Source: a virus. From it: 34,621 nucleotides of DNA. The stretch lies in the IMG/VR virus record IMGVR_UViG_3300033571_007995, positions 1 to 34,621 of that record. One strand, written 5' to 3'. The position numbers and the translations under genes were made by a program. Every line of letters starts with the position of its first letter. The stretch's first letter is position 1. A model generated the notes under the pieces. The model saw nothing but the letters and a program-made list of their open reading frames with translations. It did not search any database and was not told the DNA's origin. This document shows, piece by piece, positions 1-34,621 of this stretch.

Positions 1-51
1 GGTCGCGTGCGAGCAAGAGGTCCGCGTATTCCGCCGAGGGCATTTGCCTGA
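1..51 (+). CDS. 3' end of an upstream gene (partial)
   Basis: The frame beginning at base 1 is open for 16 codons and ends at TGA 49-51, whose last base is the first base of the next start codon. This TGATG junction is the same coupling used by many gene pairs in the window, so an upstream gene probably ends here. The visible tail is basic (Arg-rich) and too short to identify. It could also be plain leader sequence. Confidence 0.3.
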   Translation, partial: GRVRARGPRIPPRAFA

Positions 52-596
52 TGCCGCCGCCGGCCGCCGCTCCTGCCGTCCCGTCCCTCGAGGCGCTCGC
101 CGAGCAGGTCGGCGTCGCTGCGCGGACCCTTCGCGAGCACCGACGCAACGGCGCGCCGTGGCCGGCATCCGGTCGCGCTCGCGACCTCGAGCGCTGGCTC
201 GTCGGCTACCAGGCCTGGCGCCTTGAGCGATTCGGCCGGTCGCGGAAACAAGACGGCGACGAGCCGGACGTCGACGAGGCCGAGGGCGAGGCCTGGACCG
301 CCGAGCGCAAGAAGTGGCTCGCGTTGTTGGCGAAAACCGAATGGCATTTGCGCACCGGCCGGCTCGTTCCGCGCGAGGAGGTCGTCGAGTTCGCGACGAA
401 GGCCGCGCTCGTTGTGCGAAACCGGCTGAACAGCGCCGTCAGCAAACTCGCGCCGCTGGTGCACGCCGCCGAATCCGAGGAGGCAGTCGAGGAGCTGCTG
501 CAGCGCGAGGTCGACGAAATCCTCGAGACGTTCGCGCGCGGACTGGAACCCCTGACCGTCGAGGAGGTCGTCGATGCCGACGAGCCTGCTGAGTGA
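51..596 (+). CDS. terS: Terminase small subunit, Nu1-like
   Basis: This 181-aa protein is likely the DNA-recognition subunit of the packaging motor, binding the packaging site and delivering it to the large subunit. Residues about 12-40 (SLEALAEQVGVAARTLREH) look like the helix-turn-helix that begins Nu1-type small terminases. An acidic linker follows, then a helical region (about 80-150) with TAERKKWLALLAKTEWHLRTG, typical of the self-association part of the family. The ATG overlaps the preceding stop by one base and has GAGGG at 35-39 upstream. It overlaps the large terminase gene by 23 bases, the usual order. The family call rests on the HTH, the size and the position; the sequence is not close to lambda Nu1. 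Confidence 0.8.
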   Translation: MPPPAAAPAVPSLEALAEQVGVAARTLREHRRNGAPWPASGRARDLERWLVGYQAWRLERFGRSRKQDGDEPDVDEAEGEAWTAERKKWLALLAKTEWHLRTGRLVPREEVVEFATKAALVVRNRLNSAVSKLAPLVHAAESEEAVEELLQREVDEILETFARGLEPLTVEEVVDADEPAE

Positions 597-2463
597 CGCG
601 CACATTCTCGCCGCATTCCGGCAGCCGGCGCGGCTTACTGTTTCGCAGTGGGCGGACTCGTTCCGCGTTCTCGACGAGCGTTTCGCCGCCGAGGCCGGCA
701 GATGGCGCACCGATCGCGCACCATACGCGCGCGAATGGATGGACTCCGCGACCTGCCGCTGGGTCCGCCGCGTTTCGATCATGGCGAGCACGCAGGTCGG
801 CAAAACGGAGGCCGCAAACAACGTGCTCGGCTACTTCGTCCACCAACAGCCGGCGCCGGCGATGCTCGTCATGCCTCGCGCAGACGACGCTCGACTCGCT
901 GCCGAGCGCCGCATCCTGCCGATGATTCACGCGAGCGCCGAGCTGCGCGCCGAGCTGACCGATCGCGCACACGACGCGAAGTCGCGCGAGATTGCGTTCC
1001 GCAGGTCGGTTCTCTACTTCCGCGCCGCGCAGTCGCCGGCCGACCTGGCGTCCGTTCCGGTGCGCGTCGTCTGCGGCGACGAAATCGACAAGTGGCCGAG
1101 CTGGACCGGAAAGGAAGCAAACCCGCTGTCGCTGCTCGCCGAACGAACGCACACCTACCCGCGTTCGCATTTGGTGTTTCTCACCAGCACGCCGACGACG
1201 CGCGACGGCCTTATCTGCAAGGAATACGAAGACGGCGACCAGCGGTCGTTCTGGCTGCCGTGTCCGCATTGCCAAACGATGCAGGTCCTGCGATGGCCGA
1301 ACCTCAAATGGGACGCGGACCGGATCACGACCGCGCGCGACATGCGCGTCGAGCGCCAGGCGTGGTTTGCATGCATCCGATGCGGCGGGCAAATCGAGGA
1401 TGCGCACAAGCCCACGATGATGCGCGCCGGTGTATGGGTCCCGCGTCGCTACACGCTCGAGGAGTGGCTCGCCGGCGCTCGCGAGGCCGACCGCGTCGAG
1501 CACCGCAGCTACCACATTTGGGCGGCGTATTCTCCCTGGCTGCCGTGGTGGCGCATCGTCGCCGAGTTCTTGAGCAGCAAGGACGAACCGTCGCGCTTGA
1601 TGAACTTCACCAACAGCTGGCTGGCTGAAGTCTGGGAGGAGCGCATCGACGACGTCGGCGACGAAGCAGTCGCAGCGTCAATCGGCACGCTGCGCCAGCG
1701 CGAAGTGCCGGCCGAGGTGCAGCTCATCACGGGCAGCGTCGACGTCCAGAAGGACCGACTCGAGTGGTCGATTCACGGCTGGGGAATGAACGAAGAAACC
1801 TGGCTATTGGCGGCCGGCAAGGCGACTCGCTGGGAGGAGCTGGCCGAGTCGGTCGTGCTGTCGACCTGGGGCGAACAGCAGCTGCGGCCGCGCGCTGTGC
1901 TGATCGACTCGAGATTCCGTCGCGACGAGGTCATCGACTTCGCGCGACAGTTCGCGCCGATCGTGCGCATGATTGCCGGCGTCGAACGCAACAACCCGAT
2001 CCCGTTCGCGACGCAGAAGCTCGACCGGCATCCGCGAACAGGTCAACCCATGGCCGGCTGCACCATTTGGACGGTCAACGTCGGCATGTTCAAGGACATC
2101 GCGCACGCTCGACTCGCGCGCTCGAGCGACCGCGAAGCCGGCCAAGCCGGCCGAATCCATCTGCCGATGGACCTGCCCGAAGACTACCTGCGGCAGCTGT
2201 CGTCCGAGCACAAGGTGCGCGAACGCAGCCGCTCGCGCATCCGAACGCGATGGACGCTGCGGCCTGGTCATCAACGCAACGAGGCCTGGGATCTTCTGGT
2301 CTACCAAATCGCCGCCGGCCGCATGATCCGCGCCGACTTGCTGCGAGACGACCAGTCGCTCGTCGGACTGCCGCCGGCGCCGGCTTCGCCGTCAGTTCGA
2401 CCGCCGAGGCCGCCGGGCCGCCGTGACGGCAGGTCGCGCTTTCCGTTGCTTGGGGGCCGGTGA
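574..2463 (+). CDS. terL: Terminase large subunit, GpA family
   Basis: This 629-aa protein is the ATP-driven DNA translocase and nuclease that fills the prohead. It has the GpA two-part layout. In the N-terminal ATPase, the Walker A-like ASTQVGKTE lies at about 71-79 (Lys77), and the Walker B strand VVCGDEID places Asp169-Glu170. The C-terminal nuclease begins near GSVDVQKDRLEW (Asp390), followed by VLIDSRFRRDE (Asp445), candidate metal-binding acids. A CPHC...CIRCG pair at about 230-270 may bind zinc, as in other GpA proteins. The ATG at 574 has a strong GAGGAGG (562-568) at good spacing and lies inside the end of the small-subunit gene. Length is close to lambda gpA (641 aa). It is consistent with cos-type packaging, although the cos site itself is not identified. 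Confidence 0.95.
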   Translation: MPTSLLSDAHILAAFRQPARLTVSQWADSFRVLDERFAAEAGRWRTDRAPYAREWMDSATCRWVRRVSIMASTQVGKTEAANNVLGYFVHQQPAPAMLVMPRADDARLAAERRILPMIHASAELRAELTDRAHDAKSREIAFRRSVLYFRAAQSPADLASVPVRVVCGDEIDKWPSWTGKEANPLSLLAERTHTYPRSHLVFLTSTPTTRDGLICKEYEDGDQRSFWLPCPHCQTMQVLRWPNLKWDADRITTARDMRVERQAWFACIRCGGQIEDAHKPTMMRAGVWVPRRYTLEEWLAGAREADRVEHRSYHIWAAYSPWLPWWRIVAEFLSSKDEPSRLMNFTNSWLAEVWEERIDDVGDEAVAASIGTLRQREVPAEVQLITGSVDVQKDRLEWSIHGWGMNEETWLLAAGKATRWEELAESVVLSTWGEQQLRPRAVLIDSRFRRDEVIDFARQFAPIVRMIAGVERNNPIPFATQKLDRHPRTGQPMAGCTIWTVNVGMFKDIAHARLARSSDREAGQAGRIHLPMDLPEDYLRQLSSEHKVRERSRSRIRTRWTLRPGHQRNEAWDLLVYQIAAGRMIRADLLRDDQSLVGLPPAPASPSVRPPRPPGRRDGRSRFPLLGGR

Positions 2464-2720
2464 TGACGGCCGCCGGCGATGATGACACGGTGCCGGTCGT
2501 GCCGTTCGTTCCGTTTCGCTGTCCACGGTGCGGACGGCACAAACCGCGAACGCACGCGGTGCAGGGGCGACTTCGCCGGCATCAATGCCAGGCCTGCGGC
2601 TGTTCGTATCGGTCGCTCGAGATGACCCTCGAGGAGGCGCGTCGCCATTTCCTGCAGAATCCGCAGTGCGGATCTACTCGACGCAACGACGCAACCGACC
2701 AGCTAGCATCCGACCAGTGA
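2460..2720 (+). CDS. Small zinc-ribbon protein
   Basis: This 86-aa protein carries one clear zinc ribbon: CPRCG at about 21-25 and CQACG at about 44-48, separated by a basic loop (GRHKPRTHAVQGRLRRH). The C-terminal half is helical and charged, with no membrane segment. GTG 2460 or ATG 2463 can start it; both overlap the terminase stop. It sits between the large terminase and the head-completion gene, where lambda has no such gene. Zinc ribbons of this size in phages include transcription factors (Ogr/Delta) and the Mu Com translational activator. The basic loop would suit nucleic-acid binding, but which target is unknown. A terminator-like hairpin follows it. Confidence 0.75.
   Translation: MMTAAGDDDTVPVVPFVPFRCPRCGRHKPRTHAVQGRLRRHQCQACGCSYRSLEMTLEEARRHFLQNPQCGSTRRNDATDQLASDQ
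2704..2709 (+). promoter_or_regulatory. TAGCAT motif (possible -10)
   Basis: TAGCAT matches the -10 consensus at four of six positions and lies just before the structured gap at 2721-2823. I find no convincing -35 hexamer 16-18 bases upstream. The same hexamer recurs at 26140 and 31084 in the other gene-poor stretches, the only reason it is listed. Confidence 0.15.
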
Positions 2721-2721
2721 T

Positions 2722-2739
2722 GCATGGTCGAGGCCATGC
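2722..2739 (+). other. Short hairpin after the zinc-ribbon gene
   Basis: GCATGG (2722-2727) and CCATGC (2734-2739) form a perfect 6-bp stem with a 6-base loop, starting one base after the stop codon at 2718-2720. No T tract follows. It stands directly before the stronger terminator-like hairpin. Confidence 0.45.
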
Positions 2740-2776
2740 GTCGCGAGGTGTCCGAAGGCTAGAGAGACGAGAGGGC

Positions 2777-2807
2777 GCCGAGGCTGGCTGTCGGCCTCGG
2801 CAGTTTT
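2777..2807 (+). terminator. Probable intrinsic terminator or attenuator
   Basis: GCCGAGGC (2777-2784) and GCCTCGGC (2794-2801) form a perfect 8-bp G+C-rich stem around a 9-base loop, followed two bases later by TTTT (2804-2807). This is the classic intrinsic-terminator layout, though the T tract is short. It lies 17 bases before the esterase-gpW start, so it could separate packaging-enzyme expression from virion-protein expression, or attenuate read-through. Confidence 0.55.
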
Positions 2808-2823
2808 CTCGACCAACAAACGC

Positions 2824-4899
2824 ATGGCAGTCGTCCCCGTCCTACTCAATCTCGGACAGAGCAACGCAGGGCCGTACGCGGACTACGCGACTTGGCAGCC
2901 GCGCAACCTCGGCATCGCTGTAAACTTCGAACCCCTGTCCAGCGATCACGCGACAGGCGGCTACAACGACACCTTCGCGATGCCAGGCACCTGGCCGACG
3001 CGACACCAAATCGCGCCAGTGAAGGGCGCCGCGGTGCAGTCGCTTCGCTACCTCACGTTCTACAATCCGATCGCGACCGGCTTGGGCTATACGCAGTTCC
3101 CGCATCGCAGCATCGTCGAGGACCTGCTCATCGAATCCGCGCCAGGCGCGACGAAGCTGCAGCTCAACACGACCTGGCAATACACGCCGGTCGCTAAGAC
3201 GATTACGCGCTCGCGAACTGGAACGACGCACACGGTCACGGCGTGGGGCGGATTCGGCGCGGCCGGCAAAGTCGTCGAGGTGACGCCGGCGTTCAATCCG
3301 CCGCCGCAAATCGGCGAGCAGATTGAATACCGGCTCTACAGCGGCGCGGTGTCGCCGAACACGTCGACGGTCAAACTCGACATGCGATTCGGCGGCGACT
3401 TCGGCAACGGCAACTGGGAAGGGTCGCTGGCCGGCATGCGGCTTCGCTGCGTCGCCGGCACGAATGTCGGTGTCTCGCGCAGCTGCGACGCGCTGACGCT
3501 GGGCGCCGGCACCATCGTCGAACTGACGACGACGGCCGCGTGGCCGAGCCTGCCGCAGTCGGGCGATGAATACGTTCTCGAGCCGCATCCGCTGCCGAGC
3601 GGCGCCGCAGTGCCGTTCCGCAAGTGGGGTTATTTCTTGCCGTGGTCGCCGCTCGAGGGCCAGGCGCTCGGCGCCGCGAAGTCGATCACGTCGTTCGCAG
3701 CGACGGTCGTGCCAGGCACAATCGAGATTGCGTTCAACAACAGCGACGGCGCGATCGAGCTGAACGACTTCGTGCAGGTCCGCGCCGCGACGGTGTCGGC
3801 CTATAGCGCGGACTACCGCGTCGCGGCCGTGACGCCGACGGCGATCTACGTCATCGGCACCTTCACGACGACCGACACCGGCGTTCTGCGCAAAATCGGA
3901 AAGCAGAACCCTTACCCGCCGGGGTTTTCGTTCCCGAACCACCACGACCAGCCTCCGCTCTATCAACCGTTCCGCAGCGGCTCGCTCATGTATGGCGCCG
4001 GCGCGCGCTTTGCTTCCGAGCGCGCAGCGTTTCACGTCACGTTCGCGAACCGGCTGCAGGAATACCTGGGCAAGACGGTCTACGTCGCGAGCTGCGCAGT
4101 CGGCGGCGCCAGCCTCACGCACAACGAGCTGTCGCCGATTGTGACCATCGACGCGATCGGATGGTTTGACCCTCGGCAGCAAAACTACTTCACGCCTGGC
4201 GAACCGAACGGCGCGTTCGCTCGGGTTCTCGAGGTGCTGGACACGGTCAAGGACGCGCTCGCGCTGCAGGGCGACACGGCGAACGTCGTCGGCATCACGT
4301 TCGTTCAAGGCGAAAGCGACGCGCAGGCATTCGACACCGCGGCCAAATACCAAGACGCGCTGACCGGCTTCAAGGCCGCAGTGCGCCAGGCGATCGAGGA
4401 CCGCGACCTTTGCACGGGCGAGGCCGCGCAGATCCCGTGGATACAGCCTAAGGTCAAGAACACGTTTCCTTGGACCTACTTCGAGCGCGTCAACACGGCG
4501 ATCGCGACGGTCGCCGAATCCGACCGCTACATGGCGACGTGCGAGGTGCAGGACCTGGCATGCCAGACGGAAGTCGTCGGCGGCGTCACCTACCAGGTGC
4601 ACTACACCGGCGACGCGGCGACGACCCTCGCCGGCCGCATGTTCGAACAGTGGCGCACGCTGGCCGAGCTGCCGGCTGAAACGTCCGCTGCAGCGACGCC
4701 TGCGCCGACCGGTGCGACGGACATCCTCGCGCTCATCGACCAGGCAATCGCGAGCGGCGGCGACGTCGCGGCCTACACCATCAACGGCCGCACGGTGCAG
4801 CTGCGGTCGATGGACGAACTAATCAAGGCGCGCAAGTACTTCGAGGCACAAGCCGCGCGCGCAAACGGCCTGCGCAGAACCAAGGTGCGATTCGGATGA
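2824..4899 (+). CDS. SGNH/sialate-esterase-like enzyme fused to a gpW-like head-completion domain
   Basis: This 691-aa protein has two parts. Blocks of an SGNH hydrolase of the sialate O-acetylesterase type are visible: LNLGQSN with nucleophile Ser13, CAVGGASL near 425, VQGESDA at 494-500, and VHYTGDAATTLAGRM with His593 as the likely catalytic base. Between blocks one and two lies an insertion of roughly 300 residues, rich in Thr, Gly and Val and probably beta-structured. The last 60 or so residues (about 632-691: ILALIDQAIASGG, YTINGRTVQLRSMDELIKA) resemble lambda gpW, the 68-aa protein that stops DNA leakage and joins head to tail. The gene sits between large terminase and portal, exactly where W lies in lambda, and overlaps the portal gene by 4 bases. 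No Shine-Dalgarno precedes ATG 2824. The esterase is likely displayed on the virion; its substrate (cell-surface sugar acetyl ester) is inferred. Confidence 0.8.
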   Translation: MAVVPVLLNLGQSNAGPYADYATWQPRNLGIAVNFEPLSSDHATGGYNDTFAMPGTWPTRHQIAPVKGAAVQSLRYLTFYNPIATGLGYTQFPHRSIVEDLLIESAPGATKLQLNTTWQYTPVAKTITRSRTGTTHTVTAWGGFGAAGKVVEVTPAFNPPPQIGEQIEYRLYSGAVSPNTSTVKLDMRFGGDFGNGNWEGSLAGMRLRCVAGTNVGVSRSCDALTLGAGTIVELTTTAAWPSLPQSGDEYVLEPHPLPSGAAVPFRKWGYFLPWSPLEGQALGAAKSITSFAATVVPGTIEIAFNNSDGAIELNDFVQVRAATVSAYSADYRVAAVTPTAIYVIGTFTTTDTGVLRKIGKQNPYPPGFSFPNHHDQPPLYQPFRSGSLMYGAGARFASERAAFHVTFANRLQEYLGKTVYVASCAVGGASLTHNELSPIVTIDAIGWFDPRQQNYFTPGEPNGAFARVLEVLDTVKDALALQGDTANVVGITFVQGESDAQAFDTAAKYQDALTGFKAAVRQAIEDRDLCTGEAAQIPWIQPKVKNTFPWTYFERVNTAIATVAESDRYMATCEVQDLACQTEVVGGVTYQVHYTGDAATTLAGRMFEQWRTLAELPAETSAAATPAPTGATDILALIDQAIASGGDVAAYTINGRTVQLRSMDELIKARKYFEAQAARANGLRRTKVRFG

Positions 4900-6560
4900 C
4901 GACGCAACCGATCCGCAACGCGGCGCCTCGAGCGCCGATCTACGCCGGCGCTGCCGGCCGCATCGCGCGACTTGTCGACGCGGCTGTCGGCCTGGTGTCG
5001 CCAGGCATCGCGCATCGCATGCGCAAGGCGCGGCTGCAGAGTCAGGCGCTGCTGGCATACGAAGCCGCGACGTTCACGCGCACCTTCCCGGTGCAAACGA
5101 GCGGATCGGCCGACAGCGAACTGCTGCCCGACCTGCAGAAGCTGCGCGACGTTTCTCGAAACATGGTGCGCGATGACGCGCATGCAGCGGCCGCGCTTGG
5201 CATCCTCGAGGAGGCAATCGTCGGCGCCGGCATCCGTCCGCAGAGTTCCGCAACGCCGGAGGCGACCGGCCTCACGACCGAAACCTGCGCAGCATGGCGC
5301 GCGGCATGCGACGCCGAATGGCACCGCTGGGCAGAACAGGACGCAGACGCGACGCGCCGAGGCACGTTCTACGACCTGCAGGCGCTCGCGCTTCGGTGCA
5401 GCATCGTCGACGGCGAAGCGATCGCGCACGCGGTCATCGGCGGCGACGGCCTGATCGCTTGCGAGCTGATCGACGCCGACCGGCTGCAGTCGCCTGGCAT
5501 GGTCGATCGCGACCGCATTCGCGGCGGCGTCGAGCTGGGCAACTTCGGCGAGGCGATTGCGTATCACATCCTGCCGTCGCATCCCGACGACACGCTGCTC
5601 GGCGCGCGCTACACGGTGCAGCCGGTGCGCATCGACGCCGAATCGAACGGCATCACGATCGTGCAGCACGTCTTCCGCCGGCTGCGGCCAGGCCAGACGC
5701 GCGGCGTGCCATGGCTGTCGGCGTCTGCTCAGTATTTGCAGCACCTGCACCACTACCTCAACAGCGAACTGATTGCAGCGCGCGCCGCGAGCAACTACGC
5801 GATGTTCATCCGTCGCAACGTCTCGACGGTCGATCAAGACATCTTCCCGGTGCAAGGCAGCGAGACAGGCGCGACGCAGGACTATCACGAGTTCCTGGAG
5901 CCTGGGACGATCGAATACCTCAACGAGGGCGAGGAGCCGGTCGCGTTCACGCCGAACCGGCCTGGCAGCGCGTTTACCCCGTTCGTGGAGCGCATGCTGC
6001 GCGCGATCGCGTCGAGCATGGGCCTGTCCTACGAAATCGTCGCGAAGGACTTCGGTCGCATGAACCTGAGCAGTGCGCGCGCAATGCTGCGCGAATGCCA
6101 GCGAGGATTCGACATGCACCGCGCGCGACTGAACCGTCAGTTCAATGCGCCATGGTGGGCGAACGTGATTCGCATGGCAGTCGCTTCGGGCCGCATCGCG
6201 GCGCCGGCCGGCTTCCTTGACGATCCGCAACCGTTCCTCGCAGCGCGGTGGGTCGCACCGTCCTACGGAATGGTCGACCCCGGCAGCGACGTCGCAGCGG
6301 CGAAAGCCGCATGCGAGGCGAACCTTTCGACGCCTTACGAAGAGGCCGCGAAATACGGCGCGGACGCCGAGCAGATTCTGCTCGCGCGCGCGCGTTTCTT
6401 GGCGCGAGCTGCAGAAATCGAACGCGAGTTCGGCCTTGAGCCTGGCACGCTGACGAAGGAGTCGCCGGAGCGCATCGAAAGCGTCAGCCGGCAGGCCGTC
6501 GAAGACGAGCAGTCGCCGGCAGACATCGCAGAAGACGAAACGGAGAACGCAGATGCATGA
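4896..6560 (+). CDS. Portal protein, lambda gpB family
   Basis: This 554-aa protein should form the dodecameric ring at one capsid vertex through which DNA enters and leaves. The N-terminal third has the family pattern LRDVSRNMVRDDAHAAAALGILEEAIVGAGIRPQ (given here as two adjoining stretches: RDVSRNMVRDD and AAALGILEEAIVGAGIRPQ). Later come FYDLQALALRCSIVDGEA, DRDRIRGGVE and the conserved segment near 375-410 (SMGLSYEIVAKDF, then NLSSARAML). The C-terminal 60 residues are acidic and Ser/Glu-rich. Length matches lambda gpB (533 aa). ATG 4896 overlaps the preceding stop by 4 bases, with AAGGTG upstream. Confidence 0.93.
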   Translation: MTTQPIRNAAPRAPIYAGAAGRIARLVDAAVGLVSPGIAHRMRKARLQSQALLAYEAATFTRTFPVQTSGSADSELLPDLQKLRDVSRNMVRDDAHAAAALGILEEAIVGAGIRPQSSATPEATGLTTETCAAWRAACDAEWHRWAEQDADATRRGTFYDLQALALRCSIVDGEAIAHAVIGGDGLIACELIDADRLQSPGMVDRDRIRGGVELGNFGEAIAYHILPSHPDDTLLGARYTVQPVRIDAESNGITIVQHVFRRLRPGQTRGVPWLSASAQYLQHLHHYLNSELIAARAASNYAMFIRRNVSTVDQDIFPVQGSETGATQDYHEFLEPGTIEYLNEGEEPVAFTPNRPGSAFTPFVERMLRAIASSMGLSYEIVAKDFGRMNLSSARAMLRECQRGFDMHRARLNRQFNAPWWANVIRMAVASGRIAAPAGFLDDPQPFLAARWVAPSYGMVDPGSDVAAAKAACEANLSTPYEEAAKYGADAEQILLARARFLARAAEIEREFGLEPGTLTKESPERIESVSRQAVEDEQSPADIAEDETENADA

Positions 6561-7650
6561 CACAATCCGCAACGCGAACGCCGGCGACTCTGTCGCTATT
6601 CCGCGCCGCGCGCTGTTCCTCCGCGACAGCACGTCCGACGTGCTACTTGCACAAGACGACCAGACGAAGAATCGCTTCGAAATGGTCGCGCTGACGGGCA
6701 AGCCGCTCGCGCATTGGTATTTCGGCACGCTGGCGATCGACCTGGCCGGCGTTCGCATGAAGCAGCGCCTGCCGGTGCTGAAGGATCACGACGCCGAGCA
6801 GCGCCTCGGCTACACGACCGCGATGCGCAACGAGCCGGGCCGCGGCATCGTCGCCGAGGGTCGTTTGCTGCAGCGCTCGCCGGCTGCGCAGCAGGTCCTG
6901 TCCGACTCTGCCGACGGTTTCCCTTGGCAGGCCTCGACGTATCTGCAGGCCTCCAAAATGGAGCGGCTGTCCGACGGCCAAACGGCCAACGTGAACGGCT
7001 ACGAGGTCGCCGGGCCGGCGACGATCTTCAGAGAATCGACCCTGCGCGAGGTGACGTTCACCGCGCTCGGCGTCGACGACGACACCTCGGCGACGCCGTT
7101 GTCTGCGAATGGCGCAGACGACCAGGTCGCCGTTCTTTTGACCGCAAGCAACATGTCACAACAGAACACGGCCGACACGGCCGCACCCGCCGCGCCGGCG
7201 CCTGCCGACGCTGTGGACATGACCGCGCAACTCGCGCAGGCGACGCAGCAAGGCCTCGAGGCCGAGCGCGCTCGCGTTCTCGCAATCCTTTCGCAGGCCG
7301 CCGAGCAGCAGCACGACCTCGCCGTCGAGCTGGTGCGCAACGGTGCGCAGCTCGCCGACGCGTCCGCGCAAATCAACGCGGACCTGCGCGCGAAGCTGTC
7401 GCAGGCCAAGCTGCTGCCGACTTCGTCGACGGCGCCATTGGCGGTCGGCAACTCGGCGCAGGTCGCCGGCTCGTCGCAATCCGCCGCGCTCGCCGCGATG
7501 CCGGAAGGCGACAAGAAGTGGCTCGCGCAGTGGGAATCCGACGCGCAGCTGCAAGCAGAGTTCGGAGGCGACCAAACGGTTTGGCTCGCTTTCAAGAAGA
7601 ACGAGGCCAACGTGCGCAAGTTCGCGCGGTCGCAAGACCTCAAGGCCTAA
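6553..7650 (+). CDS. Prohead protease with C-terminal scaffold region
   Basis: This 365-aa protein combines a head maturation protease with a scaffold-like tail. The first 180 residues hold candidate catalytic residues of the herpesvirus-type (HK97/Mu-like) prohead protease fold: His79 in LKDHDAEQRLGY, Ser128 in FPWQASTYLQ, and Glu161/Glu166 in the FRESTLREVTFTALG strand. Residues about 205-320 are Ala/Gln-rich and probably coiled coil, as expected of a scaffold. The end (GDKKWLAQWESDAQLQAEF and the following basic helix) is a conserved-looking capsid-binding tail. GGAG at 6542-6545 supports ATG 6553, which overlaps the portal gene by 8 bases. An in-frame ATG at 7153 could give a separate scaffold, but its ribosome site is poor. 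Confidence 0.85.
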   Translation: MHDTIRNANAGDSVAIPRRALFLRDSTSDVLLAQDDQTKNRFEMVALTGKPLAHWYFGTLAIDLAGVRMKQRLPVLKDHDAEQRLGYTTAMRNEPGRGIVAEGRLLQRSPAAQQVLSDSADGFPWQASTYLQASKMERLSDGQTANVNGYEVAGPATIFRESTLREVTFTALGVDDDTSATPLSANGADDQVAVLLTASNMSQQNTADTAAPAAPAPADAVDMTAQLAQATQQGLEAERARVLAILSQAAEQQHDLAVELVRNGAQLADASAQINADLRAKLSQAKLLPTSSTAPLAVGNSAQVAGSSQSAALAAMPEGDKKWLAQWESDAQLQAEFGGDQTVWLAFKKNEANVRKFARSQDLKA

Positions 7651-7668
7651 AACTAGGAGACAAACAGC

Positions 7669-8589
7669 ATGACGCTCAATCTCAGGGGCCTCGGGTCGCG
7701 CGCGATCATCGGGGCATTCTTCAAGCGCCTCGAGGAGGCGCAAACCGCCGGCTGGACCGCTGACGTCGCGACGATGTTCGCGAGCAATCAGCCGAGCGAA
7801 ACCTACACGTTTTTGTCGGACTCGCCGGCGCTGACCGAATGGTCGAGCAACCGCACGGCGCAGTCGATGAAGCGCTTCGAGTTCGAGGTCAAGAACAAGA
7901 AGTTCTCGGCCGGCCTGCAAATCGACGAGGACGACCTTCGCCGTGACAAGACGGGGCAAATCCTCGTCCGCGTCGGCGAACTCGCCGCTCGCGCCGCGCA
8001 GCTGCCGCAGCGCATCATCACCGACCTCATGGTCGCGAACGGCAATGCTTTCGACGGCATCGCGTTCTATGCCAACAACCACCTGACGGAAAGCGGCGCG
8101 ACCATCAACAACCTGGTCACGCAGGCCTGCACCGCTCCAGGCATTCCGACTGTGTCGGAGGCTGCTTCGGGCATCCTCGGTGCCATCACGCGCATCATGT
8201 CGTTCGTCGACGACAGCGGCGAACCGCGCAACGAGTTTGCGCGGCGCTTCGCCGTCATGGTGCCGGCCGCGCTTTACGGCTCGGTCGTCGGCGCTATCCG
8301 CAACGACTTCTTGACCAACGGCAGCAGCAACCAGCTGATGGCGACGGGCATGGAGATCGTTCCCTATGTCAACTCGCGCTTGACGAGCGCGACCGTTGCA
8401 TACGTTTTCCGCACCGATGCGGACGTTCGCGCTTTCGTCTGGCAGGACGAAGTCGCTCCGATGATGTCGACCCTGGAAGAGGGCTCGGACTTCCACACCC
8501 TCAACGACGCGCGCATGTTTTTCGCGAAGCGCGTCTGCAACGGCGGCTATGGTCGATTCGACCAGACGGTTCGCCTCACCTTCAACTGA
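7669..8589 (+). CDS. Major capsid protein, Mu gpT-like
   Basis: This 306-aa protein is the likely shell subunit. It shows the features of the Mu major head protein family (gpT) rather than lambda gpE: GAFFKRLEEAQ near the start, then TMFASNQPSETYTFLSD, LTEWSSNRTAQSM, and FEFEVKNKKFSAGLQIDEDDL with an acidic pair before a conserved GQILVRVGELA helix. The gene follows a protease-scaffold, as in Mu. ATG 7669 has AGGAGACA at the ideal distance, one of the two strongest ribosome sites in the window, in keeping with high expression. It may follow the HK97-like fold, as major capsid proteins of tailed phages do. Confidence 0.92.
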   Translation: MTLNLRGLGSRAIIGAFFKRLEEAQTAGWTADVATMFASNQPSETYTFLSDSPALTEWSSNRTAQSMKRFEFEVKNKKFSAGLQIDEDDLRRDKTGQILVRVGELAARAAQLPQRIITDLMVANGNAFDGIAFYANNHLTESGATINNLVTQACTAPGIPTVSEAASGILGAITRIMSFVDDSGEPRNEFARRFAVMVPAALYGSVVGAIRNDFLTNGSSNQLMATGMEIVPYVNSRLTSATVAYVFRTDADVRAFVWQDEVAPMMSTLEEGSDFHTLNDARMFFAKRVCNGGYGRFDQTVRLTFN

Positions 8590-8604
8590 TAGGAGACACG
8601 AACC

Positions 8605-9054
8605 ATGGCTGCAGATTTGACGAGTGAAAAGATCCGCGTCTTCCTCGCGGACGTTCCGACGATCGACGTCACGCTGCCGATCACGGCCGCGACGACGATC
8701 TACGCCGGCGCCTACTGCATGATCGCGTCCGGCGCGATCACGAACCTTTCGGGCTTTGGCGTGTTTGGCGGCATCGCGCTCGAGACGGTGCTCAACGGCA
8801 GCGGGCAGACGACGATTCGCATGCGCGTTCAAGGCGCGTTTGAGGCCGGCATCGAAGACACGGTGACGACGGCAACGCACTGGGGCGTCGCTGGCAACAG
8901 CATCGAAGCGACCAACACCGACACGCTGCGCCTGGAAACCGGCTCTACCGTGACCGGCACGACGGTCGGCGAAATGCTGCGCGTCATCACCGCCGGCGCG
9001 AGCGGCACGAACAAGGTCGTCGTCGCCTTCAAGGCGACCGCAATCCTGCCGTGA
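8605..9054 (+). CDS. Putative capsid decoration (cement) protein
   Basis: This 149-aa protein follows the major capsid gene by 15 bases and has the same AGGAGACA ribosome site, so both are probably made in large amounts. The sequence is rich in Thr, Ala, Gly and Val with alternating hydrophobics (ITAATTIYAGAYCMIASGAI, GFGVFGGIALE), suggesting an all-beta fold. Small beta proteins in this slot usually bind the outside of the capsid lattice and stabilise it (lambda gpD role). There is no motif that proves this; a head-fibre base is the main alternative. Confidence 0.6.
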   Translation: MAADLTSEKIRVFLADVPTIDVTLPITAATTIYAGAYCMIASGAITNLSGFGVFGGIALETVLNGSGQTTIRMRVQGAFEAGIEDTVTTATHWGVAGNSIEATNTDTLRLETGSTVTGTTVGEMLRVITAGASGTNKVVVAFKATAILP

Positions 9055-9278
9055 TGAGTCGCCAGCTTTCGATGACGCACATCGCAACGGGGCGCGTCTT
9101 GGGGACTGTCCACGTCGACGACAACGTCGCCGCTGGGCAGCTCGTCCTGATGTTCCGTCGCGACGAGCTGCGGCTCGAGGAGCTGGTCGAGGTCGGCGCC
9201 GTCGCGGAAGTGACGGCAGCCGGCCAACCCGACGAGGTCGAGCGCTCGCCGCGCCGGCCTCGAAAGGGGCGAGCATGA
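9051..9278 (+). CDS. Small protein of unknown function, head gene cluster
   Basis: This 75-aa protein starts at GTG 9051 or ATG 9054, both overlapping the previous stop, and ends 4 bases inside the next gene. The first 50 residues look like a small beta domain (HIATGRVLGTVHVDDNVAAG, then LVLMFRRDELRLEEL). The last 15 are strongly basic (SPRRPRKGRA). It occupies roughly the place of lambda FI but shows no recognisable similarity to it. The basic tail could contact DNA or the acidic portal surface; that is only a guess. Confidence 0.6.
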   Translation: MMSRQLSMTHIATGRVLGTVHVDDNVAAGQLVLMFRRDELRLEELVEVGAVAEVTAAGQPDEVERSPRRPRKGRA

Positions 9279-9622
9279 CGCTGCGTCAAACGATGCGGCG
9301 CCATGCGCGCGAGATTCTGACGCGGCTTGACCATTTGGGCGAGCTGGTGACGTATCGCTTCAAGTCGGGCGAACCCGATCGCGAGATTCGTGCAGTCGTC
9401 AACCGACTGGACATCGAGCCGGCGAGCGGCAACGCAACGCAGGTCGGCCGACTCCGCGCCATCGTCGAGATTCCGCGCGATGCGAACGTCGGCGTCGAAA
9501 CGGTCGCGCCTGGCGATCGCATGCTGCTCGCGATGCGCATGGGCGGCGAAACGCTGACCTGCCGCATCCGTCGGATCGTCTCGCAGGACGACGGCACGTT
9601 CGCGCTGGAGGTCGAAGCCTGA
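9275..9622 (+). CDS. Head-tail connector, FII-like
   Basis: This 115-aa protein has the length and strand pattern of lambda gpFII (117 aa), which attaches beneath the head-completion protein and provides the docking site for the tail. A short N-terminal helix (RRHAREILTRLDHL) is followed by beta strands: REIRAVVNRLDIEP, QVGRLRAIVEIPRDA, then a PGDRMLLAMRMGGETLTCRIRRIV stretch (PGDRMLLAM and ETLTCRIRRIV) like the conserved strand-turn-strand end of the family. AGGGG lies before ATG 9275. The identification rests on length, pattern and gene order, not on close identity. Confidence 0.6.
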   Translation: MTLRQTMRRHAREILTRLDHLGELVTYRFKSGEPDREIRAVVNRLDIEPASGNATQVGRLRAIVEIPRDANVGVETVAPGDRMLLAMRMGGETLTCRIRRIVSQDDGTFALEVEA

Positions 9623-10374
9623 TGGCTGTGCTCGAGGCGAAGGACACCGCGACCGGCTTCTCGGTGCGCGTCGACACGACGGAGGCGCTCAAGTTCCTGT
9701 TCCTCGCGCCGCGATCGGCCTACTACCACCTGCGCCGGTTTGCCTATCTGTCGCTGCTCGGTCATCGCAAGGCCTGGCTCGCATCGAAGGGCAACAAGTT
9801 CGGCCGAGGCGGCACAGGGCAACGCGGGCAACCGATCAACGTGACGAACGTGCAGTTCGGCGGCAACGCGCCAAACCCGAACCAGGTCGTCTACCAGGTC
9901 CTGCCGATTGAGCGCACCGCGCGTTCGCGCGAACAGGCCGACCAGCTGCTGCCGCAGATTCGCGGCGACATCTACACCGGCAACGACATCCTGCGGATTC
10001 ACGAAGAGGGCGAAGACATTTCGTCGTCGCAGTGGATGGCCGTCCCCATCAAGACGCGGCCGGGCCGCATCAAGGAATGGCGCCGGCGATACCCGAACAA
10101 GCGCCTGGTCACGGTGCCGGGCAAGCGGAACGGAAACAAAATCGTCTACGAAGAGACGCGCAAATACGAAGGCCGACCTCCTGCAGGTCGAGGCGGGCCG
10201 CGGCGCGTCGTCGCGATTCGGCGCCGCATGCGATGGATCCTGACGAAGCGCGTCGACATGCAGCCGCTGCTGCAGTTCTACGCAGCCTGGGAGTCGCAGG
10301 AGGCCGCACGCGACGCGATCTTCGCCGAAGTGGCTGATGGCATGGCCGCCGATTGGCGGCGAGGGCGGACCTAG
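9622..10374 (+). CDS. Tail completion protein in the gpZ position
   Basis: This 250-aa basic protein lies between the FII-like and U-like genes, the place of lambda gpZ, which finishes the head-proximal tail end. The first 60 residues (AYYHLRRFAYLSLLGHRKAW) look helical. The middle is Gly/Asn/Gln-rich, and residues about 145-210 are unusually Arg/Lys-rich (KEWRRRYPNKRLV, RRVVAIRRRMRW), suggesting contact with DNA or tape measure protein. GGAGG at 9608-9612 fits ATG 9622, which overlaps the preceding stop by one base. It does not closely match gpZ, so a minor virion protein is the alternative. Confidence 0.5.
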   Translation: MAVLEAKDTATGFSVRVDTTEALKFLFLAPRSAYYHLRRFAYLSLLGHRKAWLASKGNKFGRGGTGQRGQPINVTNVQFGGNAPNPNQVVYQVLPIERTARSREQADQLLPQIRGDIYTGNDILRIHEEGEDISSSQWMAVPIKTRPGRIKEWRRRYPNKRLVTVPGKRNGNKIVYEETRKYEGRPPAGRGGPRRVVAIRRRMRWILTKRVDMQPLLQFYAAWESQEAARDAIFAEVADGMAADWRRGRT

Positions 10375-10817
10375 TGGCAAGCATTCGCGACCAGATTCTG
10401 CATACGCTGACGACGCGCCTGTCGGCGGTGTCCGGCTGGAGCGCGCAGCTGCGCGGCGCCGTGAACTACGCAGACGCCGCGGTGCGCGCGGTCGTCTTCT
10501 TCGTTTCCGAGGACAAGACGATCGCGAACAACACGCAATACATCGCGACGATGCAGGCCGGCGTTCTGCTGACGGTGCGCACGGAAGACGCCGACGCGAC
10601 TGTCGATGCCGGCAACCCCTACCGCTACCTCGACCGAATGGTCGTCGAGGTCGAGCGCACGATTCACGACCCCGACGCGTGGGGCATCGACCCCGACTAC
10701 ACCGACGCGATGGTCATGGGTCACGAAGTCGCCGACCCCGACGAACAGAACGAACTGCAGGCCGTCATCCGTCTGCAGTTCCGCTACCGGCACGACTACC
10801 AAGACCCCGAAAGCTGA
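10374..10817 (+). CDS. Tail terminator, gpU-like
   Basis: This 147-aa protein is placed and shaped like the tail terminator that caps the tube and ends its growth. An N-terminal helix (SIRDQILHTLTTRLSAV) precedes strands RAVVFFVSEDK, AGVLLTVRTED and a C-terminal LQAVIRLQFRYRHDY, the alpha/beta plan of lambda gpU and related terminators. I choose GTG 10374, which overlaps the preceding TAG by one base; a TTG at 10353 would extend it by seven residues. It overlaps the next gene by one base (TGATG). Length is close to gpU (131 aa). Confidence 0.6.
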   Translation: MASIRDQILHTLTTRLSAVSGWSAQLRGAVNYADAAVRAVVFFVSEDKTIANNTQYIATMQAGVLLTVRTEDADATVDAGNPYRYLDRMVVEVERTIHDPDAWGIDPDYTDAMVMGHEVADPDEQNELQAVIRLQFRYRHDYQDPES

Positions 10818-11161
10818 TGGACATACAGGCGAACAACCTGCCGCGTCCGTCAGCGGTCGCGGTGCAGATGCTGCAAGTGCGCCGACAGACGCCGGCCGGC
10901 AATCTGCTGATGACGCGAGTTCCCGATACGCAGCTCGCGCCGCGGCGTTTCACGCTGTCCTGGCGCGAGGCATACGGCGCAGTCGGCGATGCGATTCGCC
11001 GGCACTACCGCGAACACCCGTTCGAGACGTTCACATTCAAGCTGCCGCGCACGGGCGAAACGGTCTTCGTTCGCTGGGCGGCCGCGCCTTCCATTTCATG
11101 GACCTCGGCAGCATCCGCGAGCATCACTGCCGAACTCGACGAAATGCTCGCGCACGAGTAA
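10817..11161 (+). CDS. Small tail protein with gpM-like pattern
   Basis: This 114-aa protein begins at ATG 10817, overlapping the stop of the terminator gene. Its C-terminal 70 residues (PRRFTLSWREAYGAVGDAI, ETFTFKLPRTGETVFVRWA, SASITAELDEML) follow the order seen in lambda gpM-type proteins: a strand ending in a Trp, a helix that sets a span length, then strands with Arg-Trp. The same order recurs at the C-terminus of the protein at 15634-17445. Lambda has no gene between U and V, so this one is extra. It may be a second small beta-barrel tail-ring component. Function is not proven. Confidence 0.55.
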   Translation: MDIQANNLPRPSAVAVQMLQVRRQTPAGNLLMTRVPDTQLAPRRFTLSWREAYGAVGDAIRRHYREHPFETFTFKLPRTGETVFVRWAAAPSISWTSAASASITAELDEMLAHE

Positions 11162-11165
11162 CCAC

Positions 11166-12590
11166 ATGCCAGTCAACCGCAAGCAGCAACTCCTCGCCAA
11201 GATTGAGTCATCGGAAGGCACGTCGGCAGCACCGGCCGGCGCGGATGCGATCCTCGTCTTCGACCCCGCGCTGAACGACACGATCGACGTGCTTGACCGC
11301 GTTCCGGCTGGCAGCTCGCTGTCGCGCGACTTCGCGCCAGTCGGCAGGCAGTCGCGCACAATCACGTTCCGCAGCGACTTCCGCGGCTCTGGCGACACGA
11401 CGCTGCCGATCACCGCGCCGGACTGGCAGAAGCTGCTTTTCGCGAGCGGCTATCGCGCCGGCACGATCCAGGCAGTCGTTCTCGGCGCGGTCACCGGAAC
11501 CGGCTTCCAGGTCGGCGAGCAGGTCACGCAAAGCAGCGGCACCATCGTCGGCGTCGTCGTCGCGATCATCAACGTCGCCGGCGCTCCAGTGCATACCACG
11601 ACGCAAACCGGCGCGATTCTGGTCGTCGCAAACGTGACAGGCACGTTCACCGCTGCGGCAACTGCCGGCGTTTCGAGCTTGTCGACCTCGACCGCATCTG
11701 CCGCCGCAGCTGCGCCTGGCATCTGCTGCCAGCCTACGTCGACGAAGTCGATCGCCGTCACCGCTGCATCATGGACGGGCACGGCGCCGGCCGCAGGCAC
11801 GGTCGTCACCATCGAGAACCCGGCCGGCGTGCCGATCGGTGCAATGCAGCTGCTCGTCGACAACGGCTCGACGATGACCGACTTCTCGGCGTCGCTTTTG
11901 TATGGCACGGCGCTCGCGACCTACACGCTGCGCGCTGCGGATGGCACGTCGACGACCACAATCTCGACCGCGGCGCAATCGCTGACGCCGTCCCTGACCC
12001 TGCGTCACAACCTCGACGGCCGCCGGCGCGAACTGCTCGGCGCGCGCGGCGACTTCACGCTCGAGGGCGAGGTCGGTCAACCGATGCAGTTCGCGTGGAC
12101 GTTCAGCGGCGACATCGGAACGACCGTCGATGCCGCGGCCGTGACGACGAGCGGCCTGTCGACGATCCGTCCGCCGCGCCTTCTCGGTGCGTTCTGCTGC
12201 TACGGCTACGGCTCGCAGCTGCACCGCATCCCGACGAAGCGCGTCAGCTTCGCGCAGGGCAACACCGTGAACCCGAACCTCGACGCAAACCGCGCTGGCG
12301 GTGCAACCGGATCGAACATCACCGACCGCGACCCCGCGTTCACGGTCACGGTCGACGCGATTCACGGCGGCTTCGACTGGGAGGTCATCCGCGACACCGG
12401 TGCGACCATGCGCGTCGCGTTCATCCTCGGCACGACGACGGGCAACATCATGACCATGGTCGCGCCTGTCTGCCAGGTGACCGAGGTGCAGCTCGGCGAC
12501 AGCGACGGCATTGCGACGATGGACGTGACGATTCGACCGCGCCGCATCAACGAGTCGGGCGACGACGAGGTCTACTTCACGCAAATCTGA
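11166..12590 (+). CDS. Major tail tube protein with an inserted Ala/Thr-rich domain
   Basis: This 474-aa protein lies between the terminator and the tail chaperone genes, the place of the tube protein gpV. The N-terminal part (RKQQLLAKIESSEGT, SRTITFRSDFRGSG, PDWQKLLFASGY) and the C-terminal part (DFTLEGEVGQPMQFAWTFSGDI, given as DFTLEGEVGQP and FAWTFSGD, then FTVTVDAI) form the two halves of a tube-like beta barrel. Between them, roughly residues 100-260, is a Thr/Ala/Val-rich insertion that may form an exposed Ig-like domain. It is about twice the size of lambda gpV (246 aa), which instead carries its Ig domain at the end. ATG 11166 lies 4 bases after the previous stop, with no good Shine-Dalgarno. 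Confidence 0.75.
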   Translation: MPVNRKQQLLAKIESSEGTSAAPAGADAILVFDPALNDTIDVLDRVPAGSSLSRDFAPVGRQSRTITFRSDFRGSGDTTLPITAPDWQKLLFASGYRAGTIQAVVLGAVTGTGFQVGEQVTQSSGTIVGVVVAIINVAGAPVHTTTQTGAILVVANVTGTFTAAATAGVSSLSTSTASAAAAAPGICCQPTSTKSIAVTAASWTGTAPAAGTVVTIENPAGVPIGAMQLLVDNGSTMTDFSASLLYGTALATYTLRAADGTSTTTISTAAQSLTPSLTLRHNLDGRRRELLGARGDFTLEGEVGQPMQFAWTFSGDIGTTVDAAAVTTSGLSTIRPPRLLGAFCCYGYGSQLHRIPTKRVSFAQGNTVNPNLDANRAGGATGSNITDRDPAFTVTVDAIHGGFDWEVIRDTGATMRVAFILGTTTGNIMTMVAPVCQVTEVQLGDSDGIATMDVTIRPRRINESGDDEVYFTQI

Positions 12591-12602
12591 TAGCCTGCGC
12601 AG

Positions 12603-13001
12603 ATGCCCATCGCACGATCAACGAGAGAGACGTTCGACTGCGTCGTCACTGCCGACCGGCGTTTGCCAAAGGAGCAACAGACGACGTTCCACCTACGGCG
12701 CCTGCCGACGGTCATCATGTTGCGACTTCGCGATCTTCGCGAAGGCGACGACGCTGCGATCGGCAGCTGGATGACGGTCGCGCTGCGCGCCGGCCTGGCC
12801 GGATGGACGAACTTCCTCGACGCAGACGGTGCGCAAGTGCCGTTCGCGATCGACGCCGCGCCGGCGACCGTCTGCGGAATCGCGCTGCCGGCATCGGCGA
12901 GCGAGCAGTCGGTCAACCGGCTCGGCGTGCAGGACGCAACCGAGCTGGCGCTTGCGATCATGCAGGGCAACGAGCTGTCGGCAGACGACGCAAAAAACTG
13001 A
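12603..13001 (+). CDS. Tail assembly chaperone, gpG-like
   Basis: This 132-aa protein is likely the short chaperone that coats the tape measure during tail assembly. It sits between tube and tape measure genes and ends in GCA AAA AAC TGA, a canonical slippery site, which is the best evidence for its role. Residues 1-45 look beta (TFDCVVTADRRL, TFHLRRLPTVIMLRLRD), and the rest is helical and ends with an acidic stretch. Two Cys are absent from conserved positions, so no metal site is suggested. ATG 12603 lacks a clear ribosome site; it lies 12 bases after the tube gene. Confidence 0.75.
   Translation: MPIARSTRETFDCVVTADRRLPKEQQTTFHLRRLPTVIMLRLRDLREGDDAAIGSWMTVALRAGLAGWTNFLDADGAQVPFAIDAAPATVCGIALPASASEQSVNRLGVQDATELALAIMQGNELSADDAKN
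12992..12998 (+). promoter_or_regulatory. -1 ribosomal frameshift site AAAAAAC
   Basis: The heptamer A AAA AAC is in register with the chaperone frame (GCA AAA AAC TGA). It is one of the most efficient -1 slippery sequences known, and the zero-frame stop follows at once. Eight bases downstream, GCCGC (13007-13011) and GCGGC (13032-13036) can form a stem that might stimulate slippage. After slippage, reading continues at CTG 12998. Confidence 0.85.
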
Positions 13002-13414
13002 TCCTGGCCGCCGTCGTCGCGCTCGCGCCGCGCGGCTCTGGATTCGAGATGACATGCACGCAATGCAAAACCGATCCGGCAAAACGACGCGAGTGGGGCT
13101 GCGACGCGGCGACCCCCGAGCCGATTGCATGGATCGACCCCTGTCCATTCTGTGCAGGGCACGACGACGCCTGCACGCATTGCCAGGGCACGAACCGCAT
13201 CGGCGTTCACCGATGCCCGAATGCTCTCGTCACGCAGCGCGAACTGCAGGCGATCACGTCGGCGGCAATGGTCGAGCACGGAGTGCTCCCGGACCCTGGC
13301 GGCTGGCAGGATCAACCGGCGACGTTTACCCAGGCGTGGCCGCTCATCATGCAGGAAATCGAACACTGGCGCGGAGTGCATCGACGCATGGCCGCGCAGA
13401 AGGCGAAACCATGA
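12998..13414 (+). CDS. Tail chaperone T extension (frameshift product), Cys-rich
   Basis: A -1 shift at 12992-12998 adds 138 residues to the 132-aa chaperone, giving a product of about 270 aa, the counterpart of lambda gpGT. The T part is unusual: it has eight Cys, including CTQC, CPFC and CTHCQG with further Cys at TNRIGVHRCP, so it could bind one or two zinc ions. Residues after that (QAITSAAMVEHGV, EIEHWRGVHRRMAAQK) are helical. The stop at 13412-13414 is 12 bases before the tape measure start. An in-frame ATG at 13049 could start a separate protein, but the slippery site and gene order make frameshift fusion more likely. In lambda, T recruits the tube protein to the tape measure. Confidence 0.75.
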   Translation: MILAAVVALAPRGSGFEMTCTQCKTDPAKRREWGCDAATPEPIAWIDPCPFCAGHDDACTHCQGTNRIGVHRCPNALVTQRELQAITSAAMVEHGVLPDPGGWQDQPATFTQAWPLIMQEIEHWRGVHRRMAAQKAKP

Positions 13415-13426
13415 GGAGCGCAGAAC

Positions 13427-15634
13427 ATGGCACGAAGTGAAAAGCGGACCCTCAGCATCGAGGCGCGCCTCAAAAACTACATCAAAGGCGACCTGACAAT
13501 ACTGGAGCGCAACGTCGGTCGCTTCGCGCTGAATGCAGTGCGCAGCTTTCAAACGCTGAAGGGCGCGCTGTTCAACGTCAAGACGGCGATCGGCGGCATC
13601 GGCGTCGCGTTCGGTGCGATCAAGTTCGCGCAGTTCGCGCGCGACACGGCGCAACAGGCCGACGACCTGCAGGACCTGGCGAACGCGACCGGCGACCTGG
13701 TCGCAAACCTGAGCGAACTGCAGGCCGCGTTTCAGCTCAACGGCATCGAGGCCGAGGCCTTTGAGGGCGTCGTTCTCGCCGTCGCGAAGGCGCAGCGCCA
13801 GGCGCTCGACGGCAACACGAAGGTCGCGGACGGATTCGCCGAGCTGGGCGTCACGCTCGAGGAGCTGCGCAACCTGGCGCCGTCCGCGCTGTTTGAGCAA
13901 ATGTCGGAAGGCCTTGAGGTCTACAACAGCGAACAGGACAAAGCGGTCGCGCTCGGCAAAGTCGTTCCGAAGCAGTTCCTCGAGCTGCTGCCGGCAATCG
14001 GGCAGGGCGTGCAGGAGTTCCGCGAGAACATCCTCGAGGTGCGCGACCTCGGCGCAACGCTGACCGACGAACAGGCTGCGAGCGCCGCTGCCGTTTCCGA
14101 CGCGCTCGACAAACTCAACCTGGCGGTGCAGGCCGTCGGCCGTTCGTTCCTCGCAGCGTTCGGGCCGGAGGTCGCCGGCGGCCTCGAGCAAATCGCGAAG
14201 CTCATCGTCGCGAACCGTGACGCGATCGCCGACTTCGCGAAGGTCATCGCCGAGGTCGTCGTCGGTGCGGTCAACATCCTGATCGACGTCTTCATCGAAC
14301 TCGTCGACGTCATCGAAGAGATTCCAGGCATCGACCTGGTCGATCCGAAGCAGACGGCAGAACTAGAACGGCAGGTCGCGCTGCTGACGCAGACGCAAAA
14401 CATCCTGCGCGCGCAGCAGAGCTACCGCGCATCGGAGGAGTTCAACCGCGGCAAGCAGGACGCGATCGACCGAGCGCAGCTGCAAATCGACGAACTGAAC
14501 CAACAGATCGAAGGCCTTGAAGCCTCGACGCGTTTGCGCGAGCTGCGCAAGAACCTGCAACAGCAGGCCGGCAACGCGGCCGCGCAGGTCCGCGCGCAGT
14601 TCGACGCCGCGGCGCGACAGCAAACCGGAGCCGCGCCGGCAGCAGCCGCAGCAGCGCCGGAGCGCGTCGGCATCCCGTCGCTTGGTTTGCCGTCGCTCGA
14701 TGCGGTCACGGAATACGCGCGCAAACTCGGCACGCAGGTCGGTTCCGTTTTCCGCGCGACGCGAGGACAAACGACGCCGGTCGCAGCACCGGAGGACGCG
14801 CTCGCGCGCGACCGCGAGACGCTGGCAATACAGCAACAGGTCGCCGCGCTTCGCGAGGACCAGCGCGCAATCGCCGACCTGAAGACGGAGGCCGACAAAC
14901 TCGACCTGCGCGCGCTGTTCATCGACGGCAAAGTCAGCGCACAGGAATACGAGTCGACCCTTGACCGCATCAACCAGCGGCAGCAGCGCCTCAAGAATCT
15001 GGTCACGGGCGGCGACTTCTGGGGCGGCTTCTCGGCCGGCGCTCGCGAGTCGATTCAACAGCTGACCGACTTGACGGCAGCCGGCCGCGAAGCCGGCGCG
15101 CAGCTCGTCGACGCGTTCGGCAGCGGACTGACGGACGCGTTCACCGACATCATCATGGGCACAAAGAGCGCCGGCGAGGCGTTCAAGGGCCTTGCCGTTC
15201 TGATGCTGCAGGAGATTGCGCGCATCGCCGCGAAGATGCTGTCGCTGCGCATCATCTCGTCGATCTTCGGAGGACCGGCCGCGACGCCGGCAATGGAGAA
15301 CGGCGGCATCCTGCCGGGCAACGTGACCGGCACCGCACCGGTGCGCGCGTTTGCTCGAGGCGGCATCGCTCGTCGACCGACGATGGCGCTGTTCGGCGAA
15401 GGGCGCACCGCCGAGGCCTTCGTTCCGCTGCCAGACAACCGTTCGATCCCTGTGTCGTTTGTGGGCGGCGGCGCGCAGACGGGCACGAACGTCTCGATCA
15501 ACATCACGGCAATGGATTCTCGCGACGTGCAGCGCGCGCTCCTTGAGCAACAGGGCACGCTGCGAAACATTTTCACGAACGGCATTGAGACACGCAGCAG
15601 CATGCGCGGAGCCGTTCGCCGGGCGGTGTCCTGA
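13427..15634 (+). CDS. Tape measure protein
   Basis: This 735-aa protein sets tail length. It is mostly helical with an Ala/Gln/Leu-rich coiled-coil centre (about 300-400 and 450-540). Two hydrophobic stretches (about 277-300 and 582-615) could cross the host membrane during DNA ejection. Near the C-terminus, ENGGILPGN, FARGGIARRPTMALFGEG and EAFVPLPDN match the Gly-rich end common to lambda gpH-type tape measures. GGAG at 13415-13418 supports ATG 13427. By the usual 1.5 angstrom per residue rule the tail should be about 110 nm long (inference). Confidence 0.92.
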   Translation: MARSEKRTLSIEARLKNYIKGDLTILERNVGRFALNAVRSFQTLKGALFNVKTAIGGIGVAFGAIKFAQFARDTAQQADDLQDLANATGDLVANLSELQAAFQLNGIEAEAFEGVVLAVAKAQRQALDGNTKVADGFAELGVTLEELRNLAPSALFEQMSEGLEVYNSEQDKAVALGKVVPKQFLELLPAIGQGVQEFRENILEVRDLGATLTDEQAASAAAVSDALDKLNLAVQAVGRSFLAAFGPEVAGGLEQIAKLIVANRDAIADFAKVIAEVVVGAVNILIDVFIELVDVIEEIPGIDLVDPKQTAELERQVALLTQTQNILRAQQSYRASEEFNRGKQDAIDRAQLQIDELNQQIEGLEASTRLRELRKNLQQQAGNAAAQVRAQFDAAARQQTGAAPAAAAAAPERVGIPSLGLPSLDAVTEYARKLGTQVGSVFRATRGQTTPVAAPEDALARDRETLAIQQQVAALREDQRAIADLKTEADKLDLRALFIDGKVSAQEYESTLDRINQRQQRLKNLVTGGDFWGGFSAGARESIQQLTDLTAAGREAGAQLVDAFGSGLTDAFTDIIMGTKSAGEAFKGLAVLMLQEIARIAAKMLSLRIISSIFGGPAATPAMENGGILPGNVTGTAPVRAFARGGIARRPTMALFGEGRTAEAFVPLPDNRSIPVSFVGGGAQTGTNVSINITAMDSRDVQRALLEQQGTLRNIFTNGIETRSSMRGAVRRAVS

Positions 15635-17445
15635 TGCCGGCAGCACGCTGGGCAGACATCGTCGAGCAGGGCGCCGGCACAACGATCACGACCATCGGCA
15701 CGCAGGCCGGGCCGCCTGGCGGCGACGGCTGGGTCATCGTTGCGCGATTGCCGGCGAGCGGCATGCCGACCGGCAGCCGCAAGTGGGGCGTCATCGTGCA
15801 GGCGCATGTTCACAACCTGACCGTGAGCAACGGCACGGCGCTTCCTCGCGCGCTGCTGCAGCTGTCGCTGGGCAAGACGGGCGGCTTCCGATCGTCGACG
15901 CACACCTGGTCGTATCCTGTCTGGCAGTCGCTTGGCGCGCTGTCTGCGGTTCCGGTGCAGTTCATGTTTGTGCAGGACGCGCTGTCCGCCGACCCGTCGT
16001 TCGGAGCTGCGACGACTCTGTCGTCGTCGGCCGACGAGCTGTGCATTTGGGGCCGGTTCTTCGCGAACGGCGACGTCATCAACAACCGGCAAATGTCGGC
16101 GTCAGTCAGCGAACTGACCTGGCTGTGGTGGGACTTGACCACGGTGCCGGCCGGCGACCAGCTGGTCGAACAATACTGGCCCACATCGCTGCCGCTGACC
16201 TCGAGCAACTCGCCGCTGTGGATGACCACGAACCAGCCTGGCGTCGACGGCGAGAAGTGGCTGCATTTCATGGGAGTCAACTACCGGCCGCCGGGCCGCG
16301 ACTTCTTGGTGCAGCGGCAGGCGCCGTCGTTCCAGCTCGGCATGGAGATTCTGGGCACGCCGGCGTTTCTCGACGCGAAGGTCGGCAGCAACGGCCGCTG
16401 GGGCCTGAGCCGCGGCTTCGATATGACGCAGACGGCGTTCAGCTGGAACCCGATCATGCAACAGGTCGGCTGGTGGTATGGGACGAACCCCGTCAGCGCA
16501 TCGGCTAGCTATCGGCCAGGCATCCGAGGCAACGACCGCGCGTCGCTGACCGGAACCTCGAGAACGCTGCTGCTCGGCGTCAAATACCTGGGCATCCGCG
16601 TCGAGAGTTTGGCCGACGTTCTCGATCGAACCGAGCAGGAGGTGCTCGCCGTCACCGGCAACCGCTACGGCGGCAACGGCGACGTCTTCCCCGAAGGCCA
16701 GACATACCTGTCGCTTGAGCGACCTGCGACCGGCCTGGTGTCTGCGCCGGCGGTGCTGACGCATGGCATCGTGCAAACGACCGGAACGCACGACTACTGC
16801 GCGGAAATCTGGACGAACGCCGGCAACGCGCTGCGCAGCTGCATCGTGCACGCGCAAACGCGAGCGAACGAACTGGAGGGCGTCAGCGTCATCGCGGCCG
16901 CTCGCTACGGACTATCGCCGACCTCGGGCGCCATCCAATACCGCGCACGCTGGACGGGCGGCCTCAACGTGAGCAACTCGCGCCGCGATGTTCGCGACGC
17001 GCAGATTCTGCAGGTCAACCTGGTGAAGGATGCCGACCCCGATCCAACGCTGCCGGCGACCGCGACGTATCTGGTCTTGACGCCTGGTCGCGAAAGCGCG
17101 AGCGCTGCATCGCTCAACCCTTTGCCGATTGCACCGGACGCAGACGCGAGCGAGGACGCGCAAGTGCAGGACGAGCGCATCGTCGGCGCGACCGGCTACG
17201 TTCGCAGCTGGCCGCTGTTCGCGACTGTTCGCCGGCAGTGGGTCTTGACTTGGTCGAACCTGAACGGCGCAAACAGCTCGACGCTTTACGACTTCCTGCG
17301 CGACAATGTCGCCTTTCGATGGCGCGCGCCTCGAGAGTCGACCGACATCGCGGTCGTGCAAACCGACGCGCCGCAGCTGGAGCAAGTGAGCGGACACGTC
17401 TACGCGCTATCGGTGCGCATCGTCGAACTCATCTGGACCTCCTAG
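15634..17445 (+). CDS. Distal tail protein with C-terminal gpM-like domain
   Basis: This 603-aa protein directly follows the tape measure, the place of lambda gpM (109 aa). Its last 90 or so residues (RSWPLFATVRRQWVLTWSNL, TLYDFLRDNVAFRWRAP, YALSVRIVELIW) show the gpM pattern of a ring-forming tail-tip protein. The roughly 510 residues before that have no recognised match; they are Trp/Tyr-rich and beta-like (LTWLWWDLTTVPAGDQ, QPGVDGEKWLHFMG) and could be an exposed carbohydrate-binding or adhesin domain. ATG overlaps the previous stop by one base. The fusion makes it several times larger than gpM. Confidence 0.7.
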   Translation: MPAARWADIVEQGAGTTITTIGTQAGPPGGDGWVIVARLPASGMPTGSRKWGVIVQAHVHNLTVSNGTALPRALLQLSLGKTGGFRSSTHTWSYPVWQSLGALSAVPVQFMFVQDALSADPSFGAATTLSSSADELCIWGRFFANGDVINNRQMSASVSELTWLWWDLTTVPAGDQLVEQYWPTSLPLTSSNSPLWMTTNQPGVDGEKWLHFMGVNYRPPGRDFLVQRQAPSFQLGMEILGTPAFLDAKVGSNGRWGLSRGFDMTQTAFSWNPIMQQVGWWYGTNPVSASASYRPGIRGNDRASLTGTSRTLLLGVKYLGIRVESLADVLDRTEQEVLAVTGNRYGGNGDVFPEGQTYLSLERPATGLVSAPAVLTHGIVQTTGTHDYCAEIWTNAGNALRSCIVHAQTRANELEGVSVIAAARYGLSPTSGAIQYRARWTGGLNVSNSRRDVRDAQILQVNLVKDADPDPTLPATATYLVLTPGRESASAASLNPLPIAPDADASEDAQVQDERIVGATGYVRSWPLFATVRRQWVLTWSNLNGANSSTLYDFLRDNVAFRWRAPRESTDIAVVQTDAPQLEQVSGHVYALSVRIVELIWTS

Positions 17446-17446
17446 C

Positions 17447-18148
17447 ATGCCGATCGTCTTGCCATCGTCGTTCGTCTCGGAAATCGAGAAACCGCACGGC
17501 ACGCAGCCGCTCATTTGGCTCGTCGAGCTGGAAGTCGCACGGCCTGCCGGTAGCGGCGCCGTGACGACGCCAGGCCTCATCGTCCGACTGTGCAACTATG
17601 GCTCGGCGATCACCTGGCCGGCGAGCGCACCGTCGGCGACGACGTGGAACCCGCTGTCGTTTTCGTTCACGCAAATCGAGCAGACGAACGAGGGCGACCT
17701 GCCGCAGCTGGAGCTGACCGTCGACAACACGACGAAGACGCTCATGCGATACCTGCACGCCGGCGAAGGCCTTGAAGGCAACTACTGCACCATCTACCTG
17801 GTGCCGCAGGCAGGGCTTTCGATTGCATACCCGAACCACGAATACCAGCGCTGGGACATGACGGTCGCCGGTGCATATGCAACCGAGGAGGCAATCGCGT
17901 TTCGCCTCGAGCGCGCAAACTTCTTCACGCGACAAAGCCCGCAGGACCGCTACGTCGCGAGCCGCTGCCGCTGGGAGTTTGGCAGCGGCGAGTGCGGCTA
18001 CGTCGTCAACGCCGTCGCGGCTTACACTACCTGCCCGAAAACGCTGTCGGCGTGCATTGCACGCGGCCAGGATCACGCAGCGCGCGGCCTACCCGTTCTG
18101 CATCCTGCGCGCTTCGGCGGCTTCCCCGGCATTCCTCGGCAGCGGTGA
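17447..18148 (+). CDS. Tail tip protein, gpL-like (iron-sulfur type)
   Basis: This 233-aa protein matches lambda gpL in size and in its end pattern. Four Cys at positions 174 (RCRWEF), 183 (GECGY), 196 (TTCPKT) and 203 (SACIARG) are arranged as in the C-terminal domain of gpL, which binds a [4Fe-4S] cluster, and are followed by FGGFPGIP, typical of the family end. The N-terminal half is a beta domain (QLELTVDNTTKTLMRYL). It lies between gpM- and gpK-like genes, as in lambda. One base separates its ATG from the previous stop. Confidence 0.9.
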   Translation: MPIVLPSSFVSEIEKPHGTQPLIWLVELEVARPAGSGAVTTPGLIVRLCNYGSAITWPASAPSATTWNPLSFSFTQIEQTNEGDLPQLELTVDNTTKTLMRYLHAGEGLEGNYCTIYLVPQAGLSIAYPNHEYQRWDMTVAGAYATEEAIAFRLERANFFTRQSPQDRYVASRCRWEFGSGECGYVVNAVAAYTTCPKTLSACIARGQDHAARGLPVLHPARFGGFPGIPRQR

Positions 18149-18564
18149 CGAACGCATGGGACGACATCCTTCGCAGCCGTTACCGGCTAGGGGCGCGCCA
18201 GGCCGGCGTCGAGCTGGACTGCTTAGGAACGGTGCTCGAGGTCGCGAAGCGCTGCGGCTTGTGCATGCCCGACCCATGGCCGCACATTCGCCGGCAATGG
18301 CTCGAGGGCCACGCGGCAACGGCCAGCGGCTTCCCGTCTTGCTGGGTCCGCAGTGCGGACGTCGACGGCTTGCGCGACGGCGACGTCCTGCTGTTCTATG
18401 GTGCGCACCCATGGGTCGCCATCATCGCGCACAGTCACGTTTGGAGCGCCGATGCCGAGCTGGGCGGTGCATGGCGCAAACCGGTCGTGCGATGGACAAA
18501 GCGGCCGGCCGAGGTCTGGCGGCATGATCCGGCTGCATGTTCGCAAAGGCCTGCTAGGGACTGA
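18145..18564 (+). CDS. Tail tip NlpC/P60-like protein, gpK-like
   Basis: This 139-aa protein resembles the NlpC/P60 cysteine peptidase half of lambda gpK. Cys26 in VELDCLG is the likely nucleophile; LRDGDVLLFYG precedes HPWVAII with His88 as the likely base, and His98 could be the third residue. Lambda gpK has an additional N-terminal JAB metalloprotease domain that is missing here, so this version is about half the usual length. It may cut peptidoglycan cross-links or process a tail protein. GTG 18145 overlaps the gpL stop by 4 bases. The 3' end overlaps the next gene by 41 bases. Confidence 0.8.
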   Translation: MTNAWDDILRSRYRLGARQAGVELDCLGTVLEVAKRCGLCMPDPWPHIRRQWLEGHAATASGFPSCWVRSADVDGLRDGDVLLFYGAHPWVAIIAHSHVWSADAELGGAWRKPVVRWTKRPAEVWRHDPAACSQRPARD

Positions 18565-21500
18565 CGGCGTCGAAACGCTGCCGGTCTACGCGCGACCAGG
18601 CCTGACCGCTCGAGCGCTTGCATTTGAGGTCGCCAACCATCTGCCGCGCAGCGTCGCAATCGAATGCGCAGTCGATGGCCGGCGGCTCAACGACGACGAA
18701 CTTGACGACGACCTGCCGGACGGCAGCGACGTGATGCTGCTGCCGATCACAAGCAGCGGCCTCGAAGTGGGCGCGATCCTTGTGCAGGCGCTCATCACGG
18801 CCGCTGTTTCGTTCGGCATTTCATACGTCATTTCGCTCATCACGCCGAGGCCGAGGCCTGACGGACTGGGGCAGGACCGAGGCGACGAATCCTCGCCGAC
18901 GTATGCATGGGACGGCATCCAGACGAACTACGGCCAGGGCTTCCCGGTGCCGTGGGTCTATGGCCGGCACGCAGTCGGCGGCCAGGTCATCTATACGGAC
19001 GTCTACGCAGCAAATAACACGGTCGGCCTAGACGACCGTTTGCGCATTGTGCTCGCGCTTTGCGAGGGTCCGATCGCACGCATCGGCGACACGGTCGCGG
19101 CCGACATCAACAACTTGGGCGCGATCACGCCGCCGGGCGGCGTCACGCCGGCGACATACGCGCTGCTGCCGTCCGAGATTCGCGTCAACGGGAACGCGCT
19201 CATCAACCCGACGCAGGTCACGCAAGTCTGGGAAATGTTCGTCGCGCCGTGGCAGTCGCTTTCCGCGACGCCGCAGGCGCCGGCGATCGGCACCGAGGTC
19301 GCGTTCTACAATCTCGGCCAGTATTCGCCGACGCTGCAGACGCGCGTCGGCACGGGCACCGTCTTCAACTACCGCGACGGCAACGTCACGCGACCCGATG
19401 TTGTCATCACGTCGGGCCGCGGGCCGAATGCCGGCGAGTTCGTCGTCGCAGGCCTGAACGCGCCGCAGTTCGACCCAGGACCTCCGCCGGGATACGAACT
19501 GCAGCACGACTGGTCGCAGGTCATCCTCGCCGGCTCGGCGACGCGTCTGTCCGAAGTGCCAGGCGTTCGCGCATGGATTCGACCCGGCAACATGGACCAG
19601 ACGCCGTTGCCGGGCGACGCGTTCCCCGGCGCCATCAGCACGTTTTCGCCGAACGCATCGCTCAACGAGAACGACGACCAGTTCGTCTACACCTACAGCG
19701 CGACCGACGAAGTGCAGACGATCGCGTTTGTGCTCGTCTTCCCGTCTGGCTTGTTCGCGACCAGCTCGAGCGGCTCGATCGTCGCGGCCAGCGTCACGTT
19801 CGACTTCGAGTGGCGCCGCGTCGGCGAACAGAGCTGGCGCGGCTGGTGGGATCCAGACACGCAGGCCGGCCTGCCGGTGTCGCTGACCATCACCGAGGCA
19901 AGCAACAAAGTCGTCGCTCGCACGTTCCGCGGCTCGACGCGACGAAACGTCGACGCGCCGATCTACGGCCCGATCGAGGTCCGCGTTCGCCGGCGTTCGC
20001 AATCGGGCGGCGCGACGGTTTCGACGGCTGCCGTCTGGCGGAATGTCTCGGTCGCTTCGCCGCAGACGCTGACCTACCCGCGCGTCGCGCTGCTCGGCCT
20101 CGAGCTGGGCGCCGGCAGTCGCTTCGCCGGCGGCCTGCCCGACTGCTACGTTCGCGTCGACGGCGCGAAGGTGCGTGTCTGGGACGCAACGAACGGCTGG
20201 AGCGCGCCGACGTGGGACGTGCCGGCTGCGCCGTTCAACTTCAACACCTATCCACCAGGCCGAAACCCGGCCTGGATCCTGCTCGACTTCCTACTGGCAC
20301 CGTGGGGCCTCGGTCGATGGCTGACCGAGGACGACGTCGACCTGCCGTCGTTTCGTCGCTGGGCGGCGTTCTGCGATGACGACCCGTCGCCGGCTTCGCC
20401 GTGGAACGAGGCGGCGTTCTGCTGCGACATCGTCGGCGACGCACCGCGGCCGGCGTGGGAATGGGTCCTTGCAATCTGCGCCGCAGGACGCGCTGCGCCG
20501 ATCGCGAAGAACGGCAAAATCTCGGTGTCCTATCAATACCGCGACGCGCACGGCGACGCCGGCGTATCGGTGCCAGCGAAGTCGGCGGTGCAGCTCATCA
20601 CAAGCGGCAACTGCGAGGAGGTGCAGGTCACCTGGTTGCCGAAGGCAAACCGGCCGACGGCGTATCTGTTCCAGTTCCTGAACGAGACAGCGCTCTACGC
20701 GCAGGACGTCCTGCCCGTCGAGGACAGCGAAGGCACGCTGAACGACCCGGCAAACCTGCAGCCGGACACCTACCGGCCGGAAACGGTGCAAGCCTACGGA
20801 GTGACCAGGCCGTCGCAGCTTTACCGCGAGGGCATGTTCAGACACCGCGTGCAGCGCCTGATCCGTCGCGAGCTGACGTTCAGAACAGGACCGTGGGCGC
20901 TGGCTGCCGAGGTCGGCGACCTGATCCAGTTTGAACACGAAACGCTGAGGCCGTTCGGCGCCGACGTGCCGACCGCGATGTCGGTCGCGAAGACGGCGAC
21001 GGCGACGAATCAAATCGAAGTCGACCACACGGTCGTCGGTGCGACGCAGGTCGTCGTTCGAGACATCAACGGCGTCGCGCAGACGCGTACCGTCACGGCG
21101 ATCACGACCAGCGGCGGCATTTCGCGCCTGACGGTGTCCGGCTCGCCGGTGACGATTGTGCGCGGCGCGGCCTGCGTCGTCGGCCTGACGTCGAAACTCG
21201 TCGAAACCTACGAAGTCGTCTCCATCACGCTGGGTCAGGACCTCAAACGCGAGGTGCGGTGTCTGCAGTGGGTGGCCGCTGTGCATGACCCGATTACGCC
21301 GGCCATGTATTCCGCCGAGGGCATCGACGCGACGGAGTCGACGCCGAGCAGCTATCTGCGGCAGCCGGTGCAGGAAGACGACCCCGATGCCGAGGACGTC
21401 CAGGTCGCTGCGCAGCCGGACGGCACGCATCGCATCACTTGGCGCCGGCCGATTGCAAGGTCGCAAAGTCGCGCGCGCGTCTACGTTCGAGGCGCGACGT

Positions 21501-22504
21501 CGACCTGGCAGGTCATCGACGAGACATCGGGCGACGAAGTGCAGTGGATCGGCGCCGCGGCCGGCCAGGCATACCGCGTCGCCGTCTGTCTCGAGCGCGT
21601 CGACGGCAACTACCAGCTGCCCGAACAGGCAGTCGTGCGCGACGTCGTTGTCGAGGAGTTCGCAGCGCTCATCGTGCCGGCACCGAGCAACACGTCGGCA
21701 ACCGACGCGGCCGATCACGTCGCGGTCAAGTGGGACGACATCGGCATGCGCGACGTCGCCGGCTACGAACTGCGCGTCGGCGGCTGCTGGGCAGCAGCGA
21801 AGACGATCTACGCAGGCCGGCAGCCGGCTGCGCGCCTCGAGCAGGCGCCATACGGCGGCACGCTGCTCGTCGCTGCGCGAACGGTCGGCGGCACCTTCGG
21901 CCAGATTGCGCGCATCGCGGCGCCGGCCTGGCGGCCGTATGGCACCGCAGTCGTCGCATCGCTCGACGACCTGGCAACGACGCCGGCCGGCACGCATTCG
22001 GGCACGGTCTACAGCGGCGGCCAGATCACGCTGACGGCCGGCACGCTTGACGGCACCTACACCGGTCCGGAAACGCTGCTGGGCTTCCAGGCCGCGGCCT
22101 ACTGGCAGGTTTCCTGCGAGGCATCCGAAATCGAGCTGCTGACCGTCGACGCGCTTGCGTTCACGATCGGCAGCGGCGAAGCGCTGTGGCGCACACTGGA
22201 CGGCAGGCCGGCGAGCCCGCTGGCACCTGGCATCGACTGGCAAACGACGGTCGACGACCTGGCGCTCGCAATCGACGACCTGCCGTCTTCGTTTCTCGTC
22301 ACGGGCAACGTCGGCGAACCCGGCTCGCACACGCGCGTCGCGGTCGAAAGTCGCTACTACGCGAACGGGGCCTGGTCGAGCTGGGCAACGCACGCCGACC
22401 AGTACCGCGTCGCCAGTCGCATGCAGGCGCGCGTTCGTCTACTCCGCGAGGACATCGGCTACACTGTCGCCGTCGCGCGGCTTCGCTACGCAGTCAACAT
22501 CTAA
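18524..22504 (+). CDS. Central tail tip protein: gpI-like beta-grasp domain joined to gpJ
   Basis: This 1326-aa protein is the host-recognition hub. Residues 1-75 (MIRLHVRKGLLG to SDVMLLP) look like the ubiquitin-like beta-grasp domain of lambda gpI. Residues 82-107 form a long hydrophobic stretch (VGAILVQALITAAVSFGISY), as at the end of gpI. From about 130 on, gpJ features appear: GQGFPVPWVYGRHAVGGQVI, IVLALCEGPIARIGD, then LLDFLLAPWGLGRW. The C-terminal half has fibronectin-III-like repeats (for example RITWRRPIARSQSRARVYV). In lambda, I and J are separate genes; here I see no stop between them. ATG 18524 lies inside the gpK-like gene, with CGAGG at 18511-18515. Confidence 0.88.
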   Translation: MIRLHVRKGLLGTDGVETLPVYARPGLTARALAFEVANHLPRSVAIECAVDGRRLNDDELDDDLPDGSDVMLLPITSSGLEVGAILVQALITAAVSFGISYVISLITPRPRPDGLGQDRGDESSPTYAWDGIQTNYGQGFPVPWVYGRHAVGGQVIYTDVYAANNTVGLDDRLRIVLALCEGPIARIGDTVAADINNLGAITPPGGVTPATYALLPSEIRVNGNALINPTQVTQVWEMFVAPWQSLSATPQAPAIGTEVAFYNLGQYSPTLQTRVGTGTVFNYRDGNVTRPDVVITSGRGPNAGEFVVAGLNAPQFDPGPPPGYELQHDWSQVILAGSATRLSEVPGVRAWIRPGNMDQTPLPGDAFPGAISTFSPNASLNENDDQFVYTYSATDEVQTIAFVLVFPSGLFATSSSGSIVAASVTFDFEWRRVGEQSWRGWWDPDTQAGLPVSLTITEASNKVVARTFRGSTRRNVDAPIYGPIEVRVRRRSQSGGATVSTAAVWRNVSVASPQTLTYPRVALLGLELGAGSRFAGGLPDCYVRVDGAKVRVWDATNGWSAPTWDVPAAPFNFNTYPPGRNPAWILLDFLLAPWGLGRWLTEDDVDLPSFRRWAAFCDDDPSPASPWNEAAFCCDIVGDAPRPAWEWVLAICAAGRAAPIAKNGKISVSYQYRDAHGDAGVSVPAKSAVQLITSGNCEEVQVTWLPKANRPTAYLFQFLNETALYAQDVLPVEDSEGTLNDPANLQPDTYRPETVQAYGVTRPSQLYREGMFRHRVQRLIRRELTFRTGPWALAAEVGDLIQFEHETLRPFGADVPTAMSVAKTATATNQIEVDHTVVGATQVVVRDINGVAQTRTVTAITTSGGISRLTVSGSPVTIVRGAACVVGLTSKLVETYEVVSITLGQDLKREVRCLQWVAAVHDPITPAMYSAEGIDATESTPSSYLRQPVQEDDPDAEDVQVAAQPDGTHRITWRRPIARSQSRARVYVRGATSTWQVIDETSGDEVQWIGAAAGQAYRVAVCLERVDGNYQLPEQAVVRDVVVEEFAALIVPAPSNTSATDAADHVAVKWDDIGMRDVAGYELRVGGCWAAAKTIYAGRQPAARLEQAPYGGTLLVAARTVGGTFGQIARIAAPAWRPYGTAVVASLDDLATTPAGTHSGTVYSGGQITLTAGTLDGTYTGPETLLGFQAAAYWQVSCEASEIELLTVDALAFTIGSGEALWRTLDGRPASPLAPGIDWQTTVDDLALAIDDLPSSFLVTGNVGEPGSHTRVAVESRYYANGAWSSWATHADQYRVASRMQARVRLLREDIGYTVAVARLRYAVNI

Positions 22505-22510
22505 GGAAAC

Positions 22511-23137
22511 ATGGCACAGTCTTGGAACCTTCCGCCGGCCGGCACGGACTACGCAAACGTCGTTCTCAAGACGACCTTTCCCGACGCAATGGAGTCGCTG
22601 CGGACATGCCACAGCGGCGCGTCGGCGCCGAGTTCGACCGTTGCCTACATGCTCTGGGCGGACACGACGACGGGATACCTAAAGCTGCGCAACGCGGCGA
22701 ACACGGCCTGGATTCGCGTCACGCCGCTAGCGACTGAAGCGACCTACCAAATGGTCGCAGACACGGTCGCATCGCTGTCGGCGACGACGACGGTGCGCGC
22801 CGGCGTCGCGCTTCGAGCTGGCACGCTGCGCCGCGTCCTGATCGTCGGACAGACGGCGACGACCTCGAGCAGCGGCAACGAGTGGCAGTTCCAGCTGACC
22901 CGCTACCCGACCGCGACGCCTGGCTCGCCGGTGACCTGTTTCTCGGCGACGGTCGGCACCTTCACGGCGCTCGCCGGCGTCGGCGGCGGTGCCGAGTTCG
23001 TCGCGTGGCAGGCCTACAGCCTGACGCCTGACCAGAACACGACGGTCGCCGAGCTGGACGTCTACACGGTCACGCTGACGAAGGTCGGCACCGCGACGAC
23101 CGTCACAAACGCGCAGGTCATCGTCGAGGCCTACTGA
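22511..23137 (+). CDS. Tail fibre-like protein 1
   Basis: This 208-aa protein has AGGA at 22503-22506 before its ATG and follows the gpJ-like gene by 6 bases. The stretch MLWADTTTGYLKLRNAANTAW is a short beta motif often seen in phage tail-fibre proteins (written here in two parts: MLWADTTTGYLK and LRNAANTAW). The rest is Thr/Ala/Val-rich with beta character and no coiled coil. No catalytic motif is seen. It is likely a fibre or fibre adaptor attached to the tip complex, but receptor binding is not shown. Confidence 0.65.
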   Translation: MAQSWNLPPAGTDYANVVLKTTFPDAMESLRTCHSGASAPSSTVAYMLWADTTTGYLKLRNAANTAWIRVTPLATEATYQMVADTVASLSATTTVRAGVALRAGTLRRVLIVGQTATTSSSGNEWQFQLTRYPTATPGSPVTCFSATVGTFTALAGVGGGAEFVAWQAYSLTPDQNTTVAELDVYTVTLTKVGTATTVTNAQVIVEAY

Positions 23138-24315
23138 TGGCGCTGGACCGGCTCGGCAACACTGTCGCGACCGGCTCGGTCTACGTCGTCGCGGGCACCG
23201 CTCGCATCGTCGACGGCGACCAAATCGTGCTCGTCGGCGGCAACGGCGGCGAAACGGTGCTGCGCGCCAAGGCCGGCGACATCGCGCGCGTCGACGACCT
23301 CGGCGGCGGTGGTGGAGTCAGCGACGGCGACAAGGGCGACGTCATCGTCTCAAGCAGCGGCACCGTTTGGACCATCGACGCAACGGGCACGCGCGACGCG
23401 TCGACGTTTCTGCGCGGCGACTCGAGCTGGCAGCACATCGAGAGCTGCAGATTCCCGGTCAAGAATACGAGCGGCTCGACGCTGAACATCGGCACGCCGG
23501 TTTATGCAACCGGCAGCGTCGGCGCGTCTGGCGCAACGGAGGTCGCCGGCGCCGATGCAAGCAACGCGGCGAAGATGCCGGCAATCGGCGTTCTCGAGCA
23601 GACGCTGCTGAACAACGGCGAAGGTTTCGCAGTGCCGCTCGGAATGGTGCGCGGCCTCGATACCTCGGCGTATGCGATGAACGGCGTCGTCTACGTCGCG
23701 GCTGGCGGCGGCCTGACGCCGACCAGGCCGACGGGCACGACCGAACTGGTGCAAAACATCGGGCGAGTCGTTCGCGTGCACGCGAGCACGGGCGAGCTGC
23801 TTGTCATGGGGCCAGGCCGCACCAACGACGTGCAGAACCTGATCCCGACAAGCCGGCTCGCGAGCAGCGGCACAGCGAGCGCGTCGACGTATCTGCGCGG
23901 CGACCAAACGTGGGCGTCGATACCCGGCAGCAGCGGCGCGAGCGGCGTCACGACGATCGACTTCGGCGCGTTTCCCGGCGGCAGCGACGCGTCGGTCGAT
24001 ATCACGGGCCAGACAGGATTCGACGCATCCTCCAACGTCGCGCAGGCCTGGCTCATGGGCGTCGACACCGACGACCACACTGCAGACGAGCACCGCGTCG
24101 AGACCATTTCCGTCGCGGTCGGCGCGCTGTCGACTGGCGCCGGCTTCACGGTCTACGCGCAGAACACGTCGCAACTGAACGAGCCGCTGCGCGAGCAAGG
24201 AAACAACAAAAACCGCAACGCTCTTACGATCACGCTCGGAGCACAGTCGCCAAGCATTGGCGGCACGGGCACGCGCATTTGGGGAAAATGGTCCGTGGGC
24301 TGGCGGTGGAGCTGA
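23137..24315 (+). CDS. Tail fibre-like protein 2
   Basis: This 392-aa protein begins by overlapping the stop of fibre-like protein 1. It has a Gly-rich hinge near 48-52 (LGGGGGVS), then GDKGDVIVSSSGTVWTID, a module common in tail fibres. The motif STFLRGDSSW (about 87-96) recurs as STYLRGDQTW (about 249-258), so two related modules flank a central beta domain. The C-terminal 90 residues (NRNALTITLGAQSP, TRIWGKWSVGWRW) are Trp-rich and could be the receptor-binding tip. No enzyme motif is seen. Confidence 0.7.
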   Translation: MALDRLGNTVATGSVYVVAGTARIVDGDQIVLVGGNGGETVLRAKAGDIARVDDLGGGGGVSDGDKGDVIVSSSGTVWTIDATGTRDASTFLRGDSSWQHIESCRFPVKNTSGSTLNIGTPVYATGSVGASGATEVAGADASNAAKMPAIGVLEQTLLNNGEGFAVPLGMVRGLDTSAYAMNGVVYVAAGGGLTPTRPTGTTELVQNIGRVVRVHASTGELLVMGPGRTNDVQNLIPTSRLASSGTASASTYLRGDQTWASIPGSSGASGVTTIDFGAFPGGSDASVDITGQTGFDASSNVAQAWLMGVDTDDHTADEHRVETISVAVGALSTGAGFTVYAQNTSQLNEPLREQGNNKNRNALTITLGAQSPSIGGTGTRIWGKWSVGWRWS

Positions 24316-24321
24316 ACAGAT

Positions 24322-24978
24322 ATGGCGATTCAATTACAGGGCAACACCGGCGTCGTCGCCGAAGTCGACGGAACGAACTACCGCGCAATGCGCGCAACGC
24401 TGCGCCCGATCGACTATGGGTCGTTCGGCAGCTATCGCGTCAGCGGCCTGAGCGGCACAATGGCCGCCGGCTTGGCTGCGAATAGCGAGGTCTTTCAGTT
24501 CCGCTGGACTGACGCGACGCGCATTTGCGTCGTCACGTCGGTCATCTGGGACGGCATGTCGGGCAGCGCGACGGCGTTCGCGGCCGGCTTTGCCAAAGTC
24601 GACATGTTGGTCGCGCGCAGCTGGACCGCAGACGGCAGCGGCGGTTCGACGCTGTCTCTTGCCGGCAACAACCAGAAGATGCGGTCGTCGATGAACACGA
24701 CCCTCGTCGGCGGCTCGCGCATTGCATCGACCGCGGCGCTGTCAGCAGGAACGAAGACGAACGACGTGCAGGCAATCGGTCAGTACAGCGCGGCAATCGG
24801 CACGGCGACCTCGACGCAATGGATGCCGCAGTTCGACCTGTTCCACGTCGACCCGGGCGGCGAGTCGCCCCTGATCCTGTCGCAGAACGAGGGTTTCGTC
24901 GTTCGCGCGACTGTGCCGGCGACTGGCACCTGGCAGTTCGGCGTCACGGTTTGCTGGACCGAGGTCGGTAGCTACTGA
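24322..24978 (+). CDS. Virion-associated protein next to fibre genes
   Basis: This 218-aa protein starts 7 bases after the second fibre gene with GGAG upstream. It begins MAIQLQGNTGVVAEVDGTNY and continues as a beta-rich, Thr/Ser/Ala-rich sequence (FQFRWTDATRICVVTSVIWD; ALSAGTKTNDVQ), ending TWQFGVTVCWTEVGSY. This resembles phage structural proteins that are encoded with fibres, but I recognise no named family. It may be a trimeric fibre tip or an adaptor. It ends with a one-base overlap with the next gene. Confidence 0.6.
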   Translation: MAIQLQGNTGVVAEVDGTNYRAMRATLRPIDYGSFGSYRVSGLSGTMAAGLAANSEVFQFRWTDATRICVVTSVIWDGMSGSATAFAAGFAKVDMLVARSWTADGSGGSTLSLAGNNQKMRSSMNTTLVGGSRIASTAALSAGTKTNDVQAIGQYSAAIGTATSTQWMPQFDLFHVDPGGESPLILSQNEGFVVRATVPATGTWQFGVTVCWTEVGSY

Positions 24979-25238
24979 TGAGCACGGTGAAGATTGTGCT
25001 CGAGCATCCGCACATCGAAGTCGAGGGCGGCGTCATCGAATACTGCGTCGGCTACCGTTTGACGGAGGCAGTCGGCGGCGTCATCGACGGCGAAGTCGGC
25101 TACGAACCGCCGGAAAACGCGACGTCGGAGCAGATTCTTGCCGAGCTGTGCAGCATGGCAGCGGACCATGCGAACCTGCAGACGGCAAACGTCGAGGCCT
25201 TCACGGCCGCCGACGTCATCACCTGGGAGGCGCGATAA
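24978..25238 (+). CDS. Small acidic protein of unknown function
   Basis: This 86-aa acidic protein starts with MSTVKIVLEHPHIEVEGGVIEYCVGY, an apparent beta hairpin (first half KIVLEHPHIEV), and ends with a helical stretch (SEQILAELCSMAADHANLQ). There is no signal peptide, membrane segment or metal motif. It is tightly coupled to genes on both sides by one-base overlaps, with GAGG before the ATG. Position between fibres and lysis-type genes suggests a fibre chaperone or assembly factor, unproven. Confidence 0.55.
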   Translation: MSTVKIVLEHPHIEVEGGVIEYCVGYRLTEAVGGVIDGEVGYEPPENATSEQILAELCSMAADHANLQTANVEAFTAADVITWEAR

Positions 25239-25477
25239 TGGCCGAAGGCATGCGCACCATGAACCTGCGCGACGCTGTCGTTCCTATGTCGGTGATCGTC
25301 TCGATCGTCGGCGGCGCGCTGATGATTCAGAGCCGGCTGCTGTCCGTCGAGTTCGCCGTCGGCGGCCTGCGGCAATACATGGAGGACCGGCAGAAGCTTG
25401 ACCGCGAGCGACTTGAGATGTTCGCGAGGTCGCTGCGCGAGATGAACCCGACCCTAAAAGTTCCGGACATCCGATGA
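25238..25477 (+). CDS. Small membrane protein, possible holin-like
   Basis: This 79-aa protein has a single hydrophobic stretch at about 14-31 (VVPMSVIVSIVGGALMI) followed by a charged helix (QYMEDRQKLDRERLEMFARS) that is likely cytoplasmic or coiled coil. GGAGG precedes ATG 25238, which overlaps the previous stop by one base. One membrane span plus a charged tail and its place before two other membrane or lipoprotein genes fits a lysis accessory such as a holin or antiholin, but no holin family is recognised. Confidence 0.5.
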   Translation: MAEGMRTMNLRDAVVPMSVIVSIVGGALMIQSRLLSVEFAVGGLRQYMEDRQKLDRERLEMFARSLREMNPTLKVPDIR

Positions 25478-25887
25478 GAACGCTGATCCTTTTAGTGGCG
25501 CTGCTCGCGCCGTCTTGCACGCTCTACTCCCGATTGAGCGACGCGGTCGATCGCGTCGACCTAGCAACGGGCAAGGCCGAGGAGGCGCTGCAGGGCGTCG
25601 AGGCCGGCCTTGAGCAGCTCGGCGACCGCGGTCGCGAACTGGCAACGACGGTCAGCCAGGTGCGCCAAGCAATCGTCGAGGCGGACAAGAACGGCGACGG
25701 CCGCGTCGCCGGCGTCGAAGAATGGTACGGCCTGGTCGTCCAGCTGCTCGGCCTGCTCGGCATTGGCGGCTATGCGGCCTCGGTCAACAACCGCCGGCGC
25801 GCAACGGCGCAGCAGCTCTACGCAGCGGTCGACGAGCTGCGCGACCGCGTCCGCGCGGTGTCGCCGGCGCCGACGGTCGAGCCGTGA
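25474..25887 (+). CDS. Membrane protein with a canonical EF-hand loop
   Basis: This 137-aa protein has an N-terminal hydrophobic segment (LILLVALLAPSC, residues 4-15) that may be a signal anchor or a weak lipobox at Cys15. A long helix follows (about 20-70), then a 12-residue loop DKNGDGRVAGVE at 71-82 that fits a calcium-binding EF-hand: Asp71, Asn73, Asp75, Gly76, Glu82. A second hydrophobic segment lies at about 86-102 (GLVVQLLGLLGIGGYAA). The C-terminal 30 residues are helical. It overlaps genes on both sides by 4 bases. Its place suggests a role in lysis; calcium binding is inferred. Confidence 0.6.
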   Translation: MRTLILLVALLAPSCTLYSRLSDAVDRVDLATGKAEEALQGVEAGLEQLGDRGRELATTVSQVRQAIVEADKNGDGRVAGVEEWYGLVVQLLGLLGIGGYAASVNNRRRATAQQLYAAVDELRDRVRAVSPAPTVEP

Positions 25888-26057
25888 AGTCGGAAGCCGC
25901 AGCCGGCCTGGTCATCGCATGCATGCTGCTCGCCGGCTGTGCGACGACGCAGGCGCTCGTCGACGCGCCGGTCGAGTTCTGGCAGACGGCCGAGCGCTTG
26001 GTCATCGCGATCGGGCAGGACCTCGAGCAGCTGGTGCTGTTCCTGCTTGGCCTGTAG
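25884..26057 (+). CDS. Small lipoprotein, possible outer-membrane spanin
   Basis: This 57-aa protein begins at GTG 25884, coupled to the previous gene by a GTGA overlap. A basic start, hydrophobic core (AAAGLVIACML) and lipobox LAGC (Cys19) predict cleavage and lipid attachment. The mature chain of about 39 residues contains an amphipathic helix (FWQTAERLVIAIGQDLEQL) and ends in a hydrophobic run (LVLFLLGL). Small lipoproteins at this place are often outer-membrane spanins, but the proline-rich character common in those is absent. Confidence 0.6.
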   Translation: MKSEAAAGLVIACMLLAGCATTQALVDAPVEFWQTAERLVIAIGQDLEQLVLFLLGL

Positions 26058-26169
26058 TCTGCTGGGGCTAACCATCCAAACCCGAGCGCTGTAGTCTCCT
26101 CTTGACGGTTGGGGACTGCGGCGCTCGCGTCTTTTCGGCTAGCATGACGCCGCTGCAGTTCGCGAAGGA

Positions 26170-26220
26170 TGCCGTTCCTACGGCAGAGTCGCTACCGGTT
26201 CGCCGGCTTGCATAGCGACT
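26170..26220 (+). other. Two adjacent perfect hairpins
   Basis: TGCCGT (26170-26175) pairs with ACGGCA (26180-26185) around a four-base loop. One base later AGTCGCTA (26187-26194) pairs with TAGCGACT (26213-26220), and just inside it CCGG-TTCG-CCGG (26195-26206) forms another stem; six unpaired bases follow on the 3' side. Both stems are perfect and could stack end to end. Confidence 0.6.
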
Positions 26221-26262
26221 GCAGCGCTAGCAATGCTGGTCAGCGCATGCGATGCTGCCGGC

Positions 26263-26282
26263 AACGGCCTGTGCGGGCCGTT
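26263..26282 (+). other. Perfect 7-bp hairpin
   Basis: AACGGCC (26263-26269) and GGCCGTT (26276-26282) form a perfect stem with a 6-base loop. No T tract follows, so it is not a standard terminator. Confidence 0.5.
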
Positions 26283-26300
26283 CTGACCGATGGCAGAGAG

Positions 26301-26358
26301 CTTCGTTCTTTCCGGCCTGCGGCGTTGCTGACCCGACGCGGCAGGCCGGCTTCGTTCT
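26301..26358 (+). repeat. 9-bp inverted repeat bracketed by a 9-bp direct repeat
   Basis: CCGGCCTGC (26312-26320) and GCAGGCCGG (26341-26349) are a perfect inverted repeat, extended inside by GCGT/ACGC after one mismatch. CTTCGTTCT occurs immediately outside on both sides (26301-26309 and 26350-26358). The layout resembles a very short inserted element with a target duplication, but at under 60 bases it could equally be a recombination or protein-binding site. Confidence 0.5.
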
Positions 26359-26452
26359 CGCCGTCGAGGATTCCGCAGGAAATCTGCGCGCGCTAGGTCC
26401 TTGGTTTTCCGTGGTTTGCGCACCTGTGCCAGCAAATCCACAGTGCAGACGC

Positions 26453-26481
26453 TTGACTTTTCCTGCCGCGGTGCCGATTGT
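26453..26481 (+). promoter_or_regulatory. Possible sigma-70-type promoter for a leaderless gene
   Basis: TTGACT (26453-26458) and GATTGT (26476-26481) are separated by 17 bases. The -35 box is strong (five of six), the -10 weak (three of six). Transcription would start about at ATG 26488, so the message would have almost no leader, in keeping with the absence of a ribosome site there. Confidence 0.35.
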
Positions 26482-26487
26482 GTCTGC

Positions 26488-26727
26488 ATGCACACCCAGC
26501 ACCAAGTTCTGCGCAGCAACGACAGCCAGTTCTGCACGATCGCGTTCCAGTTCGGCAGCTGCGAGGCCGACGTCGGCATGGTTCAAATGCCGAGCGGCCG
26601 CTGGATCGTCGCGAGCTGCGCGTTCTTTCAAATGACGGAACACGGCCTGCCGATGCGAATTGAGCAGCCGGGCTGGATGGTCGAAGCAACGCGCCGCGAT
26701 GCGGTGCAAATCGCGCAGCAGTGGTAG
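26488..26727 (+). CDS. Small protein of unknown function
   Basis: This 79-aa protein has three Cys (NDSQFCTIAFQFGSCEADVG; VASCAF) and ends in a helix (MVEATRRDAVQIAQQW). The core GMVQMPSGRWIVASCAFFQM looks like a beta hairpin with a Gly-Arg-Trp turn. No family is recognised. It is the first gene after the non-coding region and has no Shine-Dalgarno, but a promoter-like pair places the transcript start at or near ATG 26488. The frame is open upstream to 26401, so a longer protein from another start cannot be excluded. Confidence 0.55.
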   Translation: MHTQHQVLRSNDSQFCTIAFQFGSCEADVGMVQMPSGRWIVASCAFFQMTEHGLPMRIEQPGWMVEATRRDAVQIAQQW

Positions 26728-26738
26728 CTGCGCGCACC

Positions 26739-26744
26739 TTGACG
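26739..26744 (+). promoter_or_regulatory. TTGACG, possible -35 element
   Basis: TTGACG lies in the 55-base gap before the next gene. No good -10 follows at 16-18 bases (the best is CTCTCT or TCTCTG), so this is weak evidence for a promoter. Confidence 0.15.
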
Positions 26745-26782
26745 ATGTTTGCCAACCTCAACTCTCTGCAACTGACGACACC

Positions 26783-27370
26783 ATGACGACCAAGACGAAG
26801 ACGACCAGCGGCACCGGCCGCATCTACTTTCTGCGCCTGCTGAACGCGACCAGCGTCGGCGATTGGGCCATCGAATGCGCCGGCAGCTACGGCCGCTGGT
26901 ATGCATCGCGAGCGCGCGCGATGGCCGCGATCGAAGACGACGCGACCGCGCAGCCGGACGCGCACGGCAACCGCTGCACGCTGATCCTTGAGGAATGGAC
27001 CGCGACCCTCGTCGACGGCAACAGCAACGACGACCTGCGGCCGGCAACGCAGGCCGAGGTCGAGGAGTCGCTTCGCGACGAAATGCTAGGCCTCGATTCG
27101 GGCGGCATGTTCCAGGCTGCCGAGGGCATCTGCTACGTTCAACACGGCCGCAAGATCGGCGAGCAGGAGGTGCATGGTCATGCGCCGCATGCGATCGGAA
27201 CCTACTACATCGCGCCGGCAGATCGGCCAGACGATGAGCACGCCTGCGGATTTGACGCAAACTCGTTTGCGACGTTTGACGATGCGGCCGATGAGCTGCC
27301 GCGCTTGGGTGCGGTTTTGAACTGCGCGCCCGAGTCGTTCGTGATTTGCCGGCGTGGAGGTGCAGAATGA
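26783..27370 (+). CDS. Protein of unknown function
   Basis: This 195-aa acidic protein starts with a Thr/Lys-rich N-terminus (MTTKTKTTSGTGRIYFLRLL) and has mixed alpha/beta character. Notable stretches are WAIECAGSYGRWYASRARAM, with several aromatics, RCTLILEEWTATLVDG, and ATQAEVEESLRDEMLGLDSG. Residues 120-180 are His/Gly/Ala-rich (EVHGHAPHAIGTYY). No signal peptide, membrane segment or catalytic motif is visible. No good Shine-Dalgarno precedes ATG 26783. It overlaps the lysozyme gene by 4 bases, so it may be expressed with it. Confidence 0.6.
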   Translation: MTTKTKTTSGTGRIYFLRLLNATSVGDWAIECAGSYGRWYASRARAMAAIEDDATAQPDAHGNRCTLILEEWTATLVDGNSNDDLRPATQAEVEESLRDEMLGLDSGGMFQAAEGICYVQHGRKIGEQEVHGHAPHAIGTYYIAPADRPDDEHACGFDANSFATFDDAADELPRLGAVLNCAPESFVICRRGGAE

Positions 27371-27816
27371 GGCGCTATGCAATGCACGCGCTGGCCGCGC
27401 TGCTGGTTGCCGGCGCCGCGATGGCGCAGGGTCCTTCGCTGAAGCAGCTCGATGCGGTGCGCGCGCAGCTGCGGCCGCTGCTCGACGCGCTCATCGCGGT
27501 CGAAAGCAACGGCCGCGACGATGCGGTCGGCGATGCCGGTCGAGCGCTTGGCGCGCTTCAAGTCTGGCGCGTCTACTGGTCCGACGCGCTCGAGCACGCG
27601 CCGGCGATCGGCGGCGAATACCGCGACGTCGCGACGCGCGAATACGCAGAACGCGTCGTCGTTGCGTATTGGCTTCGCTACTGCGCCGCAGCGGTCGAGG
27701 CCGGCGACGTCGAGCGCCTGGCACGCGTCCACAATGGCGGGCCTCGAGGGCATCGCAAGGCCGCGACGGTCGGCTACTGGCAGCGCGTCCAGCGCGCGAT
27801 GGAGGCGAAGCGATGA
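27367..27816 (+). CDS. Secreted lysozyme-like endolysin
   Basis: This 149-aa protein has a clear Sec signal peptide: basic start, hydrophobic core (AMHALAALLVAGAAM) and a cut after Ala20 (AMA-QG). The mature part resembles lytic transglycosylase/lysozyme-like enzymes: LLDALIAVESNG with Glu46 the probable catalytic acid, AVGDAGRALGALQVW following it, then ARVHNGGPRGH and TVGYWQRVQRAM as family motifs. It would cut peptidoglycan glycan strands and cause lysis. GGAGG at 27357-27361 supports ATG 27367. Because it carries its own export signal, it may need a holin only for timing. It lies away from the other membrane genes, after the non-coding region. Confidence 0.85.
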   Translation: MRRYAMHALAALLVAGAAMAQGPSLKQLDAVRAQLRPLLDALIAVESNGRDDAVGDAGRALGALQVWRVYWSDALEHAPAIGGEYRDVATREYAERVVVAYWLRYCAAAVEAGDVERLARVHNGGPRGHRKAATVGYWQRVQRAMEAKR

Positions 27817-28187
27817 CAAGTCGAAAGCAATCGGCCGCCGGCAACGAGCCGCAGGCCTGGCCGGATGACGAAGTCGTCGATCATGCGATCGCGACCGCGA
27901 CGCAATACGGCAGGCAAACCGCGCCAGCGTCGGAAGTCGCGCAGGCGCGATATCTGCTGCTTGCGCGGATGAAAGGACTGCGCGCTCGCTTGGATGGTCG
28001 CACTATGTCCTGCGAGTTCTGCAACGACACGGCGCAACGCTTGGCGAAGGCCGAGGCCGAGGCGCAGGAGCTGCGCGCGGCCATCGGCGAGTTCTTGAAG
28101 TGGGACAAAGGCTCGCACGGTGGCCGCTGGGCCAAGGCGCTGCATCGGCTCCACAAGATCGCCAACGAGGCGAAGGAGCAGGCGTGA
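27813..28187 (+). CDS. Protein of unknown function with a CxxC pair
   Basis: This 124-aa protein starts at ATG 27813, coupled to the lysozyme gene by 4 bases, with GGAGG upstream. Residues 1-60 (DDEVVDHAIATATQYG, EVAQARYLLLARMKGLRAR) look helical. The pair SCEFCND (about 66-72) leads into a coiled-coil-like helix (AQRLAKAEAEAQELRAAIGEF) and a basic end (RWAKALHRLHKIANEAKEQ). One CxxC is not enough for a zinc site unless it dimerises. No family recognised. Confidence 0.55.
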   Translation: MTSRKQSAAGNEPQAWPDDEVVDHAIATATQYGRQTAPASEVAQARYLLLARMKGLRARLDGRTMSCEFCNDTAQRLAKAEAEAQELRAAIGEFLKWDKGSHGGRWAKALHRLHKIANEAKEQA

Positions 28188-28429
28188 CAGATCGCATGAG
28201 GCTCACCGACGCTGTGTTGAGTGAACTGGCTGATGCGCTGGCATCAATCGACCACCCATGGGCGGAGGATTATGTTGAAGCCATTCGCTCACTGCGCGAT
28301 GCAGCGCAAAAGGTAGTGGATCACGCAGAGGACAACAGCTGCATGGAGTGCTACCACGAATACAAGGTGCTGCTGTCTGGCAAGACTTTAAAAAACCTAT
28401 CCGCCCTGCTGCCGAAGGAGCCGCAGTGA
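28184..28429 (+). CDS. Small protein of unknown function, atypical composition
   Basis: This 81-aa protein is acidic and helical (LTDAVLSELADALASID, YVEAIRSLRDAAQKVVDHAE) with a Cys pair SCMECYHEYK and a basic C-terminal stretch (SGKTLKNLSALLPKE). GAAGGAG upstream supports GTG 28184; ATG 28196 is an alternative. Base and codon use is unlike its neighbours: more A+T, codons such as TTA, TAT, GTT, AAA and ATT that are rare elsewhere here. This suggests the gene came from a different source. Function is unknown. Confidence 0.55.
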   Translation: MTDRMRLTDAVLSELADALASIDHPWAEDYVEAIRSLRDAAQKVVDHAEDNSCMECYHEYKVLLSGKTLKNLSALLPKEPQ

Positions 28430-28692
28430 CCGTCACTGACGAACAGATCCGCGAGCTGCTCGCGACCTACGCACACTGCCGACGCTGGGCGCATGCCGGC
28501 GAGGTCGGTGCAAACGCGGTCGTCCTGATCGCAGCGCTCGAGGAGCTGCTGCGCCGGCGAGCTGACGAGATTCCCCAGCGTGTTGCTGGGGCCGAGAAGG
28601 TGCATGGACATTCCCAGCAGCCGGTAACGGCGTCTGGGGGTGGTGTCCACGCGTTGGGCCTTCTCGGTGTTTTTTGTGGGATGGTGTCGTGA
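28426..28692 (+). CDS. Small protein of unknown function, reading frame with RNA structure in its 3' part
   Basis: The frame gives 88 residues from GTG 28426, which overlaps the preceding stop by 4 bases. The first 45 (DEQIRELLATYAHCRRWAH, AVVLIAALEELLRRRADE) look like a normal small helical protein in the phage's own codon use. From about 28571 the codons change (GGG, GGT, CAT, TTG, CTT, GTT, TTT) and the DNA forms two hairpins and a T tract. Either the protein ends with an accidental stretch over a terminator, or the coding region carries an RNA element. The stop overlaps the next start by one base. Confidence 0.45.
   Translation: MTVTDEQIRELLATYAHCRRWAHAGEVGANAVVLIAALEELLRRRADEIPQRVAGAEKVHGHSQQPVTASGGGVHALGLLGVFCGMVS
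28573..28591 (+). other. Perfect 7-bp hairpin
   Basis: CCCCAGC (28573-28579) and GCTGGGG (28585-28591) form a perfect stem with loop GTGTT. Its last base touches the outer stem of the longer hairpin that follows. GCTGGGG could also pair with CCCAGC at 28613-28618, so two folds are possible. Confidence 0.55.
28591..28675 (+). terminator. Long nested hairpin followed by a T tract
   Basis: An outer stem CCGAGAAGG (28592-28600)/CCTTCTCGG (28659-28667) encloses TGGACA (28605-28610)/TGTCCA (28644-28649), then CCCAG (28613-28617)/CTGGG (28634-28638), then GCCG-GTAA-CGGC (28620-28631) with a GNRA-type loop. TGTTTTTT (28668-28675) follows directly. The outer stem and T tract are enough for an intrinsic terminator; the orderly inner helices are more elaborate than a terminator needs and suggest a folded RNA. 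Confidence 0.65.
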
Positions 28693-29039
28693 TGCGCCAA
28701 CTGCTGCTGTGGGAGCCTGAAACACCGCCGCGCGGCTGCCGCGACCTCGACGCATGGCGCGAGGAACAGCGAACGCTGCGAACGGCCGCGCGTCATCCGC
28801 ATCTGCGCATCGACGAATGCGAGCGATTCGTCGACGTCGCGATGCACATGGCGCGCTGGTTTCGTCCGTGGTGGGAAACCTCCCGCGACCTCGAGGCCGC
28901 CGGCGCCGAGCGCTGCCAAAGGTGCGAAGGAAATGGAGCCTACAACCTGCGGCGTTCGTCGCTTGGCTTCGGCTACTACTGGGCGCAGTGCTGCGTTTGT
29001 CTCGGCTACGGCCGCGTCCTGCGGGAGGTGCAACCGTGA
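28692..29039 (+). CDS. Protein with a DnaJ-type zinc-finger pair
   Basis: This 115-aa protein starts at ATG 28692, overlapping the previous stop. The N-terminal 70 residues are helical and Trp/Arg-rich (RDLDAWREEQRTLRTAARH, MHMARWFRPWWETSRDLEA). The C-terminal part has two motifs of the DnaJ cysteine-rich form: CQRCEGNG and CCVCLGYG, separated by about 20 residues including SSLGFGYYWAQ, together enough for one zinc site. Zinc domains of this type bind unfolded protein or other proteins in DnaJ. A J-domain is absent. It may be a zinc-dependent adaptor; role unknown. Confidence 0.65.
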   Translation: MRQLLLWEPETPPRGCRDLDAWREEQRTLRTAARHPHLRIDECERFVDVAMHMARWFRPWWETSRDLEAAGAERCQRCEGNGAYNLRRSSLGFGYYWAQCCVCLGYGRVLREVQP

Positions 29040-29185
29040 CGCATCTGCGACTGGTGCGCGAGGAACAGCGTCGACGCGGTGTCGATCGCTACACGATGAC
29101 GGGCTGCGCAGTGCTCGTCGCGTTCTTCCTGTTCTGTGTCTGCGCAGCGATTGGAGCCTGGGAGATTCTGCAATGGTGTCTGTGA
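29036..29185 (+). CDS. Small single-span membrane protein
   Basis: This 49-aa protein begins at GTG 29036 with GGGAGG upstream and overlaps the preceding stop by 4 bases. A basic start (RLVREEQRRRGVDRY) is followed by one strongly hydrophobic span (GCAVLVAFFLFCVCAAIGAW, about 23-42) and a short end (EILQWCL). By the positive-inside rule the N-terminus is probably cytoplasmic. Two or more Cys lie within the span. No family is recognised. Confidence 0.55.
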   Translation: MTHLRLVREEQRRRGVDRYTMTGCAVLVAFFLFCVCAAIGAWEILQWCL

Positions 29186-29448
29186 AGCGGAGAGAACTGA
29201 CGGTCGACGAATGGTGCTGGCTGTTCACAGGAACGGCGCTCGAGCTGGCCGAGCTGTGCGAGCTTTCGAGGCAGGGCCTGCGCGACCTGCGCCTCGGTCA
29301 TCATCGACGCATGCCGAGCGAGCTGCTGCAACGACTGGCCGCAGCGCTCGACGGCCGCATCGCCGGCACCGGCCGTTCGCCAGACGCCAAGACGCTGCAG
29401 AGCGCATGGCTGCGGCAGTGGGCACCGGAACGGGAGGGCAAGGCATGA
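29173..29448 (+). CDS. Helix-turn-helix DNA-binding protein
   Basis: This 91-aa protein has a likely Cro/XRE-type helix-turn-helix: LELAELCELSRQGLRDLRLG (about 23-42) followed by PSELLQRLAAALDG. The C-terminal 25 residues are basic and helical. GGAG at 29161-29164 fits ATG 29173; the 13-base overlap with the preceding gene is longer than usual here, and GTG 29182 would give the common 4-base overlap but poor spacing. It lies directly before the initiator gene, so it could be a replication or early gene regulator. It stands alone, without a divergent promoter. Confidence 0.6.
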   Translation: MVSVKRRELTVDEWCWLFTGTALELAELCELSRQGLRDLRLGHHRRMPSELLQRLAAALDGRIAGTGRSPDAKTLQSAWLRQWAPEREGKA

Positions 29449-30224
29449 GCGGCTTCTGCAAACTCCACAGCAGCATTCTCGACAGCTCCATCTGGCTGGA
29501 AACGGCGGCGACGCGCATCGTCTGGATCACGCTCCTCGCGATGGCCGACGCGCGCGGTGTCGTGCATGCATCCCCTCGAGGCCTGGCGCGCCGCGCGAAC
29601 GTCACCGAGGCCGAATGCGCCGAGGCAATCGCGCGCTTTCTCGCGCCTGACCTCGACAGCCGCGACGGCACCGACGGCCGCCGCATCGAAAGGACGGCCG
29701 GCGGCTGGCAGCTGCTCAACTACCTGCGATTCCGCGGCGGTCGCGACCCCGAGCTGCGCCGCGAATACCAGGCGCAATGGTGGCGCGACAAGAACAGCGC
29801 GCAAACTCGACCGGACTCGAACGACCTCGACCAAACTCGACCGGACTCGACCACAACTCGACCATCCTCGACCCAAGCAGAAGCAGAAGCAGAAGCAGAA
29901 GCAGACAAGAAGCAGAAGCAGAACAGCGCGCGAAAGCGCGCGACACGTCCGCAGGACGTGTCTGCCGAACTGTGGAACGACTGGATCGCGCACCGTCGCG
30001 CGAAGCGGGCGACCGCGACGCAGACAGCGCTCGACCAGCTGCGCAACGAGGCCGACAAGGCCGGGCAGTCGCTGTCCGACGTCATGCGGCAATGCATCGC
30101 GCAGGGCTGGACCGGCTTTCGCGCGAGCTGGGCCTCGGCGCCTGTCGCCGGCAAGCCGCAGTTCCGGCCGGCGAAGCGCACCGAGTTCGCAGGCGCGGAC
30201 TACGGCGCAGGCGGTGACCTGTGA
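29445..30224 (+). CDS. Replication initiator, lambda O-like
   Basis: This 259-aa protein probably binds the origin and recruits the helicase loader. Residues 1-105 form a winged-helix-type region with the pattern of phage O proteins (SSIWLETAATRIVWITLLAM, SPRGLARRANVTEAE, ERTAGGWQLLNYLRFRG). Residues about 120-163 are low complexity (TRPDS repeats, then AEAEAEAEAD and Lys/Gln), encoded by the iteron array described separately. The C-terminal 90 residues (AELWNDWIAHRRAKRA, DVMRQCIAQGWTGFRASW) match the end of many phage initiators that contact the loader. GGGAGG supports ATG 29445; the stop overlaps the loader gene by 4 bases. The origin within the initiator gene follows the lambda plan. Confidence 0.85.
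   Translation: MSGFCKLHSSILDSSIWLETAATRIVWITLLAMADARGVVHASPRGLARRANVTEAECAEAIARFLAPDLDSRDGTDGRRIERTAGGWQLLNYLRFRGGRDPELRREYQAQWWRDKNSAQTRPDSNDLDQTRPDSTTTRPSSTQAEAEAEAEADKKQKQNSARKRATRPQDVSAELWNDWIAHRRAKRATATQTALDQLRNEADKAGQSLSDVMRQCIAQGWTGFRASWASAPVAGKPQFRPAKRTEFAGADYGAGGDL
29806..29871 (+). repeat. Seven CTCGA repeats at about one helical turn
   Basis: CTCGA occurs at 29806, 29816, 29826, 29836, 29846, 29857 and 29867. Spacing is 10, 10, 10, 10, 11 and 10 bases. Six of seven continue as CTCGACC, and ACTCGACCGGACTCGA occurs twice (29805 and 29835). All copies therefore face the same side of the helix, as expected for an initiator-binding array. Confidence 0.85.
29926..29961 (+). other. Two tandem perfect hairpins beside the iterons
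   Basis: GCGCGC-GAAA-GCGCGC (29926-29941) is a 6-bp stem with a GAAA loop. Two bases later ACACGTCC-GCA-GGACGTGT (29943-29961) is an 8-bp perfect stem with a three-base loop. They could be primer or single-strand initiation structures, or protein sites. Confidence 0.65.
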
Positions 30225-31063
30225 GTGGCACGGCACACTGCGACCGGCACGGCGACTACGCTGTCCCCGAGCAGCCGGGCCGGCCGCGAATCGGCCGCTG
30301 GGTCATCGTCTGCCCGTCCTGCGCCGTCGACGAGCAAGTCGCCGAGGCCGAGGCCACCAAATCGCGCCAGGAGGCGGCAAAGGCCGCTGCATGGCTGGAA
30401 AAGCTGGAGGCTGCCCGAATCCCTGTCCGGTTCCGATCGCGCAGCCTGGAGGCCTTTACGGCCACTACGGAGGCGCAGCAAATCGCGCTAGCATGGGCCA
30501 TAGACTACGTCGACGACCGCGAGGCGATCGCCGCTGGCGGTCGATCGGCCATGCTGGTCGGGCCGCCGGGCACCGGCAAAACGCACCTGGCCGCCGGCGT
30601 CGCGATGGCCTGGCTGCGTGCAGGTCGGTCGGTCGCTTGGTCGACGGTGCAGTCGCTCGTTCGCGAGGTCAAGGAAAGCTGGAGGCCGGACGGCGCCGGC
30701 GAGGCCGCGGTGCTGCGCCGATACACCGCGGCCGAGCTTCTCGTTCTCGACGAGGTCGGCGTTCAGTTCGGCAGCGACTTCGAGCGCGACCTGCTGTTCG
30801 GCGTCCTCAACGACCGCTACGAAAACTGCAGGCCGGTCATCCTGTGCAGCAACCTGCCGGCGGCCGAGGCGCTCGAGCTGCTCGGCGAGCGCATCGCCGA
30901 CCGTCTGCGCGAAGACGGCGGCCGGATCATCGTCTGCGCCGGCGAATCGCATCGACCCGCGCTTGCGCGCCAGGCACGCGAGGCGATACCGTCCGCGCCG
31001 TCGATGGCGGCCTCTCCCTCCCTGTCGGCACGCTCGCCGTCTGCGCACCGTGGCAGTGCATGA
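30221..31063 (+). CDS. DnaC-like helicase loader (AAA+)
   Basis: This 280-aa protein is an AAA+ ATPase of the DnaC/IstB type. It has Walker A GPPGTGKTH (Gly114-Thr121, Lys120) and Walker B LLVLDEVG (Asp177, Glu178). The N-terminus carries a probable zinc site (Cys7, His10, Cys31, Cys34). The segment NDRYENCRPVILCSNLPAAE is a sensor-like strand, and ERIADRLREDGG follows with the Arg finger region. It would load the host DnaB-type helicase at the origin. No phage helicase is seen in this window. GTG 30221 overlaps the initiator stop by 4 bases. The last 40 residues are Ser/Ala/Pro-rich. Confidence 0.9.
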   Translation: MSGTAHCDRHGDYAVPEQPGRPRIGRWVIVCPSCAVDEQVAEAEATKSRQEAAKAAAWLEKLEAARIPVRFRSRSLEAFTATTEAQQIALAWAIDYVDDREAIAAGGRSAMLVGPPGTGKTHLAAGVAMAWLRAGRSVAWSTVQSLVREVKESWRPDGAGEAAVLRRYTAAELLVLDEVGVQFGSDFERDLLFGVLNDRYENCRPVILCSNLPAAEALELLGERIADRLREDGGRIIVCAGESHRPALARQAREAIPSAPSMAASPSLSARSPSAHRGSA

Positions 31064-31089
31064 CATGGCGCCGCGCTGTTGCCTAGCAT
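31060..31089 (+). promoter_or_regulatory. Possible promoter after the loader gene
   Basis: ATGACA (31060-31065, five of six to the -35 consensus) and TAGCAT (31084-31089, four of six to the -10 consensus) are separated by 18 bases. They lie in the 180-base gap before the next gene, so a separate transcript for the genes to the right is possible. Confidence 0.35.
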
Positions 31090-31208
31090 CGCGGCCGCGC
31101 AGGCGGCGAGCATCTTTTCCCGCGCTATCATGCGCCGGCCGCATCGTGCGGCACACCGGCGCCGCGGATTGGGGCAGGCACGCGGCGTCGGTATTTCGCT
31201 CGGCCGTT

Positions 31209-31236
31209 GCATTCTTCGGGCTGAGCCCGATGATGC
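31209..31236 (+). other. Hairpin before a small gene
   Basis: TCGGGC (31216-31221) and GCCCGA (31225-31230) form a perfect stem with a TGA loop, and GCAT/ATGC (31209-31212, 31233-31236) extends it. It ends seven bases before ATG 31244 and would reduce ribosome access or mark RNA processing. No T tract follows. Confidence 0.4.
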
Positions 31237-31243
31237 GGCAGAC

Positions 31244-31453
31244 ATGGGAGCACGCATCGAGGCGCACCGCATCGCGCCGATCACTGAGGCCGACTTGCTG
31301 CGCGGATATGCACGCAGCATCGGCGTTCGCGACATCGTCACGGCCGCACGCCGCACAGGCGACCCGCTGCTCGTCGCGCTCGCGCAGGAAGCCGAGCGAC
31401 TTGCCGCGCTGAACCAAACATGCGACCCGACTACCAACACGCCGCCGCGCTGA
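31244..31453 (+). CDS. Small helical protein of unknown function
   Basis: This 69-aa protein is helical (ITEADLLRGYARSIGVRDIV, LLVALAQEAERLAALNQ) and slightly acidic. The frame stays open upstream to 31079, so the start is uncertain: ATG 31244 has no Shine-Dalgarno and follows a hairpin, and the upstream part (Arg/His-rich from 31130) looks less like coding sequence. Residues YARSIGVRDIVTAARRTGD could be a short DNA-binding helix pair. No family is recognised. It overlaps the next gene by 34 bases. Confidence 0.45.
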   Translation: MGARIEAHRIAPITEADLLRGYARSIGVRDIVTAARRTGDPLLVALAQEAERLAALNQTCDPTTNTPPR

Positions 31454-31653
31454 TCGCAGAAGCGATCGCAATGCTCGACCGCGCGAGCGCGATCGTGCAC
31501 GGCGTCGATGCAAGTCAGTTCACCGAAACCTGGGCACGCGACGCGCATCTGCGCAACATTCGCGAGGCTCGAATCATCCTCCGTTCCGTTGTCGTCGAGC
31601 TGCAGCACATTCGGCTCGACCCCTCCTCTCTACCTCAACCCCTCGAAGAATGA
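31420..31653 (+). CDS. Small helical protein of unknown function
   Basis: This 77-aa protein is almost all helical (AALIAEAIAMLDRASAIV, TWARDAHLRNIREARIIL, SVVVELQHIRLD). No membrane span, Cys or metal motif is present. ATG 31420 lies inside the end of the preceding frame. It ends in a Pro/Ser/Leu-rich stretch. The following gene begins with a 4-base overlap. Helical small proteins in this place may be recombination or host-takeover factors, but nothing points to one. Confidence 0.5.
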   Translation: MRPDYQHAAALIAEAIAMLDRASAIVHGVDASQFTETWARDAHLRNIREARIILRSVVVELQHIRLDPSSLPQPLEE

Positions 31654-31997
31654 ACATGCACGTCACGCAATCGAAGGGCAGCACGCACAAACGCTGCCGA
31701 ACTGGTGGGCCTGAAACAAGCCGCGCTGCGGCCGAGGCCTCGCAGGAAGTCGCCGAGAATCACTGGCTCGTCATCACCGAAACGCTGTGGCGCCGGCGCA
31801 ATCACGTCGAACCGTGGATGACCGTCGAGCAAATCGCCGAACGCACCGCGCTGACGCCGCACCAAATCGGTCGCCGCGTCAACGAGCTGGTGCGGCAGGG
31901 CATCATCGAAATCGCCGGCGTCGCGCCGCTGGAATCCGGCCGGCTCGGCAGAACCTACATGCTGACCAAACTCGGACAGCAGGAGGTGCAGCGATGA
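31650..31997 (+). CDS. Winged-helix DNA-binding protein
   Basis: This 115-aa protein has a winged helix in its middle (about 40-105): PWMTVEQIAERTALTPHQIG is the helix-turn-helix core, RRVNELVRQGIIEIAG the recognition helix and strand, and ESGRLGRTYMLTKLGQ the wing and last strand. It resembles small phage regulators of the MarR-like fold. The N-terminal 35 residues are flexible (SKGSTHKRCRTGGPETSRAA). It is coupled to the previous gene by ATGA and to the AAA ATPase gene by a 4-base overlap. Target DNA is unknown. Confidence 0.7.
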   Translation: MNMHVTQSKGSTHKRCRTGGPETSRAAAEASQEVAENHWLVITETLWRRRNHVEPWMTVEQIAERTALTPHQIGRRVNELVRQGIIEIAGVAPLESGRLGRTYMLTKLGQQEVQR

Positions 31998-32920
31998 GCC
32001 TGTCCTTCCGCACTGCATCGAAGTCGCAGGCGCGACTGCGCATGGCGCTGACCGGCCCGAGCGGATCGGGCAAGACATACACCGCGCTCGGCATCGCGCA
32101 GGCATTCGGCCGCGTCGCCGTCATCGACACCGAACGCGGCTCGGCGTCGCTTTATGCCGACCGGTTTGCGTTCGACGTGCTCGAGCTGGACAGCTACTCG
32201 CCCAAGGTCTACGTCGAGGCGATCGCCGCTGCCGAGGAAGCCGGCTACGACTGCCTCGTCATCGACTCTCTTTCGCACGCCTGGAACGGCAAGGACGGCG
32301 CGCTTGAACAAGTCGACCGCAAAGCCGCGCAGAGCAAGTCGGGCAACTCGTTCGGGGCTTGGCGCGACGTGACGCCGATGCAAAACGCGCTCGTCGACGC
32401 GATCGTCGGCTGTCGCATGCACGTCATCGCGACGATGCGCGCGAAGACGGAATACGTGCTTGAGGACGACGGCCGAGGCCGCAAGGCGCCGCGCAAGGTC
32501 GGACTCGCGCCGGTGCAACGCGATGGCATCGAGTTCGAGTTCACGCTCGTCGGCGAACTGGATCACGCGCACCGACTGCACATCACGAAAACGCGTTGGT
32601 CCGAACTGTCGCAGCACGTCGAGGAATCCGCCGGCGCGCAGCTCGGCGAACGCATCCGTCGCTGGCTGGCTGACGGCACGCCGCCGCCGGCCGCGCCCAA
32701 GGTGACGCCGCTCGAGCAGCCGGCCGCGGTCACGCAGGTCATCAATCTGCTCGGCGGCGAGCTGCAACTGTCGACGGCCGAAGTCGTGCAGATGATGCGC
32801 GAGGCCGACAGCCTGGCCGAACTGGAACAGGTGACGCCGCACGCGCGGCATCTGGACGACGCCGGCAAACGCGCGGCACGGTCGGCCTACAGCGCGCGCA
32901 AAAAGGAGCTGCAGGCATGA
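31994..32920 (+). CDS. AAA ATPase, phage nucleotide-binding type (RecA-like)
   Basis: This 308-aa protein has Walker A GPSGSGKT (Gly21-Thr28) near its start and a Walker B strand YDCLVIDSLSHAW (about 90-102). Motifs such as AVIDTERGSASLYAD, MHVIATMRAKTEYV, and LAPVQRDGIEFEFTLVGEL match the phage AAA_24 family, found beside replication and recombination genes. The C-terminal 70 residues are a separate helical tail (TAEVVQMMREADSLAELEQ). It probably serves homologous recombination or DNA handling; the exact job is not established in the family. AGGAGG at 31981-31986 supports ATG 31994. Confidence 0.85.
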   Translation: MSLSFRTASKSQARLRMALTGPSGSGKTYTALGIAQAFGRVAVIDTERGSASLYADRFAFDVLELDSYSPKVYVEAIAAAEEAGYDCLVIDSLSHAWNGKDGALEQVDRKAAQSKSGNSFGAWRDVTPMQNALVDAIVGCRMHVIATMRAKTEYVLEDDGRGRKAPRKVGLAPVQRDGIEFEFTLVGELDHAHRLHITKTRWSELSQHVEESAGAQLGERIRRWLADGTPPPAAPKVTPLEQPAAVTQVINLLGGELQLSTAEVVQMMREADSLAELEQVTPHARHLDDAGKRAARSAYSARKKELQA

Positions 32921-33141
32921 GCGCGAAACTGCACCGGTATTCGCACTACTTGCTCGCCAAGCGTCACGCCATCGAGGTCGAGCGCTTCGTCGCCGCTCTC
33001 TGCCGCGCGCAGAACGACACTTCGCTGCTCACGCGGCTCGACGTCGAACATGACGACGACAACCGTTGCTGCCTACGCGAGCAGTGGCGCGAGACGCTGC
33101 TCGCGATGATGCAGCGCGTCCACAAGGAGCGGCACCGATGA
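32917..33141 (+). CDS. Small protein of unknown function
   Basis: This 74-aa protein is helical and rich in Arg, His and Leu (HRYSHYLLAKRHAIEVERFV, QWRETLLAMMQRVHKERHR). Residues 41-53 (LDVEHDDDNRCC) are acidic with a Cys pair. AAGGAG precedes ATG 32917, which overlaps the ATPase stop by 4 bases. No family recognised; it may bind nucleic acid because of the basic ends. Confidence 0.5.
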   Translation: MSAKLHRYSHYLLAKRHAIEVERFVAALCRAQNDTSLLTRLDVEHDDDNRCCLREQWRETLLAMMQRVHKERHR

Positions 33142-33353
33142 GGCGCGCCATGCTGTGGGCGGTCGTCTCTGCTGCCGGCGACGTGCTCGAGCTGGCGCAG
33201 GACTACGACGCCGCGGCTGAGGCGCTGTCGAAGCGCTGCGGCTGCGCGGAAACAATCAAGGTCTGCCGGCGGTGCGGCGTCGCGTTGGTGTTTGCCGAAG
33301 CGACGTTTTGCATGCCCAAGGCGCTGACCGAGCGGCAGGAGGCGCACGCATGA
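33138..33353 (+). CDS. Small protein with a possible zinc site
   Basis: This 71-aa protein starts with a hydrophobic N-terminus (AMLWAVVSAAGDVLELAQ) and has KRCGCAET and VCRRCGVALV, four Cys in CxC and CxxC form that could bind zinc, with a fifth Cys (TFCMPKA) further on. GGAG precedes ATG 33138. It overlaps both neighbours by 4 bases. Function is unknown; small zinc proteins are frequent in this window. Confidence 0.55.
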   Translation: MRRAMLWAVVSAAGDVLELAQDYDAAAEALSKRCGCAETIKVCRRCGVALVFAEATFCMPKALTERQEAHA

Positions 33354-33586
33354 AAGCGCGACGCAACCTGCTGACCGAGCGCAGATGCACGAACTGCGGC
33401 AAGACGTTTATCGGCAGTTCGCAGCGCGCGCATGGCGACTGTCCGCGCTGCGTCGAGATTCGCCGCGTCAATCGGCAGGACGGCGTCGCGCAGCTGCAAA
33501 GCGCGAGGTCGCTGGAACTGCTCGACGACATGGTCGCCGACGAATGCCGCATGCCGTGGGAACGCCGCTACAATCGCAAAGCATGA
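33350..33586 (+). CDS. Small zinc-ribbon protein
   Basis: This 78-aa protein has a clean zinc ribbon: CTNCGKTF and CPRCVEIRR (about 13-35), separated by SQRAHGD. The rest is helical and acidic (LQSARSLELLDDMVADEC). GGAGG at 33338-33342 supports ATG 33350. The ribbon resembles those of transcription or translation-associated small proteins, but no named family fits. Basic residues around the fingers suggest nucleic-acid contact. Confidence 0.65.
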   Translation: MKARRNLLTERRCTNCGKTFIGSSQRAHGDCPRCVEIRRVNRQDGVAQLQSARSLELLDDMVADECRMPWERRYNRKA

Positions 33587-33699
33587 CCGAACGTCGCGAC
33601 AATCCGCGCATGCATCCGATCGAGGCCGCGCTGCTCGGCGCGCTCGGCGGCTATCTCATCGCGCGAATCATCCTCGGCGAAGGCCTGGGTCTTCTGTGA
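33583..33699 (+). CDS. Tiny membrane protein
   Basis: This 38-aa protein has a basic start (MTERRDNPRMHP) and one hydrophobic span (AALLGALGGYLIARIILG, about 15-32). It overlaps the previous stop by 4 bases and the next start by one base, which is the best evidence that it is translated. No ribosome site is apparent, so it likely depends on coupling. Function is unknown. Confidence 0.45.
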   Translation: MTERRDNPRMHPIEAALLGALGGYLIARIILGEGLGLL

Positions 33700-34148
33700 T
33701 GTTCGACGCCGCGTTCTTCGCGTTCGGACTGCCCAAGGGTCAACCACGACCGCGCGCGTTCTCTCGAGGAGGACGCGCGTCGGTCTACGATCCAGGCACG
33801 GCCGACGAGTGGAAACTGGCCGTCGCGCTGGCAGCTCGACCGAAGCAGCCGCTCCACCCGCTCGACGGCCCGATCGGCATCGCGCTGATCTTCTACATGC
33901 CCAGGCCGCAGCGACTGCTGTCGAAGAACGCGCCGGCGCCGCGCATCGCGCACGTCTCAAAGCCGGACATCGACAACCTGTGCAAGGCCGTGTTGGACGC
34001 GCTGACCGATGACGACTGGTTTGGCGACGACTCCCAAATCGCGCGGCTCGACGCGCAGAAGTTCTACGCATCGAAGGACGGCGCGAGCGGCGTCGCTGTC
34101 CGCATCGTGCAGCTCGACCTCGACGGCAACGCGCCGGCTCTCAACTAA
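33699..34148 (+). CDS. rusA: RusA-like Holliday junction resolvase
   Basis: This 149-aa protein has the RusA signature: KPDIDNLCKAVLDAL with Asp90, Asp92 and Asp100, followed by DWFGDDSQIARLDAQKF with Asp110-Asp111. These acids bind the metal for cutting four-way DNA junctions, and the spacing matches family members. It starts FFAFGLPKGQPRPRAF, also common in RusA proteins. ATG 33699 overlaps the preceding stop by one base. It probably removes branches from replicating DNA before packaging. Confidence 0.92.
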   Translation: MFDAAFFAFGLPKGQPRPRAFSRGGRASVYDPGTADEWKLAVALAARPKQPLHPLDGPIGIALIFYMPRPQRLLSKNAPAPRIAHVSKPDIDNLCKAVLDALTDDDWFGDDSQIARLDAQKFYASKDGASGVAVRIVQLDLDGNAPALN

Positions 34149-34151
34149 TCC

Positions 34152-34621
34152 ATGCAGCACATCCTCGCGCAGAACCTTTCGCCAGTGCCGCAGACGGCCT
34201 GGACCTTCGTCGGCATGCCGGCGGCCGAAGTGCCGACCTACCCTGGCGGCCTGCTGACGGACGGCGTCGCCGACTTTCCGTTCGTCACTGAGCAGCACGG
34301 CATCCGCGTTCTGCTGTCGCTGCCGGCCATGAGCGATCGCATTCGCCTCGACCCGGTCAAGAAATACGAAGAGGTCGCGCCGTTCGCATGGCATCCGGTC
34401 ATCGCCGAACACGTCATGCAAATTCTGCCGGAATACCGCTACGGCGACCGGCTGCCCGACGTGTCGAACCTGCAGCTGCTGCGCGCAGGCGCCGCGTCGC
34501 AGGTCTACCTGCACCGGCTGCTGTGGCAGGCCGAGCGCATCGTGCTCGACGTCCACTACACCATCGCGACCATGTCGCCGACGATCGAGTTCGTCGCGAC
34601 GGCGATCTACGGCAACACGAC
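34152..34621 (+). CDS. Protein of unknown function, cut by the right edge
   Basis: From ATG 34152 the frame stays open to the end of the window, giving at least 156 residues. It includes TFVGMPAAEVPTYPGGLL, a Phe/Val-rich TDGVADFPFV segment, and ERIVLDVHYTIATMS. The sequence is mixed alpha/beta with many Pro and Gly residues, more like a structural or binding protein than an enzyme. No signal peptide is seen, no Shine-Dalgarno precedes it, and codon use matches the phage. It follows the resolvase gene by three bases. Confidence 0.6.
   Translation, partial: MQHILAQNLSPVPQTAWTFVGMPAAEVPTYPGGLLTDGVADFPFVTEQHGIRVLLSLPAMSDRIRLDPVKKYEEVAPFAWHPVIAEHVMQILPEYRYGDRLPDVSNLQLLRAGAASQVYLHRLLWQAERIVLDVHYTIATMSPTIEFVATAIYGNT

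Follow-up and report, generated by a model that had tools for sequence, protein, structure and literature searches.

Fusion of an SGNH esterase domain to head-tail adaptors in uncultured phages

What is a carbohydrate esterase doing in a phage gene that lies in the place of a head-completion protein? The window, by which we mean the whole 34,621-nt stretch of DNA analysed (positions 1 to 34,621 of IMG/VR virus record IMGVR_UViG_3300033571_007995), raises this question with one gene between its terminase and portal genes. A preliminary description, made from the sequence alone, read this gene as a sialate O-acetylesterase-type enzyme fused to a protein like lambda gpW, in the slot where W lies. 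Phage fibres that bear SGNH deacetylases, and adaptors with additional domains, have been described before; our literature searches found no report of a fusion between a carbohydrate esterase and a head-tail adaptor.

One frame with an esterase half and an adaptor half

The features of the locus that matter here are as follows.

574-2463, plus strand: terminase large subunit (GpA); profile matches at 7.5e-68 and 5.3e-57
2460-2720, plus strand: 86-aa protein with paired CxxC (zinc-ribbon-like), between terminase and fusion
2777-2807, plus strand: terminator-like hairpin and T-run, read from sequence, just 5' of the fusion start codon
2824-4899, plus strand: esterase-adaptor fusion, 691 aa, a single frame without internal stop
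2824-4668, plus strand: SGNH/SASA esterase region, residues 1-615 (approximate), from Pfam SASA and predicted fold
2854-2865, plus strand: block I GQSN, residues 11-14, with putative nucleophile Ser13 (codon 2860-2862)
2911-4023, plus strand: mostly beta insert of ~370 aa, residues ~30-400, between blocks I and II, from motif positions and model strands
4306-4320, plus strand: QGESD block; E497 is invariant in all 55 complete frames
4600-4602, plus strand: putative catalytic His593; the DxxH Asp is replaced (Tyr590 in the alignment)
4669-4716, plus strand: Pro/Ala/Thr-rich linker, residues 616-631; low pLDDT at 620-626
4717-4896, plus strand: gpW-like head-tail adaptor, residues 632-691, from PHROG 2545, the R4C match and predicted fold
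4896-6560, plus strand: portal protein, lambda family (6.1e-84); its start overlaps the fusion stop

The single esterase-bearing frame and its place in the W slot were both as first described. A protease gene and then a Mu gpT-like capsid gene lie 3' of the portal gene. The window also encodes, downstream of the fusion, a tape-measure protein and a J-like protein of 1383 aa. Therefore, the phage is a siphophage. We rejected an antisense frame of 586 aa at 2842-4602, which we take to be a shadow of the coding strand in GC-rich DNA. Compared with locus L001, both halves of the fusion are under purifying selection (dN/dS: esterase, 0.061/0.484; adaptor, 0.015/0.093).

We searched with the C-terminal part separately. 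The last 64 aa alone matched PHROG 2545 'head-tail adaptor Ad1' (3e-9), PHROG 118 'head-tail adaptor' (2.1e-5), and PHROG 5774 'head-tail joining' (9e-4), and a PHROGs scan of the whole protein placed head-tail adaptor families at residues 635-690 (E of 2.4e-7). The nearest solved relative is the adaptor of phage R4C, which hhalign matched to the window tail with a probability of 91.5% and 30% identity over 53 aa. The gpW family itself (PF02831) had no match to the window protein, C-terminal segment included, at E<=1; lambda gpW itself matched at 5.8e-38. A direct hhalign comparison of the window tail with lambda gpW was not significant. Lambda gpW is tied to the window tail indirectly and weakly, by matching PHROG 2545 (0.0021) and PHROG 118 (0.031). 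AlphaFold predicted a helix at 631-643, strands at 649-653 and 656-660, a helix at 663-680, and a C-terminal arm. This is the element order of gpW in the lambda virion, where cryo-EM shows helix 4-22, hairpin 23-36, helix 37-54, and a C-arm (PMC10721106). Size and gene position are also alike, but lambda gpW is a free protein of 68 aa. Therefore, the proposed resemblance to gpW holds in element order and through the PHROG link, but not in direct comparison, and the tail is a gpW-like adaptor, nearer to R4C and PHROG 2545, that is not a PF02831 member.

The R4C adaptor helps to place the other half. This protein of a Dinoroseobacter phage forms a dodecamer and carries its N-terminal Ig domain on the outer side of the capsid (PDB 8GTD; PMC10276861). 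It and the PHROG 5774 family share with the window protein a homologous C-terminal domain, the slot between terminase and portal, and an extra N-terminal domain. However, the extra domain of R4C is an Ig fold of ~106 aa and not an enzyme. Fusion to an adaptor in the W slot should bring the window esterase to the neck. The fusion is the only head-tail adaptor detected, with no second gpW-like frame found in the whole window. We also considered a separate gpW made from an internal start. This was rejected, since no usable start is common to the relatives and loci L003 and L066 have none whatever. With no shared internal start and no second adaptor, every subunit of the ring should therefore carry an esterase.

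Pfam matched the 691-aa protein to SASA (PF03629) at residues 404-609 (E of 8.1e-8; 32.6 bits against a cut-off of 24.8), as the preliminary description had anticipated, and to nothing else. For the fold we used the second of two AlphaFold runs (18 rows; pLDDT 73; pTM 0.67), in which the first half of the esterase has middling confidence; the first run (6 rows; pLDDT 53) was left out of the fold search. VIA-align matched the esterase model to the CE6 acetylxylan esterase 1zmb (Z of 22.0), At4g34215 (2apj; 21.7), the tailspike of cyanopodophage Pan3 (9vyh; 21.4), and NanS (20.0), with 215-255 residues across these matches. The search was also run with Foldseek. The model thus has the SGNH fold of the CE6/NanS class. 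The window protein shares fold and motifs with the CE6/SASA esterases 1zmb, At4g34215, and NanS and differs from them in its phage adaptor tail and in an insert of ~370 aa that separates block I from block II. This insert is the region of greatest length variation and possibly binds glycans.

The window protein has Ser13, Gly428, G496-E497-D499, and His593. Among its 55 complete relatives (see below), position 13 holds Ser in 43 of the 54 rows that could be aligned, the GE pair is present in all 55, and His593 is present in 51. The other 11 alignable relatives have Asn, Gly, or Glu in place of Ser13, with the domain retained. The Asp three residues before the His (DxxH) is absent from the window protein and its nearest relatives and present in most other classes; it is not universal in the SASA/CE6-like SGNH family. 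Acetylesterase activity of the window protein is plausible from these motifs, but it is uncertain because the DxxH Asp is absent and Ser13 is lacking in 11 of 54 relatives. These two points, together with the large and variable beta insert, would also suit a non-catalytic decoration, one that binds glycans (of the host or of surfaces) or that gives the neck stability, in the way proposed for the R4C Ig domain. The conservation of Ser, GE, and His argues against a decoration, and so do the exchanges described in the next section.

Recurrence, re-fusion, and exchange

We scanned IMG/VR with patterns seeded by the esterase sequence, and once with a pattern seeded by the gpW-like tail. This found 62 distinct frames of the window-type esterase, of which 55 are counted as complete; among the latter, L083 has just the second half of its esterase. 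Because the patterns were short, more distant or unfused relatives may be missed. All 55 run on into a C-terminal domain that is adaptor-like or, in two cases, another domain in the adaptor slot. No free-standing esterase of the family was found in these scans. The fused members are all from uncultured phages; cultured phages encode these adaptors as separate proteins. GenBank phages had no relative of the window protein, and for the other classes only adaptor halves matched there. Two pattern scans of bacterial genomes found no relatives.

BLAST linkage sorted the C-terminal domains into four groups. Ten frames are gpW-like, 11 belong to DnaT_2/PHROG 477 'head-tail adaptor Ad1' (E of 7e-30 to 2e-34), and 32 belong to the podophage adaptor family PHROG 394 (8e-21 to 6e-41). 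PHROG 394 includes BPP-1 Bbp14, 'tail tubular protein A', and 'head completion adaptor', and the class matches the PDB connector 8ck1_E at 3.3e-10. The remaining two domains (L017 and L051) had no identification by PHROGs and are termed adaptors from their position. They are ~155 aa long (7939-8388 in L017; 7234-7707 in L051), lie in the adaptor slot between the capsid and Neck1 genes, and are possibly a new adaptor family. The slots occupied by the classes are terminase-fusion-portal, capsid-fusion-Hc1, capsid-fusion-nozzle, and capsid-fusion-Neck1, and each is the proper one for its adaptor. The core claim of the preliminary description is stronger than its author thought, because the esterase family is fused to several adaptor families in both siphophages and podophages.

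Several other features of these loci were seen. The small CxxC protein next to the terminase gene is kept in every gpW-class locus examined and in L096. In most loci, across three adaptor classes, a strong terminator-like hairpin ends ~10-30 nt 5' of the esterase start (the window, L001-L003, L005-L007, L012-L015, L022, L023, L026, L028, L040, L045-L050, L065-L067, L074, L075, L077, and L081). These hairpins differ in sequence between loci; they may lower expression of a 12-copy adaptor or mark the edge of an exchanged cassette. In phage BPP-1 (L101, 5001-5130), the tblastn match of the PHROG 394 class continues in frame for ~40 codons upstream of bbp14 and covers the end of bbp15, which is possibly a fusion remnant or chance. 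One podophage with a PHROG 394 fusion (G004, the record of L072) has a frame of 3586 aa at 27648-38408, after the neck and internal-protein genes.

Did one fusion spread, or were there several? When the four classes are mapped onto a maximum-likelihood tree built from the esterase part only, they need 8 changes (minimum of 3; shuffled mean of 20.9). A careful tree of 22 rows needs 6 class changes, and these placements have good support: L002 (DnaT_2) lies within the gpW clade, L017 within a DnaT_2 clade, and L089 (PHROG 394) with DnaT_2 members. The AU test rejected a single clade for the gpW class and likewise for the DnaT_2 class. L096 has an adaptor of the gpW-like type (67% identical) that bears a different SASA esterase (Pfam 2e-8). 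Its esterase barely resembles the window family (probability of 10%) and is non-orthologous, and the neighbour genes are those of the gpW-class fusions. Fusions of acetylesterases to head-tail adaptors have therefore arisen several times. The L096 protein (1001-4156; 1052 aa) consists of an N-terminal half of ~540 aa without assigned identity, the SASA esterase, and the gpW-like adaptor.

These data bear on two other explanations. Chance, an assembly artefact, or a neutral gene fusion is scarcely conceivable. The fusion is not chimeric, because it is seen in many independent contigs (it is retained in L001, L003, L005, L006, L007, L065-L067, and L088, for example), and purifying selection and repeated origins also speak against an accident, which the recurrence refutes. 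Alternatively, the fusion might be cleaved after translation or assembly, leaving the adaptor alone in the neck and a soluble esterase that clears coats or lysis debris. The Pro/Ala linker between the domains and the head protease that the phage encodes would allow this. However, there is no conserved separate start, no free-standing family member was found in the scans, and a released enzyme would not need the fusion that all 55 frames preserve with their differing adaptors. We regard cleavage as distinctly improbable.

Between close relatives, the esterase differs far more than the adaptor. In DNA comparisons of the window with L001, the flanks are 92-99% identical, the esterase 70-91%, and the linker and adaptor start 99%. 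Between L003 and L066, the surroundings are ~90-97% identical, but the esterases share 51% of their amino acids and the adaptors 98%. L012 and L002 have 44% identity in the esterase and 85% in the adaptor. By these comparisons, the esterase half is an exchangeable cassette, and the adaptor is its constant anchor. Genome-wide, the structural genes that diverge most between L003 and L066 encode the esterase, J (62%), and a tail protein of 598 aa (45%). For genes of the terminase, the capsid region, and the tape measure, identity is mostly 92-98%. This is the pattern that would be expected of genes for host-surface interaction. The window encodes a 603-aa tail-region protein (15634-17445) with no PHROG match; no gene differs more between L003 and L066 than the homologue of this one (45%).

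Both kinds of exchange weigh on the non-catalytic decoration raised above. The replacement in L096 is another SASA esterase and not a binding fold, and the esterase itself is the exchanged part, unlike a structural stabiliser. A decoration is therefore unlikely, but it deserves some weight.

A proposed role at the phage neck

The explanation that we hold to be probable as a whole is a neck adaptor ring that carries outward-facing acetylesterases, as an exchangeable apparatus matched to the glycans of the host. After DNA packaging, ~12 copies of the fusion would dock under the portal through the C-terminal gpW-like domain and its C-arm. The docked ring would close the head and receive the stopper and tail, and the flexible linker would hold the N-terminal SGNH acetylesterases outside the capsid, as a collar of about a dozen. 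We infer the position outside the neck and the copy number by analogy with the R4C, lambda, and JBD30 structures. The collar would bind and O-deacetylate acetylated glycans of the host surface (capsule, O-antigen, or exopolysaccharide), which would help the virion to hold to the coat or pass through it as the tail tip makes its way to the final receptor. The activity, its substrate, and a role in host range are likewise inferred. Lineages without the nucleophile probably only bind. The enzyme half would act as a host-matching cassette, passed from one phage to another and from one adaptor type to another.

Podophages are known to eject large enzymes, and by that precedent the esterase might be packaged within the head and ejected with the DNA, as the preliminary description also suggested. 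However, adaptor rings are dodecameric and join after packaging, by replacing the terminase (PMC11445458), and R4C has its N-terminal domain on the exterior of the capsid (PMC10276861). It is therefore very improbable that the esterase is packaged within the head, and an outward collar is the reading that we keep.

The benefit of the collar to a siphophage is not obvious, given the distance between neck and tail tip. In phages such as the window's, the likeliest use would be contact from the side or movement through a thick coat, and this is the weakest step of the proposal. The R4C authors considered the Ig domain of their adaptor unlikely to act in adsorption (PMC10276861). In the podophage class, the role may be like that of a tailspike because the neck is near the cell surface; non-exhaustive PHROG searches, covering some other genes in the records of this class, named no tailspike.

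Known virion enzymes offer partial parallels. Receptor-binding fibres of Klebsiella prophages and G7C gp63.1 carry SGNH domains with esterase activity, linked to the recognition of capsule or O-antigen (PMC13123978), and other such domains occur in Pectobacterium phage Possum (PMC9569702), the Pan3 tailspike (9vyh), and the N4 tail (9lc0). These share the SGNH fold with the window protein, with Pan3 among its closest matches; they are virion-borne, and several have been shown to deacetylate host glycans. However, they ride on fibres or spikes and are not covalently part of an adaptor ring. P22 gp4 is a dodecameric adaptor with a reported muramidase, and a review names it the sole lysin located at a neck (PMC5380687). 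It is an adaptor like the window protein, but its activity was reported for the adaptor itself, without a fused esterase.

The evidence suggests a sugar-trimming, swappable collar round the virus neck. We lean slightly towards a broader view, in which adaptors serve generally to mount a second apparatus of host recognition, itself exchangeable: a neck ring of ~12 glycan esterases that is repeatedly re-fused in long- and short-tailed phages and co-varies with the receptor proteins of the tail tip. Fusion accounts for the unusual pairing of SASA with adaptor domains in these proteins of environmental phages, and the clean exchange at a short linker makes the role of the enzyme on a constant adaptor directly testable. 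Tail fibres and spikes are where depolymerases and deacetylases of virions are normally sought. Should the neck ring be an enzyme platform as well, many phages annotated only with a 'head-tail adaptor' or with a large 'hypothetical' protein may have an unseen determinant of host range.
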